This document shows, piece by piece, positions 1 to 64,000 of a stretch of 64,000 nt of DNA. Origin of the DNA: Alphaproteobacteria bacterium (GTDB taxonomy: Bacteria > Pseudomonadota > Alphaproteobacteria > TMED109). The translations under genes and the position numbers were made by a program. The stretch spans positions 46,364-110,363 of the forward strand of contig JAGWAT010000002.1 of the NCBI GenBank assembly GCA_021296265.1. Direction: 5' to 3'. Within the stretch, counting starts at the first letter, position 1. The number at the start of each line of letters is the position of its first letter. The notes below the pieces were generated by a model. The model saw only the letters and a program-made list of their open reading frames with translations, did not search any database and was not told the DNA's origin.

Positions 1-1272
1 CGGCTGCGGGCCCCCGGTCGCCCAGTCCAGCAGTTCGACGGTGTGGACCACGGGGAGCTCGCAACTCCCGGCAATCTGCACCATGCAGCCGATGTTGCCG
101 GCCGCGACGGCGGTCGCACCGGTCTGTTCCAGGTTGGCGACCTTCCGCTCGCGCAATCGCTCGGCGATCTCGGGCTGGAGCAGGTTATAGGTCCCGGCCG
201 ACCCGCAGCAGAGGTGCCCTTCGGCCACTGGCCGGACGTCGAACCCGGCCTCTGTCAGCAGCGAGGCCGGCAGGCGGGCGAGTTGCTGGCCATGCTGCAG
301 GGAGCAGGCGGCGTGGTAGGCGACGCTGGTGCCGGCGTGTGGCCCGGATGCCGCCGGCAGCGTGAGGCGCTCCACCACTTCGGTGACATCGGCCGTCAAC
401 CCGGCAACCCATGCCGCGTCCTCGCTGTCTGCTTCCGTCCGGAGGAGGTGGTCGTAGTCCTTGAGCATGGTGCCGCAGCCGGATGCGTTCACCACGATGG
501 CGTCAAGCGGCGCCTGGGTATCGAGCCGGCGCCACGCGGCAATGTTGCGCCGGGCGGCCTGCTTGGCGGCGTCCTCGCGCCCCATGTGGTGCACCAGCGC
601 CCCGCAGCAGCCGGCGGCGGCGGGCACCACCACCTCGGCGCCCAGCCGGGTCAGCAGGCGTACCGTGGCGTCGTTGATGCGCGGGTCGAGGGCCTGCTGC
701 ACGCAACCGGCGAGCAGGGCCACCCGGAGCTTGCGTTCACCAGTCGCCGGGTGCACCGAGCCCGGCTGAACGAAGCCGTCCGGGATGGCTTGCTCCGGGA
801 GCATGCGGAGCATGGTGCCGGCGGGCTCGGGCAGCAGCCGGCCGAACGGGCGGGCGAGTCGGCCCAGGCGCAGCGCCCAGCGAAAGCGCACGGGGTAGGG
901 CAGCAACGCGCTGAACAGGCCGCGCACCAGCCGCTCGAGCGGGGGGCGCCGGAAGGTTCGTTCGATCCATGCCCGCGCGTGGTCGACCAGGTGCATGTAA
1001 TGCACACCGGAGGGACAGGTTGTCATGCAGGAGAGGCACGATAGGCACCGGTCCACGTGCAGCACCGTCCGGGCATCCGCCGGCCGGTCGTTCTCGAGCA
1101 TGTCCTTGATCAGGTAGATCCGGCCCCGTGGACTGTCGAGTTCGTCCCCGAGCAGCACGTACGTCGGGCAGGTGGCCGTGCAGAACCCGCAGTGCACGCA
1201 GGCGCGGAGGATGCCGTTCGCCGTGCGGATGGCCGGGTCCTCGAGCTGGGCGGCGGTGAAGTTGGTGCGCAC
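1..1272 (-). CDS. glcF: Glycolate oxidase iron-sulfur subunit GlcF (3' end cut by window)
   Basis: GlcF carries the [4Fe-4S] clusters that pass electrons from glycolate oxidation by GlcD/GlcE to the membrane quinone pool. The reading frame opens at a GTG 5 bases beyond the glcE stop and stays open to the window edge (424 codons). Two ferredoxin-type motifs are visible: CVHCGFCTATCP near residue 28 and CLSCLSCMTTCP near residue 79, followed by cysteine-rich CCG motifs (AAGCCGALVHH and GHLCCGSAGTYN). The last visible residues, HTVELLDWATGG, are the usual GlcF C-terminus, so only a few residues should be missing. It is the third gene of a glcD-glcE-glcF operon with very short spacers. The start is inferred from position only; no strong ribosome binding site is seen. 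Confidence 0.93.
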   Translation of the reverse strand, partial: MRTNFTAAQLEDPAIRTANGILRACVHCGFCTATCPTYVLLGDELDSPRGRIYLIKDMLENDRPADARTVLHVDRCLSCLSCMTTCPSGVHYMHLVDHARAWIERTFRRPPLERLVRGLFSALLPYPVRFRWALRLGRLARPFGRLLPEPAGTMLRMLPEQAIPDGFVQPGSVHPATGERKLRVALLAGCVQQALDPRINDATVRLLTRLGAEVVVPAAAGCCGALVHHMGREDAAKQAARRNIAAWRRLDTQAPLDAIVVNASGCGTMLKDYDHLLRTEADSEDAAWVAGLTADVTEVVERLTLPAASGPHAGTSVAYHAACSLQHGQQLARLPASLLTEAGFDVRPVAEGHLCCGSAGTYNLLQPEIAERLRERKVANLEQTGATAVAAGNIGCMVQIAGSCELPVVHTVELLDWATGGPQP

Positions 1273-1276
1273 CGCG

Positions 1277-2488
1277 TCAGGCCCCCAGGCGACCGGGATT
1301 GAGCACGCCTGAGGGGTCGAACCCGGACCGGATCGCCGCCGCGATGCGCTCGATGCCCGCGCCCTGCCGCGGGAACACGCCTTCGGCGGCCCGGACCGAG
1401 TCCGGCGCCCGGAGCAGCGTCGCCGTCCCGCCTGCCCCCTCCGCCTCGGCGCGGACGATGTCGCCGGCACTCGTATCGCCGGCGGGCGCGAACCACAGCA
1501 TGCTCCCGTCCAGCAGCCACGACCCGCCCGACCGCACGACCAGCTGCTGGATCACGCCGGCCGCCGAAGCGGGCGGCAGCGACAGCCGCCAGAGGGGACG
1601 TGCCACCTGCACGGCAGCTGCCTCCGCGAACGGGGCGGCATCGGTGACCGCCTTCCAGAACGCGCCCGATTCCGCCTCCCCCAGCTGCTGCGACGGGCCC
1701 CCCAGCGTGTCGCGCATCCGCCCAGCCCGGTCGCGCACCGATCCCTCCGGTCCTTCGAACCGGATGGCGGCGACGCAGCCCGCGTCGGCCGGCAGGCTGG
1801 CCAGCAGCAGGGGCGCGAGTTCGGCCGGCATGCAACAGAGCCCGCTCGGCTCGAGTGAGCTCTGCCAAGCGGCAATCAGCAGCCGGACGGCGTCGTCGAC
1901 CGTGCGGCCGGGCAGCAGCAGGGTGGCGGCCCGCTCCGCCCGTGGCAGCACCTTGACCGTCACCTCCGACAGCGTCGCCAGCGTCCCGAACGAGCCGGCC
2001 AGCAGCTTGCAGAGATCGTATCCCGACACGTTCTTGACCACGTGTCCGCCGGCCTTGAACGCCTCGCCGCGGCCACTCACGGCGCGGAACCCGAGGAAAT
2101 GGTCGCGGGCGCCGCCCGCGCGCACCCGGCGTGAACCCGCCAGGTTGCATCCGAGCACACCGCCGATGGTCGCGGTGCCGGACGGCGCGCCGTAGAGCGG
2201 ACCCAGGTCGGGTGGCTCGAACGCCAGTTCCTGGCCGTGCTCCCGGAGTTGCGCCTCGACCGTCGCGAGCGATGTGCCGGCGCCGCAGGTGAGCGTCAGT
2301 TCGTCGGGGGCGTACGCCTGGATACCGGCGAGGCCGTCGAGCCGCAGCGTGACGGCGGCATTGACCGGTCGCCCGAAGCCCTGCTTGGTGCCGGCGCCAA
2401 TGATCTGGGCCGGCGTTCCGGCCGCCACCAGGCCCATGATCGCGTCGACGAGTTCCGATTCGTCCGCCGGCCGGACCTGCGCGTCCAC
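1277..2488 (-). CDS. glcE: Glycolate oxidase FAD-binding subunit GlcE
   Basis: GlcE is the second flavin-binding subunit of the glycolate oxidase complex that converts glycolate to glyoxylate. The 403-residue product has an N-terminal FAD_binding_4 (PCMH-type) fold, with the nucleotide-binding stretch IIGAGTKQGFGRP at residues 29-41 and the glycine-rich segment GTATIGGVLGCNLAGSRR further on. VVKNVSGYDLCKLLAGSFGT is the conserved GlcE core. The gene starts with GTG 13 bases after the glcD stop and ends 4 bases before the glcF start, so the three are almost certainly co-transcribed. Length is typical for the family. Confidence 0.93.
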   Translation of the reverse strand: MDAQVRPADESELVDAIMGLVAAGTPAQIIGAGTKQGFGRPVNAAVTLRLDGLAGIQAYAPDELTLTCGAGTSLATVEAQLREHGQELAFEPPDLGPLYGAPSGTATIGGVLGCNLAGSRRVRAGGARDHFLGFRAVSGRGEAFKAGGHVVKNVSGYDLCKLLAGSFGTLATLSEVTVKVLPRAERAATLLLPGRTVDDAVRLLIAAWQSSLEPSGLCCMPAELAPLLLASLPADAGCVAAIRFEGPEGSVRDRAGRMRDTLGGPSQQLGEAESGAFWKAVTDAAPFAEAAAVQVARPLWRLSLPPASAAGVIQQLVVRSGGSWLLDGSMLWFAPAGDTSAGDIVRAEAEGAGGTATLLRAPDSVRAAEGVFPRQGAGIERIAAAIRSGFDPSGVLNPGRLGA

Positions 2489-2501
2489 GAGCGGCGCTGC
2501 C

Positions 2502-3989
2502 TCAGAAACGGGGCAGGTGCGGAAACGGGAGCTTGCCGTGGTGGACGTGCATCTTCCCGAGCTCGGCGCAGCGGTGCAGCTCCGGGAACATCTTGCCCGG
2601 ATTGAGCAGGCCGTCCGGGTCGAACGCGCACTTCAGGCGCTGCTGGTGCTTGAGGTCGGCGTCGTCGAACATGGCGGGCATCAGGTCGCGCTTTTCCACG
2701 CCAATGCCGTGCTCGCCGGACAGCACGCCGCCCTCCGCCACGCACAGCTTGAGGATGTCGGCGCCAAATGCCTCGGCCCGCGCCAACTGATCGGCATCGT
2801 TGGCGTCGTACAGGATCAGCGGATGCAGGTTGCCGTCGCCGGCGTGGAACACGTTCGCGACGCGAAGACCGTGTTGCTTCGAGAGGGCGGTGATGCCGTC
2901 GAGCACGTCCGGGAGCCGGCCGCGCGGAATCGTGCCGTCCATGCAGATGTAGTCGGGCGAGAGACGTCCCATCGCGGGAAACGCCGACTTGCGCCCCGAC
3001 CAGAACCGCTCGCGCTCGGCCTCGTCGGCATTCTCGCGGACGTGCGTGGCCTCGCACTCGCGGGCGATCGCGATCACCCGCGCCATACCGTCCGCGACCT
3101 CGGAGACGGTCCCGTCGAGTTCGACGATCAGGAGCGACTCGGCATCGAGCGGGTAGCCGGCATGCGCGAATGCCTCGGCCGCCTCGATTGCGAACTTGTC
3201 CATCATCTCCATGCCGGCCGGAATGATCCCTTCCGAGATCACCCGGCTGACACACGTGGCACCGGCGCGGATGGTCGGGAACCCGATCAGCGCGGCGCGG
3301 GTGCACTCCGGCTTGGGCCGGATCTTGACCGTCACCTCGGTGATCACGCCGAGCAGGCCCTCCGAGCCCGTGATCACGCCGAGCAGGTCGTAGCCTGCGG
3401 GGTCCGGGTGCCGGCCGCCGATGCGGAGGACGTCGCCGGCCATCGTGACCAGCTCGACGCCCGTGATGTTGTTGGTGGTGACCCCGTACTTCAGGCAGTG
3501 GACGCCGCCCGAATTCTCGGCCACGTTGCCGCCGATCGAGCAGGCGATCTGGCTTGACGGGTCGGGCGCGTAGTAGAAGCCACGGTCCTCGACCGCCCGG
3601 GTGATCGCCAGGTTGGTGACGCCGGGCTGCGTCACCACGCACAGGTTGTCGTAGTCGATCTCGAGGATACGGTTGAAACGGCCGAGGCCGAGCGTGACGC
3701 CGTCACGGAGCGGCAGGGCGCCGCCGGAGAGCCCGGTCCCGGCCCCGCGCGGGACGATCTTGACGCCACGGCCGTGGCAGAGCTTGAGGACGGCAGCAAC
3801 CTGCTCGGTCGTTTCCGGCAGCACCACCAGCATCGGGAGTTCCCGATACGCCGTAAGACCGTCGGTCTCGTAGGCGAGGAGCTCGCGCTCCTCCTCGATG
3901 ACGCCCTCGCCGGGTACGATGGCGCGGAGCGCCTGCACGAGGTCCGCGCGGGCGGCGATGACCGCCGCATCCGGCTCCGGCATCCGCAT
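2502..3989 (-). CDS. glcD: Glycolate oxidase subunit GlcD
   Basis: GlcD is the catalytic FAD-linked subunit of glycolate oxidase (EC 1.1.99.14 type). The 495-residue protein has an FAD_binding_4 domain with PRGAGTGLSGGALP at residues 80-93 and GGNVAENSGGVHCLKYGVT, then an FAD-oxidase_C domain ending with the diagnostic EHGIGVEKRDLM. First gene of the glcDEF operon. The region upstream is shared with rpmJ on the same strand, so transcription could continue from rpmJ or start in the short GC-rich gap at 3990-4042; no promoter stands out there. D-lactate dehydrogenase is an alternative for a lone GlcD-like protein, but the following GlcE and GlcF settle the assignment. Confidence 0.94.
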   Translation of the reverse strand: MRMPEPDAAVIAARADLVQALRAIVPGEGVIEEERELLAYETDGLTAYRELPMLVVLPETTEQVAAVLKLCHGRGVKIVPRGAGTGLSGGALPLRDGVTLGLGRFNRILEIDYDNLCVVTQPGVTNLAITRAVEDRGFYYAPDPSSQIACSIGGNVAENSGGVHCLKYGVTTNNITGVELVTMAGDVLRIGGRHPDPAGYDLLGVITGSEGLLGVITEVTVKIRPKPECTRAALIGFPTIRAGATCVSRVISEGIIPAGMEMMDKFAIEAAEAFAHAGYPLDAESLLIVELDGTVSEVADGMARVIAIARECEATHVRENADEAERERFWSGRKSAFPAMGRLSPDYICMDGTIPRGRLPDVLDGITALSKQHGLRVANVFHAGDGNLHPLILYDANDADQLARAEAFGADILKLCVAEGGVLSGEHGIGVEKRDLMPAMFDDADLKHQQRLKCAFDPDGLLNPGKMFPELHRCAELGKMHVHHGKLPFPHLPRF

Positions 3990-4042
3990 GGCGCGGCCTC
4001 AGGCCAGGACTCGGGCGGCGGCCGGCCGGCCGGCGGCCGGGA

Positions 4043-4168
4043 TCATCCCTGGCGGGCCTTCAGGCGGGGATTCTTCTTGTTGATCACGTACACGCGGCCC
4101 TTCCGCCGGATCACCCGGCAGTCGCGGTCACGTTTTTTGGTACTCTTGAGAGAGTTGACAATCTTCAC
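4043..4168 (-). CDS. rpmJ: 50S ribosomal protein L36
   Basis: A 41-residue basic protein of the large ribosomal subunit. It begins [17 protein letters not shown] after a GTG start and ends [14 protein letters not shown], which is the alphaproteobacterial form of L36: one cysteine (residue 17) and the zinc-site histidine/cysteines of the long form absent. A GAAGG ribosome binding site sits 8 bases before the GTG. A near-consensus promoter lies upstream (4215-4243). It stands alone rather than in a ribosomal protein operon, which is normal for alphaproteobacteria. Confidence 0.93.
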
Positions 4169-4214
4169 GGCTCGACCTTCGCCAGCGGAACGGCATGCGG
4201 TGGGAAGTCAGAGC

Positions 4215-4243
4215 ACTATCAAAATCATGTGCCGTGCTGTCAA
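4215..4243 (-). promoter_or_regulatory. Sigma-70 type promoter for rpmJ
   Basis: On the minus strand TTGACA (4243-4238) is followed by a 17-base spacer and GATAGT (4220-4215). The -35 is perfect, the -10 matches four of six, and spacing is ideal. The start of transcription would fall near 4208, about 40 bases before the rpmJ GTG. It overlaps the leader of the divergent gene at 4262. Confidence 0.65.
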
Positions 4244-4261
4244 TCCGCCGGGGGCCGAACC

Positions 4262-4618
4262 ATGATGCCGAGACCGCTGGTGCCGGCCTCGCTCATCCCG
4301 TTTCTGGACCCGTGGGGCTGGTGGATGGCGGCACTCGCGGCCGTGCTGATCGTCCTCGTCCTCCGCTGGAAGGCGCCGGACTGGCGGCGGCTTCGCGGGC
4401 TGCTGATTCGAGGCGCGGCGGCGCTGCTGGGCGTGGGCGTGCTGCTCGAGCTGCAGCGGCGCGGCAGCATTGGCGCACCGGTCCTGAGCTGGCCCGGCCT
4501 GCTGCTCTGGACGGCCGCGAGCGCCACGCTGGCCCACGGCGCCATATCACTGCTGGACCGGGCCCTCCGGCCAACGTCAGGCCCGCACCCCCCGGACCAC
4601 GAGGAACCCAGACCATGA
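4262..4618 (+). CDS. Small hypothetical membrane protein
   Basis: Unrecognised 118-residue protein. Two or three hydrophobic stretches are visible: WMAALAAVLIVLVLRW near residue 22, AAALLGVGVLLEL near residue 48, and LLLWTAASATLAHGAISLL near residue 78. The tail is short, charged and proline-rich (PPDHEEPRP). It has an ATG (4262) preceded by a GGGGG stretch, and its stop overlaps the start of the next gene as ATGA, which supports it as a real, translationally coupled gene. A second in-frame ATG follows immediately at 4265. No function can be assigned; the coupling suggests it is expressed with the enolase-superfamily enzyme. Confidence 0.6.
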   Translation: MMPRPLVPASLIPFLDPWGWWMAALAAVLIVLVLRWKAPDWRRLRGLLIRGAAALLGVGVLLELQRRGSIGAPVLSWPGLLLWTAASATLAHGAISLLDRALRPTSGPHPPDHEEPRP

Positions 4619-5697
4619 CGATCGCCTCCCTCGACGTCAGCCAGTACCGGCTACCCCTTGACCCTCCGCTCACGGACGCCACCCACGGCGCAATGAGCAT
4701 CTTCGAGGTGATCATCGTCGACATCCGCACCGAAGACGGCGCGACCGGGTCCGGCTACACCTACACGGCCGGGCGGGCGGGCGGCGCGGTGCGCAGCCTG
4801 ATCGAGGACGACTTCAAGCCGCTGCTCATCGGTGCCGATGCCGGGCGGATCGAAGCCCTGTGGCAGCGCCTCTGGCACGCGGTGCACTACACCGGCCGGG
4901 GCGGTCCGGTGAGCTTCGCCCAGGCGGCCGTGGATGTCGCGCTGTGGGATCTGAAGGCGCGCCGCGCCGGCCTGCCGCTCTGGCGCCTGCTCGGCGGCCA
5001 CGATCCCGAGGTCGCCTGCTACGCGGGCGGGATCGATCTGCAGGATCCCATCGAGGACCTGCTGGCCCGCACGGAGCGGCGGGTCGAGAACGGGTTCCGG
5101 GCGATCAAGATGAAGGTAGGCCGGCCCGACGTGCACGAAGACGTCGAGCGCGTCGGCGCGATGCGGCAACTGCTGGGAGACGGCTTCCCGCTGATGGTCG
5201 ACGCCAACATGGGCTGGCGGCCCGGCGCGGCCGTGCACGCAGCGCGGCTGCTCCGGCCGTTCGGCCTGGTGTGGCTTGAAGAGCCCGTGGCCCCCGACGA
5301 CTTTCCCGCCCACCGGCGCGTGCGCGACGTCGGGATCCCCATCGCGGCCGGGGAGAACCTGCACACGCTGGCCGAATTCCAGGCCCTGCTGGCGGCGGGC
5401 GGCGCCGACTTCCCGGAGCCCGACCTCGCGACTTGCGGCGGCATCACGGTCTGGCGCAAGGTGGCGGCGCTGGCCGAGGCGCACGGCCTGCCGGTGACCT
5501 CGCACGGCGTGCACGATCTCCATGTGCACGTGCTCGCCGCCGCACCGAACGCGTCGTACCTCGAGATCCACGGGTTCGGCCTGGAACAGTTCATCGTCCA
5601 TCCGCTCGAGATGCGCGACGGCAAGGCCGTGGCCCCGGAACGCGCCGGGCATGGCGTCGAGTTCGACCGCGAGCGGCTCCGCGCCTTCGCGATCTAA
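4615..5697 (+). CDS. Mandelate racemase / muconate lactonizing enzyme family protein
   Basis: An enolase-superfamily enzyme of 360 residues that would abstract an alpha proton from a carboxylate substrate. The N-terminal capping domain is followed by the barrel. The residue set of the mandelate racemase subgroup is intact: KMK at 165-167, metal ligands D196, E222 (in WLEEPV) and E247 (AAGEN), and D270 pairing with H297 in TSHGVH. That predicts a sugar-acid dehydratase or racemase rather than a cycloisomerase. Substrate cannot be read from sequence. The start at 4615 overlaps the upstream stop by 4 bases; in-frame codons further upstream are in the other gene and were rejected. Confidence 0.88.
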   Translation: MTIASLDVSQYRLPLDPPLTDATHGAMSIFEVIIVDIRTEDGATGSGYTYTAGRAGGAVRSLIEDDFKPLLIGADAGRIEALWQRLWHAVHYTGRGGPVSFAQAAVDVALWDLKARRAGLPLWRLLGGHDPEVACYAGGIDLQDPIEDLLARTERRVENGFRAIKMKVGRPDVHEDVERVGAMRQLLGDGFPLMVDANMGWRPGAAVHAARLLRPFGLVWLEEPVAPDDFPAHRRVRDVGIPIAAGENLHTLAEFQALLAAGGADFPEPDLATCGGITVWRKVAALAEAHGLPVTSHGVHDLHVHVLAAAPNASYLEIHGFGLEQFIVHPLEMRDGKAVAPERAGHGVEFDRERLRAFAI

Positions 5698-5766
5698 GCG
5701 GCTTGCCGGGCCGCCTGGCGCCTCGCGCCGGCGGGCGGGCGGCACCCCTCCGGACCGGGACCTTGC

Positions 5767-7332
5767 ATGGCTGACGTGACGGTGGCGGCGGGCCCGCCCG
5801 AGACGATCAACATTCGCCGCTTCGTGGCGTTCATCGCGATGATCGCGGGCATGTTCATGGCGGTGCTGTCGGTGCAGATCGTCGGCTCGTCGTTCAAGGA
5901 GATCCAGGCGGCGCTGGGCGCCGCTCCGGACGAGGTGAGCTGGGTCCTGACCGCCGCCCTGATCGCCGAGGTGATCATGATCCCGCTGTCGGCGCGGTTC
6001 AGCCAGATCTGCTCGACGCGCATCTTCTTCTCGGTCTGCGCCGGCGGGTTCACGCTCGCCAGCGTGGGCTGCGCCCAGGCCTGGGACGTACCGTCGATGA
6101 TCGCCTTTCGTGCGACCCAGGGATTCTTCGGCGGCGGCATGATGCCGATGGTGGTGGCGAGCCTCTACACCGCGATTCCGCGCCGGCTGCAGGTCACGTT
6201 CGCCATGATCTTCGGGATGCTCGGCACCAGCGCCGTCGCCATCGGGCCCGTCGTGGGCGGCTGGATCACCGAAGTCCTGTCGTGGGAATGGCTGTTCCTC
6301 GTCAATGTCCCGATCGGCGTGGTTGTGGTGGTCGTGGTCGGGCTCCTCGTGGACTTCGACCGGCCGGACGCCCGCCTGATCCGACAGACCGATTTTGCCG
6401 GCATCGTGCTCGCCTTCCTGCTGCTCGGGTCGGCCCTCTTCGTGCTGCAGGAGGGGCAACGCCGCGACTGGTTCGAATCCGGCCTGATCCTCGGCTGCAC
6501 GGTGGTGGCGGGGATCACGCTCGCGGCATTTCTCGCCCGCGAATTCACGGCGCGCGAGCCTCTGGTTCGCTTCGGCACCTTCCGGCGCTCCCATTTCCTG
6601 GTCGGGGTGCTCCTCATCGGTATCTTCGGGGGCGGCCTGTACGTCCCGATCTACCTGCTGCCGCTGTACCTCGGGCAGGTGCGCGGTTTCGACACTGCGA
6701 CCATCGGCAGCATCACGGCCGTGCTCGGCGTCTCCATGGTGCTCTCCGGCGTGTTTGCCGGGCACCTAGTCCGCTACATCGGCCTGGGCTGGACGGCCGC
6801 CATCGGCTACGGCCTTCTCGCCGCCGGCACCATCCTGCACGCCGGCCTCACCATCGACAGCGGGTTTGCTGAATGGGCGCTGCCGCAAGTACTGCGGGGG
6901 GTGGGCGCTCCGCTGGCCTATTTCACCATGCTGGACCTGTCGATGAGCGCGCTGCCGGTGTCGGAGGTCAAGCACGGCAGTGCCCTGTTCAACCTGATCA
7001 TGCGCCTCGGCGCGGCGGTGGGCCTCGCCATCGCCAACACCCTGCTGGTCGCCCGCGCCGACCTGCACTACGCGCGGATCGCCGAGTCCATGGCCCTGCC
7101 GCCCGGCGGCGGGTGGCAGATCCTCGGCCTGGTCTCCGGCCTGCTCGCCGGCACGGCCTCGCCCGAAGTCCATGCCGATGCCATCGGCTACCTCACCCAG
7201 ATCGCCCAGCGCGAAGCCTTGATCATGGCGTTCAACGACGTGCTGATCGGTGCCGCCTGCGTGCTTGCCACGGCCCTGCTCGTGATGCCGGTCGTGGGCC
7301 GGATCGCGCGCACATCGCACGTCCGGCTCTGA
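5767..7332 (+). CDS. DHA2-family MFS drug/solute exporter (EmrB/QacA type)
   Basis: A 521-residue inner-membrane transporter with about 14 hydrophobic helices, the layout of the DHA2 (EmrB/QacA) group of the major facilitator superfamily. RATQGFFGGGMMPMV is the motif B/C area; GPVVGGWITEVLSWEWLFLVNVPIG is shared by EmrB-like exporters (described here in two overlapping parts: GPVVGGWITEV and WEWLFLVNVPIG). No adjacent membrane-fusion protein (EmrA-like) or outer-membrane channel is present, so it either acts alone or uses partners elsewhere. The cargo is unknown. It lies 70 bases after the enolase-superfamily gene, but nothing visible links the two. Confidence 0.87.
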   Translation: MADVTVAAGPPETINIRRFVAFIAMIAGMFMAVLSVQIVGSSFKEIQAALGAAPDEVSWVLTAALIAEVIMIPLSARFSQICSTRIFFSVCAGGFTLASVGCAQAWDVPSMIAFRATQGFFGGGMMPMVVASLYTAIPRRLQVTFAMIFGMLGTSAVAIGPVVGGWITEVLSWEWLFLVNVPIGVVVVVVVGLLVDFDRPDARLIRQTDFAGIVLAFLLLGSALFVLQEGQRRDWFESGLILGCTVVAGITLAAFLAREFTAREPLVRFGTFRRSHFLVGVLLIGIFGGGLYVPIYLLPLYLGQVRGFDTATIGSITAVLGVSMVLSGVFAGHLVRYIGLGWTAAIGYGLLAAGTILHAGLTIDSGFAEWALPQVLRGVGAPLAYFTMLDLSMSALPVSEVKHGSALFNLIMRLGAAVGLAIANTLLVARADLHYARIAESMALPPGGGWQILGLVSGLLAGTASPEVHADAIGYLTQIAQREALIMAFNDVLIGAACVLATALLVMPVVGRIARTSHVRL

Positions 7333-7335
7333 GCG

Positions 7336-8151
7336 TCAGAAGCGCGGGCGCGCCTCGGACAGATGGCCGCCAATCCGCACCGGGTCGGCCCGCACGGCGA
7401 GCCCGCTGCCGGCGGCGGTCTCGACGTACACGCCGGCCAAGGTGCCCTCGCCGTCCGCCGCCCGGATCCGACCGGTGCGCATCTTGGTCCGAAACCGGGC
7501 GATCCACGGCTCGGCCTCGTAGCCGATCACCGACTGGTAGTCCCCGCACATCCCGGCATCCGCCTGGAACGCGGTCCCGCCCGGCAGGATCCGCGTGTCC
7601 GCGGTCGGCACGTGGGTGTGCGTCCCCACTACCAGGCTCGCGCGGCCGTCGACGGCATGGGCGAAGGCCATCTTCTCCGAGGTGGTCTCGCCGTGAAGAT
7701 CGATCAGCAGGGCGTCCGCAGTCTCGCCCAGGCGATACTCCCGAAGCAGGGTCTCGACCATGGCAAACGGGTCGTCGAGCGGCTCCATGAACGTCCGCGC
7801 CATGAGGTTGATCACGCAGATCCGCCCCCCGGACGCCGCCGCGTAGACCCCCACCCCGGTCCCGGGCACCGTGCCCGGGTAGTTGTGCGGCCGGAGCAGC
7901 CGCGGCTCGCGGGCGGCCAGCGGGATGATCCGGGCGTTGTCCCAGATGTGGTTGCCGGACGTGACCACATCGATCCCGGCCGCGAACAGCTGCTCGCAGG
8001 TATCCGGGGACGGACCGTAGCCGTCGAGCGCGTTTTCGCCGTTGGCCACCACGAAATCGAGCTGCAGCTCCCGCTTCAGGCCGGGCAGGTACTGCCGGAG
8101 CGCCCGGATCCCGGGCGCGCCCACCACATCGCCGCAGAAGAGGAACCTCAC
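7336..8151 (-). CDS. YmdB-family metallophosphoesterase
   Basis: A 271-residue metal-dependent phosphoesterase of the YmdB (TIGR00282) family; the Bacillus member hydrolyses 2',3'-cyclic nucleotides. Metal-site motifs are in order: FCGDVVG at residues 5-11, VANGEN, SGNHIWDN, DLHGETTSEK and GTHTHVPTADTRI. The start chosen is the GTG at 8151 because it overlaps the stop of the upstream cyclo-ligase as GTGA and puts the phosphoesterase motif right at the N-terminus, as in relatives. Convergent with the MFS gene, leaving only 3 bases between stops. Confidence 0.9.
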   Translation of the reverse strand: MRFLFCGDVVGAPGIRALRQYLPGLKRELQLDFVVANGENALDGYGPSPDTCEQLFAAGIDVVTSGNHIWDNARIIPLAAREPRLLRPHNYPGTVPGTGVGVYAAASGGRICVINLMARTFMEPLDDPFAMVETLLREYRLGETADALLIDLHGETTSEKMAFAHAVDGRASLVVGTHTHVPTADTRILPGGTAFQADAGMCGDYQSVIGYEAEPWIARFRTKMRTGRIRAADGEGTLAGVYVETAAGSGLAVRADPVRIGGHLSEARPRF

Positions 8152-8744
8152 GGTAACGCCGCGCCGGCCACGCCGTGCCGGCGGTACACCCGGCGCTCCG
8201 TGACGACCAGGTCGAGGCTCCGGTCGTGGGCGGCGACCGGCACCCGATCGGCGCGCTGCTGCTCCCAGGCCAGACCGACGACCCGCACCCCGGAGTCGAG
8301 CATCGCCAGCGCACGGTCGATGTAGCCGCCACCGCGGCCGAGCCGGCGGCAGGCCGCATCGAACGCCACCAGCGGGCACAGCACGAGGTTCGGAATCACG
8401 CTCGGAGCCGACGCAGCCGGGGCCGGGATGCCGACCCGGTCCGGCTGGAGCGGATCGCCGGGGTTCCAGCGCCGGTACACCGGCGGGGCAGCGCGCTCCA
8501 CCACCGCCGGCAGCGCCAGCGCGACTCCGCGCTCGGCCCATGCCCCCATCAGCGGACGTGGATCGATCTCGCCGTCATCGGGCCAGTATCCGGCCACCAC
8601 ATCGCCGGGCGCCGCGGGCACCTCGAGCAGGACCCGTCGGGCCAGTGCGTGGGCGGCATCGGGCTGCGTCGCGTGCAGCCGGCGGCGACGAGCCCGGAAG
8701 GCCCGTCGCAAGTCCCGCTTCGCCGTTGCCAGATCGGCGGTCAT
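8148..8744 (-). CDS. fau: 5-formyltetrahydrofolate cyclo-ligase
   Basis: Converts 5-formyl-THF to 5,10-methenyl-THF with ATP, removing a folate inhibitor. The 198-residue protein shows an N-terminal basic helix (KRDLRRAFRARRRRL) and the family signature RLGRGGGYIDRAL, which binds ATP phosphates, followed by GLAWEQQ and the C-terminal DLVVTERRVYR. The ATG at 8744 is preferred; the frame stays open upstream to 8798, but that stretch falls in the probable 6S RNA. The position directly downstream of zapA and the 6S locus is the conserved proteobacterial arrangement. Confidence 0.92.
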   Translation of the reverse strand: MTADLATAKRDLRRAFRARRRRLHATQPDAAHALARRVLLEVPAAPGDVVAGYWPDDGEIDPRPLMGAWAERGVALALPAVVERAAPPVYRRWNPGDPLQPDRVGIPAPAASAPSVIPNLVLCPLVAFDAACRRLGRGGGYIDRALAMLDSGVRVVGLAWEQQRADRVPVAAHDRSLDLVVTERRVYRRHGVAGAALP

Positions 8745-8754
8745 CCGCCTGGGT

Positions 8755-8922
8755 GAGTCATGGGAGGCACCGCACCGACCGTTCGCAACGGAAACCACTG
8801 TGGCGCAATCTGCTCAGGTGGGCGCCGTATAACCGGGCCACGGCCCGGCCAGGGACAGCTCCCCAGTGGTAGGTGAGGCCCAAGGGTATTCGTGCAGCGC
8901 GAATCGGGCAGCAACCATCCCG
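8755..8922 (-). ncRNA. ssrS: Probable 6S RNA (SsrS)
   Basis: The 240-base gap between zapA and the 5-FTHF cyclo-ligase is exactly where 6S RNA lies in most proteobacteria. The strand shows a TAGAGT -10 element (8933-8928) whose start point would fall near 8921, and internal complementary stretches such as CCACTGG/CCACAGTGG that could pair across a large bulge. GGCGCCCACCTGAG near the 3' half resembles alphaproteobacterial 6S ends as I remember them. 6S RNA sequesters sigma-70 RNA polymerase in stationary phase. Ends are approximate; the call rests mainly on context. Confidence 0.55.
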
Positions 8923-8984
8923 ACCGGACTCTAGCAAACGTGGAGGCGGAAGGCCTTTCCGGCCCGCCTGGAGGTCCGGCAGGC

Positions 8985-9257
8985 TCAGGGCAGGACCTTG
9001 GCCTGCAGCGCGGCGACGCGGGCCTCGAAGGCGACGAGCTGTTCCGTCGCGGCGTCCGCCGCGGCACGGGCGTCGTCGAGGACGGTCAACGCCGCCATCA
9101 GGATCAGCTGGCTCTGGCCGGCACCGGGGTTCTCCTGCTGAAGGGCGACCAGTTGCCGATCGATCTCGGAGGCCAGCGCCCGCACCCGATCCATGTCCTC
9201 CGCGGCGCAGGAAATCTGATACGGGCGGTTGCCGACCATAACCTCAAGCCTTGCCAT
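8985..9257 (-). CDS. zapA: Cell division protein ZapA
   Basis: ZapA binds FtsZ and bundles its filaments at the division site. The 90-residue product begins MARLEVMVGNRPYQISC and continues EDMDRVRALASEIDRQL, the usual ZapA beta-hairpin followed by the long coiled-coil helix ending EARVAALQAKVL. The ATG at 9257 overlaps the upstream small coiled-coil gene by 14 bases; a second in-frame ATG at 9239 would cut into the beta strand and is less likely. Confidence 0.9.
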   Translation of the reverse strand: MARLEVMVGNRPYQISCAAEDMDRVRALASEIDRQLVALQQENPGAGQSQLILMAALTVLDDARAAADAATEQLVAFEARVAALQAKVLP

Positions 9258-9468
9258 CGGAGCCGCCCAACAGTTCGTCCAGCTGGCCGAGCACCGCGTC
9301 GATCCGCGCGAGCCCCCGCTCGCGCCGTGTGTCCTGAGCGGCCCGGTCCTCGGCTGCGGCGCGGGCGCGGTCAAGACCGGCCTCGATCAGTTCGAGGCCG
9401 GCCCGGATACGCTCCGCAATCTGATCAACGTTCGCGGCTGCCGGCCCCGGACCCGGCACGCGGTTCAT
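9244..9468 (-). CDS. Small coiled-coil protein upstream of zapA
   Basis: A 74-residue, mostly helical protein rich in Ala, Arg, Glu and Leu (VDQIAERIRAGLELIEAGLD, then RRERGLARIDAVLGQLDELL). It precedes and overlaps zapA. Alphaproteobacteria often have a short coiled-coil protein (DUF4164 type) here, and this fits by position and composition, but similarity cannot be confirmed by eye. Probably co-translated with zapA. Confidence 0.6.
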   Translation of the reverse strand: MNRVPGPGPAAANVDQIAERIRAGLELIEAGLDRARAAAEDRAAQDTRRERGLARIDAVLGQLDELLGGSDGKA

Positions 9469-9489
9469 GGCCGGCCGGACCCCCGGCGG

Positions 9490-10620
9490 CTACGGCAGGT
9501 AGCCCCGGTCTCCCCAGGTCTTGTACTTCTCGCGGAACTCGGAGAGCGAGGCCCACACGCGGGCAAAGTCCGCGTCCTTGGCGGCCTCCTCCGCGACGAC
9601 CTCGTTCCAGGCGTTCTCGAATACCTCGAGGAACTCCGGCTCCCACTGGTGCACGGTGACGCCGCGCTCCTCGAGCTGGACCAGCGCGTCCGGCTGGAGC
9701 GACTCGGCCAGTGCGTACGCATTCAGGATGCTCTCCGAACAGGTGGTCTCGATCTGCGCCTGCTGGGCCTGACTGAGGGTCTGCCACTGGTCCATGTTGA
9801 CGATGAACTCGGAGAAGCTCGTGGGCTGATGCCAGCCCGGCAGGTAGTAGTGCTTGGCGACCTGGTAGAACCCGAGGTCGAAGTCGATGACCGGCTGCGC
9901 GAACTCGGTGGCGTCGATCGTCCCGAGGTCGAGCGCGGGGTAGATGTCGCCGCCGGCGAGCAGCTGGGTCGACACCCCGACCTTCTCCATGACCTTGGCG
10001 CCCAGCCCGAAGAACCGCATCTTGAGTCCCTCCAGGTCTTCCACGCTCTCGATCGGGGATCGGAACCAGCCGGAGGCCTCGGGGGAGATCATCATGCAGT
10101 GGACGGGGTGGATGTTGTGCGCGGCATAGAGTTCGGCGAACAGCTCGTTGCCGCCGCCGTAGCGCAGCCAGGCGATCGCCTCGCCGGGCAGCGGCCCGAA
10201 CGGGATGGCCGTGAAGAACTGCAGGGCCGGCACCTTGCCGGCCCAGTAGCCCGGCGTTGACCAGCCGGCATCGACCGCGCCGGTCGACACCGCGTCGAAG
10301 ATCTCCAGGGCCGGGACCAGCGCGCCGGGCTCGAAGAACTGGATCTGGATCGTCCCATCCGACACTTCCTCGATGCGCTCGACGAACTCCTTGCCGATGG
10401 TGCCGAGGATGATGAGGTTGCCAGGGAACGTGCTGGCCATCTTCCAGCGCACCGTGGCGGCGCTGCCCGCTCCCGCTTCGGCGGCGTCACCGGCGTCGGT
10501 CGCCGCCGTGGTAGTGGCCTCGCCCGCCTGTTGCGGAGCGTCCGGTGACATGACACCGGCGCCCAAGTAGCCGACCACCAAGCCGATTACGAGAACGACC
10601 ACGAGCAGAATCTTATTCAT
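9490..10620 (-). CDS. TRAP transporter solute-binding protein (DctP family), copy 1
   Basis: Periplasmic receptor of a tripartite ATP-independent periplasmic transporter, likely for a carboxylate. The 376-residue protein has an N-terminal hydrophobic anchor (ILLVVVLVIGLVVGYLGAG), a linker rich in Ala/Thr/Gly, then the DctP fold: VRWKMASTFPGNL, FFEPGALVPALEIFDAVSTG, VDAGWSTPGYWAGK, and LKMRFFGLGAKVMEKVGVS. The ATG at 10620 is chosen because the next 20 residues form the anchor. The mono-TRAP motif set resembles keto-acid receptors. No DctQ or DctM permease lies nearby. A close paralogue is at 59117-60226. Confidence 0.88.
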   Translation of the reverse strand: MNKILLVVVLVIGLVVGYLGAGVMSPDAPQQAGEATTTAATDAGDAAEAGAGSAATVRWKMASTFPGNLIILGTIGKEFVERIEEVSDGTIQIQFFEPGALVPALEIFDAVSTGAVDAGWSTPGYWAGKVPALQFFTAIPFGPLPGEAIAWLRYGGGNELFAELYAAHNIHPVHCMMISPEASGWFRSPIESVEDLEGLKMRFFGLGAKVMEKVGVSTQLLAGGDIYPALDLGTIDATEFAQPVIDFDLGFYQVAKHYYLPGWHQPTSFSEFIVNMDQWQTLSQAQQAQIETTCSESILNAYALAESLQPDALVQLEERGVTVHQWEPEFLEVFENAWNEVVAEEAAKDADFARVWASLSEFREKYKTWGDRGYLP

Positions 10621-10825
10621 GGCGTGAGCTTCCCTGGTCCCGGGCATGCCGCGGACGTTCCCCGGCTTTCCGCCCCCCCGGATACTGCCGCATGGGGCAG
10701 GGGGGCGCAAACTGCGCGGCGGCCGTCAGCGGGTGGTGTCGCGGGCCGTTGGCCGCTAAATCCAGTACCGGTGGCGGCCGGCGATCGGTCCGGCCGGCGC
10801 CGAATGCCATGGCAGGAGAAATAGG

Positions 10826-11986
10826 ATGGCACGGTCGTTCGATGTACTGGTAATCGGTGCCGGCATCGCCGGCGCGTCGGTCGCAGCGCGCCTCGCCCCC
10901 CATCGTCGGGTGGCCGTGCTGGAACGCGAGCCGATGCCCGGCTACCACACGACCAGCCGGTCCGCGGCGTTCTTCACCGAGAGCTATGGGAACCCCACCA
11001 TCCGGGCCCTCACCCGCGCCAGCCGGGCATTCTTCGAACAGCCCGAAACGCACTTCGAAGGGCCGCTGCTGAGCGGGTCCGGAGGGGCGCTGTTCATTGC
11101 CAGGGCCGACCAGACGGAGGCGTTCGACCGCGAATTCGGCGCTGCCCGCGAACTCGATCCGGCGATCATCGAGGTGACCCCGGACGAGGCGGCCGAGCGG
11201 GTTCCGGTGCTCCGGCCGGGGTACGTGACGCGTGCCTACTTCGAGGCCGCGGGCCGCGAGATGGAGGTAGATCGCATCCACCAGGGCTGGCTGCGGACAC
11301 TGCGCGCGCACGGCGGCGAAACCGTGTGCAACGCCGAGGTGCGCGCCATCGAGCGGCGCCACGGCGAGTGGCAGGCCGACACGCCGCAGGGAGCGTTCCA
11401 GGCGCCCGTGCTGATCAACGCTGCCGGCGCGTGGTGCGACGTGATCGCCCGCATGGCCGGATGCCGGCCGATCGGTCTCATGCCCAAGCGACGCACCGCC
11501 ATCGTGTTCGCGGCGCCGCCGGACGTCGACATCGGCGCCTGGCCGGTAACGCTGGATGTGGAGGAGGCCTTCTACTTCCGGCCCGACGCCGGCCGGATCC
11601 TCGCCAGCCCGGCGGATGAAACCGATTCGCCCCCCTGTGACGCCCAGCCGGAGGAGCTGGACATCGCCATCGTGGCGCAGCGCATCCAGCTGGCGACCAC
11701 CCTGAAGGTCGAGCGCATCCAGAATCGGTGGGCGGGACTGCGAAGCTTCGTCGCCGACCGGACCCTGGTCATCGGGGAAGATCCCGGGCAACCCGGTTTC
11801 TTCTGGCTGGCCGGCCAGGGCGGCTACGGGATCATGACGTCGCCCGCCGCTGCCGCTGCCTGCACGGCCCTCGTCACCGGGTCGGCCTGGCCGACGGAGC
11901 TGGCCGCCGAGCGGCTCGCTCCGGAGACGTTTGCGGTCACCCGTCCGGGTCTCGGCCCGGGCCGCGAATCGCCAAGCACAGACTGA
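10826..11986 (+). CDS. FAD-dependent oxidoreductase (D-amino acid oxidase / DadA-like)
   Basis: A 386-residue flavoprotein of the DAO family. The Rossmann dinucleotide motif VIGAGIAGASVAARLA is at residues 9-24, with the acidic strand end E36 (VAVLERE). INAAGAWCDVIARMAG is the second conserved flavin-contact region, and LAGQGGYGIMTSPAAA near the C-terminus is the final FAD-binding loop. Such enzymes oxidise glycine, sarcosine or D-amino/hydroxy acids; the substrate is not determinable. Transcribed away from the TRAP receptor gene across a 205-base gap. Confidence 0.87.
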   Translation: MARSFDVLVIGAGIAGASVAARLAPHRRVAVLEREPMPGYHTTSRSAAFFTESYGNPTIRALTRASRAFFEQPETHFEGPLLSGSGGALFIARADQTEAFDREFGAARELDPAIIEVTPDEAAERVPVLRPGYVTRAYFEAAGREMEVDRIHQGWLRTLRAHGGETVCNAEVRAIERRHGEWQADTPQGAFQAPVLINAAGAWCDVIARMAGCRPIGLMPKRRTAIVFAAPPDVDIGAWPVTLDVEEAFYFRPDAGRILASPADETDSPPCDAQPEELDIAIVAQRIQLATTLKVERIQNRWAGLRSFVADRTLVIGEDPGQPGFFWLAGQGGYGIMTSPAAAAACTALVTGSAWPTELAAERLAPETFAVTRPGLGPGRESPSTD

Positions 11987-12091
11987 CGCGAGCCCGGCCC
12001 CGCCGACCGCGCCGGAGGGCCTCCACGCTACGACAGACGGCGCCGGACATCAGCCGGGCCCGGCCGGACACCGCATGCAGTCCGCCACGCA

Positions 12092-12119
12092 TTGCGCCGT
12101 GTTCAACCACGGCTAGACT
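12092..12119 (+). promoter_or_regulatory. Candidate promoter for the cytochrome c oxidase operon
   Basis: TTGCGC (12092-12097), 16-base spacer, TAGACT (12114-12119), giving a start near 12126 and a leader of about 45 bases before coxB. Matches are partial (4/6 and 4/6), as is common in alphaproteobacteria. Confidence 0.4.
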
Positions 12120-12170
12120 TCCCGCTTCAATCCGTGCAGGGACAGGCCGGCAGGCCGAAGGGGATTGCGA

Positions 12171-13019
12171 ATGCACATTGGCAAACTAGCAGGAGCCGTG
12201 GTCGCCTTCGTGCTTGTCGCGACTGGTGCCATGGCGGCTGAAGTCGTGGGCCAGCCGGTCGATTGGGGGCTCAACTTCCAGGCGGCCGGTTCGGGAATCA
12301 TGAGCGAGCTCAGGGTCTTCCACGACTGGCTGCTTTGGCTGATCTTCGCGATCTCCCTGTTTGTGCTGGGCCTCCTCGTCTGGGTGATGTACCGCTACAA
12401 CTCGTCGGCGAATCCGACGCCGGGGACGCGTACCCACAACACGGTGCTGGAAGTCCTGTGGACAGCGATCCCGGTGGTCATCCTGGTCATCATCGCCGTC
12501 CCGTCGTTCCGGATCCTGTACGCGGCCGACACGGTTCCGCCGGCCGACATGACGATCAAGGCGACCGGCTACCAGTGGTACTGGGGGTACGAGTACCCCG
12601 ACCACGGCGACTTCTACTTCGACGCGTTCGTGGTCGACAGCGCCGACGAGTTCGAGGAGCCGCGGCACTTTGCCCGGCTGCTCTCCACCGACCTCCCGGT
12701 GGTCGTGCCCGTCGACACGACCGTGCGGGTTCAGGTCACCGCCGCCGACGTGCTCCACAGCTGGACGGTGCCGGCGCTCGGCGTGAAGGTGGATGCGGTG
12801 CCCGGCCGTCTCAACGAGACGTGGTTCCGCGCCGAGCGGGAAGGCATCTACTACGGCCAGTGCTCGGAGCTGTGCGGAGACTTCCACGGCCGGATGCCGA
12901 TCGAGCTCCACGTGGTCTCGCAAGAGGCCTTTGACGCTTGGATTGCCGAGGCGCAAACCAAGTTCGCACGGGAGTCGGTACCGCCCGGGCCCGTGCTGCT
13001 GACCCAGAATGCCAACTAG
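12171..13019 (+). CDS. coxB: Cytochrome c oxidase subunit II
   Basis: Receives electrons from cytochrome c at the CuA centre of the aa3-type oxidase. The 282-residue protein has a signal peptide (residues 1-22), two transmembrane helices (about 50-75 and 93-115), the aromatic electron-entry patch YQWYW at 134-138, and a complete CuA site: H196, C231, E233, C235, H239 and M242. The ATG at 12171 has an AAGGGGA ribosome binding site 6 bases upstream; a TTG two codons earlier would abut that site and was rejected. First gene of the oxidase operon. Confidence 0.95.
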   Translation: MHIGKLAGAVVAFVLVATGAMAAEVVGQPVDWGLNFQAAGSGIMSELRVFHDWLLWLIFAISLFVLGLLVWVMYRYNSSANPTPGTRTHNTVLEVLWTAIPVVILVIIAVPSFRILYAADTVPPADMTIKATGYQWYWGYEYPDHGDFYFDAFVVDSADEFEEPRHFARLLSTDLPVVVPVDTTVRVQVTAADVLHSWTVPALGVKVDAVPGRLNETWFRAEREGIYYGQCSELCGDFHGRMPIELHVVSQEAFDAWIAEAQTKFARESVPPGPVLLTQNAN

Positions 13020-14636
<1,617 letters not shown>

Positions 14637-14647
14637 GACGCCGCCCG

Positions 14648-15556
14648 TTGGCCGACGTGTCCCGGGATATGGCCCGCCCGGCCGAGTACCGGGCGGGCGG
14701 TGACCTCGGCGACTTCTTCGCGCTCGCCAAGCCGCGCGTGATGGCGCTGGTGGTGTTCACCGGCATCGTCGGCATGGCGCTGGCGCCGACGGCGCTGCAC
14801 CCGGTTCTGGCGTTCGCGGCCCTGCTGGCCCTGGCCCTCGGAGCGGGCGGGGCCGGCGCCATCAACATGTGGTTCGACCGCGACATCGACGCGGTCATGG
14901 AGCGCACGAAGACCCGCCCGGTGCCCGCGGGCCGGGTACCGGCGGCCGAGGCGCTGGCATTCGGGATCACGCTGTCCCTCTTCGGCGTGCTCCTCATGGG
15001 CCTCGCCGCCAACTGGGCCGCGGCGGCACTGCTCCTGGCCAGCAGTCTCTTCTATGTCTTCGTCTACACCTGCTGGCTCAAGCGCTGGACGGCCCAGAAC
15101 ATCGTGATCGGGGGCGCGGCGGGGGCGCTGCCGCCGGTGATCGGCTGGGTCGCGGCCACCGGCGGCCTGGCGCCGCTGCCCCTGATCCTGTTCGGCATCA
15201 TCTTTCTCTGGACGCCGGCGCATTTCTGGGCCCTGGCGCTCGTGCGCGCCGACGACTACGCGCGCGTCGGCGTTCCCATGCTGCCGGTCACCCGGGGCGA
15301 CCCGGCAACCCGGCTGGCCATCCTGGTCTACAGCGCGGCCACGGTGGCGGCCACGCTGCTGCCGTATCTCATGGGCGAGCTCGGTGCGGTCTACGGGACC
15401 GCGGCCGGCCTGCTGGGAGCGGGCCTGCTGTGGCACGCCCTCATGGTCCGTCGGCGCCGCGCCGGCAGCGAGATGCGGATGTTCTGGTACTCGATCGCCT
15501 ACCTGTTCCTGCTGTTCCTGTTGATGCCGCTCGACGGCCTGCTGGCAGGGGCGTGA
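14648..15556 (+). CDS. ctaB: Protoheme IX farnesyltransferase (heme O synthase)
   Basis: Adds the farnesyl tail to heme B, the first step to heme A for the oxidase encoded around it. A UbiA-family membrane protein of about 302 residues with the aspartate-rich prenyl-diphosphate site NMWFDRDIDAVMERTKTRP and the second polar loop ALVRADDYARVGVPMLPV. Start is uncertain: TTG at 14648 has AGGA 9 bases upstream; GTG at 14657 and ATG at 14669 are in frame and all precede the conserved DFFALAKPRVM. Follows ctaD by 11 bases. Confidence 0.93.
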   Translation: MADVSRDMARPAEYRAGGDLGDFFALAKPRVMALVVFTGIVGMALAPTALHPVLAFAALLALALGAGGAGAINMWFDRDIDAVMERTKTRPVPAGRVPAAEALAFGITLSLFGVLLMGLAANWAAAALLLASSLFYVFVYTCWLKRWTAQNIVIGGAAGALPPVIGWVAATGGLAPLPLILFGIIFLWTPAHFWALALVRADDYARVGVPMLPVTRGDPATRLAILVYSAATVAATLLPYLMGELGAVYGTAAGLLGAGLLWHALMVRRRRAGSEMRMFWYSIAYLFLLFLLMPLDGLLAGA

Positions 15557-15557
15557 C

Positions 15558-15674
15558 GTGCCCCGACCGGACCCCAAGACGCGCCGGAAGAACCTGGCGC
15601 TGGCCGGGCTCATCGTGGTCCTGATCGCGGTGTTCTACGCCGTCTCACTGATCCGCATGGGCGCCGGGACGTGA
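15558..15674 (+). CDS. Small single-span membrane protein in the cox operon (CoxF-like position)
   Basis: A 38-residue protein with a basic N-terminus (RPDPKTRRKN) and one transmembrane helix (LALAGLIVVLIAVFYAVSLI). It starts with GTG one base after the ctaB stop and its own stop overlaps the ctaG start as GTGA, so it is clearly part of the coupled gene chain. Alphaproteobacterial oxidase operons often carry a tiny membrane protein between ctaB and ctaG (called CoxF or just an assembly factor), and this fits by place, size and topology. Confidence 0.75.
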   Translation: MPRPDPKTRRKNLALAGLIVVLIAVFYAVSLIRMGAGT

Positions 15675-16279
15675 ACCGCAACCACGCGGTCGGCGGCCTG
15701 GTGGTCGTGGTGGTTGCCCTGATGGCCGGGCTGAGCTTCGCCGCCGTCCCGCTGTACGACCTCTTTTGCCGGGTCACGGGCTTTGCCGGCACCCCGGGCG
15801 TTGCAGCGAGCGCGCCGGGCGGCGCCGGATACGTGATGACGGTCCGGTTCAACGCCGATGTCGCCCCCGGCCTGCCGTGGCGCTTCGAACCGGTCGAACG
15901 GCAGCTGGCCGTCGAGGCGGGCACCTCCGTCCTGGCGTTCTACCGGGCCACCAACCACGGTACCGCGCCCGTGACGGGCACGGCCACGTTCAACGTCACG
16001 CCCCTGAAGGCCGGTCAGTACGTGCAGAAGATCGACTGCTTCTGCTTCGAGGAACAGCGACTCGAACCCGGCCAGACCATCGACATGCCGCTCACGTTCT
16101 ACGTCGATCCGGAGATCGCAACCGATCCCTCGACGCGGGAGGTGACGACCGTCACCCTCTCCTATACGTTTTTCGGCGCAGGCGAGGCGAACCCGGACGC
16201 ATCTGTCGCATTTGCAGCCCCGGTGCCGGCGGCTGCCGCCAGTAGCCCTGAAGAATCACTTCGCGGGAGCCATCCATGA
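15671..16279 (+). CDS. ctaG: Cytochrome c oxidase assembly protein CtaG (Cox11)
   Basis: Copper chaperone that delivers Cu to the CuB site of subunit I. 202 residues: an N-terminal membrane anchor (residues 7-27), a conserved YDLFCRVTGFAGT just outside the membrane, and a periplasmic immunoglobulin-like domain with the copper-binding pair in KIDCFCFEEQRLEPGQ. GTG start overlapping the preceding stop by 4 bases; the stop overlaps the start of ctaE (ATGA). The C-terminal extension rich in Ala and Pro is unremarkable. Confidence 0.94.
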   Translation: MNRNHAVGGLVVVVVALMAGLSFAAVPLYDLFCRVTGFAGTPGVAASAPGGAGYVMTVRFNADVAPGLPWRFEPVERQLAVEAGTSVLAFYRATNHGTAPVTGTATFNVTPLKAGQYVQKIDCFCFEEQRLEPGQTIDMPLTFYVDPEIATDPSTREVTTVTLSYTFFGAGEANPDASVAFAAPVPAAAASSPEESLRGSHP

Positions 16280-17109
16280 GCCAGCACGCCCATCCCTATC
16301 ACCTCGTCTCCCCGAGCCCGTGGCCGGTGATCGGCGCCTTCGGTGCCCTCACGCTGGCCGTCGGCGGCATCATGTACATGCACGAGCTGGCGTACGGGAG
16401 CGCCGTGCTGGCGATCGGGTCCCTGCTGGTGGCGTTCACCATGGTGGTCTGGTGGCGCGACGTGGTGCGCGAAGCGGAGCACGAGGGCCACCACACGCCC
16501 GTGGTCCAGCTCGGACTGCGCTACGGGATGGTCCTGTTCATCGCCTCCGAGGTGATGTTCTTCGTGGCCTGGTTCTGGGCGTTCTTCGACGCCAGCCTGT
16601 TCGCCGACGAAGCCCAGCAGATGGCGCGAGTTACGTTTACCGGCGGGACATGGCCGCCCACCGGGGTTGAGGTGTTCGACCCCTTCCACCTGCCGCTCCT
16701 GAACACGATCATCCTGCTCACGTCGGGCGCCACCGTGACGTGGGCGCACCACGCCCTGCGCGAGGGCAAGCGCTCCGGCCTGATCCAGGGACTGTGCGTC
16801 ACCGTCGCGCTCGGCCTCGCCTTTACCGCCGTGCAGGCCTTCGAGTACGCGCATGCGCCGTTCGCTTTCACGGACGGCATCTACAGCTCGACGTTCTTCA
16901 TGGCCACGGGCTTCCACGGGGCCCACGTCCTGATCGGATCGATCTTCCTGATCGTCTGCCTGGCCCGCTCGATTGCCGGACACTTCAAGCCCGAGCACCA
17001 CTTCGGCTTTGAGGCGGCGGCTTGGTACTGGCACTTCGTCGACGTGGTCTGGCTGTTCCTCTTCTTCGCCGTCTACTGGTGGGGAGGATCCGGGGGAGTT
17101 ATCCACTAA
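16276..17109 (+). CDS. ctaE: Cytochrome c oxidase subunit III
   Basis: Third core subunit of the aa3 oxidase, stabilising proton uptake by subunit I. 277 residues, about seven helices, with the conserved segments FIASEVMFFVAWFWAFF, TWPPTGVEVFDPF, and GFHGAHVLIGSIFL, ending in AAAWYWHFVDVVWLFLF. It overlaps ctaG by 4 bases, so synthesis of the chaperone and the subunit is likely coupled. Confidence 0.95.
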   Translation: MSQHAHPYHLVSPSPWPVIGAFGALTLAVGGIMYMHELAYGSAVLAIGSLLVAFTMVVWWRDVVREAEHEGHHTPVVQLGLRYGMVLFIASEVMFFVAWFWAFFDASLFADEAQQMARVTFTGGTWPPTGVEVFDPFHLPLLNTIILLTSGATVTWAHHALREGKRSGLIQGLCVTVALGLAFTAVQAFEYAHAPFAFTDGIYSSTFFMATGFHGAHVLIGSIFLIVCLARSIAGHFKPEHHFGFEAAAWYWHFVDVVWLFLFFAVYWWGGSGGVIH

Positions 17110-17495
17110 CGTCCGGAAGTTCCCACCACGGTCCCGGGACCGCAGCCGGCCGGGCGCTCCGGGGGCGGTGCCCTGCCTGCGGGCAGGGCCGCTGCTTTCG
17201 GGGGCTGGCCGAGTTCGTGGACGCTTGCGCAGCCTGCGGGGCCAGGCTTGGCAGCGCCAATGTCGGGGACGGGGCCTCCTGGTTCATCATGCTGATCGTC
17301 GGCGCCCTGGCGACCGGCGGCGCCTTCTTCCTGGACGCCTGGCTGCGCCCGCCGATCTGGGTCCACGCGCTGGTCTGGACGCCGGTGATCCTGGGGGCGA
17401 CCGTGGGCCTACTGCGCCCGGTTCGTGGCTTGCTGCTGGCCAGCCACATCCGGCACAACCTCCTGGACGACGATCGGAACTCCGGTGGCGGTTGA
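17079..17495 (+). CDS. DUF983 family protein
   Basis: A small membrane protein usually found inside alphaproteobacterial cytochrome oxidase operons; role unproven. Two CxxC knuckles (CPACGQGRCF and CAACGAR) are followed by two transmembrane segments (FIMLIVGALATGGAFFLDAW and HALVWTPVILGATVGLL) and a conserved RPVRGLLLASHIRHN tail. The start is uncertain: no ATG precedes the first CxxC; the GTG at 17079, inside the end of ctaE, is the closest, and another frame-open TTG is at 17022. It overlaps the SURF1 gene by 11 bases. Confidence 0.82.
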   Translation: MGRIRGSYPLTSGSSHHGPGTAAGRALRGRCPACGQGRCFRGLAEFVDACAACGARLGSANVGDGASWFIMLIVGALATGGAFFLDAWLRPPIWVHALVWTPVILGATVGLLRPVRGLLLASHIRHNLLDDDRNSGGG

Positions 17496-18222
17496 GCCGG
17501 TCAGGCTGCGCGAAAGCCGGGTCCTGCAGGGCACCGCGGCGGCTTCGGCGTTCCTGATCCTGCTCGGCCTCGGCACGTGGCAGATGGAGCGCCTCCGCTG
17601 GAAGGAGGCCCTCTTGGCCGACATCACCCGGCTGGCGGAAGCGACACCGGTTGCGGCTCCCGAATCGACCTCCAACCTGCCCGAGTACACGCCCGTCCAC
17701 GTGGAAGGCATCTTCCAGCACGACCGCGAGCTCCTGCTCATCCCCCGGACCCGGGCGGGCGTGGCGGGCGCGCACGTTCTCACACCACTCGTGCGCCCGG
17801 ACGGCCAGGCCATCCTGGTCAACCGTGGCTTCGTGCCCGTGGAATTCCAGCCGGCCGCGACCCGGCGCGCCGGCAATCCGCCCGGCCCGGTCCGGGTGGA
17901 GGGTCTCCTCAGGCTCCAGCATCCGCCGGGCCCGTTCGTTCCGGACAACGATCCCGCCAGCGGCGTCTGGTATTCGGTCGACCTCGCAGCCATGGCCCAG
18001 GTCACCGGGCTGGAACTGGCCCACTATGTGCTGGACGCCGACACCGCGCACAATCCCGGCGGATGGCCCGAGGGCGGACAGACCAACGTGGCCATCCGCA
18101 ACACGCACCTCGAGTACGCGCTGACCTGGTACGGCCTCGCCGCCGTTCTCGCCGTCTGTGTATCGGTGCTCGGCCGGCGCGCAGGCGACCGGCGCGGGCA
18201 CCGCGCAGGCGACGCCCCGTGA
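17485..18222 (+). CDS. SURF1 family cytochrome oxidase biogenesis protein
   Basis: SURF1 (Shy1) helps insert heme a3 into subunit I. About 245 residues with an N-terminal helix (ASAFLILLGLGTWQMERLRWK), the SURF1 signatures PEYTPVHVEGIF and ILVNRGFVP, the conserved RNTHLEYALTWYGLA, and a second helix at the C-terminus. The GTG at 17485, with GGA just upstream, is preferred over the far-upstream in-frame TTG because it lies right before the conserved part. Confidence 0.9.
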   Translation: MAVEPVRLRESRVLQGTAAASAFLILLGLGTWQMERLRWKEALLADITRLAEATPVAAPESTSNLPEYTPVHVEGIFQHDRELLLIPRTRAGVAGAHVLTPLVRPDGQAILVNRGFVPVEFQPAATRRAGNPPGPVRVEGLLRLQHPPGPFVPDNDPASGVWYSVDLAAMAQVTGLELAHYVLDADTAHNPGGWPEGGQTNVAIRNTHLEYALTWYGLAAVLAVCVSVLGRRAGDRRGHRAGDAP

Positions 18223-18304
18223 CCCGGCCTGCTCTCGCGTACGCCGGCGGTGCGGGCCGACCGAACCCGGCACGCGGACCGGGGGAGCGGCGGAGTCCGC
18301 CCGC

Positions 18305-19192
18305 ATGAGACTGGTCAGCTACCTGGCCATCGCCGCGGTGCTGCTCCAGATCGCGCTGGGCGGCGCCGTGCGGCTGACCGGGTCCGGCCTCAGCTGCCCG
18401 GACTGGCCGCTGTGCCACGGTTTCTGGCTGCCAACCGCGGCGGCGCTGGAGACCATCCCGAACCTCGCCTACGAGCACTGGCAGGTGTGGCTGGAATGGA
18501 TCCATCGCGTCAATGCAGCCGTCTTCGTCGCCCCCCTCGTGCTCCTTGTCCTGGTGAGCGCACAGACCCCGAAGCATCGGCTCCTCGGCGCAGCGGCAGC
18601 GGTATTGATGGTCGTGCAGGCACTCCTGGGTGCTTTTACCGTCATCGACCGGAACAGCCCGTGGTCCGTCACCGTCCACCTCGTGATCGCGCTGGTCCTA
18701 CTGGTGGCGCTGGTGGGTTCCTCTACCGGGCCCCGCCGCGCCCGCATGCACGCGCGGGTCCTTCCGCCGGACTGCAAGCAGCTCGCCTGGCTGGGAACGG
18801 CCCTGGCCGTCGCCACGGCCGGAGCCGGCGCGTTCCTCGCCAAGTCGGGGGCCGCCCATGCCTGCCCCGACTGGCTGCTCTGCGGCAGCCCATGGAACCG
18901 GGCGCACTACGCGGATCCAGACGTCCTGCTCCATTTCGTCCATCGACTGCTCGCGCTTTCCACGGTGCTCCCGGCGCTGGTGCTGCTCGGCCGGTTGCCT
19001 CGCCGTGACGCCCCCGTGGCCTTCAGCTGGGCGGCTGCGGCTCTGGGGGTCTTCGTGGTCCAGGCGCTGCTGGGACTGATGGCCGCGATGGCGGAACCGG
19101 CGCTGTGGATCGCGCTGGCCCATCAGTTTGTCGGTGCGCTGCTGGTCGTCGCGTACGCCGCCGTCGGCTGGTACGTGTTCCGCGAACGATGA
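18305..19192 (+). CDS. ctaA: Heme A synthase (COX15/CtaA family)
   Basis: Oxidises the C8 methyl of heme O to a formyl group, giving heme A. 295 residues, eight helices in two homologous halves. Each half has a paired-cysteine loop: SCPDWPLCHG near residue 28 and ACPDWLLCGSPW near residue 190. Such cysteine pairs mark the Bacillus-like class of CtaA rather than the mitochondrial Cox15 class usual in alphaproteobacteria. Heme-ligand histidines lie in EWIHRVNA, VHLVIAL, HFVHRLLAL and AHQFVGAL. ATG chosen because the first helix follows directly. Stop overlaps thrC start (ATGA). Confidence 0.9.
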   Translation: MRLVSYLAIAAVLLQIALGGAVRLTGSGLSCPDWPLCHGFWLPTAAALETIPNLAYEHWQVWLEWIHRVNAAVFVAPLVLLVLVSAQTPKHRLLGAAAAVLMVVQALLGAFTVIDRNSPWSVTVHLVIALVLLVALVGSSTGPRRARMHARVLPPDCKQLAWLGTALAVATAGAGAFLAKSGAAHACPDWLLCGSPWNRAHYADPDVLLHFVHRLLALSTVLPALVLLGRLPRRDAPVAFSWAAAALGVFVVQALLGLMAAMAEPALWIALAHQFVGALLVVAYAAVGWYVFRER

Positions 19193-20628
19193 CGGCAGGT
19201 CTCCCGCCCCCCCGATACGTCAGCACCCGCGGGGCCGACCCGGTGGACTTCCGGACCGCGACCCTGTCCGGGCTCGCGCCGGACGGCGGCCTGTTCTTGC
19301 CCGACCGCTGGCCGGATGCGGTGGCCGGGATCCGGCGACTGGCCGGCGCTCCGTACGCCGAAACCGCCGCTCACCTCCTCACGGAGCTGGGCGGCGACTC
19401 CCTCCCGCCCGCCGCGTCCGCCAGGCTCGCCGCAGACGCGTACCGCGCGTTCACGCACCCCGACGTGGCACCCGTGCGCGAGCTTCGGGACGGACTCCAT
19501 CTCCTCGAACTCTTCCATGGTCCCACCCTTGCCTTCAAGGATTTTGCGCTCCAGGTCCTTGCCCGCCTCTTCGACCGCTTCCTGGAACTGGACGGCCGGC
19601 GGGCACTCGTCCTGTGCGCGACGTCCGGCGACACCGGCGCCGCCGCCATCGAGGCTTGCCGGGGGCGGCGCGCCATGGCGATCGTCGTCCTGCATCCCGA
19701 GGGTAGAATCGCACCCCTGCAGCGCCGGCTCATGACCACCGTTGACGATCCGGCGGTCTTCAACGTCGCCATCGACGGCACGTTTGATTCCTGCCAGTTA
19801 CTGGTGAAGCAGGCGTTCGCCGACAGGGCCCTGCGCCACGCGTGTGGCCTGCTTGCGGTGAACTCGATCAACTGGAGCCGAATTGCCGCGCAGGCCGCCT
19901 ATTACGTCCATGCGGCCCACCAAATCGGTGGCCCGCCGCCGGTGTTCGCAGTGCCGTCCGGCAACTTCGGCGACTGCTACGCAGGGCACGCCGCCGCCTG
20001 CATGGGGCTGGCCGTGGCCGGTCTGATCGTTGGCACGAACCGCAACGACATCCTGGCCCGGTTCTTCGAGACCGGACGCTACCATCCCGGAACGGTCCAT
20101 CGCACGCTCTCGCCGGCAATGGACATCCAGGTCGCCTCCAATTTCGAACGGCTGCTATACGAAATCCGCGACCGGGACGGCAGGGCGGTGCAACATGACA
20201 TGACGGGGCTTGCCCGCGGCGAAATGATCGCGGTCGACGACCGGGACCGGGCAAGAATCGGGGAACGATTCACGGGGAGCAGCGTGACAGAAGACCAGAC
20301 CATCGAAACGATGCGGGACCTGCGCGACGCGTGCGGCGTCCAGATCGATCCGCACACCGCCGTGGGCGTCGCGGCCGCCCGGCAGGCCGGCGCGCTCGAC
20401 TCGCAGTACCGCGCCACATCGGCGCCCGTGATCGCGCTGGCAACCGCGCACCCGGCCAAATTCCCCGACGCGGTCCGCCAGGCCCTGGGCGAGGAACCGG
20501 AAGTACCCGCCCGCCTGGCGCGGTGCATGGACGCGCCGGAACGCCTGACCACCCTCCCGGCCGACTACGCCCAGCTCGCCGGTCATCTGCGTCGGGCCGC
20601 TGCCACCGCGGCGGAGCACGCCCGATGA
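19189..20628 (+). CDS. thrC: Threonine synthase
   Basis: PLP enzyme making L-threonine from O-phosphohomoserine. 479 residues, the length of the proteobacterial/yeast type. It opens RYVSTRGADPVDFRTATLSG, with the PLP lysine in GPTLAFKDFALQ, the phosphate-binding ATSGDTGAAAIEA, and VPSGNFGDCYAGH. Its ATG overlaps the heme A synthase stop, and its stop overlaps the M16 peptidase start, so it sits within a coupled chain. In many alphaproteobacteria thrC also follows the oxidase assembly genes. Confidence 0.94.
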   Translation: MTAGLPPPRYVSTRGADPVDFRTATLSGLAPDGGLFLPDRWPDAVAGIRRLAGAPYAETAAHLLTELGGDSLPPAASARLAADAYRAFTHPDVAPVRELRDGLHLLELFHGPTLAFKDFALQVLARLFDRFLELDGRRALVLCATSGDTGAAAIEACRGRRAMAIVVLHPEGRIAPLQRRLMTTVDDPAVFNVAIDGTFDSCQLLVKQAFADRALRHACGLLAVNSINWSRIAAQAAYYVHAAHQIGGPPPVFAVPSGNFGDCYAGHAAACMGLAVAGLIVGTNRNDILARFFETGRYHPGTVHRTLSPAMDIQVASNFERLLYEIRDRDGRAVQHDMTGLARGEMIAVDDRDRARIGERFTGSSVTEDQTIETMRDLRDACGVQIDPHTAVGVAAARQAGALDSQYRATSAPVIALATAHPAKFPDAVRQALGEEPEVPARLARCMDAPERLTTLPADYAQLAGHLRRAAATAAEHAR

Positions 20629-21923
20629 GCGACGGCATGGCCCTGCCGAAACCGGTCGTCACGACGCTTCCGTCCGGTCTGCGCGTAGCGAGCCAGGCGG
20701 TGCCCGGAACCCGCACCGCAGCGATCGGCGTCTGGGTGCACACCGGCGCCAGGAACGAGCCGGAGGAGCGCAACGGCATCTCGCACCTGCTGGAGCACAT
20801 GGCCTTCAAGGGCACCGCCCGCCGCACGGCCCGCCAGATCGCCGAGGAGGTGGAATCGGCCGGCGCCTACATGAATGCCTATACCGGGCGTGAGGAAACT
20901 GCCTATCACCTCCGCATCCTGCCGGGAGCGCTCCCGCTCGCCGTCGACGTCCTGTCGGACATCCTGTTGAACCCGACCTTCGCCGACGAGGAGCTGGCGC
21001 GCGAGCGGTCGGTGATCATCCAGGAGATCGGTGAAGCGCGGGACAACCCCGCGGACATCGTCTTCGACCGCTTCCAGACCTGCGCATTTCCCGACCAACC
21101 GCTAGGTCGACCGATACTCGGGACCCCCGAGATCGTCTCGGGCATCGAACGGGACACGCTGCTCGCCTACATGCACCAGCACTACCGGGGCGAGGCCATG
21201 GTTCTGGCGGCCGCCGGCGAGGTCGACCACGAAGCGCTCGCCAACCTGGCGGACGCGGCCTTCGCGACCGTCGGCAGTGAACGATCAGAGGCACCGGCGC
21301 CGGCGCACTACCACGGCGGAGTCGGCGGCGTGCCGCGCGACCTGGAGCAGACCCACCTGGTGCTCGGATTCGAGGGCGTCGCGTACGCCGACCCGGACCT
21401 CTACGCCATGACCATGTTCTCCGCCATCCTCGGCGGCGGCCTGTCGTCCCGTCTGTTCCAGGAAGTTCGCGAGAAACGGGGGCTTGCCTACGACATCCAC
21501 AGCTTCAGCAGCTCCTTTCATGACAGCGGTATCTTCGGCGTCTACGCCGGCACGGCCGAACAGGACGCAGGGGAGGTGATCCGCCACACGGCCGAACAGA
21601 TCCATGGTGTCGCCGGCCGGGTCCGGCCGGAAGAACTCGACCGGGCGATGGCACAAGCCCGGAGCGGCCTGCTCATGGGACTGGAAAGCTGCGCCGGGCA
21701 GGCCGAGGCACTGGCCCACCAGCTTCGCATCCACGGCCGCCCCATTTCGGTTGACGAGCACCTGCAGCGGCTCGCCGCCATCGATCGCGCGGCGGTCAGC
21801 CGGGTTGCCCGGCGCGTGCTCGCGAGTCCGCCGACCCTCTCGGCGGTCGGTCCCCTCGATGGACTGCCCTCCGAAGGATCGCTCCGCTCCCTCTTCGGGA
21901 CCCCGACGGCAGGAGTGGCGTGA
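20625..21923 (+). CDS. M16 family zinc metallopeptidase (processing-peptidase-like)
   Basis: A 432-residue pitrilysin-family protease close to the mitochondrial processing peptidase beta subunit. The inverted zinc motif HLLEH is at residues 54-58, with the downstream glutamate in the VIIQEIGEARDNP region, and the glycine-rich loop GGGLSSRLFQEVREKRGLAY that contacts substrate in MPP. Both zinc and loop features are on one chain, so it should act as a homodimer. Located between thrC and a GNAT gene, a common alphaproteobacterial order. Confidence 0.9.
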   Translation: MSDGMALPKPVVTTLPSGLRVASQAVPGTRTAAIGVWVHTGARNEPEERNGISHLLEHMAFKGTARRTARQIAEEVESAGAYMNAYTGREETAYHLRILPGALPLAVDVLSDILLNPTFADEELARERSVIIQEIGEARDNPADIVFDRFQTCAFPDQPLGRPILGTPEIVSGIERDTLLAYMHQHYRGEAMVLAAAGEVDHEALANLADAAFATVGSERSEAPAPAHYHGGVGGVPRDLEQTHLVLGFEGVAYADPDLYAMTMFSAILGGGLSSRLFQEVREKRGLAYDIHSFSSSFHDSGIFGVYAGTAEQDAGEVIRHTAEQIHGVAGRVRPEELDRAMAQARSGLLMGLESCAGQAEALAHQLRIHGRPISVDEHLQRLAAIDRAAVSRVARRVLASPPTLSAVGPLDGLPSEGSLRSLFGTPTAGVA

Positions 21924-22588
21924 ACCGGCTGTCCCAGGCCATCCGGGGGCTCTTCGAGTCCCAAACCGTTCAGGGTCCGCGCGTGTACCTGCGGCCCCCC
22001 AGACGCTCCGACGCAAGCGCCTGGGTGTCGCTGCGGAAGGAAAGCTACGCCTTCCTCAAGTCGTGGGAGCCGTCGTGGCTGCCCGAGAACTGCACCCGGT
22101 CGTACTTTCTCCGTCAGTACCGCCGCCAGGTGTTCGCGGCCCGCGAGGACCGTGGCTACGCGTTCCACATCTTCCGCAATGCCGATCGCGCGCTGCTGGG
22201 CGCCGTCACGGTCGCGAACGTGCAGCGGGGGGTCGCCCATTCCGGATCGCTCGGATACTGGATCGGGGCGCCCCATGCCCGCCAGGGCTACATGCGTGAG
22301 GCGATCGCGATCCTGGTTCCAATGCTGTTCGGGACACTGAAGCTCCACCGGCTGGAAGCCGCGGCGGTCACCTGCAACTGGCCCAGCCGCCTCCTGCTCG
22401 AGAGCCTGGGGTTCCGTTGTGAAGGCCTGGCCCGCGACTACTTGAAGATCGACGGCCGCTGGCAGGATCACGCCCTGTACGCGATGCTTGCCACCGACCC
22501 CCTGCCCAGTCCCGCGGCGGCGACCGACGTGAAGGTGTGGGCGGGCGCCGGCACGCACTCCCACTCCCTGTCCGGAGCAACGTCATGA
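21920..22588 (+). CDS. GNAT family N-acetyltransferase (RimJ/RimL type)
   Basis: 222-residue acetyltransferase. RPPRRSDASAWVSLR starts the fold, GSLGYWIGAPHARQGYMREA contains the acetyl-CoA pyrophosphate loop, and NWPSRLLLESLGFRCEGLARDY is the C-terminal signature of RimJ/RimL-type enzymes that acetylate protein N-termini or ribosomal proteins. The GTG start overlaps the M16 stop (GTGA). The last 25 residues are a low-complexity tail with no obvious role. Confidence 0.86.
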   Translation: MNRLSQAIRGLFESQTVQGPRVYLRPPRRSDASAWVSLRKESYAFLKSWEPSWLPENCTRSYFLRQYRRQVFAAREDRGYAFHIFRNADRALLGAVTVANVQRGVAHSGSLGYWIGAPHARQGYMREAIAILVPMLFGTLKLHRLEAAAVTCNWPSRLLLESLGFRCEGLARDYLKIDGRWQDHALYAMLATDPLPSPAAATDVKVWAGAGTHSHSLSGATS

Positions 22589-23940
22589 ATCTGTCCCGCC
22601 TCCTGGAAGCCCGCGCCGAAGCCGGAAATCCCGTCCGCGTCGGCATGATCGGGGCCGGCAAATTCGGCACCATGTTCCTGGCGCAGGCCCGCCGTACACG
22701 CGGACTTCATGTCATCGGCATCGCGGACCTCGACGTTGCGAAGGCGCGGGCAAACTGCCGGCGAACCGGCTGGAGCGCCGAACAGGTCGGGGCGACGGGT
22801 CTGGACCACGCGGTGAAGACCGGGACCACGCGAATCGATGACGACGCGCCGGGCCTGATCGCCCATCCGGCCCTGGATGTCCTGATCGAGGCCACCGGCG
22901 ATCCGAAGGCCGGCATCCGCCACTGCCTCGCCGCCATCGAAAACGGCAAGCACGTCGTGATGGTCAACGTCGAGGCCGACGTCCTTGCCGGGCCGCTGCT
23001 CGCGCGGCGGGCCGAAGAGGCCGGCGTGGTGTACAGCCTGGCCTGGGGCGACCAGCCGGCCCTCATCGCCGAACACGTCGACTGGGCGCGGGCCTGCGGG
23101 TTCCGTGTCGTCTGTGCCGGGAAAGGAACACGTTACCACCCGGACTTCCACCGCTCGACGCCCGACACCGTGTGGGACATTTTCCACGTGGGCCGCGAGA
23201 AGGCCGAGCGCGGCGGCATGAACCCCAAGATGTTCAATTCCTTCATCGACGGGACCAAGTCGGGGATCGAGATGACGGCCGTCTGCAACGCCACCGGACT
23301 CACGCCGCAGACCGGTGGGCTCACCTTCCCGCCGTGCTCCCGCTACGACCTGGCCGAGGTGCTGAAGCCCGCAAGCGCGGGCGGCAGCACGGAGCACGTC
23401 GGTACCACCGAAGTCGTGTCCTCGCTGCACCGGGACATGTCTCCGGTCAGCGACGACCTGATGATGGGCACGTACGTGGTCATCGAGGGGGAGAGCGAGT
23501 ACGTGCGGAACTGCTTCGAGGAGTACCTGATGCTCCCCGACAGCACGTTCCACTATGCCGCCCTCTACCGTCCGACCCACCTGATCGGCCTCGAGCTGGG
23601 AATCTCGGTCGCCTCCGCCGCCCTGCGCGGGGAGCCAACCGGATCGCCTACCGGCTTCCGCTCCGACGTGGTCGCTTGCGCGAAGCGGCCCCTCAGAAAA
23701 GGCGACATGCTCGATGGTGAGGGCGGCTACATGGTCTGGGGCAGGCAGACTCCGGCGACCGATTCACTGGAGCTTGGCGGACTGCCGATCGGTCTCGCGA
23801 GTGGCGTTCCGCTGACCCGGGACATCGCCGAAGGCGAACTCCTGCGTTGGTCCGACGTCACCCTCCAGGACGCGGACGATGCGGTCCGCATCCGCCACGA
23901 AATGGAAGCCGCGTTCGGGCGACCCAACGAGCCGACCTGA
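22585..23940 (+). CDS. NAD(P)-dependent oxidoreductase with C-terminal SAF domain
   Basis: A 451-residue enzyme with an N-terminal Rossmann fold (VGMIGAGKFGTMFLAQARR, residues 19-37; acidic residue in GIADLD), a homoserine-dehydrogenase-like middle part and a C-terminal SAF-type domain (roughly residues 365-435: CAKRPLRKGDMLDGEGGY and GVPLTRDIAEGELLRWSDV). Such fusions occur in sugar-acid and amino-acid catabolism; the substrate is not known. The ATG at 22585 overlaps the GNAT stop. It ends the coupled plus-strand chain that began with the oxidase genes. Confidence 0.8.
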   Translation: MNLSRLLEARAEAGNPVRVGMIGAGKFGTMFLAQARRTRGLHVIGIADLDVAKARANCRRTGWSAEQVGATGLDHAVKTGTTRIDDDAPGLIAHPALDVLIEATGDPKAGIRHCLAAIENGKHVVMVNVEADVLAGPLLARRAEEAGVVYSLAWGDQPALIAEHVDWARACGFRVVCAGKGTRYHPDFHRSTPDTVWDIFHVGREKAERGGMNPKMFNSFIDGTKSGIEMTAVCNATGLTPQTGGLTFPPCSRYDLAEVLKPASAGGSTEHVGTTEVVSSLHRDMSPVSDDLMMGTYVVIEGESEYVRNCFEEYLMLPDSTFHYAALYRPTHLIGLELGISVASAALRGEPTGSPTGFRSDVVACAKRPLRKGDMLDGEGGYMVWGRQTPATDSLELGGLPIGLASGVPLTRDIAEGELLRWSDVTLQDADDAVRIRHEMEAAFGRPNEPT

Positions 23941-24192
23941 CCCGGGTTGAAGGTGGCCGCGGCCGGCCCGTCGCCGGTCCGGGGGCGACCGGGCGGCTGC
24001 CTCGCGGAGCCGGCCGACACTAACCTTCGTGACCGACGGACAGCCTGCAACGTTCCTCGGGGCGTTCCTGCCGTCGCAGGCGGCGCCGGGAAAGGCCGCT
24101 GTCGGATGGCGGTCTCAGAGGCATCATGCACAGGTGGTACCGGCTGTCTTACCCTGACGGCCGGGTCACGAACTTATCTGAAGGCGACGACC

Positions 24193-25194
24193 ATGGCAGC
24201 TGCCTTCCACAATCCCATCTCCCGGGCGATCCGTCCCGAAGACACGGCCGACACACTGTCCAGGTACCGCCGGAGCCAGAAGCGGAGCAAGGAAGATTAC
24301 GCCCGGATGGTGGAGGGGTTTTACGACCTGATTACCGACTTCTACGAGTACGGATGGGGTCAGTCGTTTCATTTCGCGCCAGGGAAGGACGGGGTATCGT
24401 TTGAGGAAGCCATCGCCCACCATCAGCATCTTCTGGCCGAAGCACTTGGCCTCCGGCCAGGCATGAAGGTGCTGGATATCGGCTGTGGCGTCGGCGGACC
24501 CCAGCGCGCCATTGCGAGCGAATTCGGCGCCTCGATTGCGGGCCTCAACATCAGCGAATATCAGGTCGGGAAGTGCTCCGAGTACAACCGGAAGGCCGGT
24601 CTGGACCACCTCTGCAGCGTCCTGCAAGGGGATTTCATGGCCATACCGGCGGATGCCCGGACCTTTGACGCGGCCTACCAGATCGAGGCCATTCCGCATG
24701 CGCCGAACAAGGTGGCCGTCTACACCGAGGCATTCCGGATCTTGCGGCCGGGGGCCATCTTCGCCGGCTTCGACTGGTGCATGACCCCTTTGTACGACGG
24801 CGACAACCCGAAACACCGGGAGCTCAAGCAGCGGATCGAATACAGCAACGCGCTGCCGCCGATCGCTTCCTTCACGGATGTCACTGACGGTCTGGAGGCG
24901 GTCGGTTTCGAGTTGCTCGAGGCGCGTGACCGTGCCGGGGACGATGACGTGGAGCGGCCGTGGTATCAGCCGCTGGAAGGCGGCGGCCTGACGCTCAGGA
25001 GTTTGCCGAGGACATCTCTGGGTCGGAAAATCACCGCGGCGGCGCTGCGCATCCTGGAACACGTGCGCGCCGTACCCGAAGGATCATTCGAGATACAGGC
25101 ACTTCTCAACGTGGCGGCGGACAGCTTGGTGGCCGCAGGGCGGCTGGGGATCTTTACGCCGATGTACTTCCACAAGGCACGTAAACCGGAATAG
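24193..25194 (+). CDS. Sterol C-24 methyltransferase homologue (Erg6/SMT-like)
   Basis: A 333-residue SAM-dependent methyltransferase. Beyond the general SAM motif (VLDIGCGVGGPQRAIA, 93-108) it carries SMT-specific blocks: YDLITDFYEYGWGQSFHF (44-61), matching the sterol-binding aromatic box of Erg6; IEAIPHAP (164-171), where Erg6 has IEATCHAP; PWYQPLEG (256-263); and a full Sterol_MT_C domain ending GIFTPMYFHKARKPE. It is about 50 residues shorter than yeast Erg6, mostly at the N-terminus. ATG at 24193 has GAAGG 9 bases upstream. No squalene epoxidase, oxidosqualene cyclase or other sterol gene is in the window. By homology it would methylate the C-24 side-chain carbon of a sterol; whether it does, and on whose sterol, is unknown. 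A tocopherol or phosphatidyl-type methyltransferase is less likely given the C-terminal domain. Confidence 0.85.
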   Translation: MAAAFHNPISRAIRPEDTADTLSRYRRSQKRSKEDYARMVEGFYDLITDFYEYGWGQSFHFAPGKDGVSFEEAIAHHQHLLAEALGLRPGMKVLDIGCGVGGPQRAIASEFGASIAGLNISEYQVGKCSEYNRKAGLDHLCSVLQGDFMAIPADARTFDAAYQIEAIPHAPNKVAVYTEAFRILRPGAIFAGFDWCMTPLYDGDNPKHRELKQRIEYSNALPPIASFTDVTDGLEAVGFELLEARDRAGDDDVERPWYQPLEGGGLTLRSLPRTSLGRKITAAALRILEHVRAVPEGSFEIQALLNVAADSLVAAGRLGIFTPMYFHKARKPE

Positions 25195-25316
25195 TTCGTG
25201 CGCACACCAGGCAGTGGCGCGGCCGCCGGGTCGGATCACCGAACCGCCGGATCGGGCCGGCCCGGGGCAGCCCCTCCGCCGTCCGGATCAGCGTTCCACC
25301 GCCGGGCTGGCGGCCG

Positions 25317-26357
25317 TCAGGCTGACGACACGTCGGGGCACTGGATGCGGTAGGTTCTCGCCGCGGTGTCATGGAACAGCGCCCGCTTCTCGTCCTCGGA
25401 GTAGTGCGCCACCAGGCGCTTGAAGGAATTCCACAGCACCGTGTAGCTGCAACTGACCTTGTCGACCGGAAAGTTCGATTCAAACATGCAGCGCTCGACG
25501 CCGAACTGCTCGATCGTCGCTTCGTAGTACCGTCGCGTCGCCTCCACCAGCTCCCGACTGTAGGGCGGTCGGCTGCGACCGTGCCAACCGAAGCCGTTGA
25601 CCTCCATGTTGATCCCGCCAAGCTTCGCCACAACGTTCGGGCATTGTGCAAGCTCCGCGATTCGCCCGCGCCAGGCATCGAAGACCTCGTCCGCCCGGCC
25701 CGCGTACGGCCCGACGCCGAGCGGCCCGCCAAAGTGATCCAGGATCACCGTCTGATCCGGAAAGGTCCGCGCCAGGTCCACGGCTTCGGCCAACTGCGGG
25801 TGGTAACACCACAGATCGAATGTGAGGCCCCGGGGCGCCAGGTGGCGGAAGCCGGCACGAAAACCGTCGCTCGTCATCAGGCCGGGGGGCGGCGCCGCCC
25901 GCGCGACCGGGAGCTCCGGACTCTCATCCCGCGCAACCACGTGGCGTATACCCCGGAAGCGGGCCGGGCTGGCCTCGAGCTGAGCGTCGAGCGTGGCCGC
26001 GACCCCGTCGCCCTCGTCGAGGGCGGCCGTCCCCACAATGGCGGCAGCGACCCGGGTCTCGCCGTACAGCCCCGAGGCCGCCATGGCCGCGAGGCCATTC
26101 ACGAACTCCGTTTCTCCCACGACCCGCGTGTGCTCGTCCCCGGCCCGCCGATACATCGCACCGCACTCGACGTAGACCGTGCTGACCACCCGGTGGCCGC
26201 CGCTGAGGTCCGCAAGGAGTTCATCGAGGAGATAGCGGGGTTGGACCATCACGTCGCGACGGTCCCAGAAGTGGTGATGGGGATCGCAGATCAGAAGCTC
26301 CGGCTCCAGTGCGTCCTCCTGAACCAGGGCAAGCCAATCGGCGTTCTTCGCATGCAT
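25317..26357 (-). CDS. Amidohydrolase family protein (amidohydrolase-2 / TIM-barrel hydrolase)
   Basis: 346-residue metal-dependent hydrolase of the amidohydrolase_2 family (lactonases, decarboxylases). The first metal-site motif CDPHHHFWD is at residues 24-32; IRHVVARDESPE and TVILDHFGGPLG follow, and the C-terminal aspartate motif ERCMFESNFPVDK is the end-of-barrel signature. L-fuconolactonase-like and uncharacterised aromatic-acid hydrolases share this layout; the substrate cannot be chosen. Transcribed towards the SMT gene, with about 120 bases between the two stops. Confidence 0.84.
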   Translation of the reverse strand: MHAKNADWLALVQEDALEPELLICDPHHHFWDRRDVMVQPRYLLDELLADLSGGHRVVSTVYVECGAMYRRAGDEHTRVVGETEFVNGLAAMAASGLYGETRVAAAIVGTAALDEGDGVAATLDAQLEASPARFRGIRHVVARDESPELPVARAAPPPGLMTSDGFRAGFRHLAPRGLTFDLWCYHPQLAEAVDLARTFPDQTVILDHFGGPLGVGPYAGRADEVFDAWRGRIAELAQCPNVVAKLGGINMEVNGFGWHGRSRPPYSRELVEATRRYYEATIEQFGVERCMFESNFPVDKVSCSYTVLWNSFKRLVAHYSEDEKRALFHDTAARTYRIQCPDVSSA

Positions 26358-26457
26358 GAGGCTGATTTCCCGACCGGTATGGACGAAACGACAAGGCTGG
26401 AAAGTCTACATGGGGCAGGGCCGGCAGCGGGCCATGTACGCGGGCGCGTCGTGACGG

Positions 26458-27666
26458 CTAGGCAGGTCGACGCGGTGTCAGGAGCATCGGCCCGTATTCG
26501 ATGGCGTATCCGAGGAACGCGGCAATCCATGCGATGCCGGCCAGCACGGACAGCATCGGGCTCCACGTGGGGGACAGGGCAGCGGCGATACGCGCCACGG
26601 CGGCCAGCGAGACCAGGAGATAGAGGGCCACCGTCGCGCGCGATGCACGGAGGGGCCGACCGGTGTGGCCGAGGCTGGCCCGCGTCATGACCGCGAGCGT
26701 CATGGTTCCGAAGGCGCCGACCGTCCAGGCGTGGACTGCGGCACGATACGCGGCCTCCAGCCCCCCGATCTCGGCGATACCGGCCAGCCCGAAACCGACC
26801 GGCACGAACAGGTACGCCCCATGCAGGACCGCGACCAACGGATCGGCCATGACCCGGTGCGGGCGCCACCGGAACTGTCGCAACAGATGGAGCCCGGCCG
26901 ACAGCAGCAGGATGGCTCCGGTGAAGCCGGCGGGGACGATCTGTCCATCGCCGATCCAACACACCAGCCCCAGCGCACCAATTCCGACGGTGAAGGAATC
27001 GTAACGTGCGAGCGGTGCGGGCATCACCCGTTCGCCGCGCGTCTTCAACCAGTTTGCCGTGAAGGCGGGAACGATCCGGCCCGCGACCAGGGTCAGCAGC
27101 AGGAGCACCGACGCGATGGCCATGCGCCCTCCGATCGTCGAGCTGCCGTCACGCCAGATCTCCCAGGCGTAGACGGCCTCCGACACCGCGAATAACGCGA
27201 GCAGGACCACGACCTTCAGGTTCCGCAAATTGCGGCCAGCGATGATCTCCCGCCCCACCACGCCCGCTACAACCACCGGAAACGCCGTGGACAGACCCAC
27301 CGCAAGTGGGTACCCGACCACGGCCGAAAGATTGACGGCGAGGCGCCCGGCCGCCCAGATGCCGAACAGGCCAATCAGGATTCGCCCGGCGGCGGGCGGG
27401 CGGCCTGTCCAGCCGGGAACGGCTGTCGTCAGGAAGCCGGCGACAATTGCGGGCACGTAGCCGAACAAGAACTCGTGGGCGTGCCAGGCGGTTGGGGGAA
27501 ACGCGGTCGGAGGGCCCAGGGAGCCCCACCACCAAAGCATCCAAAGCACCATCAGGATCGCGGAATACAGGGACCCGAACAGGAAGAACGGTCTGAATCC
27601 GTAGGTAAACAGCGCCGGACCGGACGATTCCCCGGCCGCCATCCCAGTGGCGGTGGACGGATTCAC
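26458..27666 (-). CDS. nnrS: NnrS family heme/copper membrane protein
   Basis: A 402-residue membrane protein with about 12 hydrophobic helices. FTYGFRPFFLFGSLYSA at the N-terminus and WHAHEFLFGYVPAIVAGFLL-like residues (WHAHEFLFGY here) are hallmarks of NnrS, a heme- and copper-containing protein that protects against nitric oxide stress. Other landmarks are VPAFTANWLKTRG, HAWTVGAFGTMTLAVMTRASLGHTG (in two halves) and IEYGPMLLTPR. GTG start with AGGA 7 bases upstream. No nitrite or nitric oxide reductase is in the window, so it is a lone detoxification gene here. Confidence 0.9.
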   Translation of the reverse strand: MNPSTATGMAAGESSGPALFTYGFRPFFLFGSLYSAILMVLWMLWWWGSLGPPTAFPPTAWHAHEFLFGYVPAIVAGFLTTAVPGWTGRPPAAGRILIGLFGIWAAGRLAVNLSAVVGYPLAVGLSTAFPVVVAGVVGREIIAGRNLRNLKVVVLLALFAVSEAVYAWEIWRDGSSTIGGRMAIASVLLLLTLVAGRIVPAFTANWLKTRGERVMPAPLARYDSFTVGIGALGLVCWIGDGQIVPAGFTGAILLLSAGLHLLRQFRWRPHRVMADPLVAVLHGAYLFVPVGFGLAGIAEIGGLEAAYRAAVHAWTVGAFGTMTLAVMTRASLGHTGRPLRASRATVALYLLVSLAAVARIAAALSPTWSPMLSVLAGIAWIAAFLGYAIEYGPMLLTPRRPA

Positions 27667-28182
27667 TGCAAGTCCTGGAGGCGAGCGCCGCGACTGTCGA
27701 CGCCATCGGCAAGCCGTCGTATCACCGGCCTTGCCTGCCGTCGGGATTGCGCGGCCCCCGGTTCTGGCCGGGCAGCCACCTCACGCGGCCAAATCGCCGC
27801 CCCGAGCGGGGTCCAGCAACTCCATGCGTCGGCGAAACAGGACGTATCGCCTCGCCTCTGTACCGGCTCTTTCTGCCTGCCTGCGTTCAGACTTCCTGAC
27901 CCACAGCAGTACGAGATGGAAACGAGACGGAACATGCCCCTCAATATCATGCACTTACAAGAAGACAGAGGTTGACATCGAGCTAGCTATTGTCCGGTTT
28001 GTGCGGATCCCTCTCTCAGCCTGGGTGAGCGCCGGGAGCACTCTCGCCTCGATCCCTGTAGATGCAGTTTTCATTGGTACTTCAGGCATGTCCGTCGTCG
28101 TCAACAAAGACCGCATGGTCGATTGACCGCCCCCGTCCGGCCCCCAGCAGGAATCCGTGGTGTCAACACAATTGGGGCTATG
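27667..28182. other. Non-coding or degraded stretch after nnrS
   Basis: 516 bases with no convincing gene on either strand. Base composition falls below that of the flanks from about 27850 on (runs such as CAATATCATGCACTTACAAG). Short open frames exist but have frequent rare codons and no family resemblance. It should contain the nnrS promoter. Confidence 0.5.
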
Positions 28183-28614
28183 TCAGGATGTCGGATGTTT
28201 TCCTGTGCGGGTCCAAGGAAACGCCGCCGCCAATCTCTTGCCCATATCATCGTCGTCGTGAAACACTGCCATCCAGACGCTGCAGGATCCGGTTCCCAAA
28301 GCGACCTTGACGGCAAGTATCCGTGATTCGTTGCCATTGTTGAGGTTTCGAACCTCTACCGCCTGGTCCCATGCCCAGCGTCCCTTATGACGTTGCCTAG
28401 CCGTGGGCGTTCCCGTCTCGCCCAGTCCGACGAGGTCGAACAGCGCCGGCGCTTTGCGACGTTCGGCCAACACCATTTCCTCATTCACCAACACCCGGTC
28501 CGCCGGATCGATATACGAAAGCACCGTACGTGGCGTCGGTATGAGGCGTTCGATGCGCATGGGATTGGCCGCCTGGGCGGCGTTGTTCGAGGGAGCCCTG
28601 CCATCGTGGGGCAT
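28183..28614 (-). CDS. Hypothetical protein, possibly a remnant
   Basis: A 143-residue frame (or 125 residues from the ATG at 28560). The middle (ERLIPTPRTVLSYIDPADRV, then KGRWAWDQAVEVRNLNNGNE and SCSVWMAVFHDDDDMG) has a protein-like residue mix, but its third codon positions are less GC-rich than in neighbours. No ribosome binding site is clear, and the strand upstream stays open in other frames, so this could be the 3' part of a decayed gene. Not recognised. Confidence 0.42.
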   Translation of the reverse strand: MPHDGRAPSNNAAQAANPMRIERLIPTPRTVLSYIDPADRVLVNEEMVLAERRKAPALFDLVGLGETGTPTARQRHKGRWAWDQAVEVRNLNNGNESRILAVKVALGTGSCSVWMAVFHDDDDMGKRLAAAFPWTRTGKHPTS

Positions 28615-29024
28615 CGTACAGAAAATCGCCCGCGACGCGTGTCCGCATCTGCCGTCCCCGCGGCCCAGACCACCAACTGGCCAACGCAATGGAGTTCCAC
28701 GCCGGGGACCTTGCCTCCGCAGGGGTGATCGCCGCTGCCGCCCAGCCCAAGGGCGACCAAACACTCGCGGGCGCTCCGCCGGTACGCGAGCACAGCAACC
28801 GCCTCCCCTGGGCGCGCCGGAGCGGTCCGGAGAGGTTGCCGAGGAACCGTCGCACTCGCACCCCGTCATCCCGGCCGACGGGCGCCACGATTCGAACCGG
28901 GGGGCGGCGACCTGTTCTCGGGCCCGGCAAGGTCAGTGGCGGTCCATCGTGCTCGCGCTGATGTCGCCGTTGAGAACATCGGGCGGCCGGCGCGCCACAG
29001 AAGGTCTGCACGACCGCACGAATC
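28615..29024. other. Stretch without a supported gene
   Basis: 410 bases between the hypothetical protein and the AAA ATPase. Two minus-strand frames remain open through it, but neither has a family motif or a plausible start. A fragment read from about 28793 leftwards (containing ECLVALGLGGSGDHPCGG and VVWAAGTADADTRRG) looks weakly coding and may be part of a decayed gene continuing into the previous entry. Confidence 0.4.
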
Positions 29025-30497
29025 TTAATTCGGTACGGCGCGGAATCCAGGTTCCGCGCCCCCGCTTCCGTCGCCGACGAATCGCCGCATCTTCTCCAGC
29101 TGGTCGCGTACCGCGTTGTGCCCGACGATGTAGCAGTAGAGACTGGTCGGTATGTAATCCAGGCGCACTTCTCCCGGCCACTGAACGTCATCGTCCGTCA
29201 GTGTTCGCGTGGTGACCAGCGGCTTCGCGCCTCGGTGCCGGCTCGTAAACGCCAGGAGGCTGTTCAGTTCGTTCGCGACCTGGCCAGGTCGATCAGACCA
29301 CTTGACTTCGACGCACCACGAAGGCTGCTGCCGCCTGTCAAGGTGGACGATATCCACTTCACCGTTTTTCCACCGCGCGTAGTGCAGAGCGACATTGGAG
29401 TGAAACCACTGCGCAAAGACTGCCGTCTCGGCGAGCGGCCCCATCTCTTCGTCGTCATCCGTGACCAGACCGAATAGCGCGCTGCGCAGTGACGGAGTGG
29501 TGACATACACCTTGAAATGCGTGGCGCGCTTGAAGCGGCGGGCATGGTGGTCGATGCGATGGACGACCTTGATCAGGAACGCCGCTTCGAGGTACTCGAG
29601 ATAACGCCTGATCGTCGGCTTGGTCACCCCGGAGCGGCGGGCCAACGTATCGATCGACACTTCCTGAGCCGTATTGTACGCCAAGGTCGCAAACAACGCG
29701 TTGAGTTCCTGCACGTCCTGGATGCCGTACAGGCTCGGGAGATCGCGCAGCAAGACCTTCCCGACGATGTCCGTGCCGATGTAGCGGCCGGGGTCCGAAC
29801 GGACGGCCGGCGAGGTAGCGGCTTCCGGGTAGCCGCCGAAATTGACATAGTCGACGAAATGCCGGTTGAGTTGCCCAATGTCGCGGGTCGAGTACTGATC
29901 CGTTGCCTGGTCGTGTTCGATGAGTCCGCGGATCCCCCGCAAATCAAGGTATTCATGGAACGTCAGGGGCGGCAGCAGGAAATCCGTAAAGCGGCCGGCG
30001 CCTGACTCGATGCTCTTGAGCCGCAGCGCGGCCGCCGCCGAGCCCGATACCACGCACTTGACGTTGGGATGCGCGTCCACGAACGCCTTCAGGTGGCGCT
30101 CCCAGTCGGCCAGGTACTGGATCTCGTCCAGAAACAGCACCCGAAGACCATCCGCGTTGCCGCTCGACTGGCGGATTTCGTCGGCAGCCTCCTCGATCGA
30201 GAGCCGCGTGTAGAGCGGCTGGTCCAGCGACATGTAGCCAAGGTCTTCGGGCCGGTATTCGTCGCCGGCGAGCAGATGCGCAATAACGTGATGCAGCAGC
30301 ACGGTTTTGCCGACACGGCGTGACCCCATCAGCACCACGGCACGACGGACGCCGGGCTCTTCCACGAGGCGCCGGAAACGGTCGAAGTACGCGCGTGGTC
30401 TCAGTTCGCTGAAGTCGGCACGAATTCTGCCATCCGCCCACCACGGGTTTTCGGCTCGAATGCGGTGGCGCCGCTGCTCCGATGAGATCTCACGCAT
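29025..30497 (-). CDS. AAA_14 / DUF4143 ATP-binding protein
   Basis: A 490-residue orphan ATPase. Walker A GSRRVGKT is at residues 58-65, Walker B in GLRVLFLDEIQYL, sensor-1 in CVVSGSAAAAL, and a C-terminal DUF4143 region with a restriction-endonuclease-like core (EVDIVHLDRRQQ ... CVEVKWSD). Such proteins are widespread, move horizontally, and occur often in uncultured bacteria; suggested roles include defence or toxin-like functions, none proven. The protein is full length. It has its own promoter and dyad just upstream and lies in a locally AT-richer, gene-poor area, consistent with acquisition. Confidence 0.88.
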   Translation of the reverse strand: MREISSEQRRHRIRAENPWWADGRIRADFSELRPRAYFDRFRRLVEEPGVRRAVVLMGSRRVGKTVLLHHVIAHLLAGDEYRPEDLGYMSLDQPLYTRLSIEEAADEIRQSSGNADGLRVLFLDEIQYLADWERHLKAFVDAHPNVKCVVSGSAAAALRLKSIESGAGRFTDFLLPPLTFHEYLDLRGIRGLIEHDQATDQYSTRDIGQLNRHFVDYVNFGGYPEAATSPAVRSDPGRYIGTDIVGKVLLRDLPSLYGIQDVQELNALFATLAYNTAQEVSIDTLARRSGVTKPTIRRYLEYLEAAFLIKVVHRIDHHARRFKRATHFKVYVTTPSLRSALFGLVTDDDEEMGPLAETAVFAQWFHSNVALHYARWKNGEVDIVHLDRRQQPSWCVEVKWSDRPGQVANELNSLLAFTSRHRGAKPLVTTRTLTDDDVQWPGEVRLDYIPTSLYCYIVGHNAVRDQLEKMRRFVGDGSGGAEPGFRAVPN

Positions 30498-30503
30498 GCC
30501 GTC

Positions 30504-30532
30504 AGGTTACGAGTGCCGGCCATGGGTGTCAA
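30504..30532 (-). promoter_or_regulatory. Promoter of the AAA/DUF4143 gene
   Basis: Minus strand: perfect -35 TTGACA (30532-30527), 17-base spacer, TAACCT (30509-30504). Transcription would begin at or within a base or two of the ATG at 30497, so the mRNA would be leaderless or nearly so; no ribosome binding site is present. Confidence 0.55.
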
Positions 30533-30556
30533 TTAAGGAAAGTTAACTTTACTTAA
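30533..30556. repeat. 24-bp imperfect palindrome abutting the -35 (operator-like)
   Basis: The core AAAGTTAACTTT (30539-30550) is a perfect 12-bp palindrome, flanked by matching outer arms TTAAG and CTTAA with one mismatched pair between core and arms. It touches the -35 of the AAA gene promoter and is AT-rich in a GC-rich genome, as expected for a dimeric repressor or activator site. Confidence 0.5.
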
Positions 30557-30661
30557 TCTTTCAAAGCCCGATATAACGCGTAAATTCCCATGGTTGCGGC
30601 TGTCACTTCTCGGTCGCGGGCAACTCCCGGGGACCACTCAAGCGACGGATTGATCCGCCGC

Positions 30662-30684
30662 GGCCGCCCTTGGCGCGGGCGGCC
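30662..30684 (-). terminator. Hairpin downstream of yqgE
   Basis: GGCCGCCC and GGGCGGCC form a perfect 8-bp stem with a 7-base loop, 24 bases past the yqgE stop. No T-run follows, so intrinsic termination is doubtful. Confidence 0.25.
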
Positions 30685-30707
30685 CGCTCAGTCCGTCCCT
30701 CTAGGGC

Positions 30708-31313
30708 TCAGGCGTTCCCGGCCGTCGGCGAGATTCGGTACGGGTCAACGGGCTGGCCCGACGCCGTATCACCAATCCCGCCGATCGCCCGCTGCCACTT
30801 CACCGAGTGATCCGGCGAAAACACCAGTTCCTCGTCCGCCGCCACGTTGAGCCAGGAGTTCTGCATGATCTCCTGATCCAATTGCCCGGGTCCCCAGCCG
30901 GCATAGCCGAACAGGACCAGCGCCCGCCGTGGCCCCTGGCCACTGGCAATCTCCCGGAGCACGTCGATGCTCGACGTCAGCAGGATCGACTCCCCGACCC
31001 GCTGCGAATTCTCGTACTCCAGGTCGTCGGTGTGCAGCACGTAGCCGCGGTTCAGCTCGACCGGGCCGCCCATGTGAATCTGCACCTTCTCGGCGGCTTC
31101 CGTGCCCTCGATGTTCAGGTCGTCCAGGACCTTGTCGAACCGCGGCGAATCCGCCGGACGATTGACGACGAGCCCGACCGCGCCTTCGGCCGCATGTGAA
31201 CAGAGGTAGACGACCGCACGCTCGAAGAACAGGTCCGTCAGCGACGGCATGGCCACCAACAGCTGGCCGGCTAGGTGAGACTGGTCCGATGGCTCTGGCG
31301 GTGTCGGCGGCAT
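30708..31313 (-). CDS. YqgE/AlgH family protein
   Basis: 201-residue protein of the UPF0301 (YqgE/AlgH) family, function unsettled. Family signatures are all present: GQLLVAMPSLTDLFFERAVV near the N-terminus, GAVGLVVNRP, HMGGPVELNRGYVLH, and FGYAGWGPGQLDQEIMQNSW. Divergent from the SDR gene across about 106 bases. Length and motif order are normal. Confidence 0.92.
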   Translation of the reverse strand: MPPTPPEPSDQSHLAGQLLVAMPSLTDLFFERAVVYLCSHAAEGAVGLVVNRPADSPRFDKVLDDLNIEGTEAAEKVQIHMGGPVELNRGYVLHTDDLEYENSQRVGESILLTSSIDVLREIASGQGPRRALVLFGYAGWGPGQLDQEIMQNSWLNVAADEELVFSPDHSVKWQRAIGGIGDTASGQPVDPYRISPTAGNA

Positions 31314-31419
31314 GGGTCAACGCTATTCTTTGTCAGCCCGCTCTGCAACGCATCTGCAAGCGGCGGCCGCTATTCGATCGGACCGGCAGCGGTCGCGGCC
31401 CCGCGCTGGAGGTTTACCC

Positions 31420-32094
31420 ATGCCCCGAACAGTGATTACCGGCGCCAGTCGCGGCATCGGGCGCGCCCTTGCCATCGAACTCGCAGGGCGCGGGCACGAA
31501 GTGCTCGCCCTCTGCCGCAAACCGGTGGTGGCCACCGGGCTGGCCGATATCGAGCGTGTCACCGTCCGGGGACTCGATGTTGCCAGCCCTGTCGCCCTTC
31601 ACTCGTTCGCGACGAGCTTCGACGGCACCCTCGATGTCCTCGTCAACAACGCCGGCATTGCCGGCGGCAAGCTTCGCGACAACCTGTCCGAGGCGGATTT
31701 CCGGATGGCCGACGAGGTGTTTCGCGTCAACGCGGTCGCTCCCCTTCTGCTGACCCGCTTGCTCGCCGACCGGCTGGCGCCCGGGGCCCTGGTGGTCAAC
31801 GTGACCTCCATCTTGGGTTCGAACGCGGAGAACACCTCAGGCGGCATGGCGATCTATCGGGCGAGCAAGGCGGCCCTCAACAGCATCACCCGCACGCTGG
31901 CGGCAGAACTCGGCCTGAACGGCGTCACGGTGCTGGCCGTTCACCCGGGCTGGGTACGCACCGACATGGGCGGTCCATCCGCGACCATCGACACCGAGAC
32001 GTCGGCACGCGGGATCGGGCAGATCATCGCCGATGCCGATCCCTCGCGGAACGGCGTCTATCTCGACTGGAAGGGTGACTCGCTGCCCTGGTAA
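31420..32094 (+). CDS. Short-chain dehydrogenase/reductase
   Basis: 224-residue classical-type SDR. NAD(P)-binding TGASRGIGRALA is at residues 7-18, NNAG in LVNNAGIAG, the catalytic serine in NVTSILGS, and the YRASK motif supplies the active-site Tyr and Lys; HPGWVRTDMGG is the usual loop after them. It has a strong GGAGGT ribosome binding site 6 bases before the ATG. C-factor-like short SDRs match in size and in the HPGWVRTDMGG motif; the substrate is unknown. It converges on ureG, with 11 bases between the stops. Confidence 0.87.
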   Translation: MPRTVITGASRGIGRALAIELAGRGHEVLALCRKPVVATGLADIERVTVRGLDVASPVALHSFATSFDGTLDVLVNNAGIAGGKLRDNLSEADFRMADEVFRVNAVAPLLLTRLLADRLAPGALVVNVTSILGSNAENTSGGMAIYRASKAALNSITRTLAAELGLNGVTVLAVHPGWVRTDMGGPSATIDTETSARGIGQIIADADPSRNGVYLDWKGDSLPW

Positions 32095-32105
32095 CGCGCC
32101 GACGC

Positions 32106-32720
32106 CTACCGCCCCGGCGCCAGCCCCCCGGCCTCCACGATGAAGTCCGCCACCGCCCGCACGCCATCACCATGCTTGACCTGCGCGAACAGGAAGGGCC
32201 GCGATCCGCGCATTCGTTTGGCATCCCGGTCCATCACGTCGAGATCCGCGCCGACCAACGGTGCGAGGTCCGTCTTGTTGATGATCAGCAGGTCGGAACG
32301 GGTGATACCGGGCCCACCCTTCCGCGGAATCTTGTCGCCCGCCGAGACGTCGATCACGTAGAGCGTTAGATCGGCAAGTTCGGGTGAAAAGGTCGCGGCC
32401 AGGTTGTCGCCACCCGATTCCACGAACACCACGTCAAGATCCGGGAACACGGCTTCCAGCTCTGCGATCGCGGCCAGGTTCATCGAGGCGTCCTCGCGAA
32501 TCGCGGTGTGGGGACAGCCGCCCGTCTCGACGCCCTGGATGCGCTCCGGGCTGAGCGCACCGGAACGGGTCAAGAACTCCGCGTCCTCACGGGTGTAGAT
32601 GTCGTTGGTAATGGCCGCGACGTCGTAGGTGCCGCGCATCGCCTTGCACAGGCCATCCAGCAGAGCCGTCTTGCCGGAGCCGACGGGCCCGCCGATGCCG
32701 ACGCGAAACGGTGTCGTCAT
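32106..32720 (-). CDS. ureG: Urease accessory GTPase UreG
   Basis: GTPase that drives nickel delivery to urease within the UreD-UreF-UreG complex. 204 residues: P-loop [11 protein letters not shown] (10-20), [13 protein letters not shown], the nickel/dimer motif [14 protein letters not shown] (CPH), [17 protein letters not shown] and the base-recognition motif NKTDLAP. No histidine-rich N-terminal tail. ATG at 32720 overlaps the ureF stop. Last gene of the urea operon. Confidence 0.95.
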
Positions 32721-33388
32721 GATCGGAACAACCTCGTGTACTGGGTTTCGTGTTGCATGGATGTCCAGTCGACGACGAGCGCCGACGAGCCGATGTCGTC
32801 GAGCGACCGGGCGAGGGCCCCGCCGGCGGCCGCGAGCACATCGTCTTCGAGACCCGCCAGCACGCGCTGCCCGGCAACCTGGCCGAGCGGCACCAGCCGG
32901 ATCCCGGCCGACACCAGGTTCGCGGCCAGCGCGTGCAGGTAGGCGGCAAGCCCGACCCGGAGCGGGATTCCCTCGCGCGCGACGGCGGCGGCAACGCTGA
33001 CCGGATACACCGGCGCCGATCGCCCGCCCGCCGGGTTCACCCCGTCCCATGCCGCCGCGACCGTGTCCCGGAAGGCCCCGCCCTGTGCGGCACTCTCGGC
33101 AGCGAGTTCGCAGGTGCCGCGCAAGGCGCGGCCCAGGTCGGCGATCGCTGCCAGACGGTCGGCATTGCCGGCGTGCACGGCGTGCCAAGCCTCACGGTAC
33201 AGGTCCGCATCGATCCGGGCGGAGCCGAATCCGAGGATACCGCGCACCCAGGTGGCCAGCGTATCCCGGTCGCGGACCAAGCCGGCCTCAACGGCATACT
33301 CGATGCCGTGCGAGTACGCGTAGGCACCGACCGGGAAGGACGGACCGAGCCAGGCCATCAGGCGGACGGTGCGGCGGTGGGCTTCCAC
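32717..33388 (-). CDS. ureF: Urease accessory protein UreF
   Basis: Helical scaffold that joins UreD to UreG and gates nickel transfer. 223 residues; opens with [19 protein letters not shown], the UreF signature, and includes [20 protein letters not shown] and the conserved [20 protein letters not shown], then a C-terminal tail. GTG start 9 bases after the ureE stop; the stop overlaps ureG by 4 bases. Confidence 0.93.
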
Positions 33389-33397
33389 GTCGGTGAC

Positions 33398-33865
33398 CTA
33401 GCGACGGCCGGCCCGGGCCGGCGGGACGGCGTGCGCGTACGCACCCGGCTCCGGCGAGAACGGAGCCTGTCGCCGCTCGGTGGTCGCGCCCAGCCCTTCC
33501 GCCATTGCCGCCAGCACGTGGTCGTCCTGGATCCGGAGGCCGCCGTCCGCGAGGACCTGCAGCGGCGCATGGCGGTTGCCGATGTGCCAGGCGACCCGTG
33601 CCGCGTGGGTGGCCGATGCGCAGCGGATATCGACCACCGGCTCAGCGGCCGCCCGGACCCGCACGGTCCCGCCGCCCGCCAGCGCCAGTCCGTCCCCGTC
33701 CTCCAGCCGGGACGATGCCTCCAGGTCGAGAAGCAGCGGCTCGCCGTCATCGCCGCTCAATCGCGCCCGGCGACGCTGCCGATCGTCGTGCCCGAGAGTC
33801 ACCGTCGGCCCGTCCGCCGGCGGCGTCCAGGCGCCGCGGCGCAGCACCGAGATGGCATGCCGCAT
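33398..33865 (-). CDS. ureE: Urease accessory protein UreE
   Basis: Nickel-binding metallochaperone for urease. 155 residues: N-terminal peptide-binding domain with RRARLSGDDGEPLLLDL, then the metal domain with HIGNRHAPLQVL (the conserved nickel histidine) and DDHVLAAMAEGLGA. The C-terminus lacks the long histidine-rich tail of Klebsiella UreE. Lies between ureC and ureF, with gaps of 14 and 9 bases. Confidence 0.92.
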   Translation of the reverse strand: MRHAISVLRRGAWTPPADGPTVTLGHDDRQRRRARLSGDDGEPLLLDLEASSRLEDGDGLALAGGGTVRVRAAAEPVVDIRCASATHAARVAWHIGNRHAPLQVLADGGLRIQDDHVLAAMAEGLGATTERRQAPFSPEPGAYAHAVPPARAGRR

Positions 33866-33879
33866 CGCCGCCGACCGGC

Positions 33880-35586
33880 TCAGAAGAGGAAGTAGCGCTG
33901 GGCCATCGGCAGCCGGGTTGCCGGGTCGCAGGTCAGCAGCGCTCCGTCAGCGCGGACCTCGTACGTTTCCGGGTCGACTTCGATCCGCGGACAGAGATCG
34001 TTCAGCACCATGTCCTGCTTGGTCAGCGCGCGGGTTCCGGACACGGCCACCAGCCGCTTCGCGAGTGCGAGGTTACCCAGCCCGCCCTCCAGACCCGCCT
34101 GCGAGACGAAGGTCACGGACGTCGCGGCCCGGGCCCGCCCAAGCGCGGCGAACATCGGCCGATAGTGCACCGGCTGCGGCGTGGGGATCGACGCATTCGG
34201 ATCGCCCATCGCCGCCGCGGCGATCGCCCCGCCCTTGAGCACGAGATCGGGCTTGACGCCGAAGAACATCGGCTGCCACAGCACGAGGTCGGCCAACTTG
34301 CCTACTTCGACGGAGCCGACCTCGCGGTCGATGCCGTGCGTCCGGGCCGGGTTGATCGTGTACTTCGCGATGTATCGCCGGACCCGGAAGTTGTCGTTGT
34401 CGCCGCGTTCCTCCGGGAGCCGGCCGCGCTGCCGCTTCATCTTGTCGGCGGTCTGCCAGGTCCGGACGATGACCTCCCCGACGCGCCCCATGGCCTGGCT
34501 GTCGGACGCGATCATCGAGAACGCTCCGAGGTCGTGCAGGATGTCCTCGGCGGCGATGGTCTCGCGCCGGATGCGGCTCTCGGCAAACGCCACGTCCTCC
34601 GGGATGTTCGGGTCCAGGTGATGGCACACCATCAGCATGTCGAGGTGTTCGTCGACCGTGTTCACGGTAAACGGACGGGTGGGATTGGTGCTCGACGGCA
34701 GCACGTTCGGCTCGCCGCAGAGCCTGATGATGTCCGGCGCATGACCGCCGCCAGCGCCTTCCGTGTGGAACGCATGGATCGTGCGGTCGCGGAACGCGGC
34801 CGTCGTGGTCTCGAGGTAACCCGATTCGTTCAGGGTGTCGGTGTGGATCGCCACGCCGACATCCCACTCGTCGGCCACGGACAGGCACGTGTCGATGGCC
34901 GAGGGCGTGGTGCCCCAGTCCTCGTGCAGCTTGAGGCCACAGGCCCCGGCGTGCACCTGTTCGACCAGGGCGGCGGGTTGGGAGGCGTTGCCCTTCCCGT
35001 AGAAGCCGACATTGACGGGCAGCGCCTCCGCGGCCTCCAGCATGCGCGCCAGGTGCCACGGTCCCGGCGTGCACGTCGTCGCGTTGGTCCCTTCGGCGGG
35101 CCCGGTTCCGCCGCCCAGCATCGTGGTGATGCCCGAGTAGAGCGCGTCGTCCACCTGCTGCGGACAGATCCAGTGGATGTGGGCGTCGATCCCGCCGGCG
35201 GTCAGGACGCGACCCTCGCCGGCGATCGCCTCGGTGCCCGGGCCGACGATGATGTCGACGCCCGGCTGCGTATCCGGATTGCCGGCCTTGCCGATCGCTG
35301 CGATCCGCCCGTCGCGGAGACCCACGTCCGCCTTGACGACGCCCCAGTGATCGACGATGAGGGCATTGGTGATCACGGTGTCCACCGCACCGTCCGCGCG
35401 GGCAGCCGACCCCTGGCCCATGCCGTCGCGAATGACCTTGCCGCCGCCGAACTTGACCTCCTCCCCGTACACGGTCCGGTCGGCCTCGACCTCGATAAAC
35501 AGCTCGGTGTCGGCCAGGCGCACCCGGTCGCCGACGGTCGGTCCGTACATGGCGGCGTAGGCCGCCCGCTCGATGGAAAATGGCAC
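33880..35586 (-). CDS. ureC: Urease subunit alpha
   Basis: Catalytic subunit of the nickel urease, hydrolysing urea to ammonia and carbamate. 568 residues, full length. All active-site residues are present at a 2-residue offset from Klebsiella: nickel ligands H136, H138, carbamylated K219 (in GLKLHEDWG), H248, H274 and D362; flap residues C321 and H322 (MVCHHLD). ATG start 3 bases after the ureB stop. Confidence 0.97.
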
Positions 35587-35589
35587 GGC

Positions 35590-35901
35590 TCAGTCCTCCA
35601 GCGGGCCCTGGACCCGGGCGTTGAATCCCCGGACCACCCGGGCACCGGCGTAGGGGATCAGCCTGGCCTCGCGCTGCTGGCCCGGCTCAAATCGCATCGC
35701 GGTCCCCGCGGGAATGTCGAGGCGCCGGCCCCGGGCGGCCGCGCGGTCGAACTCGAGGGCGGTATTGACCTCGTAGAAGTGATAGTGCGAGCCGACCTGG
35801 ATCGGCCGGTCGCCGGTGTTGGCCACCGTGATCGTGACGGCTTCGGCGTCCGCGTTGAGGAGCAGCGTTCCGGGCGCGGTGATGATCTCACCGGGAATCA
35901 T
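35590..35901 (-). CDS. ureB: Urease subunit beta
   Basis: Structural subunit of urease, 103 residues. It begins [11 protein letters not shown] and has [22 protein letters not shown] and the conserved RFEPGQ, ending in VRGFNARV. The ATG at 35901 has GGAGG 6 bases before it; a TTG two codons upstream lies too close to that site. Overlaps the ureA end by 14 bases. Separate ureA and ureB genes are the bacterial pattern. Confidence 0.95.
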
Positions 35902-36220
35902 CGGCAACCTCCCTGGTTCCGCGGATAGGCTGGTGCACCGTGACCAGCTTCGTGCCGTCGGGGAACGTGGCCTCGACCTGGATCTCGGGGATCATGTCGG
36001 CCACCCCTTCCATGACCTGATCGCGGCGCAGGACGCCCGTGCCGTCGCGCATCAGATCGGCAACCGACGCCCCGTCCCGCGCCCCCTCCACGATGTAGTC
36101 GGTGATCAGGGCGACCGCCTCGGGATAGTTCAGCCGGACGCCGCGCTCGAACCGGCGGCGCGCCACGAGGGCCGCCATCGCGACAAGCAACTTGTCCTTT
36201 TCCCGCGGTGAAAGGTTCAT
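35888..36220 (-). CDS. ureA: Urease subunit gamma
   Basis: Smallest urease subunit. 110 residues: [42 protein letters not shown] (the signature, in two parts [11 protein letters not shown] and [10 protein letters not shown]) and the C-terminal [15 protein letters not shown]. An AGGAGAAC sequence precedes the ATG. A short tail ([10 protein letters not shown]) extends past the usual end and overlaps ureB. Confidence 0.95.
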
Positions 36221-36235
36221 GCGTGTTCTCCTGGA

Positions 36236-37096
36236 TCAGACGTGCCAGAGCCGGGGCAGGGCCGCGGCAAGGCCCGCGGCCTCGGCGCGGAACCCAGCCC
36301 AGAAGGCCGCGAACGCGGTGCGGACGGCGTCGCCGCGTTCCGCGAGCCAGCGTACGACCAGCACACCGTTCACGACCGTGGCCCCGGCCCGCACACCCGG
36401 CGGCAGGTCGGCGAGCAACTGCCGGGCCAGCGGCTGCCGGGCGCTGGCGTCGTCCGCAGCGTAGACGGCGCAGGCAACGGCCCGGGCCCCGCCGAAGCCG
36501 GCCGGGTGATCGAGGACGGCCGGCAGGTCGTCCTCGACATGGAGCGCATCCGCCCAGGCGAGGTCGCCATTCCGGCGGACCTCCCATGCCTCACGGACCA
36601 GGCCCCGCGTCATCCGTTCGCCCGACGCAATCCGTCCCAGCACCAGGAACTCGCCGGCCAGAACGCGGGCCCCGGCTGCTTGCCCGATGCGGACCCGCCG
36701 TCGCAGCCGCGCCCGGTCGAACAGGATGGTCTCCTGGGGCAGCCACTCGAGCCACGTCCCTGCGGCGGCCTGCAGGCGGATGTCGATCCGGCAGTCCGCG
36801 CCGCTCGATCGGTAGACCTTTTCCGCCGCCTGCGCGGCCACGACCGCGGCCGCTCCGTCGTCGACGGACACCGAGACGTCGATCCGGTCGCCGCCAACGA
36901 GGCCGCCCGACGTGGTCACGAGCGCCGCCAGCGGCGGCTCGGCGACGGGCTGGGCCGGGAACAGGACGCGCATCGGGTCCCGCTGGTACAGGTGGCGCAG
37001 GGGCGCAGGGCCGGCACCTGCGAAGCCGACCTCGGCCACGCCGTGGACGCCGCCGCCGGATCGCGGCGTGTCAGACGGTGAGGCGACGGCGGACAT
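36236..37096 (-). CDS. ureD: Urease accessory protein UreD
   Basis: UreD (UreH) binds apo-urease and conducts nickel from UreF/UreG. 286 residues with family motifs LVTTSGGLVGGDRIDVSVSV, QAAEKVYRSSG, WLPQETILFDRARLRR and FLVLGRIASGER. The ATG at 37096 lies inside the end of urtE (26-base overlap) with GGAGG very close upstream; an internal start would also preserve the core, so the first 15-20 residues are uncertain. It links the transporter genes to the urease genes. Confidence 0.9.
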   Translation of the reverse strand: MSAVASPSDTPRSGGGVHGVAEVGFAGAGPAPLRHLYQRDPMRVLFPAQPVAEPPLAALVTTSGGLVGGDRIDVSVSVDDGAAAVVAAQAAEKVYRSSGADCRIDIRLQAAAGTWLEWLPQETILFDRARLRRRVRIGQAAGARVLAGEFLVLGRIASGERMTRGLVREAWEVRRNGDLAWADALHVEDDLPAVLDHPAGFGGARAVACAVYAADDASARQPLARQLLADLPPGVRAGATVVNGVLVVRWLAERGDAVRTAFAAFWAGFRAEAAGLAAALPRLWHV

Positions 37097-37766
37097 CGTC
37101 CTCCACCATGTCTTCAGACGTGCCCGACAGCACCACCTCGCCGCGCTCCATGACGACGAAGTCGTCGGCCAGATCACGCGCGAATTCGAAGTACTGCTCG
37201 ACCAGGAGGATGGCCATATCCCCGCGTGCGGCCAGCGTCCGGATCACCCGCTCGATGTCCTTGATGATCGACGGCTGGATGCCTTCCGTCGGCTCGTCGA
37301 GCACGAGCAGCCGGGGCCGCATCACCAGCGCGCGGGCGATCGCCAGCTGCTGTTGCTGGCCGCCGGACAAGTCGCCGCCGCGGCGGCCGAGCATGTCCCG
37401 CAGGACGGGGAAGAGATGGAAGATCTCGTCCGGGAGCGTGCGGGTCGGCCGGGGCAGCGAGGCGTACCCGGTGTAGAGGTTCTCGCGGACGCTGAGCAAC
37501 GGGAAGATCTCCCGCCCCTGGGGTACGTAGGCGATCCCGCGCGCGGCGCGCTGATACGCGGCCAGCGACGTGATGTCGGCGTCCTCCCACACGATGCGTC
37601 CGGCACTCACCATCTGCTGGCCGACAATGGCCCGGAGCAGCGTGGTCTTGCCCACGCCGTTCCGCCCCATCACGCAGGTGACCCGGCCCGGTGCCGCGCT
37701 CAGGCTGACCCGGCGCAACGCCCGGCTCGCCCCGTAGTGGAGATCGATGGACTCGACCTGCAGCAT
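37071..37766 (-). CDS. urtE: Urea ABC transporter ATP-binding protein UrtE
   Basis: One of two ATPases of the urea importer. 231 residues: Walker A GRNGVGKTT, signature LSGGQQQQLAIARAL, Walker B LLVLDEPTEGIQ and switch histidine replaced by the LLVEQYFEF form typical of the LivF/UrtE group. Belongs to the branched-chain-amino-acid-type (HAAT) ABC family. Starts 2 bases after urtD and runs into ureD. Confidence 0.94.
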   Translation of the reverse strand: MLQVESIDLHYGASRALRRVSLSAAPGRVTCVMGRNGVGKTTLLRAIVGQQMVSAGRIVWEDADITSLAAYQRAARGIAYVPQGREIFPLLSVRENLYTGYASLPRPTRTLPDEIFHLFPVLRDMLGRRGGDLSGGQQQQLAIARALVMRPRLLVLDEPTEGIQPSIIKDIERVIRTLAARGDMAILLVEQYFEFARDLADDFVVMERGEVVLSGTSEDMVEDDVRRRLTV

Positions 37767-37768
37767 GG

Positions 37769-38542
37769 CTAGCGCCCCAGGTACACCTCGACGACGCGCG
37801 CATCGTTCTGCACGGCGTCGAGGGTCCCCTCGGCCAGGACCGCGCCCTCATGCAGCACGGTGACCCGGCAGTCCAGCCCCCGCACGAACGCCATATCGTG
37901 CTCCACCACGACCACCGAACGCGTACCCGCGATGCGGGTCAGCAGCGCCGCGGTCTGCTCGGTCTCCTCGTCGGTCATGCCGGCCGCCGGCTCGTCGACG
38001 AGCAGCAGCTCGGGGTCCTGCATGAGCAGCATGCCGATCTCGAGCCATTGCTTCTGGCCGTGGGACAGGTCGCCGGCGCGGCGCTTCTGGTGGGGGGCCA
38101 GGGCGGTGGTCTCGAGCACTTGCTCGATCCGGTCGCGTGAACCGGCCCGGAGGCGGGCGAAGAGGCTGCCGAGCACGCCGCGGTTTCCCGCGAGGGCGAG
38201 CTCCAGGTTGTCGAAAACGGTGTGTTCCTCGAACACGGTGGGTTTCTGGAACTTCCGGCCGATTCCGAGGTTGGCGATCGCCGCCTCATCCAGCTGCGTG
38301 AGGTCGGTACCGCCGTTGAACTCCACGCGGCCGCGGTCCGGACGGGTCTTGCCCGTGACCACATCCATCATGGTCGTCTTCCCCGCTCCATTCGGGCCGA
38401 TGACGGCCCGGAGCTCGCCCACCTCCACGTAGAAGCTGAGATCGTTCAGCGCCTTGAAACCGTCAAAGGACACGGATACCCCGTCCAGGTACAGGATGGT
38501 GTCGTGCAGCTCCGGCCGGGCCTGCACGGAACCTACGTTCAT
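37769..38542 (-). CDS. urtD: Urea ABC transporter ATP-binding protein UrtD
   Basis: Second ATPase of the urea importer (LivG-like). 257 residues: Walker A GPNGAGKTTMMDVVTGKTRP, signature LSHGQKQWLEIGMLL, Walker B ELLLVDEPAAGMTDEE and the switch in VVVVEHDMAFV. GRKFQKPTVFEEHTVFDNLE is the UrtD-type loop. ATG at 38542 overlaps the urtC stop; the longer frame upstream lies inside urtC and is not used. Confidence 0.94.
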   Translation of the reverse strand: MNVGSVQARPELHDTILYLDGVSVSFDGFKALNDLSFYVEVGELRAVIGPNGAGKTTMMDVVTGKTRPDRGRVEFNGGTDLTQLDEAAIANLGIGRKFQKPTVFEEHTVFDNLELALAGNRGVLGSLFARLRAGSRDRIEQVLETTALAPHQKRRAGDLSHGQKQWLEIGMLLMQDPELLLVDEPAAGMTDEETEQTAALLTRIAGTRSVVVVEHDMAFVRGLDCRVTVLHEGAVLAEGTLDAVQNDARVVEVYLGR

Positions 38543-39684
38543 GGGGCCGGCTCGGGGGACTGTCGCCGGCCCGGCCGGTGCCTCGCCCCCGCCCGGTTGA
38601 AAACCGGCACCGTCCCGACGATCCCCTTCGGCAGGAACAGGGTGACGGCGATGAACAGCGCCCCCAGGACGAACAGCCACATGTCAGGCAGGACGCCGGT
38701 GAAGACCGTCTTCGCGTAGTTGACGAGGATCGCGCCGAGCACGGCACCGTACAGGGAGCCGCGGCCGCCGACCGCAACCCAGACCACGATCTCGATCGAC
38801 GCTGCCGGGGCGAACTCGGACGGGTTGATGATGCCGACCTGCGGCACGTAGAGCGCCCCCGCCAGCCCGGCCAGCATGGCCGAGAGCACGAAGACGAAGA
38901 GCTTGTAGTGCTCGACCCGGTAACCGAGGAACCGGACGCGGGCTTCGGCGTCGCGCACGGCGACCAGCACCCTGCCGGCCCGGCTGCGGACGACGAAGCG
39001 GCACAGCAGGTACGCGGCCGCGACCGCGACGGCACTCGCGCAGAAGAGCGCGACGCGCGTGCCGTCGGCCTGCAGGCTGAAGCCCAGCAGGTTCTTGAAG
39101 TCGGTGAGCCCGTTGTTGCCGCCAAATCCCATGTCGTTGCGGAAGAACGCGAGCATCAGCGCAAACGTCATGGCCTGGGTGATGATCGAGAGATAGACGC
39201 CGGTCACCCGCGAGCGGAACGCGAACCAGCCGAAGACCAGCGCCAGCGCCCCCGGCACCAGCAGGGCCATGACCATCGCGAACGGGAACCAGTCGAATCC
39301 TTGCCAGTACCAGGGCAGTTCCTTCCAATCGAGGAACACCATGAAATCCGGCAGGACCGGGTGCCCGTAAACCCCTCGCTCGCCGATCTGGCGCATCATG
39401 TACATGCCCATGGCGTAGCCGCCGAGCGCGAAGAACGCGCCGTGGCCGAGGCTGAGCACGCCAGCGTATCCCCAGATCAGGTCGACGCTCAGGGCCAGCA
39501 ACGCGAACGTCAGGTACTTGCCCATCAGGCTGACGACATACGTGGGTACGTGCAGGGCGGAATCCGCAGGCAGCAGCAGGTTCGAAACCGGCACCACCAC
39601 TGCCGCCGCGAGCAGCACGGCCAGCAGGATCTGGCCGCCCCGGTTGCCGGCGAGAAGATCCACGAGTACCGACCTGACCGGCAT
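38539..39684 (-). CDS. urtC: Urea ABC transporter permease UrtC
   Basis: Inner-membrane permease (LivM-like). 381 residues, about ten helices; SVDLIWGYAGVLSLGHGAFF is the LivM/UrtC signature, with GVYLSIITQAMTFALMLAF and ALYVPQVGIINPSEFAPAAS (UrtC-specific) following. The charged C-terminal tail (RHRPGRRQSPEP) is cytoplasmic. Overlaps urtD by 4 bases and follows urtB by 3. Confidence 0.94.
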   Translation of the reverse strand: MPVRSVLVDLLAGNRGGQILLAVLLAAAVVVPVSNLLLPADSALHVPTYVVSLMGKYLTFALLALSVDLIWGYAGVLSLGHGAFFALGGYAMGMYMMRQIGERGVYGHPVLPDFMVFLDWKELPWYWQGFDWFPFAMVMALLVPGALALVFGWFAFRSRVTGVYLSIITQAMTFALMLAFFRNDMGFGGNNGLTDFKNLLGFSLQADGTRVALFCASAVAVAAAYLLCRFVVRSRAGRVLVAVRDAEARVRFLGYRVEHYKLFVFVLSAMLAGLAGALYVPQVGIINPSEFAPAASIEIVVWVAVGGRGSLYGAVLGAILVNYAKTVFTGVLPDMWLFVLGALFIAVTLFLPKGIVGTVPVFNRAGARHRPGRRQSPEPAP

Positions 39685-39687
39685 GGC

Positions 39688-41334
39688 TCAGCTCTCCACT
39701 GCTCGGCCCTTGAGGGCGAACAGGCCGCGCGGTCGCTTCTGGATGAACAGGATGATGGCCACCAACACCAGGATCTTGGCGAGCACCGCACCGGCAAACG
39801 GTTCCAGGAACTTGTTGATGACCCCGAGGCTCATGGCGCCGACCAGAGTCCCCCAGAGATTGCCGACCCCGCCGAAGACCACCACCATGAAACTGTCCAC
39901 GATGTAGGCCTGTCCGAGATTGGGGCTCACGTTGTCGATCTGGCTGAGCGCGACCCCGGCCACCCCGGCGATGCCTGCACCCAGCCCGAAGGTGGCCGCA
40001 TCCACCCAGCCGGTACGGATTCCCATGGACGATGCCATCGACCGGTTCTGGGTCACCGCCCGCATGTACAGCCCGAGCGCGGTCCGGCGCAGAACCAGCG
40101 CGATGGCACCGACCACCAGCAGGCTGAAGACGATGATGGCGACCCGGTTGTAGGGCAGCACCAGGCCCGTCGCGGTCTCGAACGCCCCGCTCAGCCATGA
40201 GGGACTCGAGACCTCGCGATTGGTCGGTCCGAATACCGTCCGGACCAGCTGCTGCAGGATCAGGCTCAAGCCCCAGGTGGCGAGCAGGGTCTCGAACGGC
40301 CGCCCGTAGAGCCAGCGGATGACGCCGCGCTCGATCGCGACGCCGGCGGCGCCTGCGACCAGAAAGGCGGCCGGCACGGCCACCGCCAGGGAATAGTCGA
40401 GACCGCCCGGGGCGAAGTCGCGGAAGATGTCCTGGACCACGAAGGTCGTGTAGGCGCCGAGCATCACCAGCTCGCCATGGGCCATGTTGATCACGCCCAT
40501 CACCCCGAAAGTAATGGCCAGCCCAACCGCGGCCAGCAGCAGGACCGAACCCAGACTAAGCCCCTGGAAGATGGTGCCCAGCAGGTTCCAGAAAGCGAGG
40601 TCGCGCTCGACGGCCTCCAGCGCCGCCGCCGCCGCCGCCCGCACCTCAGCGTCCGCCTCGCCTTCCTGGCTGAGACTCGCCAGCAGCGACCGGACTTCCG
40701 GGAGCGCCGAGTCGGAAAGGCGTTCCACGGCAGCCAGCCGGACGTCCGGCGGGAATTCCGGATTGCTCTCGATGGCCGCCTTGGCGAGCGTCAGCTGATC
40801 GAGAAGTTTCGCGTCTTCTTCCCGGGCGATCGCCTGCTCCACCGTCGCCAGCGCGCCCGCGTCCCGGGCCGCGAACACCGCCGCCGCGGCCTGCGCCCGC
40901 TGGCCCGGATCGCTCGAGAGCAGCGTCAGGCCTCCGAGCGCGGCCCTGATCACGCCTCGCAGGCGATTGTTGACCTTTACCTTCTTGAGTTCTTTTTTCT
41001 TGGCATCACCGAGCGCCGTGCCGTCCACGGCGTCGGTCAGCGCATACACCTTGCCGGTCTTGTCGCCGATGACGATGGACCCGTCGGCCTTGCGGACGAA
41101 CAGCTGGCCCTTCGCCATGGCCTCGAGAACCGGGATCGCCCTCGGGTGTCCGGTCGCCGCCAGAACCTCGACGCCGACCGCACGCTCCTTGTAGCTCTTG
41201 GCCGCCAATCCCTGGAGTGCTTCTTCCAGGGTTGCCGCCTGGCTCGCCGGAGCACCGCCGGCGACGGCGGCGAGAAACGCCATGCACGACAGCAGGGCAG
41301 CCAGGGCCGGCAGGGCGAAACCGCGTGTCGACAT
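39688..41334 (-). CDS. urtB: Urea ABC transporter permease UrtB
   Basis: Second permease (LivH-like) of the urea importer. 548 residues, the long UrtB form: a signal sequence (1-33), a periplasmic helical-repeat region (about 35-230, with RAQAAAAVFAARDAGALATV and ESNPEFPPDVRLAAVERLSD) and then a LivH-type permease (LAITFGVMGVINMAHGELVM, VFGGVGNLWGTLVGAMSLG). The N-terminal repeat region is normal for UrtB but absent from amino-acid permeases. Confidence 0.94.
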   Translation of the reverse strand: MSTRGFALPALAALLSCMAFLAAVAGGAPASQAATLEEALQGLAAKSYKERAVGVEVLAATGHPRAIPVLEAMAKGQLFVRKADGSIVIGDKTGKVYALTDAVDGTALGDAKKKELKKVKVNNRLRGVIRAALGGLTLLSSDPGQRAQAAAAVFAARDAGALATVEQAIAREEDAKLLDQLTLAKAAIESNPEFPPDVRLAAVERLSDSALPEVRSLLASLSQEGEADAEVRAAAAAALEAVERDLAFWNLLGTIFQGLSLGSVLLLAAVGLAITFGVMGVINMAHGELVMLGAYTTFVVQDIFRDFAPGGLDYSLAVAVPAAFLVAGAAGVAIERGVIRWLYGRPFETLLATWGLSLILQQLVRTVFGPTNREVSSPSWLSGAFETATGLVLPYNRVAIIVFSLLVVGAIALVLRRTALGLYMRAVTQNRSMASSMGIRTGWVDAATFGLGAGIAGVAGVALSQIDNVSPNLGQAYIVDSFMVVVFGGVGNLWGTLVGAMSLGVINKFLEPFAGAVLAKILVLVAIILFIQKRPRGLFALKGRAVES

Positions 41335-41454
41335 GGCGGCGGGTGTCCGGGCGTTGGAAACCGGCCAGCGGCCGGCGTGAGAGGGTGGAACAATAGCGCC
41401 CGTCCCGGTCAGGGCGGCAGGGGGTCCCCTGCCACCCCGGACCGGGTGCGCAGC

Positions 41455-42744
41455 CTACATGTCGACGGTACCGCCGAACTTCGGAGCCTCGCAGTTGCCG
41501 CAGACCCACGGGAAGGTCCAGTCGGCGATCAGCTTCGCGCTTTCGGGAATGAAGTCCGACCAGGCGTCACCCTTGACCACGCCCTCGGTTTCCCAGACCG
41601 TCTCGAACTGGCCGTCGGACTGGATCTCGCCGATGAGCACGGGCTTCGACAGGTGATGGTTGGTGTTCATCACGGCGATTCCACCGGTCAGGTTCTTGAA
41701 GGTCTGGCCGTACATGGCCTGGCGGACGGCGTCGACCTCGACCGTGCCGGCCTGCTGCACCGCCTGCACCCACATGTTGAAGCCGATGTAGTGCGCTTCC
41801 ATGGGGTCGTTCGTCACGCGGTCCTCGTCGCCGATGAACTCGTGCCACTGTTCGATGAAGACCTCGTTCTCGTCGGTCTCGACGCTCATGAAGTAGTTCC
41901 ACGCCGCGAGGTGGCCGACGAGCGGCTCGGTGTCGAGACCGGCCAACTCCTCTTCGCCGACCGAGAAGGCGACGACCGGGATGTCCTCAGCCATGATGCC
42001 CTGGTTGGCCAGCTCCTTGTAGAAGGGAACGTTGGCGTCGCCGTTGATGGTCGAAACCACGGCCGTCCGCTTGCCCTCGGAGGCGAACTTCTTGACATCT
42101 CCCACGATCGTCTGCCAGTCGGCATGCCCGAACGGGGTGTAGTTCTCAAGGATGTCCTCGTCCGAAATCCCCTTGGCGTTCAGGTAGGCGCGGAGGATCT
42201 TGTTGGTCGTGCGCGGGTACACGTAGTCGGTGCCCAGCAGCACGATCCGCTCGGCGCCGCCACCGTCCTCGCTGAGGAGATAGTCAACCGCGGGAATGGC
42301 CTGCTGGTTCGGGGCGGCACCGGTGTAGAACACGTTCCGCGAACTCTCTTCCCCTTCGTACTGGACGGGGTAGAACAGCAGTCCGTTGAGTTCCTCGATC
42401 ACCGGCAGTACCGACTTGCGCGATACCGACGTCCAATTGCCGAAGATGACGGCAACCTCATGCTGCTCGATCAGCTCGCGAGCCTTCTCGGCGAACAGGG
42501 GCCAATTCGATGCGGGGTCGACCACGACGGGCTCGAGCATCTTGCCGAGCAGGCCGCCCTTGCTGTTCTGCTCCTCGATAAGCATCAGCATCGTGTCCTT
42601 CAGCGTGGTTTCGCTAATGGCCATCGTGCCCGAAAGTGAATGCAGGACGCCGACCTTGATCGTGTCGGCCTGTGCCGTTCCGGCCAAAGCGGTCGACGCG
42701 GCCAATATGCCTGCGAAGACCAGGTGACGTTGGTTTCGAACCAT
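41455..42744 (-). CDS. urtA: Urea ABC transporter substrate-binding protein UrtA
   Basis: Periplasmic urea receptor. 429 residues: signal peptide (MVRNQRHLVFAGILAASTAL, cleavage after AQA), then KVGVLHSLSGTMAISETTLK, the UrtA signature, and VYPRTTNKILRAYL, ending WTFPWVCGNCEAPKFGG. The ATG at 42744 follows a GGAGAA sequence; the frame is open further upstream but that lies in the leader. First gene of the operon, 120 bases from urtB, and directly downstream of a sigma-54 promoter. Confidence 0.95.
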   Translation of the reverse strand: MVRNQRHLVFAGILAASTALAGTAQADTIKVGVLHSLSGTMAISETTLKDTMLMLIEEQNSKGGLLGKMLEPVVVDPASNWPLFAEKARELIEQHEVAVIFGNWTSVSRKSVLPVIEELNGLLFYPVQYEGEESSRNVFYTGAAPNQQAIPAVDYLLSEDGGGAERIVLLGTDYVYPRTTNKILRAYLNAKGISDEDILENYTPFGHADWQTIVGDVKKFASEGKRTAVVSTINGDANVPFYKELANQGIMAEDIPVVAFSVGEEELAGLDTEPLVGHLAAWNYFMSVETDENEVFIEQWHEFIGDEDRVTNDPMEAHYIGFNMWVQAVQQAGTVEVDAVRQAMYGQTFKNLTGGIAVMNTNHHLSKPVLIGEIQSDGQFETVWETEGVVKGDAWSDFIPESAKLIADWTFPWVCGNCEAPKFGGTVDM

Positions 42745-42821
42745 TGAATTTCTCCGTGAAGACAGGTGCGCACCCACCGTTGTCCGGGGCCGCTTCGCGG
42801 ACTGCACCATGCCCTGCAGGA

Positions 42822-42838
42822 AGCAATTTCCATGCCAA
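42822..42838 (-). promoter_or_regulatory. Sigma-54 promoter of the urea operon
   Basis: TTGGCATGGAAATTGCT on the minus strand matches the sigma-54 (RpoN) consensus TTGGCACG-N4-TTGCW, with the invariant GG and GC exactly 10 bases apart and only one changed base (C to T) in the -24 element. Transcription would start near 42811, about 67 bases before urtA. NtrC-type nitrogen control is the expected regulation. Confidence 0.75.
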
Positions 42839-43135
42839 CTCAGCGGCGGGGCGGGCAACGGTTGCCTGAAGACAGCGGGTACAGGCGCTTACTGCTCGCA
42901 CGATTATTGATCAATATCTTCCACTACCTGCTCATTACGTCGCCATTGCCTGCCATTTGTGCAAGTACCGCTGGCCGGGGCACGTTCCGTGCAATGCCCG
43001 CTGCCCCGTGCAGTGCGTCCGGTCGGGCCCGGGAACGCGCTCCTCTGGAAACCCGGCCCCGACCGGGCTACAAAGCGCGCTGCTCGCTCCGGCGGGATCG
43101 CCGCCAGCCCCTAGCTCCAACGGGATGTAGCCTCA
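42839..43135. promoter_or_regulatory. Upstream region of the urea operon with two short dyads
   Basis: Contains an AT-rich perfect palindrome TATTGATCAATA (42905-42916), about 100 bases upstream of the predicted urtA start, and GCAC-GTTCC-GTGC (42979-42991), about 175 bases upstream. The second has NtrC-like half-sites but a spacer of 5 rather than 7. Both lie where sigma-54 enhancer sites occur. It also holds the leader of the divergent hydrolase gene. Confidence 0.35.
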
Positions 43136-43819
43136 ATGGGATCCATGATCGCGGTTCGCGCCGCCGATGACACCAGCCTTCCCGTCTACCTCGCGGAGCC
43201 GACAGGAATCCGCCGGGGCTCGCTGGTGGTCATTCAGGAAATCTTTGGCGTCAACCCGTACGTCCGCAGTGTCGCCGACCAGTTCGCCGAGGCCGGTTAC
43301 GTGTGCTACGCCCCGGATCTCTTCCACCGGATCGAGCCGGGCATCGAGCTCGGCTACGAGGCGTCCGACGTCGAGCGCGGGAGGGAACTCAAGACCCAGG
43401 CGGGCTGGGACCTCCCCGTCATGGACATTCAGACCTGCGTGGCCACCCTGTTGATCAACTACAGGGTCGGCGTGATCGGCTTCTGCTACGGGGGGTCGCT
43501 GTCGTGGCTCAGTGCCTGCCGGGGCTACGGCATGGAGGCGGCCGTCTGCTATTACGGCGGGCAGATCGCGGCCTTGCTCGACCAGCCGGCGAAGGTCCCC
43601 GTGCAGATGCATTTCGGAGACCGCGATGCGTCCATCCCACCGGCGGACGTCGAGAAGATCCGCGCATTCGCCACCGATGCCGACATTCACGTGTATGACG
43701 GCGATCATGGTTTCGCGTGTACCGCACGCGGCAGCTACCACCCCGCCTCGGCGGAAGCCGCCAATGCACGCACCCTCGCGTTCCTTGCCCAGCATGTAGC
43801 CCGGGAAGAAACGCAATGA
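43136..43819 (+). CDS. Dienelactone hydrolase family protein
   Basis: 227-residue alpha/beta hydrolase. The triad of the family is visible: nucleophile C117 in GFCYGGS, D164 in FGDRDASIP and H191 in YDGDHGFAC; E35 in VIQEIFGVN is the residue that tunes the cysteine. Real dienelactone hydrolases act in chlorocatechol breakdown, but most family members have other, unknown substrates. ATG at 43136 or 43145 are both possible. Its stop overlaps the FKBP start. Confidence 0.88.
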   Translation: MGSMIAVRAADDTSLPVYLAEPTGIRRGSLVVIQEIFGVNPYVRSVADQFAEAGYVCYAPDLFHRIEPGIELGYEASDVERGRELKTQAGWDLPVMDIQTCVATLLINYRVGVIGFCYGGSLSWLSACRGYGMEAAVCYYGGQIAALLDQPAKVPVQMHFGDRDASIPPADVEKIRAFATDADIHVYDGDHGFACTARGSYHPASAEAANARTLAFLAQHVAREETQ

Positions 43820-44253
43820 TGCGGACCGCGATTGTCGCGGCCGTGATCTTGGCGCCCTGGTTCGCCCACGCCATCGAACCGCCCACGGAACTCGTCGTCG
43901 TCGAACTGAAGACCGGCGACGGCCGCGTCGCCGAGGCGGGCCGGGGTGTGAGCGTGCACTACACGGGATGGCTGTTCGACCCCGAGGCGGCGACCGGCGA
44001 CCCCTGCCTGGCGCGGGGGCTGCAGTTCGACAGTTCCCGGAACCGTCAGCGGCCCTTCAACTTCCCGCTCGGCGAAGGTTTCGTCATTCCCGGCTGGGAC
44101 GCCGGAGTCGTCGGCATGCGCGTCGGCGGACAACGTTGCCTCGTCATCCCGCCCGACATGGCCTACGGGGAACACGGCGCGGCGCGCGGAGTGATCCCTC
44201 CGGACGCGACGCTGGTCTTCGAGGTTGAGGTGCTCTCCGTGGCCGATTTCTAG
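43816..44253 (+). CDS. FKBP-type peptidyl-prolyl isomerase, exported
   Basis: 145-residue prolyl isomerase with a signal peptide (MMRTAIVAAVILAPWFAHA). The FKBP core follows: VSVHYTGWLFD, PFNFPLGEGFVIPGWDAGVV and RCLVIPPDMAYGEHGA, ending VFEVEVLSV. Likely folds periplasmic proteins. Coupled to the hydrolase upstream (ATGA) and 2 bases before mtnP. Confidence 0.9.
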   Translation: MMRTAIVAAVILAPWFAHAIEPPTELVVVELKTGDGRVAEAGRGVSVHYTGWLFDPEAATGDPCLARGLQFDSSRNRQRPFNFPLGEGFVIPGWDAGVVGMRVGGQRCLVIPPDMAYGEHGAARGVIPPDATLVFEVEVLSVADF

Positions 44254-44255
44254 CC

Positions 44256-45131
44256 ATGGCGCAACCTGTTTTCGGGGTCCTTGGCGGAAGCGGCATCTAC
44301 GAGCTCGACTCGCTGGAGTCGCCGAGCTGGAAGTCCGTCAGCACGCCCTTCGGCGCACCGTCCGACGCGATCCTGCACGGTCAGCTGCACGGACTGGAGT
44401 TCCGTTTCCTGCCGCGGCACGGCCGCGGCCATCGCATCCCGCCCAGCAGCCTCAATTTCCGGGCGAACATTGATGCGCTGAAGCGAACCGGCGTCACCGA
44501 CATCATCTCCCTCTCGGCGGCCGGTAGCCTCCGGGAAAACCTGCCGCCGGGCACGTTCGTGCTGGTCGACCAGTTCATCGATCGCACCTTCGCGCGCGTG
44601 AAGAGTTTTTTCGGCCCAGGTCTCGTGGCCCACGTCTCCATGGCACATCCCACCTCCGACCGCCTCCGCCGCCTGCTTGCCGATGCGTCCGGATCGGCCG
44701 GCATACCTGCGGTGAACGGAGGTACCTACCTAGCGATGGAAGGTCCGCAGTTCTCGACCCGCGCGGAATCGGATCTCTACCGGTCCTGGGGCTGCGACGT
44801 GATCGGGATGACCAACATGCCCGAGGCGAAGCTCGCGCGCGAGGCCGAGATCGCCTACGCCAGCGTCGCGATGATGACCGACTACGACTGCTGGCATCCG
44901 GACCACGAGGCCGTCACGGTCGAGCAGGTCATTGGCGTGCTGCTGGATAACGCTACCCGCGCGAGAACGCTGGTCGAAGCGTTCGCGAAAGCCGCCGCCG
45001 CCACGGGCTGGGACGATTCCGATCCCGCCTACCGTGCCCTCGACGCGGCCATCATCACGCCGCCGGAAGCACGCGATCCCGATCTTGCGGAGAAGCTGGA
45101 CGCGGTGGCGGGACGGGTCTTGGGAGGCTGA
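44256..45131 (+). CDS. mtnP: S-methyl-5'-thioadenosine phosphorylase
   Basis: Cleaves methylthioadenosine with phosphate, feeding the methionine salvage pathway. 291 residues. GVLGGSGIYELDSLE at the N-terminus, FLPRHGRGHRIPPSSLNFRAN and VNGGTYLAMEGPQFSTRAES are signatures, and GMTNMPEAKLAREAEI with DYDCWHPDHEAVTVEQV identify the MTA phosphorylase group rather than purine nucleoside phosphorylase. Converges on petC with 9 bases between stops. Confidence 0.93.
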   Translation: MAQPVFGVLGGSGIYELDSLESPSWKSVSTPFGAPSDAILHGQLHGLEFRFLPRHGRGHRIPPSSLNFRANIDALKRTGVTDIISLSAAGSLRENLPPGTFVLVDQFIDRTFARVKSFFGPGLVAHVSMAHPTSDRLRRLLADASGSAGIPAVNGGTYLAMEGPQFSTRAESDLYRSWGCDVIGMTNMPEAKLAREAEIAYASVAMMTDYDCWHPDHEAVTVEQVIGVLLDNATRARTLVEAFAKAAAATGWDDSDPAYRALDAAIITPPEARDPDLAEKLDAVAGRVLGG

Positions 45132-45140
45132 CTCTCTCGA

Positions 45141-45920
45141 TCAGAGGTCGGCATCACCGCGCTTCACCGGCGTCCAGGTGCGCCTGTAGGTGGCGTAGAA
45201 CACACCAGTCATCACCAGCAGGAAGATCAATACCCGAAGGCCCATGCGCTTCCGCTCGTCCGCGCTCGGGTCGGCCGCCCAAGCGAGGAAGGTCGCCACA
45301 TCGTGAGCCTCCTGCTCGATGGTGGCGAGGGTGCCATCCGCGTATGTGACGTCCTCGCCCCAGAGCGGCTTCGGCATCGCGATGACCGAACCCGGAAAAT
45401 ACGGGTTGTAGTAGGACGCCCCAGCGTCGACACCCTCCGGCGGATCCTCGTAGCCGATGAGGATGCCGTAGACGTACGGGGCGCCACGTTCCAGCACCTT
45501 CAGCGAGAGATCGGGCGGCGCCACCCCGTTGTTGGCCGCGGCCGCCGCCTGCGGGTTCGGGAACGGTTCCGGAATCAGGGGATCGGATGGACGGCCCGAC
45601 CGCTCGAACATCTCGCCCGTGTCGTCCGGCCCGTCCATGACCAGCGTGTCGGCTGCCAGCCGACGGATATCGTCCTCGCCGAAACCCAGATCCGCCAGGT
45701 TGCGCCACGCCAAGAACCGGAGGCCATGGCACGCCGCGCAGACGTTCCGATACACCTCGAACCCGCGGATAGCGGCCGCGTGGTCGATCCGGCCGAACGG
45801 TCCGTCAAACGAAAACTCGACCGCCGGCGGGGACAGACCGTCGGTTGCCGCCTGGGCGGCGGGCCCGGCCGGCCAAGCCGCCAGCAGTCCCACGGCGAGC
45901 AGCCCATGCCAACGCGTCAT
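45141..45920 (-). CDS. petC: Cytochrome c1 of the bc1 complex
   Basis: Heme-c subunit of complex III that reduces soluble or membrane cytochrome c. 259 residues: signal peptide (1-24), heme motif CAACH at 61-65, the Met ligand in [12 protein letters not shown], and a C-terminal anchor helix ([16 protein letters not shown]). It is a separate gene here, not the fused petB-petC of some alphaproteobacteria. ATG overlaps the petB stop. Confidence 0.94.
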
Positions 45921-47137
45921 GGCCCGTGGCTCCCGTGCTGATGGCCGTAGATGCTCTCGGGCGGATGTCGCGAGCGCTCGACCCGACCGACCACCGGCAT
46001 CAGCACCAAGAAGTGGGCAAAGTAGTAGAAGGTCGCGATTCGGCCGATCGTAATGTAGATCCCTTCCGGCGAGTTCGCGCCAATCCAGCCGAGGACCAAC
46101 GTGTTCGCGGCGAACAGCCAGAACAACCAGCGGTACACCGGCCGGAACGCTGCGCTCCGGACTTTCGAACTGTCCAGCCACGGGAGCGCGAACAGGACGA
46201 GGATCGCGCCGAACATCGCGATCACGCCGCCGAGCTTGTGCGGGATGGCACGGAGAATGGCGTAGAACGGCAGGAAGTACCACTCAGGCACAATGTGTGG
46301 CGGCGTGCGGAGCGGATCCGCCGGGATGTAATTGTCGGGATGGCCGAGGCTGTCAGGGGCGTAGAAGACCACGCCGGCGAAGAAGACGAGCACCATGCCC
46401 AGACCGACGAGATCCTTCACTGTGTAATACGGATGGAAGGGGATGGTGTCCCGGGGCGCTCCGGGATTGACCCCGAGTGGATTGTTCGAGCCGTGCCGGT
46501 GCAGTGCGACGATGTGGAGAAAGACCAGCGCGACAATGACGAACGGCAGGAGATAGTGGAGAGCAAAGAACCGAGTGAGGGTCGGGTTGTCGACCGAGAA
46601 ACCGCCCCACAGCCATTCGACGATGGCCGGTCCGATGGCCGGAATCGCTGAGAACAGGTTGGTGATGACCGTGGCGCCCCAGAAGCTCATCTGGCCCCAC
46701 GGCAGCACGTAGCCCATGAACGCGCTCATCATCATCACGATCAGGATGATGATGCCCAGCCACCACAGCAGCTCCCTGGGTTCCTTGTAGGAGCCGTAGT
46801 ACAGACCCCGGAAGATGTGGATGTAGACGCAAATGAAGAAGAACGAGGCGCCGTTGGCGTGCACGGACCGAATCAGCCAGCCGTAGTTCACGTCCCGCAT
46901 GATGTGCTGCACGCTGTCGAAGGCATGGTCGACGTGCGGCGTGTAGTGCATGGCCAGCACGACACCGGTGATGATCTGCACCACCAGGAAGAACCCGGCG
47001 AGGGAGCCAAAGTTCCAGAACGCGTTCAGGTTGCGGGGGGTGCGGTACTCGATCAGCGAATGCCGCGCCATCGAGAACAGCGGCAGGCGGTAATCGATCC
47101 AACGCACGACCCGCGTCACGAGACCCGTATTCCGCAT
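45917..47137 (-). CDS. petB: Cytochrome b of the bc1 complex
   Basis: Membrane core of complex III with the two heme b groups and both quinone sites. 406 residues, eight helices: [20 protein letters not shown], heme histidines in [12 protein letters not shown] and [12 protein letters not shown], the Qo motif PEWYF ([12 protein letters not shown]). The ATG at 47137 is 5 bases after petA; in-frame starts further upstream lie in petA. Confidence 0.96.
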
Positions 47138-47142
47138 CGCGG

Positions 47143-47670
47143 CTAGCCCACCCGGATCGTGGTGTCGTCGACGAAGCGGTACGGCGGCACGGCCAGATTC
47201 TTCGGTGCCGGGCCCTTGCGGATCCGGCCCGACGTGTCGTAGTGCGAACCATGGCAGGGGCAGAACCAGCCCTGGTACTCGCCCTGTCCCCCGCCGATCG
47301 GAATGCATCCGAGATGGGTGCATACCCCGACCAGCACCAGATAACGGGGATCCTCCACCCGGCTGGCGTCGGTCGCCGGATCAGGGAGGTCGGCGACGTC
47401 GTCCTCCGTGGCCTGCTCGATCTCCTCGGGCGTCCGATGGCGCACGAACACGGGAGCCCCGCGCCACAGCACGGTGCGGCTGTGGCCCGGCTCGAGTCCG
47501 GCAAGGTCGATGTCGACCGTGGCCAGCGCCTGGACATCGGCAGACGGATTCATTTGGTCGATGAGCGGCCAAGTGGCGCACCCGGCAGCAACGGCTCCGA
47601 ACGCGCCGGAGGCAGTATTCAGGAAATCGCGGCGGCTCGAAGCCGCCGCTGGAGCAGCTGGATTCGACAT
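47143..47670 (-). CDS. petA: Rieske iron-sulfur subunit of the bc1 complex
   Basis: Shuttles electrons from the Qo site to cytochrome c1. 175 residues: twin-arginine signal ([15 protein letters not shown], 11-25), a membrane helix, hinge, and the [2Fe-2S] motifs CTHLGC (117-122) and CPCHGSHYD (137-145). First gene of petABC. Confidence 0.96.
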
Positions 47671-47728
47671 ACGATTCGGAGATTCGGAAGGGTCCTAGGC
47701 CAACGCCGGTTCGTGCGGGCCGGGCTCG

Positions 47729-47756
47729 TTTGTAGCCGAGACCCGCCAATTTGCAA
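47729..47756 (-). promoter_or_regulatory. Candidate promoter of petABC
   Basis: Minus strand TTGCAA (47756-47751), 16-base spacer, TACAAA (47734-47729), about 50 bases before the petA ATG. Confidence 0.42.
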
Positions 47757-48387
47757 GGGGGTGGCATGCCAGCACGGCCACGGTCCCGATCCTCGGGCGG
47801 CGCATGGCCGCTACATACCACATAGGGCCCAGGCCTCCCGCAGGCGATCCGCCCTGCCGCCGGCAAGGAAGCGGCCTCCAAGGCGGTGCCCACGGTGCCG
47901 TGCACGCGCCCCCGCCCGGCAGGTCGTCTGGCGTCGGTCCCGGCTCGGGGATCGCCCGCGCATCGGTCGCCGGATGCGGTGTCGAATGACCCCGCGAGAC
48001 GGCCGGAACCGAGACGCTTCAAACGGCGCGCAGGTCCGGACCGGATTTCAGGCACGCCGGGCATCCATGGCGGCAGCGGCAGCATCCGGAGCCGGTCCAG
48101 ACACCCGAACTTGCGGCAAGCTGCTTCCAAACAGAGCCTTATATCCGGCTTCGCGCAGGCATCGATTTAATGTTTTCAGGGCTGCCAAACTATGGTACGG
48201 TACCGTGACCATTTGTTCGGATGCACGGACGTTGCTCGTCCGGATTGAACGTCGAGAATTTCCTTCCCGGGAGAGTCACGAACACCGCATGTTCCACTCA
48301 TGTAGGATCCGGGTTCAATATCTTGATTTTCCTCCGTCGGGTGAGGTTCGTTCCTTCCAGTCGCAATTATTGGGGTAAAGCAGCAAC
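47757..48387. other. Intergenic region between petABC and nrdA
   Basis: About 630 bases without a supported gene. The left two thirds is GC-rich; from about 48130 the AT content rises towards nrdA. The nrdA leader contains a hairpin CGGACG-TTGCT-CGTCCG (48226-48242), flanked by GTTC/GAAC arms, and a 10-bp palindrome ACGGTACCGT at 48197-48206. No NrdR box or cobalamin riboswitch motif was found. Confidence 0.45.
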
Positions 48388-50253
48388 ATGGATGGAATGA
48401 TCGAAGAGCGTGTGCCCCCTGCAGCGGTGCTGCCCGACAAGCTTTTCGGTCGAGACCAGGATGCGATTCAGGTCCCTGGCGGAAGGCGGGTCTCCCCGCG
48501 CGACAACCGCGACACGCACCTTACCGAATTCGGCAAATCGGTCCTCCGGGATCGGTACACGCTGCCGAACGAAACGATCCAGACCATGTTTGCCCGCGTC
48601 GCGAGCACGTTCGCCGATGACGACGGACACGCCCAGCGCCTGTACGACTACATTTCCAATCTCTGGTTCATGCCGTCGACTCCGGTGCTCTCCAACGGCG
48701 GCACGTCACGCGGCCTCCCGATCTCCTGCTTCCTGAACGAGGCGAGTGACAGCCTCGAGGGAATTGTCGATCTTTGGAACGAGAATGTCTGGCTCGCGGC
48801 GCGCGGCGGCGGGATCGGCAGCTACTGGGGCAACCTGCGTTCCATCGGCGAACAGGTCGGTCAGAACGGCCAGACGTCCGGCATCATTCCCTTTATCCGG
48901 GTCATGGACTCCCTGACTCTGGCGATTAGCCAGGGAAGCCTGCGCCGGGGCAGCGCCGCCGTTTACCTGCCGGTCAGCCATCCGGAGATCGAGGAATTCG
49001 TCGAGCTCCGACGTCCCACCGGCGGCGATCCGCACCGCAAGGCGCCAAACCTGCACCACGGAGTCGTGATTCCCGACGCCTTCATGCGCGCCGTCGAGGC
49101 GGACGGCGAATGGGAATTGATCAGTCCGCGTGACCAGCAGGCCCGCCGGCACGTGTCCGCCCGGGCGCTCTGGATCCGCATCCTGACCGCACGCGTGGAG
49201 ACCGGCGAGCCATACCTGCTGTTCATCGACCACGTGAACCGGGCTGTCCCGGAGCATCACCGCTTCCTGGGACTCAATGTTCGCACCTCGAACCTCTGTT
49301 CGGAAATCACGCTGCCGACCGGCCCGGATCACTTCGAGCGCGAGCGCACCGCAACCTGTTGCCTGTCATCGGTCAACCTCGAGCGCTACGACGAGTGGAA
49401 GAACGACCCGCTCTTCATCGAGGACGTCATGCGGTTCCTGGACAACGTGCTTGAGGGCTTTATCCAGAACGCGCCCGAATCCATGGCCAATGCCCGGTAC
49501 GCGTCAGAGCGGGAACGCAGCGTGGGGCTCGGCGTGATGGGATTCCACTCGTTCCTGCAAGCCCACGGACTGCCGTTCGAGTCCGCGGCGGCCAAGGCCT
49601 GGAACCGGAAGATCTTCAGGGATCTTCGGGCCCGCGCCGACGCGGCATCGCGCCTCCTCGCCCAGGAAAAAGGTCCCTGCCCCGACGCCCGGGATGCCGG
49701 CGCCATGGAGCGGTTCTCGAACAAGCTCGCGATCGCGCCGACCGCATCGATCTCCATCATCTGTGGTGGCACGTCGCCCGGAATCGAGCCCTTCGCGGCG
49801 AACGCCTTCCTTCACAAGACTCTCTCGGGAGCGTTTCCGGTGCGAAACGTCTACCTCCAGAAGCTGCTCGAGAGGAAGGGGCGTGACACCGACGACGTGT
49901 GGTCGTCGATCACGACCCGTCAGGGTTCCGTCCAGCATCTGGACTTCCTCGACGATGACGAAAAGGCGGTGTTCCGCACCGCCTTCGAGATCGACCAGCG
50001 GTGGGTGGTGGAACTGGCGGCCGACCGGGCGCCCTACATCTGCCAGTCGCAGTCGCTGAACCTGTTTCTGCCCGCCAACGTCCACAAGCGGGACCTCCAC
50101 CACCTGCATTTCCAGGCGTGGAAGCGCGGCGTGAAGAGCCTCTATTACCTGCGCTCCATGTCGCTGCAACGCTCCGACCAGGAGGCCATACCCGAGGTCG
50201 CCACGGCTTCCGAGGAATCGGTTGACTACGAGGAATGCCTGGCCTGCCAGTAG
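48388..50253 (+). CDS. nrdA: Ribonucleoside-diphosphate reductase, class I alpha subunit
   Basis: Reduces ribonucleotides to deoxyribonucleotides using a radical passed from NrdB. 621 residues. Active-site residues are visible: C114 (GLPISCFLN), N302/C304/E306 in TSNLCSEI, C325 in TCCLSSVN, the radical-path pair Y586-Y587 in SLYYLRSMS, and the C-terminal shuttle CLAC (617-620). There is no N-terminal ATP-cone, so overall activity control by dATP is probably absent. The beta subunit gene nrdB is not within the flanks, which is unusual. Class II enzymes are excluded by the YY pair and length. Confidence 0.9.
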   Translation: MDGMIEERVPPAAVLPDKLFGRDQDAIQVPGGRRVSPRDNRDTHLTEFGKSVLRDRYTLPNETIQTMFARVASTFADDDGHAQRLYDYISNLWFMPSTPVLSNGGTSRGLPISCFLNEASDSLEGIVDLWNENVWLAARGGGIGSYWGNLRSIGEQVGQNGQTSGIIPFIRVMDSLTLAISQGSLRRGSAAVYLPVSHPEIEEFVELRRPTGGDPHRKAPNLHHGVVIPDAFMRAVEADGEWELISPRDQQARRHVSARALWIRILTARVETGEPYLLFIDHVNRAVPEHHRFLGLNVRTSNLCSEITLPTGPDHFERERTATCCLSSVNLERYDEWKNDPLFIEDVMRFLDNVLEGFIQNAPESMANARYASERERSVGLGVMGFHSFLQAHGLPFESAAAKAWNRKIFRDLRARADAASRLLAQEKGPCPDARDAGAMERFSNKLAIAPTASISIICGGTSPGIEPFAANAFLHKTLSGAFPVRNVYLQKLLERKGRDTDDVWSSITTRQGSVQHLDFLDDDEKAVFRTAFEIDQRWVVELAADRAPYICQSQSLNLFLPANVHKRDLHHLHFQAWKRGVKSLYYLRSMSLQRSDQEAIPEVATASEESVDYEECLACQ

Positions 50254-50370
50254 CCCCGGCGCCGCCCGGGCATCCAAACGGAATGCCGGTGCACGGCCCG
50301 GGACGGACGTTTCCGCCCTAGTTCCCCCGCGCCCCCACTGCCCCGCAGCCGCCGGACGGCGAACCGCATC

Positions 50371-50898
50371 ATGCGCGAGCGCTTCGAAGACATGCTGGCG
50401 GGCGGCCACCCGAACTCGCTCGGGCGGACCCTGGAAGTCGTGGCGGCTGTCCTTGCCCGCCCGGCGCGATTTGCTGAACTCTTCGCATGCTACGCCGCCG
50501 CCGACCCCGTGGTCCGGCTGCGCACCTCGAATGCGCTCAAGCGCGTCCAAGCCGAACGTCACGACCTTCTGGTGCCCTACATCGACCGGCTGATCAACGA
50601 GATCGGCAAACTCGACCAAGCTTCCGCGCAATGGACTCTCGCGCAGCTCTTCGACCGGCTGGCCCCCGATATGGATACCGCTCAGCGAGCGAGCGCCCTC
50701 GTGATCATGCAGCGCAACCTGTCTACGTATGACGACTGGATCGTGCTCAATGCAACCCTGGAGACCCTGTCCCGCTGGGCGCCAGAAGACCCAAGCCTGC
50801 GGCGGTGGCTGCGGTCGCACCTGGAGCGCCTCTCAGCCGACCGGCGGAAATCGGTGGCGGCGCGGGCACGCAAACACCTGCGCCGTCTCTATCCGTGA
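50371..50898 (+). CDS. Hypothetical helical-repeat protein
   Basis: Unrecognised 175-residue protein that is predicted all-helical, in pairs of amphipathic helices (DPVVRLRTSNALKRVQAERH, then QWTLAQLFDRLAPDMD) resembling HEAT repeats. No signal or membrane segment. Basic C-terminus (RKSVAARARKHLRRL). It follows nrdA by 117 bases on the same strand, but nothing indicates a shared role. Confidence 0.65.
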   Translation: MRERFEDMLAGGHPNSLGRTLEVVAAVLARPARFAELFACYAAADPVVRLRTSNALKRVQAERHDLLVPYIDRLINEIGKLDQASAQWTLAQLFDRLAPDMDTAQRASALVIMQRNLSTYDDWIVLNATLETLSRWAPEDPSLRRWLRSHLERLSADRRKSVAARARKHLRRLYP

Positions 50899-50954
50899 AC
50901 TCGCGGTCCGCCGGTCAACCGCAGGCGAGGGGGCCCCGGAAAGGGAGCACAAGG

Positions 50955-51641
50955 ATGCAGCAGAACCGTTTCGGGGCGTTGAAGCGTTTCGCCGACCGGC
51001 AGGCGGACGCCGCCCCCCCGGCCCTGCAGAGAAACACCGTCCGGACCCTGGAGAACTTCGGTCGCATCCGGCTCTCCAAGCACTTCTTCATGCGTGATTT
51101 CTTGTACTCGGAGGTCTCCTCGGCCCACGGTATCCCCAACATTCCGAACACGCCCGAACTCGCGATCGAAGCAGGCAGGGGGCTCTGCGAGCACCTGCTG
51201 GAGCCGCTTCGGGAGATCTTCGGGCACGTCGCGGTTCGCTCCGCCTTCCGGAGCGCGGCAGTCAACCGATACGGCAACCGGCACAGGCTGAATTGCGCCC
51301 GCAACTTCAGGACCCACGCGAAGCACATCTGGGACCACCGCGACGCGGACGGCTGCATCGGTGCCACGGCCTGTGTCGTGATCCCGTGGTTCATCGACTC
51401 GGCGGACTACCGGGCCACTGGCGACTGGCGGCCGCTGGCATGGTTCATCCACGACCGGTTGCCGTACTCGGAGATGTGCTTCTTTCCGAACAACGCCGCG
51501 TTCAACCTGACGTGGCGGAACCGGCGCCCGCGCCGCGAGATCCGGAGCTACGTGCCCCCCCGAGGGATCCTCACGCGTCCGGGATTCGCCAACCACGCCA
51601 ACGACCACAGCGCCTGCTATCCGGGCTTCCCCAGCGCCTGA
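50955..51641 (+). CDS. Hypothetical protein, distant M15-like peptidase fold
   Basis: 228 residues. HFFMRDFLYSEVSSAHG, LCEHLLEPLREIFGHV and VRSAFRSAAVNRYGN resemble the start of M15-type (VanY-like) peptidase domains, where a conserved SxxRSxxxN stretch is followed by SxHxxGxAxD. Here that second motif is replaced by HAKHIWDHRDADGCIGA, so the zinc site is not convincing. No signal peptide. GGAG and AAGG stretches precede the ATG. Function unassigned. Confidence 0.6.
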   Translation: MQQNRFGALKRFADRQADAAPPALQRNTVRTLENFGRIRLSKHFFMRDFLYSEVSSAHGIPNIPNTPELAIEAGRGLCEHLLEPLREIFGHVAVRSAFRSAAVNRYGNRHRLNCARNFRTHAKHIWDHRDADGCIGATACVVIPWFIDSADYRATGDWRPLAWFIHDRLPYSEMCFFPNNAAFNLTWRNRRPRREIRSYVPPRGILTRPGFANHANDHSACYPGFPSA

Positions 51642-51691
51642 AGCAAGGCACGGACCGGCCGGCAGTCAGTGCGCGGGCGCGGCACCGCGCG

Positions 51692-51719
51692 TTGGCAGGC
51701 GGCGTGCCAAAAATATATT
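51692..51719 (+). promoter_or_regulatory. Promoter of mrp with overlapping dyad
   Basis: TTGGCA (51692-51697), 16-base spacer, TATATT (51714-51719). The sequence TTGGCAGGCGGCGTGCCAA (51692-51710) is a perfect 6-bp dyad around a 7-base centre that covers the -35, so a repressor bound there would block the promoter. Confidence 0.5.
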
Positions 51720-51795
51720 AGACTGGTTTCAAGCTGGCTCGTTGCCGTCGCGGCCGCCGGCCACGCGGCCCCCTGCGGCCAGGCGGAAGGTGCCC

Positions 51796-52887
51796 GTGCC
51801 GACTATTACCGAAGCAGACGTGCGCTCCGCCCTGAGCGGCGTCAACGACCCCGCCCGCAATCAGGACGTCATCAGTCTCGGAATGGTGCAGGAGATCGCC
51901 ATCCGGGACGGCAATGTCGCCTTCGCCCTGGAGGCCGAGCCGGCGCGGGCCAAGGCGCTTGAAGTCGTGCGCCGCGCCTGCGAGCAGGCGGTCCTGTCGC
52001 TCCCCGGGGTGGCGTCGGTGAGCGCGGTGCTCACCGCCGAACGCCGGCCGCAGGCGTCGGCGGGCCCGGGCGCCAGCGCACACGCCATCTCCCTGCCGGG
52101 CGTCCGGTCGATCATTGCCGTCGCCAGCGGCAAAGGCGGTGTCGGCAAGTCGACCGTCACCTCCAACCTGGCGCTGGCCATGCGCCGCCAGGGGCTGCAG
52201 GTCGGCATCCTGGATGCCGACATCTACGGTCCCTCCCAGCCCCGCCTGATGGGGATCTCCGGCCGACCGCAGTCGATCGACGACCGCCGCATCCGACCGA
52301 TGACCGGGTACGGGATCAAGGTCATGTCGATCGGCTTCATGGTGGACGAGGAGCGCCCCATGATCTGGCGGGGGCCCATGGTGCAGGGAGCGCTGGAACA
52401 GCTGCTCCGGGACGTGGAGTGGGGCGAACTCGACGTCCTGCTGGTCGACATGCCGCCCGGCACCGGGGACGTGCAGCTCACGATGTCGCAACGCGTGCCA
52501 CTCCGCGGCGCCGTGATCGTGTCGACTCCGCAGGACATCGCGCTGATCGACGCCCGCAAGGGACTGAACATGTTTCGCCGGGTCGACGTGCCGGTTCTGG
52601 GTTTCATCGAGAACATGAGCTGGTTCGCCTGCCCGAAGTGCGGTGAGCGCACCGAAATCTTCGCCCACGGCGGCGCCGAGCGGGCGGCAGCCGCCATGCA
52701 GGTCCCGTTCCTGGGCGGCATCCCGCTCCACCTCTCGATCCGGGAAACGTCCGATCAGGGCCAGCCGATCGTGGCCACCGCGCCCGAGAGCGCCGAGGCC
52801 CGGGCCTTCGTCGAGGTGGCCGACCGGGTCGCCGCAGCTTTGCAGGAGGCTGACACCGCTTCGATGCCAGAGATCAGCTTCGACTGA
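51796..52887 (+). CDS. mrp: Iron-sulfur cluster carrier protein (Mrp/ApbC family ATPase)
   Basis: Cytosolic P-loop NTPase that carries and transfers [4Fe-4S] clusters. 363 residues: N-terminal MIP18-like domain (ALSGVNDPARNQDVISLGMV), deviant Walker A GKGGVGKST at 112-120, DADIYGPSQPRLMG, LLVDMPPGTGDVQL, and the cluster-binding CPKC in FACPKCGERTEIF. The GTG at 51796 has GGAAGG 5 bases upstream; a GTG two codons earlier overlaps that site. Confidence 0.92.
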   Translation: MPTITEADVRSALSGVNDPARNQDVISLGMVQEIAIRDGNVAFALEAEPARAKALEVVRRACEQAVLSLPGVASVSAVLTAERRPQASAGPGASAHAISLPGVRSIIAVASGKGGVGKSTVTSNLALAMRRQGLQVGILDADIYGPSQPRLMGISGRPQSIDDRRIRPMTGYGIKVMSIGFMVDEERPMIWRGPMVQGALEQLLRDVEWGELDVLLVDMPPGTGDVQLTMSQRVPLRGAVIVSTPQDIALIDARKGLNMFRRVDVPVLGFIENMSWFACPKCGERTEIFAHGGAERAAAAMQVPFLGGIPLHLSIRETSDQGQPIVATAPESAEARAFVEVADRVAAALQEADTASMPEISFD

Positions 52888-52896
52888 AGGCCTGAG

Positions 52897-53817
52897 CTAG
52901 GTGGGCGGCAGCTCTCGCCCCAGGAGCGCGTGCAGCTCTCGCCATTCGCGCATGCCGAGCCCGCTCGCCTCCCGATCCACCGGCTCGCCCGCCAGCCAGG
53001 CCCTGACCACCTTCAGCATGGGGCCCGACAGCTCGGCGGCCCCCAGCCGGTAATCCTCGAACGCCTCCGCAACCTGCGGCACCCAGCGCTGCACGATTCC
53101 GAGCATGGCCTCCGCATAGACCCGAATCTCGGTCTGCGCGTGGGGATCCGCCCGCAGCTGCAGGAAGTGCAGCAGGTTGTGAAGATTGACCTTCCAGTAC
53201 CACTGCGTGTACGTGGAAAGGGGCAGATTGATCCGGGCGATCTCGCGGGCAAGGCCGGGCCGGGCCGGGTCGACGGGAGCGCCGTCGGGCTTCTCGTTAA
53301 GGAGCCATTCGTAGCGGTCGTAGGCTCGGCGTGCGTCTTCCTCCAACAGCCGCCGGACCTCCTCGGCAACGCCCGTCGGCACGTGTTCATCGCGCCCCTG
53401 CGCATTGGATCTGGACTGCACGGCCAGGTCTTCCGGCGACGGCAGGTAGAACTCGCGATCAAGGACCGAATAGCGGGCCGAGTACTCGTTGACCGATGCC
53501 GTGCGATGGCGAATCCATTGCCGGGCCACGAAAATCGGCAGCTTCACGTGAAACTTGATGGAACACATCTCGAACGGGGTCGTGTGCCGATGGCGCATCA
53601 GGTAGCGGATCAGGCCACGATCCTCGCGGACCCTCCGCGTGCGTGCTCCATAGGAAACGCGGGCCGCCTGCACGACCGCCGCGTCATCCCCCATGTAGTC
53701 GACCACGCGGATGAACCCGTGATCCAGCACGGGATATTCGCGCCCGAGGATGGCTTCGATGGCCGCGACGATCGGTCGGCCCGTGGTCGCATCTTCCGCA
53801 GGGGTCGAAGCAGTCAC
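52897..53817 (-). CDS. thyX: Flavin-dependent thymidylate synthase
   Basis: Makes dTMP from dUMP with methylene-THF, FAD and NADPH. 306 residues. The ThyX motif [14 protein letters not shown] is at residues 103-116, preceded by [20 protein letters not shown] and followed by [18 protein letters not shown]. Unlike classical ThyA this enzyme regenerates THF directly. GTG start at 53817 is 10 bases after the stop of the hypothetical gene upstream; no ATG precedes the conserved core in frame without running through that gene. Confidence 0.94.
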
Positions 53818-53827
53818 GGGCCGGGGC

Positions 53828-54328
53828 TCACTGTCCGAGCTGGAAGACGTGCCGGCGCAGGAAGTAGCGGATCGCGGCTGGCTTGGGGGGCAGGACGGCC
53901 GGATAGTAGGCCGGGTGGGCATGAAACGAGAATGCGCCGGTTGACCGCGCGGTGTAGTGCAGGTGCCAGCGGTTGCCGTCGACCACGGCCGTGCGCCACG
54001 CCGCCAGCGTCGTGTTGCCAAGCATGGATTCGAATTGCTCGTGGACGTAGATCTGCTGCTTTTCCACGAACGCCTTGAGGCGGGCCGGCTGCTCGAGCGG
54101 ATAGCAGCGGGCGGGCAGGCCGAGGATCAACAGCACGTGGTCCAGGCTGACCGCACGGATCAGGCCACCGCCGTCGTACCCGTTGTCGTCCGTTTCCACG
54201 TCGATGGCCTGGTACCCGATGGCCGTGTCGACAGCGGCTTCGAAGTCGGCGGCCGTAGGGGCAAGCGCGTCGCCGGCGAAAGTTTCAGGGAGAATGGCGT
54301 GGAGAAGGGGGTCGCCAGAAGCTGACAA
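53828..54328 (-). CDS. Hypothetical protein upstream of thyX
   Basis: A 166-residue soluble protein, not recognised. Conserved-looking segments are [40 protein letters not shown] and [18 protein letters not shown]. No signal peptide. The TTG at 54328, with GGAG 8 bases upstream, is the best start; no ATG precedes the conserved part. Shares a transcription unit with thyX by spacing. Confidence 0.6.
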
Positions 54329-54405
54329 GGGAGGTACTCCGTTAGGACCATGGCGACGAGGCCGAGCCCGGATTTCCTGCAGGACGGGCGGCCCGGACCC
54401 GCTTG

Positions 54406-54432
54406 CCGCCCCAAGGTAACCAACTGGGGCGG
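54406..54432. repeat. Inverted repeat, operator-like
   Basis: Arms CCGCCCCA (54406-54413) and TGGGGCGG (54425-54432) are perfect complements around 11 bases that contain a nested GGTAACC dyad (54415-54421) almost on the same centre. No T-run follows, so a protein-binding site is more likely than a terminator. Confidence 0.4.
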
Positions 54433-54712
54433 TGCGCGCACCCCGGGCAGGACGGCCGATGGCGGGCGCACGCAACCGCCCGTTCCCGGCCGTACCGGGC
54501 GGCCTCCGCCGGCGCTGACATCCCTCGTCCAAGCGCGCGTGGCGGCCGCCGCTGACATCGAAGCACGCGCCGGCTCGCCCGGCCCCGCCGAGGGGCAAGC
54601 TGATTGACGGTGTGCCCGATGCGGAAGCCCGGCGGAGCGGAACCAGGACGGCTGCCGACCCAAGCCGGGAGCGGCGCCGAGGGGGTCATTTCTGCGCAAC
54701 CTGCCCCGCCTC

Positions 54713-54721
54713 TGGTATCTT
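54713..54721 (+). promoter_or_regulatory. Candidate extended -10 element for sdhCDAB
   Basis: TGGTATCTT (TG at 54713-54714, -10 TATCTT at 54716-54721) would start transcription near 54728, about 40 bases before sdhC. No clear -35. Confidence 0.35.
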
Positions 54722-54769
54722 GCCGCCCGTCCCCTTCCGGCATCGCCCCGGATCCCCACGGAGTCCCGC

Positions 54770-55156
54770 ATGCCGGACCCCACGCGACGCCCCCTGTCAC
54801 CGCACCTGTCGGTCTACCGGCCTGAGATCACGTCGGTTCTATCGATCCTGCACCGTCTCTCCGGGTTGTTCCTGGCCCTCGGGATGGTGGCGCTCGCGGC
54901 GTTCCTCGGGGCGGCCGCGGCCGGGCAAGCGGCGTTTGCGGTCGCCACCTCGGCTCTCGGCAGCCTCATCGGGTGCGCGTTCCTGGTCGCCGTGTCGGTT
55001 GCGTTCTTCTACCACCTCGCCAACGGGGTGCGGCACCTCTGCTGGGACGCCGGATTCGGCTTCGAGATGGCGAACGTCCGGAGGTCCGGCTGGTTCGTGG
55101 TCGGCCTCACGGCGGCCCTGACGGTGGTGTTCTGGCTGGGAGTGGCAGCACAATGA
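54770..55156 (+). CDS. sdhC: Succinate dehydrogenase cytochrome b556 subunit
   Basis: Membrane anchor of complex II that holds heme b and part of the quinone site. 128 residues, three helices. [20 protein letters not shown] and SILHRLSG are the N-terminal signature with quinone-site residues; the heme histidine is in [14 protein letters not shown]. First gene of sdhCDAB, overlapping sdhD by 4 bases. Confidence 0.94.
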
Positions 55157-55536
55157 GTCTCCGCCCTCCTCTGGCGCGGGCACGCGGGCACGGATCCGCG
55201 CACGAAGGGGCGCATCACTGGTGGATGCAGCGCGTGACGGCGGTGGCGCTGGCGCTTCTGGGCGCCTGGTTCGCATGGTCGGTGCCCTGCCTCGTCGGTG
55301 CCGACCACGGCGAGTTCGTCGCCTGGATGGCCCGACCGGTCAATTCGGTGCTGCTCGTGCTGCTGGTGGGTTCCGGCTTCTACCACGGCTGGCTCGGCAT
55401 CAGGGTCGTCGTCGAGGACTACGTGCCGGCGCGCGGGCCACGAACGGTGACGCTCGCCGTCTGCGCGGGGATCGCCTGGCTGGCGGCGGCCGGGGCCGGG
55501 CTGGCCGTCCTGCGGGCCGGCTACGGGGGAGTGTGA
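55153..55536 (+). CDS. sdhD: Succinate dehydrogenase membrane anchor subunit
   Basis: Second membrane anchor of complex II. 127 residues, three helices. [19 protein letters not shown] is the usual start of the first helix, and [16 protein letters not shown] contains the heme-proximal histidine and the DY pair near the quinone site. ATG overlaps the sdhC stop; its stop overlaps the sdhA ATG by one base. Confidence 0.92.
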
Positions 55537-57326
55537 TGGCGGGTAGCTACGACATCGTCGACCACGCCTACGACGTCGTGGTGGTCGGCGCGGGCGGCGC
55601 GGGGCTCCGCGCCACGCTCGGGCTTGCCGAGCGCGGCTTCCGCACGGCCTGCCTGACCAAGGTGTTCCCGACGCGCAGCCACACGGTGGCCGCGCAGGGC
55701 GGGATCAGCGCCGCGCTCGGCAACATGGGTACGGATGACTGGCGCTGGCACATGTACGACACCGTCAAGGGGTCGGACTGGCTCGGCGATCAGGATGCGA
55801 TCGCGTACATGTGCCGCGAGGCCACGGACGCCGTCATCGAACTCGAGCACTACGGCGTGCCCTTCTCCCGGATTCCCGACGGGCGGATCTACCAGCGCGC
55901 GTTCGGCGGCATGACGACCGAATTCGGCGACGGGCCGGCGGCGCAGCGCACGTGTGCCGCGGCGGACCGGACCGGCCATGCGATCCTGCACACGCTGTAC
56001 CAGCAGTCGCTCCGCCACGCCGCCGAGTTCTTCATCGAGTTCTTCGTGCTGGACCTCCTGATGGATGCCGACGGCGTCTGCCAGGGGGTGCTGGCCTGGA
56101 AGCTGGACGACGGCACGCTGCACCGTTTCCGGGCGCACACCGTGATCCTGGCCACCGGCGGCTATGGGCGTGTCTACTTCTCCTGCACGTCCGCACACAT
56201 CTGCACCGGCGACGGCAACGCGATGGTCCTGCGCGCCGGGCTGCCGCTCCAGGACATGGAATTCGTGCAGTTCCACCCGACCGGAATCTACGGCGCCGGC
56301 TGCCTCATCAGCGAGGGCGTGCGCGGCGAAGGCGGCTACCTCACGAACTCGGAGGGAGAGCGCTTCATGGAGCGCTACGCGACCAGCGCCAAGGATCTGG
56401 CCTCGCGGGACGTGGTGAGCCGGTCGATCACGCTCGAACTCCGTGCGGGCCGCGGCGTCGGGGAACTCCACGATCACGTGCATTTGCACCTGGAACACCT
56501 CGATGCGGACGTCATCGCGGAACGGCTGCCGGGAATCGCGGAATTGGCCCGCATTTTCGGCGGCGTCGACGTCACCCGCGAACCGATTCCCGTGCTCCCG
56601 ACCTGCCACTACAACATGGGCGGAATCCCCGTGCTGCACACCGGCGAGACTGTGACGGGGAACGCGGACGACCCGGACGCCGCCGTGCCCGGATTGATGA
56701 GCGCCGGCGAAGCGGCGTGCGTCTCGGTCCACGGCGCCAACCGACTCGGATCGAACTCGCTGCTGGACCTGGTAATTTTCGGCCGGGCCTGCGCGAACCG
56801 GATCGCCGCCACGCAGCAGCCGCACGCCCCCGGCCGGGCGCCCCTGAAGGATGCCGAGGACGCCATCCTCGCCCGCTTTGACGGCTTTCGCCACGCGGAT
56901 GGGGGGACGCCGACGGCCGAACTGCGCCTGCAGATGCAGCGCGCCATGCAGGACCATTGCGCCGTGTTCCGGACCGGCGACAGCCTCACTGAGGGAGTCG
57001 ACAAGGTCGCCGAGGCGTGGCAACAGCTGGCGGATGTCAGGGTGACCGACCGCTCGCTGATCTGGAACACTGATCTCGTGGAAACCCTCGAACTGGAAAA
57101 CCTGCTGCAACAGGCCGCCGTGACCATCGGTTCGGCCCTGCACCGGACCGAAAGTCGGGGTGCGCACGCCCGCGAGGACTACCCCGACCGCGACGATGAA
57201 AGCTGGCTGACCCACACGCTGGCATGGTTCCGTGACGGCCGCGCCGAATGTGCCGCGCGTCCGGTGCATCTCGAGACGGATTCACCGGACATCGACACCA
57301 TTCCCCCCAAGCCGCGCGTCTACTAG
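55536..57326 (+). CDS. sdhA: Succinate dehydrogenase flavoprotein subunit
   Basis: Oxidises succinate to fumarate with covalently bound FAD. 596 residues. [17 protein letters not shown] binds FAD; H49 in [15 protein letters not shown] is the covalent FAD attachment site; [20 protein letters not shown] holds catalytic residues and [12 protein letters not shown] is the dicarboxylate site. Starts at ATG 55536. Confidence 0.96.
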
Positions 57327-57342
57327 CGAGGAAGAGGCAACG

Positions 57343-58119
57343 ATGGTGGCGTTCAGACTTCCCAGAGGTTCCCAGGTACGGCCCGGACGGCGAGTCCCGG
57401 CGCCGGACGGCGCCCGCAATGTGCGTGAATTCCGAGTGTACCGCTATTCCCCTGACAGCGGCGAATCGCCGCAGCTCGATTCCTTCGAGGTCGACCTGGA
57501 CCAGAGCGGGCCGATGGTGCTGGACGCCCTGATCGAGATCAAGAATTCCCTCGACTCAACCCTCGCCTTCCGCCGGTCCTGCCGCGAGGGGGTGTGCGGT
57601 TCCTGCGCCATGAACATCGACGGAACCAACACGCTGGCCTGCACGAAGGCGATTGACGACGTCCGGGGTCCGATCAAGGTCTATCCGCTGCCGCACATGC
57701 CGGTGATCAAGGACCTGGTTCCCGATCTGACCGACGCCTACGCGCAGTACGCGCTCGTCGAGCCATGGATGAAGACCGAATCGCCGCCGCCGGCCAGGGA
57801 ACGTCTTCAGTCCGAGGAAGACCGTCGCAAGCTCGACGGGCTGTACGAATGCATCCTGTGCTTCTGCTGCAGCACCAGTTGCCCGAGCTACTGGTGGAAC
57901 GGGGACCGCTACCTCGGTCCGGCCACGCTCCTGCAGGCGGCGCGCTGGCTGCAGGACAGTCGTGACGAGGCGGCGGGTGAGCGGCTCGACGCGCTTGAAG
58001 ATCCGTTTCGGCTGTACCGCTGCCACACGATCATGAACTGCACCAAGACCTGCCCGAAGGGTCTGAACCCGGCCCGCGCCATCAGCGACATCAAACGCCG
58101 TATCCAGCAACGGCGCTGA
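57343..58119 (+). CDS. sdhB: Succinate dehydrogenase iron-sulfur subunit
   Basis: Carries three Fe-S clusters linking the flavin to the quinone site. 258 residues. [2Fe-2S] motif [15 protein letters not shown] and its fourth cysteine in [19 protein letters not shown] for the [4Fe-4S] cluster; [14 protein letters not shown] for the [3Fe-4S] and the last ligands. ATG at 57343 has GAGG 7 bases upstream. Confidence 0.96.
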
Positions 58120-58126
58120 CGCGCCG

Positions 58127-59065
58127 GTGCTGTTCCTGCATCTGGGGGCCGTGGTCGTCGGCATCGGCCTGCTGGTCGGCGGCGGCGAACTGCTGGTGCG
58201 CGCTTCCGTCGCCACCGCCACGCGTCTCCGGGTCGCCCCTTTCGTGATCGGCGCGAGCGTCGTCGCGTTCGGCACCTCGTTCCCCGAGCTGGTCGTGGCG
58301 GTACGGGCGTCGATCGGCAACCACGCGGGCATCATCCTGGGGAATGTCGCCGGCTCGAACATCGCCAATGTCCTGCTGGCCGTGGGAGTCGCCGCCGCGT
58401 GCAGGCCGCTTGCCGGCGCCCGCGGCCTGCGCCTAGATGCGCTCGTCATGCTGTTCGCCACGGCGGGCTTTGTGGGACTGGCACTCTGGGTTGACGTGCT
58501 GACCCGGCTTGGGGGCCTCGCGCTGGTCGTGGCGCTGGCAGCCACGACGACGCTCTCCATCCGCCGCGCCGGCGCCGACGTGGCGCAGGCGGCGGGCGAG
58601 CCGGCGACGCAGTCGCTCGCCTGGAGCGCAGTCGTGATCATGGTGAGCCTCACCATGGTGGCAGGTGGCGCGGAAGCGCTGGTGGCCGGCGCAAGCGGAC
58701 TCGCGCGCGCGTTCGGCGTGGCCGAGGCAGTAATCGGGCTGTCCATCGTCGCGATTGGCACGTCGCTGCCCGAGGTCACGGTAACCGCTCTGGCGGCCCT
58801 CCGCCGGCAGGGTGGACTGGCACTGGGCGGCATTCTCGGCAGCAACATGTTCAACCTGCTGGGCGTCACGGGCGCCGCTGCCCTCGCGCATCCGCTCGCC
58901 ATGCATGGAGTCCTCACGCCGCTGGACCTGACGGTCCTGGTGGGCACAACCCTGTTCCTGGCAGGGTTCCTGACCCTCGGACGCTCGCTGCACCGCAGCG
59001 TCGGCGCGGGCCTGGTGCTCCTGCAGGTCCTGTATCTCGGCGCGTTATACGCCGGCAGCTACTGA
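58127..59065 (+). CDS. Calcium/sodium antiporter (CaCA family, YrbG-like)
   Basis: 312-residue membrane exchanger with about ten helices in two inverted repeats. Each repeat has the alpha motif: GTSFPELVVAV with GNVAGSNIANVLL in the first, and GTSLPEVTVTAL with GGILGSNMFNLLG in the second; the glutamates coordinate the cation. GTG start 7 bases after sdhB, so likely co-transcribed, without a functional link that I can see. Confidence 0.9.
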   Translation: MLFLHLGAVVVGIGLLVGGGELLVRASVATATRLRVAPFVIGASVVAFGTSFPELVVAVRASIGNHAGIILGNVAGSNIANVLLAVGVAAACRPLAGARGLRLDALVMLFATAGFVGLALWVDVLTRLGGLALVVALAATTTLSIRRAGADVAQAAGEPATQSLAWSAVVIMVSLTMVAGGAEALVAGASGLARAFGVAEAVIGLSIVAIGTSLPEVTVTALAALRRQGGLALGGILGSNMFNLLGVTGAAALAHPLAMHGVLTPLDLTVLVGTTLFLAGFLTLGRSLHRSVGAGLVLLQVLYLGALYAGSY

Positions 59066-59071
59066 TACAAT
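59063..59071 (+). promoter_or_regulatory. Extended -10 promoter candidate for the TRAP receptor-mmsA unit
   Basis: TGATACAAT: TG at 59063-59064 and TACAAT at 59066-59071, overlapping the antiporter stop codon. Start near 59078, about 40 bases before the ATG. No strong -35. Confidence 0.42.
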
Positions 59072-59116
59072 CGAACGCCTTGCTGCGTTATCGACGTGCC
59101 GAATTAGGAGTGCGTG

Positions 59117-60225
59117 ATGGATCGAGGAAAGCTGGCCGTACTGGTCGTATTGGTGGTCGGGATCGTCATTGGACTTGCGGTGCGCCCGGCATTGTTCGGC
59201 GAGTCGGAAATGACCGCGGGTACCTCCACTACCACGTCCGAAGCCACGGACACTCCGGTGACGGTCCGATGGAAGATGGCGAGCGCGTACGCCGGTACCA
59301 CGCCGATTATCGGCCCTTCGATGAAGGAGATGCTGGAGCGCATCCGCACTGCGTCAGATGGAAGTGTCGATATCCGTTTCTTCGAACCGGGCGCCCTCGT
59401 GCCACCCCTCGAGATCTTCGACGCCGTCGCCTCGGGTGGCGTGGATGCCGGCTGGGCGACGCCCGGCTTCTGGGCCGGCAAGGTGCCCGCGCTGCAACTC
59501 TTCGCGTCGATTCCCTTCGGCCCCGCGGCACCCGAGTACATGGCGTGGATGTACTTCGGCGGCGGCCAGGAACTGCTCGACGAGCTGTACCTCAAGCACA
59601 ACATCAAGAGCACGCTCTGCATGATCCTGCCGCCCGAGGCCTCCGGATGGTTCCGGCAGGAAATCCGCACGCTCGATGACCTCCGGGGCCTGAAAATGCG
59701 GTTCTTCGCGTTGGGCGCCAAGGTCATGGAGAAGGTCGGGGTGTCGACCCAGCTGCTCGCCGGCGGCGACATCTACCCGGCACTGGAGCTGGGGACGATC
59801 GACGCCACCGAGTTCTCCAGCCCCGCCATCGACCGTAATTTCGGTTTTGAACAGATCGCGAAGTTCTACTACTTCCCCGGCTGGCATCAGCAGTCGACCT
59901 GGGCTGACGTGATGTACAACCTGGACGGCTGGAACGAACTCTCGCTCAGCCAGCAGAGCCTGTTGACGATGGCGTGCGGCGACCTGGTGCAGCGCGGCCT
60001 CGCCCAGGGCGAGGCGATGCAGGTGCCCGCGCTCGAGTACTTCGAGGGTCAGGGCGTCCAGCTGAAGCGCTGGAATGACGAGTTCCTGAACGCCTACAAG
60101 ACGGCGTGGGAGGAGGTCGCCATCGAGGAGGCGGAGAAAGACGCCGACTTCGCCAAGGCGCTGGCTTCGCTGACCGAGTTCCGGGAACGTTTCTCGGTCT
60201 GGCGCGACCTCGGATACCTCGACTG

Positions 60226-60226
<1 letters not shown>
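59117..60226 (+). CDS. TRAP transporter solute-binding protein (DctP family), copy 2
   Basis: 369-residue periplasmic receptor, paralogue of the product of 9490-10620 with the same anchor-linker-DctP layout. N-terminal anchor LAVLVVLVVGIVIGLAV; then VRWKMASAYAGTTPIIG, FFEPGALVPPLEIFDAVASG and LKMRFFALGAKVMEKVGVS. A 67-base block (59712-59778) is identical to the other copy. ATG at 59117 has AGGAG 6 bases upstream. No dctQM adjacent. Its stop overlaps the mmsA start, linking uptake of its solute to acyl-semialdehyde oxidation. Confidence 0.88.
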
Positions 60227-61722
<1,496 letters not shown>

Positions 61723-61877
61723 CCAGGCGGGCTGATCCGTCTGCGGGCACGGTCGTTCCATCGCCCGGAGGTGCGCCCATGCGCAGCGGGTGCGCCCGCC
61801 GCGGCCGGCGAGATTGACGATCCGCGAGCGGGCCATACAACATGGGCGCGGCGGCATCCAACCGGGGACATGGGACC

Positions 61878-62381
61878 ATGATCAGGCAGCTTCATCACAA
61901 CGCCTACCGCTGTCGCGACTCGGAGGAGACTCGGGTCTTCTACGAGGACTTCCTGGGCCTCCCATTGGCCGAGGCTCTAGCCATCGAGACCACCAAGACA
62001 GGCCGCCGGGCGCAGGTGCTGCACACCTTCTACCGGCTCGACGACGGCTCCTTCCTTGCGTTCTTCGAAGCACCGGAAGAGTCGTTCGAATTCAAGAGAC
62101 AGCGCGACTTTGACCTCCACATCGCGCTCGAGGTCTCGCCCGAAGACCTGCAGACGATGCTCGCCAAGGGCAGGAAGGCGGGAATCGAGACCCGGGGACC
62201 GTCCGATCACGGCATCGTGGAGTCGATCTACTTCCGCGACCCGAACGGTTACGTCATCGAACTCTGCGCGAAACGCTCCGGGCACGACGACCTGCTGGAC
62301 CCGATCCAGAACGGGGCACGGGACAAGCTCGACGCTTGGCAGCGGGCCAAGGCATCGCCGCCAATCCCGGTCGAGGCTTAA
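61878..62381 (+). CDS. VOC superfamily protein (glyoxalase/dioxygenase-like)
   Basis: 167-residue metalloenzyme fold of the vicinal oxygen chelate superfamily. Paired beta-alpha-beta units: HHNAYRCRDSEETRVFYEDF and HIALEVSPEDLQTMLAKGRK, ending IYFRDPNGYVIELCAK, with metal-ligand-like histidines and glutamate (H6/H7, H91, E141 region). Substrate unknown. ATG at 61878 with GGGA upstream; a longer in-frame start is not supported. Confidence 0.82.
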   Translation: MIRQLHHNAYRCRDSEETRVFYEDFLGLPLAEALAIETTKTGRRAQVLHTFYRLDDGSFLAFFEAPEESFEFKRQRDFDLHIALEVSPEDLQTMLAKGRKAGIETRGPSDHGIVESIYFRDPNGYVIELCAKRSGHDDLLDPIQNGARDKLDAWQRAKASPPIPVEA

Positions 62382-62627
62382 GGGTCCGCGGACCGCCGCG
62401 CTCAGACACCGCACAGGCTGCAAGTCGCTGACGGGGCTGGGATTTCGGAGATCCGCGGACGCGCCGGAGGGCTGCGATTCTCGAGGCCCCGCGGCGCGGT
62501 CATGTCACACACCAGCACCTGAGATTCGCCCCGGTTCTAGAATCACTCGCAGGTTGACACGCGCTATCGATCGACGGATCGTTTGCTGCGAAAGTGGTAC
62601 GGGGATTCGTTGACGGGAGGTCTGGCC

Positions 62628-63197
62628 ATGCGATGGTCGATCGGGGTTACCACGTTCTTAATGCTCTCCGTCGGCGCTGCCATGGCAGCGGAACGATGGG
62701 ATCTCCCGATGGCGTACGCGGATTCGAACTATCACACGCAGAACGGCAAGCGGTTCGCCGAGGCCGTCGGCGTAAGCACCGGAGGCGAACTCGAAATCGT
62801 TGTCCATGGCGGCGGCTCACTCTTCAAGGGAAACGAGATCAAGCGGGCGGTGCGGACCGGCCAGGTGCCCATCGGCGAACGCCTGCTGAGCGCTCGCCAG
62901 AACGAGAACCCGCTGTTCGGATTTGATTCGGTGCCATTCCTGGCCTCCTCGTTCGAGGCATTTGATCGGCTGTGGAGAGCTGCCAGGGACAGGCTCACGG
63001 AGGTTCTTGCCGAACAGAACCTGATCCTGCTCTACGCAGTGCCGTGGCCGCCGCAGGGTCTCTATTTCAACCGGGAAATTATCGGCATTCCGGACATGGC
63101 CGGGATCAAGTTCCGCACGTACAACGCCGCGACGGCGAAGCTGGCCGAACTGGCGGGCATGGTGCCGGACACCACTCGCCAAAGCCCGGGCGGGTAA
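62628..63197 (+). pseudogene. Truncated TRAP solute-binding protein gene
   Basis: A DctP-family receptor cut short. 189 residues with a signal peptide (IGVTTFLMLSVGAAMA), then ERWDLPMAYADSNYHTQNGK, IVVHGGGSLFKGNEIKRAV and GIKFRTYNAATAKLAELAGM. The family continues for about 140 more residues, but after MVP the frame changes to an unrelated DTTRQSPGG and stops; no later frame restores the missing part before the next gene. GGAGG 7 bases before the ATG shows it was once a normal gene. This copy is a different subgroup from the two intact receptors. Confidence 0.75.
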
Positions 63198-63298
63198 CAA
63201 GTCGGCGACCCGGTCGGCGCCGAGCGCCCCCCGGTGCCCCGCGACCACTGCTCCCTCCGATCGATCGTCCGGCCCGAACGGCCGGGTGCGGCGTCCCT

Positions 63299-64000
63299 TC
63301 AGAAGGTTCCGCCGCGAGCCGCGCGGCCGCCATCGACGGTGACGATGATCCCGCTCAGATAGCTCGCGCGTTCGGATGCAAGGAAGACCACGACGTTCGC
63401 GACCTCCTCGACGGAAGCAGCCCGCCCGAGCGGCCACCTCGAGAGGAATTCCCGCCACCGCTTGCGGTCACCGAGCTCGGTCTCGGCCTTGCTGGCGAGC
63501 AGGGAGCGGATGCGGTCGGTCTCGACGGCGCCCGGGTTGACGCCGAGAATGCGGACGCCCTGATCGATGCTGGTGCTGCCGATCCCTCGCGTGAACGCCA
63601 TCAGGGAGGCGTTACCGGCGGTCCCGGCGATGTAGGTCGCGTCATAGCATTCGCCGGCGAGGCCGATCACGTTGACAATCGTGCCGCCGCCGCGCGCACG
63701 CATGCGAGCGAAGTACTGGCGGGTGATGTTGATGTAGCCGAACACCTTCAGATCCCACGCCTCGCGCCACCTCGACTCGTCAACCTGGTCGACCGTGCCG
63801 CCGGGAATCGCGCCGGCATTGTTCACCAGGATGTCGACATCACCGCAGCGCTCGGCCAGTTCTTCAGCCGATCCGCGGACGGCGAGATCGATGGAATGCA
63901 CCTGCACGTCCACCTGGTGGGCCGCACGGATCGCCTGGCACCGCGTTTCCAGCAGATCCGCGCTGCGCGCGGCCAGGTGCAGGCTGGCGCCCTCGGCGGC
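63299..64000 (-). CDS. Short-chain dehydrogenase/reductase, N-terminus beyond window
   Basis: At least 233 residues; the glycine-rich nucleotide loop lies outside the window. Visible: VDILVNNAGAIPGG, NVIGLAGECYDATYIAGTAG, GVNPGAVETDRI and the C-terminal LASERASYLSGIIVTVDGGR. The usual YxxxK motif reads YIAGT, so the catalytic lysine is missing; a subgroup of SDRs shares this change. Substrate unknown. It reads towards the truncated TRAP gene. Confidence 0.85.
   Translation of the reverse strand, partial: AAEGASLHLAARSADLLETRCQAIRAAHQVDVQVHSIDLAVRGSAEELAERCGDVDILVNNAGAIPGGTVDQVDESRWREAWDLKVFGYINITRQYFARMRARGGGTIVNVIGLAGECYDATYIAGTAGNASLMAFTRGIGSTSIDQGVRILGVNPGAVETDRIRSLLASKAETELGDRKRWREFLSRWPLGRAASVEEVANVVVFLASERASYLSGIIVTVDGGRAARGGTF

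Follow-up and report, generated by a model that had tools for sequence, protein, structure and literature searches.

The window analysed here is a 64,000-nucleotide stretch of DNA from an alphaproteobacterium. At 24193-25194 (+) it encodes SMT1, a protein of 333 amino acids plus a stop codon. The translation, a Pfam match and its place in a tree of sterol methyltransferases (SMTs) mark SMT1 as a genuine bacterial sterol 24-C-methyltransferase homologue, and as a new member of a published kind, the bacterial SMTs. It is fairly probable, in our view, that SMT1 alkylates imported delta-24 sterols in an alphaproteobacterium of a sponge-associated type, one without sterol synthesis of its own, and that it was once paired with a Rieske oxygenase. 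We infer the activity, the substrate, the import of sterols and the host.

Every signature of 24-SMTs that we checked is present in SMT1, Region II in a variant form. The motifs and the domain named in an earlier note on this DNA were confirmed by translation and Pfam. The Region I aromatic box YEYGWGQSFHF spans residues 51-61 (24343-24375, +) and the Region II motif IEAIPHAP spans residues 164-171 (24682-24705, +). PWYQPL and FTPM...ARKPE are both found. The Sterol_MT_C domain (PF08498) is complete and covers residues 272-333 (25006-25191, +), with an E value of 1.9e-20; its score is 73.2 bits, where 21.7 would have been enough. Pfam also matched a class I methyltransferase core. The SAM-binding motif VLDIGCGVGG (residues 93-102; 24469-24498, +) occupies columns that are largely invariant among 34 SMTs. 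An AlphaFold2 model of SMT1 has the class I methyltransferase fold, with a mean pLDDT of 83. The closest solved structures to this fold are generic natural-product methyltransferases; a search by sequence among solved structures found no SMT.

Two further features had been singled out as special, namely a short N-terminus and the change from T-C to I-P in Region II. Neither stood up to comparison. SMT1 starts at the same place as its close relatives. In Region II the E, H, A and P of IEATCHAP are kept and only T-C is replaced. Among 97 collected SMTs the usual form has [M/T/I/L]-P at this point, as in IESMPHAP, IEATPHAP and IEALPHAP, and IEAIPHAP is a common bacterial form. By clade (see below), the motif is mostly IESMPHAP in clade I and IEA[I/F/L/M/T]PHAP, with a few others, in clade III.

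Membership of another methyltransferase family was rejected. Matches of SMT1 to the tocopherol type, and to the sarcosine, cyclopropane and phosphoethanolamine types, were far weaker and partial only. The phylogenetic check agreed: SMT1 groups with SMTs, and not with other methyltransferases, in a tree without a far outgroup.

SMT phylogeny and conservation of SMT1

A scan of our collection found 411 encoded SMT relatives, and 79 loci were kept. The maximum likelihood tree contains 66 SMTs, without the enzymes assayed by Brown et al.; it is unrooted, since the length filter removed the distant methyltransferases intended as outgroup. SMT1 falls in clade III (support 100/98) and a second SMT of the window genome falls in clade II (100/100). 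Clade I holds most of the SMTs that adjoin squalene epoxidase-oxidosqualene cyclase (SQLE-OSC) clusters. Deep branches are without resolution. Hand-typed reference sequences for yeast Erg6 and Arabidopsis SMT1 pair together (99/96) and apart from clade III. Compared with these references, the window protein shares Region I, the SAM motif and Sterol_MT_C, and C-24 chemistry would be expected; it differs in having IEAIPHAP in place of IEATCHAP and in belonging to a separate clade. A third divergent SMT clade, clade IV (100/100), was also seen. It includes L017:1504-2520 (-), with relatives in L051, L084, L091 and L100. Those in L051, L084 and L091 adjoin a different Rieske oxygenase with a KshA_C domain, so that Rieske and SMT genes are paired in a second way.

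Members of clade III come from records labelled Alphaproteobacteria, Gammaproteobacteria, Binatia, Dadabacteria, Latescibacterota and Gemmatimonadota. Many are from MAGs of Ircinia sponges, including close relatives of SMT1 in MAGs with jk18x isolate names, which denote Caribbean Ircinia (PMC9531527). Enrichment of SMTs, and steroid gene clusters (CSGs), in Ircinia symbionts have already been published, and horizontal transfer has been proposed for the CSG genes (PMC9531527). The earlier interpretation is supported in that SMT1 is a bacterial homologue of 24-SMTs, has ties to lineages that live with sponges and bears on 24-alkyl sterane biomarkers. Clade III SMTs in Binatia- and Dadabacteria-labelled records are 75-76% identical to SMT1. 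This is comparable with the less close SMTs of the genus (76-78%) and suggests either exchange across phyla or contigs placed in the wrong bin.

The window genome is a 2.54-Mb MAG with no contamination estimated. SMTs occur in all seven genomes of its genus and in none of 21 genomes from other genera, many of them small and incomplete; these 28 genomes of the family are the whole sample of the order. SMT1 itself is present in six of the seven. The remaining congener, G027, keeps the second SMT. The upstream neighbour of SMT1 is a DRL-type oxidoreductase with a SAF domain (22537-23940, +), and the downstream neighbour is an Amidohydro_2 protein (25317-26357, -). NnrS, urease, an ABC transporter and housekeeping genes also lie in those parts of the window annotated with Pfam. 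The oxidoreductase, amidohydrolase, NnrS, urease and other neighbours are syntenic in five congener loci (L022, L023, L024, L031 and L040). SMT1 is a bacterial gene that is conserved within the genus. Eukaryotic contamination was rejected on three grounds: the genes around SMT1 are bacterial, the five congeners show synteny here, and the GC content of its stretch (0.653) falls within the range of the window. Downstream of NnrS, an AAA_14/DUF4143 ATPase gene is found at 29025-30497 (-); no relative grouped there in the congener loci.

Sterol biosynthesis genes

The earlier note saw no other sterol genes nearby. This is correct for the Pfam-annotated parts of the window. It is not correct for the genome, where a second SMT and steroid-type genes lie on contig C12. 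A scan for the genes of sterol synthesis itself was negative. In the window genome, which is 93.8% complete, there was no match for OSC or hopene cyclase (OSC/SHC; PF13249), SQLE (PF08491), an SQLE-OSC fusion query or ERG4/ERG24. Because squalene epoxidase, oxidosqualene/hopene cyclase and an ERG24 homologue were not detected, the sterols of this organism probably come from outside. Missing SQLE and OSC genes in a MAG of this completeness fall short of proof. Two options had been offered, and the gene content disfavours one, synthesis of the organism's own alkylated sterols, and favours the other, alteration of sterols from a host or neighbour.

The SQLE-OSC fusion was found in three of the seven genomes of the genus (G023, G024 and G025) and was not seen in G000, G022, G026 or G027. 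We consider it unlikely that the window organism makes sterols de novo, with SMT1 as a terminal enzyme of that synthesis and SQLE and OSC in an unassembled part of the MAG. The fusion in three congeners, the presence of HpnC/D-like squalene synthase genes and an assembly that is 93.8% complete all speak for such a pathway. Against it, none of OSC, SQLE and ERG24 was detected, and SQLE-OSC was likewise not seen in three other congeners, which are 92-97% complete; two of the three keep SMT1. The squalene synthase genes are adjacent SQS_PSY (squalene/phytoene synthase) genes, probably HpnC/HpnD, at G000:C62:37652-39569 (-), in the window genome, where no SHC/OSC was found.

Use of imported sterols, which we prefer for the window organism, would not be a property of clade III as a whole, because SQLE-OSC occurs in the three congeners and in five of 13 further genomes, of unstated completeness, with a clade III SMT. 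The other eight had no match or weak matches only. Clade III SMTs thus appear to occur in sterol makers and non-makers alike. At many SMT loci of MAGs, the SQLE and OSC domains are in a single ORF of ~1,130-1,280 amino acids, for example L062:10952-14572 (-).

Known bacterial systems resemble this one in part. Brown et al. (2023, PMC10070321) report that, in vitro, bacterial SMTs can methylate, ethylate and propylate sterols. These sterol side-chain methyltransferases include several from demosponge symbionts, and one from a Chlamydiae MAG that is without other sterol genes, yet works in vitro. Unlike SMT1, many of them are clustered with sdmA/sdmB or OSC genes, and the text consulted describes no Rieske-linked clade. 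In the Ircinia CSGs, SMT1/ERG6 flanks an ERG24-CYP51-LSS operon (PMC9531527), whereas the window SMT1 has no SQLE beside it, in a genome without detectable OSC, SQLE or ERG24. We found no description, in the literature searched, of a Rieske-linked SMT clade that stands apart from the biosynthetic cluster, or of the second cassette; these are new here.

Steranes alkylated at C-24 are taken as fossil traces of eukaryotes, and 24-isopropylcholestane as a trace of sponges. Yet bacterial SMTs have been shown to form such side chains in vitro (PMC10070321). Two SMTs in an apparent non-maker of sterols from a sponge lineage add doubt to the eukaryote reading of such sterols. If bacteria that do not make sterols alkylate imported ones, genome searches for OSC or SQLE would overlook some of the contributors to 24-alkyl sterols.

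Deletion of the Rieske oxygenase partner

In five congeners a Rieske oxygenase gene, encoding Rieske and KshA_C domains, lies immediately upstream of SMT1. As called, the two frames overlap by 11 bases in L022, L023, L024, L031 and L040, which suggests translational coupling. In the window genome this partner has been lost by deletion. Alignment with L023 and L031, together with blastn, identified, at 23990-24108 (+), DNA that is homologous to the 5' flanking region of the congener Rieske gene. Alignment and frame translation identified a decayed 3' remnant of the gene, ~28 codons long (RGIMHRWYRLSYPDGRVTNLSEGDDHGS), at 24117-24200 (+). The remnant overlaps the start of SMT1 and its stop codon is gone. 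Between the two stretches, ~950 bp are missing. No other close copy of the lost gene was found in the window genome; the best match was a paralogue on contig C12 (E value 5.4e-16).

The pairing is frequent in clade III. With 10-kb flanks, cut by contig ends, this Rieske gene was counted beside 10 of 18 clade III SMTs and beside one of 43 in clade I. Conversely, SQLE was beside none of the 18 and beside 31 of the 43. The congener Rieske protein at L022:8959-10011 has both iron motifs, C-X-H-X16-17-C-X2-H and E/D-X3-D-X2-H-X4-H, as given for Neverland (PMC7609953). KshA-type enzymes can carry these motifs as well, and the motifs do not separate KshA from Neverland. Congener copies of the deleted partner thus resemble KshA and DAF-36/Neverland in domains and in motifs; the best solved relative, KshA (E value 5.5e-26), is distant. 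Possible reactions of the partner are C7-desaturation, 9alpha-hydroxylation or another ring oxidation. Our literature search found nothing that joins bacteria, sponges, sterols and cholesterol 7-desaturase.

Nematodes provide a parallel. Their 4-SMT (STRM-1) is also a SAM-dependent sterol methyltransferase, and works alongside DAF-36, a Rieske enzyme, in a pathway for the remodelling of dietary sterol (PMC6997595). The Region I aromatics (Y81EYGWG86 in Erg6p) are needed for C-24 methylation and are reported to be missing from this nematode C4-methyltransferase (PMC6997595). Since they are intact in SMT1, C-24 is favoured as the methylation site. SMT1 might instead be an SMT-family enzyme with another target, either sterol ring C-4, like the nematode protein, or a non-sterol isoprenoid. 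Regiospecificity can change within the family (PMC6997595) and the fold is common to many natural-product methyltransferases. Intact Region I aromatics, a complete Sterol_MT_C domain and a frequent genomic partner from a steroid-oxygenase family make another target quite improbable. To our knowledge, no clade III member has been assayed, and this counts on the side of another target.

Pairwise dN/dS for SMT1 and its relatives, estimated by two methods, was ~0.06-0.30. Hence, the protein is under purifying selection. That SMT1 is a decaying leftover, without function in this species since the loss of the Rieske gene, is highly improbable. In its favour, the remnant lies directly upstream, G027 has no SMT1 and the values against L023 and L031 (0.22-0.30) are at the high end of the set; against it, the frame is intact, all signature residues are kept, omega is well below 1 and the intact pair L023-L031 gives a similar omega (0.22-0.27).

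In the reading that we prefer, alkylation of imported sterols, SMT1 would use SAM to methylate the side chain of delta-24 or delta-24(28) sterols, obtained from the host or from sterol-making neighbours. Attack of the methyl group at C-24 would generate a cation, stabilised by the aromatic residues of Region I, and proton loss would yield a 24-methylene or 24-methyl product. SMT1 would be what is left of a pair made up of a Rieske oxygenase and an SMT. The Rieske partner in congeners, a member of the KshA/Neverland sterol family, may act on the rings of these sterols by oxidation or desaturation. The Rieske gene was deleted from the window genome, and SMT1 remained under purifying selection.

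A wider proposal is possible, and we make it tentatively. Sponge symbionts of several phyla may share, by horizontal transfer, a two-gene unit that consists of a KshA/Neverland-type Rieske oxygenase and a dedicated clade of SMTs. Partly in cells that do not make sterols, the unit would modify host sterols by oxidation or unsaturation of the rings and by alkylation at C-24. If so, part of the 'sponge' sterol signature would come from bacteria that do not produce sterols. The genus offers a direct test case: the same SMT is in the same chromosomal place with or without SQLE-OSC, and the Rieske partner is present in five genomes and missing in one.

The second SMT locus

The second SMT of the window genome, on contig C12, is 47% identical to SMT1. 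Its locus also encodes a P450 whose frame includes a GPP34 domain, a Rieske/KshA_C oxygenase, a 3beta-HSD-like reductase and an FAD-dependent protein of the amine-oxidase family. A LolA-like protein is present too, as is an MMPL transporter whose match to the sterol-sensing domain falls below the cut-off. BstA, a known bacterial sterol transporter, is likewise of the MMPL family (PMC10942540). From this gene company we infer that the C12 cassette takes part in sterol handling. Together, the second SMT and the steroid-type genes, including the MMPL transporter, could serve import, placement or further remodelling of sterols.

In the genus, Region I of the second SMT reads FFEYGWG, with Phe at the position of yeast Y81. 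In an amoeba SMT2, a Tyr-to-Phe change in Region I shifts the mix of products (PMC6495176). Hence, by analogy, a different product of the second SMT is possible.

Other features of the SMT loci were observed. The single frame that joins GPP34 (Golgi phosphoprotein 3) to cytochrome P450 adjoins the second SMT at L019:2294-4465 (-), on contig C12, and recurs at L051:12222-14252 (+); of the loci studied, 13 have a member of this protein family. A masked stretch of 76 N bases (L019:697-772) sits inside an apparent transposase fragment, with the LolA-like gene on one side and the second SMT on the other. A family of multi-pass membrane proteins is encoded near SMTs in 18 loci, for example at L036:11131-11802 (-), L032:5249-5923 (-) and L098:6459-7541 (-), the last having no Pfam match. 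Presumably, this family resembles the emopamil-binding sterol isomerases.

Follow-up and report, generated by a model that had tools for sequence, protein, structure and literature searches.

In the 64,000-nucleotide stretch of DNA analysed here (the window) a block of twelve genes, urtABCDE-ureDABCEFG, encodes a urea ABC transporter and a urease with its accessory proteins, and a predicted sigma-54 promoter box is located 5' of urtA. The coordinates of these genes and of the non-coding features of the locus are compiled in Table 1.

Table 1. Features of the urt-ure locus, with positions counted in the window
Feature	Position	Strand	Evidence or remark
predicted sigma-54 promoter box TGGCATGGAAATTGC (-26 to -12)	42823..42837	-	kept in 7/7 genus genomes, flanks diverged
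candidate NtrC-like element TGATCAATAATCGTGCG	42892..42908, approximate	-	consensus match in part of the genus
predicted 5' leader, ~67 nt	42745..42811	-	predicted +1 (C of GC = -12) to urtA ATG
urtA, urea ABC transporter substrate-binding protein	41455..42744	-	TIGR03407, 582 bits (cut-off 493)
GC-rich 19-pair hairpin	41404..41446	-	in the 120-nt urtA-urtB gap; covariation
urtB, permease	39688..41334	-	TIGR03409, 428 bits (cut-off 250)
urtC, permease	38539..39684	-	TIGR03408, 458 bits (cut-off 296)
urtD, ATPase	37769..38542	-	TIGR03411, 384 bits (cut-off 304); start set by ATGA overlap with urtC
urtE, ATPase	37071..37766	-	TIGR03410, 344 bits (cut-off 286)
ureD	36236..37096	-	PF01774, 164 bits
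ureA, urease gamma	35888..36220	-	PF00547, 153 bits
ureB, urease beta	35590..35901	-	TIGR00192, 143 bits (cut-off 90)
ureC, urease alpha	33880..35586	-	TIGR01792, 971 bits (cut-off 680)
ureE	33398..33865	-	PF05194, PF02814
ureF	32717..33388	-	PF01730, 114 bits
ureG	32106..32720	-	PF02492, 136 bits, broad CobW/HypB/UreG family
dienelactone hydrolase gene	43136-43819	+	divergent from urtA

The twelve genes and their junctions

An earlier reading of the sequence alone had described urtABCDE-ureDABCEFG as a series running in one direction with overlaps or short gaps, and NCBIfam and Pfam identities together with a reading of the junctions confirmed that all twelve genes are present, co-oriented and tightly packed. 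All five transporter subunits score above the curated cut-offs, with UrtB having a long N-terminal part so that the family match begins at residue 254, and the nickel urease cluster is complete, comprising UreA, UreB and UreC as well as the accessory proteins UreD, UreE, UreF and UreG, the last being assigned at the broad PF02492 level only. Neighbouring genes are separated by 2 nt (urtD-urtE), 3 nt (urtB-urtC, ureB-ureC), 9 nt (ureE-ureF), 14 nt (ureC-ureE) or 15 nt (ureD-ureA), or they overlap by an ATGA (urtC-urtD, ureF-ureG), by 14 nt (ureA-ureB) or, at urtE-ureD, by 26 nt. The position given earlier for the urtE-ureD overlap, 37071-37096, is correct, and the ureD ATG is kept in all seven genomes of the genus set, which consists of the window genome and six others with urtA at 95-96% identity. 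The tight junctions are likewise kept in 7/7 genomes, the sole loose one being urtA-urtB with its 120 nt. Terminator-like sites numbered four, compared to 4.6 expected by shuffling, with none in a gap between the twelve genes. As the genes overlap and terminators are absent, the sequence makes one transcript over all twelve genes plausible.

The block is collinear in all six relatives of the genus. In 20 of 30 other alphaproteobacterial genomes, with the distances taken manually from two lists, ureD follows urtA in the same orientation within 6 kb, so the linkage of urt and ure is not special; in the remaining ten ureD was found nearby upstream (four), 8.6 kb downstream (one), elsewhere or on another contig (four), or not at all (one).

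Two further elements of the region were recorded. An Rfam match to the 5' ureB sRNA family (RF02514, 95 bits, cut-off 40) lies at 35145-35434 on the plus strand, antisense to ureC, and may merely reflect the conserved urease coding sequence. The intergenic region that urtA shares with the divergent dienelactone hydrolase gene holds an inverted repeat (43043-43079; minus-strand sequence TTTGTAGCCCGG...CCGGGTTTCCAGAG), which is conserved with exactly one copy per genome in 7/7 genomes of the genus.

The box 5' of urtA and its conservation

The minus strand from 42838 to 42822 reads TTGGCATGGAAATTGCT and follows the pattern GG-N10-GC, with GG at 42836-42835, GC at 42824-42823 and the ATG of urtA at 42744. 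Direct reading thus bore out that GG and GC are exactly 10 apart and that the box lies 78 bases 5' of urtA, as had been stated from the sequence alone. The box differs from the consensus TGGCAC-N5-TTGC in one position (TGGCAT), and its GG-N10-GC is embedded in the TGGCAY and TTGC context of a sigma-54-dependent promoter. By itself the motif is not rarer than chance, neither in the window, where a search allowing two mismatches gives 65 matches with 64.8 expected, nor in the whole genome, where 172 matches with up to one mismatch face 235 for the reversed pattern. Since the motif alone occurs at chance frequency, the case for the box rests on its position and its conservation. Scored with hand-set weights derived from the general consensus, the TTGGCATGGAAATTGCT box is the best in the ~400 bp upstream of urtA, and none of 200 shuffles contained one as good.

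Seven-way alignment of the upstream regions of the genus set revealed that TGGCAT and TTGCTT of the box are kept in all seven genomes. Only 18% of the 202 nt above the box (42839-43040) are invariant, compared to 72% of the box, its variable inner spacer included, 25% of the 8 nt between the box and the predicted start, 82% of the leader (42745-42812) and 85% of the urtA coding sequence, the fourfold sites of which are 53% invariant. Across the class, a sigma-54 box with a score of at least 11.5 (hand-set weights) is found at 69 of 86 other urtA loci. These 86 are what remains of 90 alphaproteobacterial loci after removal of four of the window's genus, the 90 being 30 plus 60 taken from a list of urtA matches with lower-scoring matches and a few duplicates of the earlier set excluded; locus L189, which is near a contig end and had its region cut at the wrong place, stays among them as a miss. 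In a broader first set of 107 loci, which includes distant paralogues and some duplicates, the best box was reached by at most 5% of the shuffles at 59 loci. Position, conservation within the genus and class-wide recurrence together support the sequence-only reading of the box as a sigma-54 promoter.

The predicted leader and a motif at the predicted start site

The predicted leader contains GGTGCAG at 42808-42802 and a Shine-Dalgarno sequence, ACGGAGA, and between the predicted start and the Shine-Dalgarno sequence its conservation within the genus resembles that of coding DNA. An N-terminal extension of UrtA in place of a leader was ruled out by an in-frame TGA in L003 and L005 and by variable sites in all codon positions. 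In the window the leader frame is open from 42858, and 42810 starts an in-frame ATG that is GTG in the other six genomes of the genus. An Rfam search of the whole window at gathering cut-offs gave no match in the leader, and allowing E up to 10 over 42600-43150 yielded none there either, the four sub-cut-off matches all lying at 43006-43079. The leader folds with an energy typical of its composition (z -0.10), and no common minimum-energy fold was found across the seven genus leaders, which differ too little for a covariation test. Searching with the leader resulted in one strong match per genome in 7/7 genomes of the genus and in matches only with E >0.1 in the other 21 genomes of the family, and nhmmer applied to the upstream regions of other loci found only the seven genus leaders. 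A repeated element was ruled out too; the short additional hits seen in three relatives fall within what appears to be one coding sequence. The conserved 67 nt probably carry a further signal. Across the genus the leader of the PII gene likewise appears strongly conserved, so strong conservation may be a property of this genus's nitrogen leaders; in most cases the PII leader contains an inverted repeat, CCGACG...CGTCGG.

In a minority of Alphaproteobacteria GGTGCAA follows the sigma-54 box of urtA from about +2 (loci L066, L067, L069, L083, L096, L102, L202, L204, L222 and L233, among others), in some as TTGC-N3-GCAA, and in the window's genus GGTGCAG lies at +4; most urtA promoters are without the motif. 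It was first spotted by eye and counted afterwards. In the first set GTGCA occurs at offsets 13-15 after the C of -12 in 19 of 54 loci, seven of which belong to the window's genus. The second set has it in 9 of 69 loci, all at offset 13, versus four over 46 other offsets, these nine hits representing five genera and the set overlapping the first in that L186, L191, L192 and L206 repeat sequences of it. Among 81 deduplicated sequences GGTGCAA is found 11 times near the start (shuffle maximum 4) and GTGCAA 14 times (maximum 5), and TTGC-N3-GCAA 7 times versus 0.10 expected. Inspection by eye of 30 PII-gene upstream regions, not all with a good box, from 16 genomes mostly picked because their own urtA carried the motif revealed it in none. 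Among the nearest upstream ORFs of 11 loci, also inspected by eye, no common regulator gene was obvious, and the titles and abstract openings of the literature searched held no description of a start-site or leader element at urtA. We tentatively suggest that many alphaproteobacterial urtA promoters might have a second control element at the start, either an operator at which initiation is blocked or a signal in the 5' end of the RNA, which would add control by urea or nitrogen status on top of sigma-54/NtrC. It would take the form of GGTGCAA at ~+2, in some lineages that of the palindrome TTGC-N3-GCAA centred near the start, and would survive in the window's genus as GGTGCAG at +4 inside the 67-nt leader. 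Leader and motif are the less expected features of the locus. The motif is a lead rather than a result about this window; if functional, the two would point to regulation of urea uptake at a level not described so far.

Probable activator and transcript, and known systems

The assembly (2.54 Mb, 77 contigs, 93.8% complete) encodes one RpoN (PF04552, 188 bits) and contains four matches to the sigma-54 activation domain, two of which are strong. The two strong ones belong to proteins encoded near each other and accompanied by histidine kinases, as in ntrBC-ntrYX, and from this gene order and general knowledge we take them to be NtrC and NtrX. The NtrC-like protein (L152) has the GAFTGA loop, which is required for contact with sigma-54; no second enhancer-binding protein carrying this loop, and apart from NtrX no other full one of any kind, was found in the 93.8% complete assembly. 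Upstream of the PII gene (L156-L162) a box TTGGTAC...TTGCTT is present in 7/7 genomes, i.e. sigma-54 boxes of the same form precede a second nitrogen gene of the genus. NtrC, named as the activator by the sequence-only reading, is thus favoured as the probable activator of the predicted promoter, being the only such protein found and the PII box matching.

We conclude that the box is very probably a genuine sigma-54 promoter that would be activated by NtrC under nitrogen limitation and drive urtABCDE-ureDABCEFG. Phosphorylated NtrC would open the RpoN-containing RNA polymerase at the box, transcription would start near 42811 and run through the urt and ure genes alike, and high-affinity urea import and urease would therefore be induced together. 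Counting against this reading, of the four amt genes in the genome carrying the window, one has a degenerate sigma-54 box and the others have no good one. So does the search for an NtrC site, which yielded no convincing one: aligned versions of the candidate element upstream of the box agree with the consensus at 8 of 10 positions in L004, L006 and L008, which 8-16% of shuffles reach as well, L002, L003 and L005 have their best match elsewhere, and overall the best matches to the NtrC consensus are not all at one position and are equalled by 8-45% of shuffles.

The hairpin in the urtA-urtB gap is paired in 97% of cells in the seven sequences, with three pairs changed on both sides, and may separate urtA from the eleven genes that follow. 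With the box being real, urt and ure might still be partly separate, the hairpin processing or attenuating the transcript, urtA being expressed in large excess and urease depending on read-through or a weak promoter of its own. This covarying hairpin in a 120-nt gap speaks for such an arrangement, as does Paracoccus, where urt and ure have distant locus numbers (Pden_4019, Pden_1212) and both respond, being raised on nitrate versus ammonium in the cited data (PMC5424462). However, the hairpin is without a T-run, no terminator-like site was scored at it, and the urtE-ureD overlap leaves no space for a usual intergenic promoter. We consider partly separate units possible but doubtful, and they are in part compatible with co-induction from the sigma-54 box, the reading that we prefer. 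A role in stabilising or processing the transcript is more likely for the hairpin than one in termination, and under the preferred reading it would probably stabilise the urtA mRNA or partly separate it, allowing the binding protein to be made in excess.

Activation by NtrX instead of NtrC is improbable: ntrX lies beside ntrC and its product has a sigma-54 activation domain according to Pfam, but this domain (L153) lacks the GAFTGA loop present in NtrC. Hardly credible is a chance match with another promoter driving urtA, which would suit the chance-level frequency of the motif in window and genome, but the box is kept throughout the genus and recurs class-wide at the same place, and a scan of 31000-43500 for sigma-70-type sites, the one promoter type scanned for, found none. 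With NtrC-dependent sigma-54 control as the preferred reading, this lineage would wire urea scavenging to sigma-54 like its relatives, which helps annotation and is unsurprising.

Related control has been described in several systems. The NtrC regulon predicted from binding sites in Rhizobiales, Rhodobacterales and two gammaproteobacterial orders includes urease and urtABCDE, i.e. the target genes and the proposed activator are those of the window (PMC5343134), and in a sigma-54 survey urease genes are reported chiefly from Alpha- and Betaproteobacteria (PMC12316311). Two acetic acid bacteria are listed with urtABCDE and ureDABCEFG, one of them with distant locus numbers (PMC5493696, PMC3751514). 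In Pseudomonas putida the urt genes are up under nitrogen limitation, attributed to NtrB/NtrC, but a table of the same report has urt rising in the rpoN mutant too, a misfit with simple sigma-54 dependence there (PMC7801951). The closest parallel is the urtA-B-C promoter of Bradyrhizobium sp. DOA9, for which an RpoN box TGGCATGGTTCTTGC is listed at -77, near-identical to the window's in letters and distance, and the rpoN mutant of which is reported with urtA-D and ureA-D down; DOA9 is in culture, fixes nitrogen, encodes RpoN twice and has been studied by expression analysis, whereas the window genome has one RpoN and is known from sequence alone (PMC13207237). As sigma-54/NtrC control of urt and ure is already in print, the finding in the window is an ordinary one, with an arrangement that is the norm among bacteria of this group.
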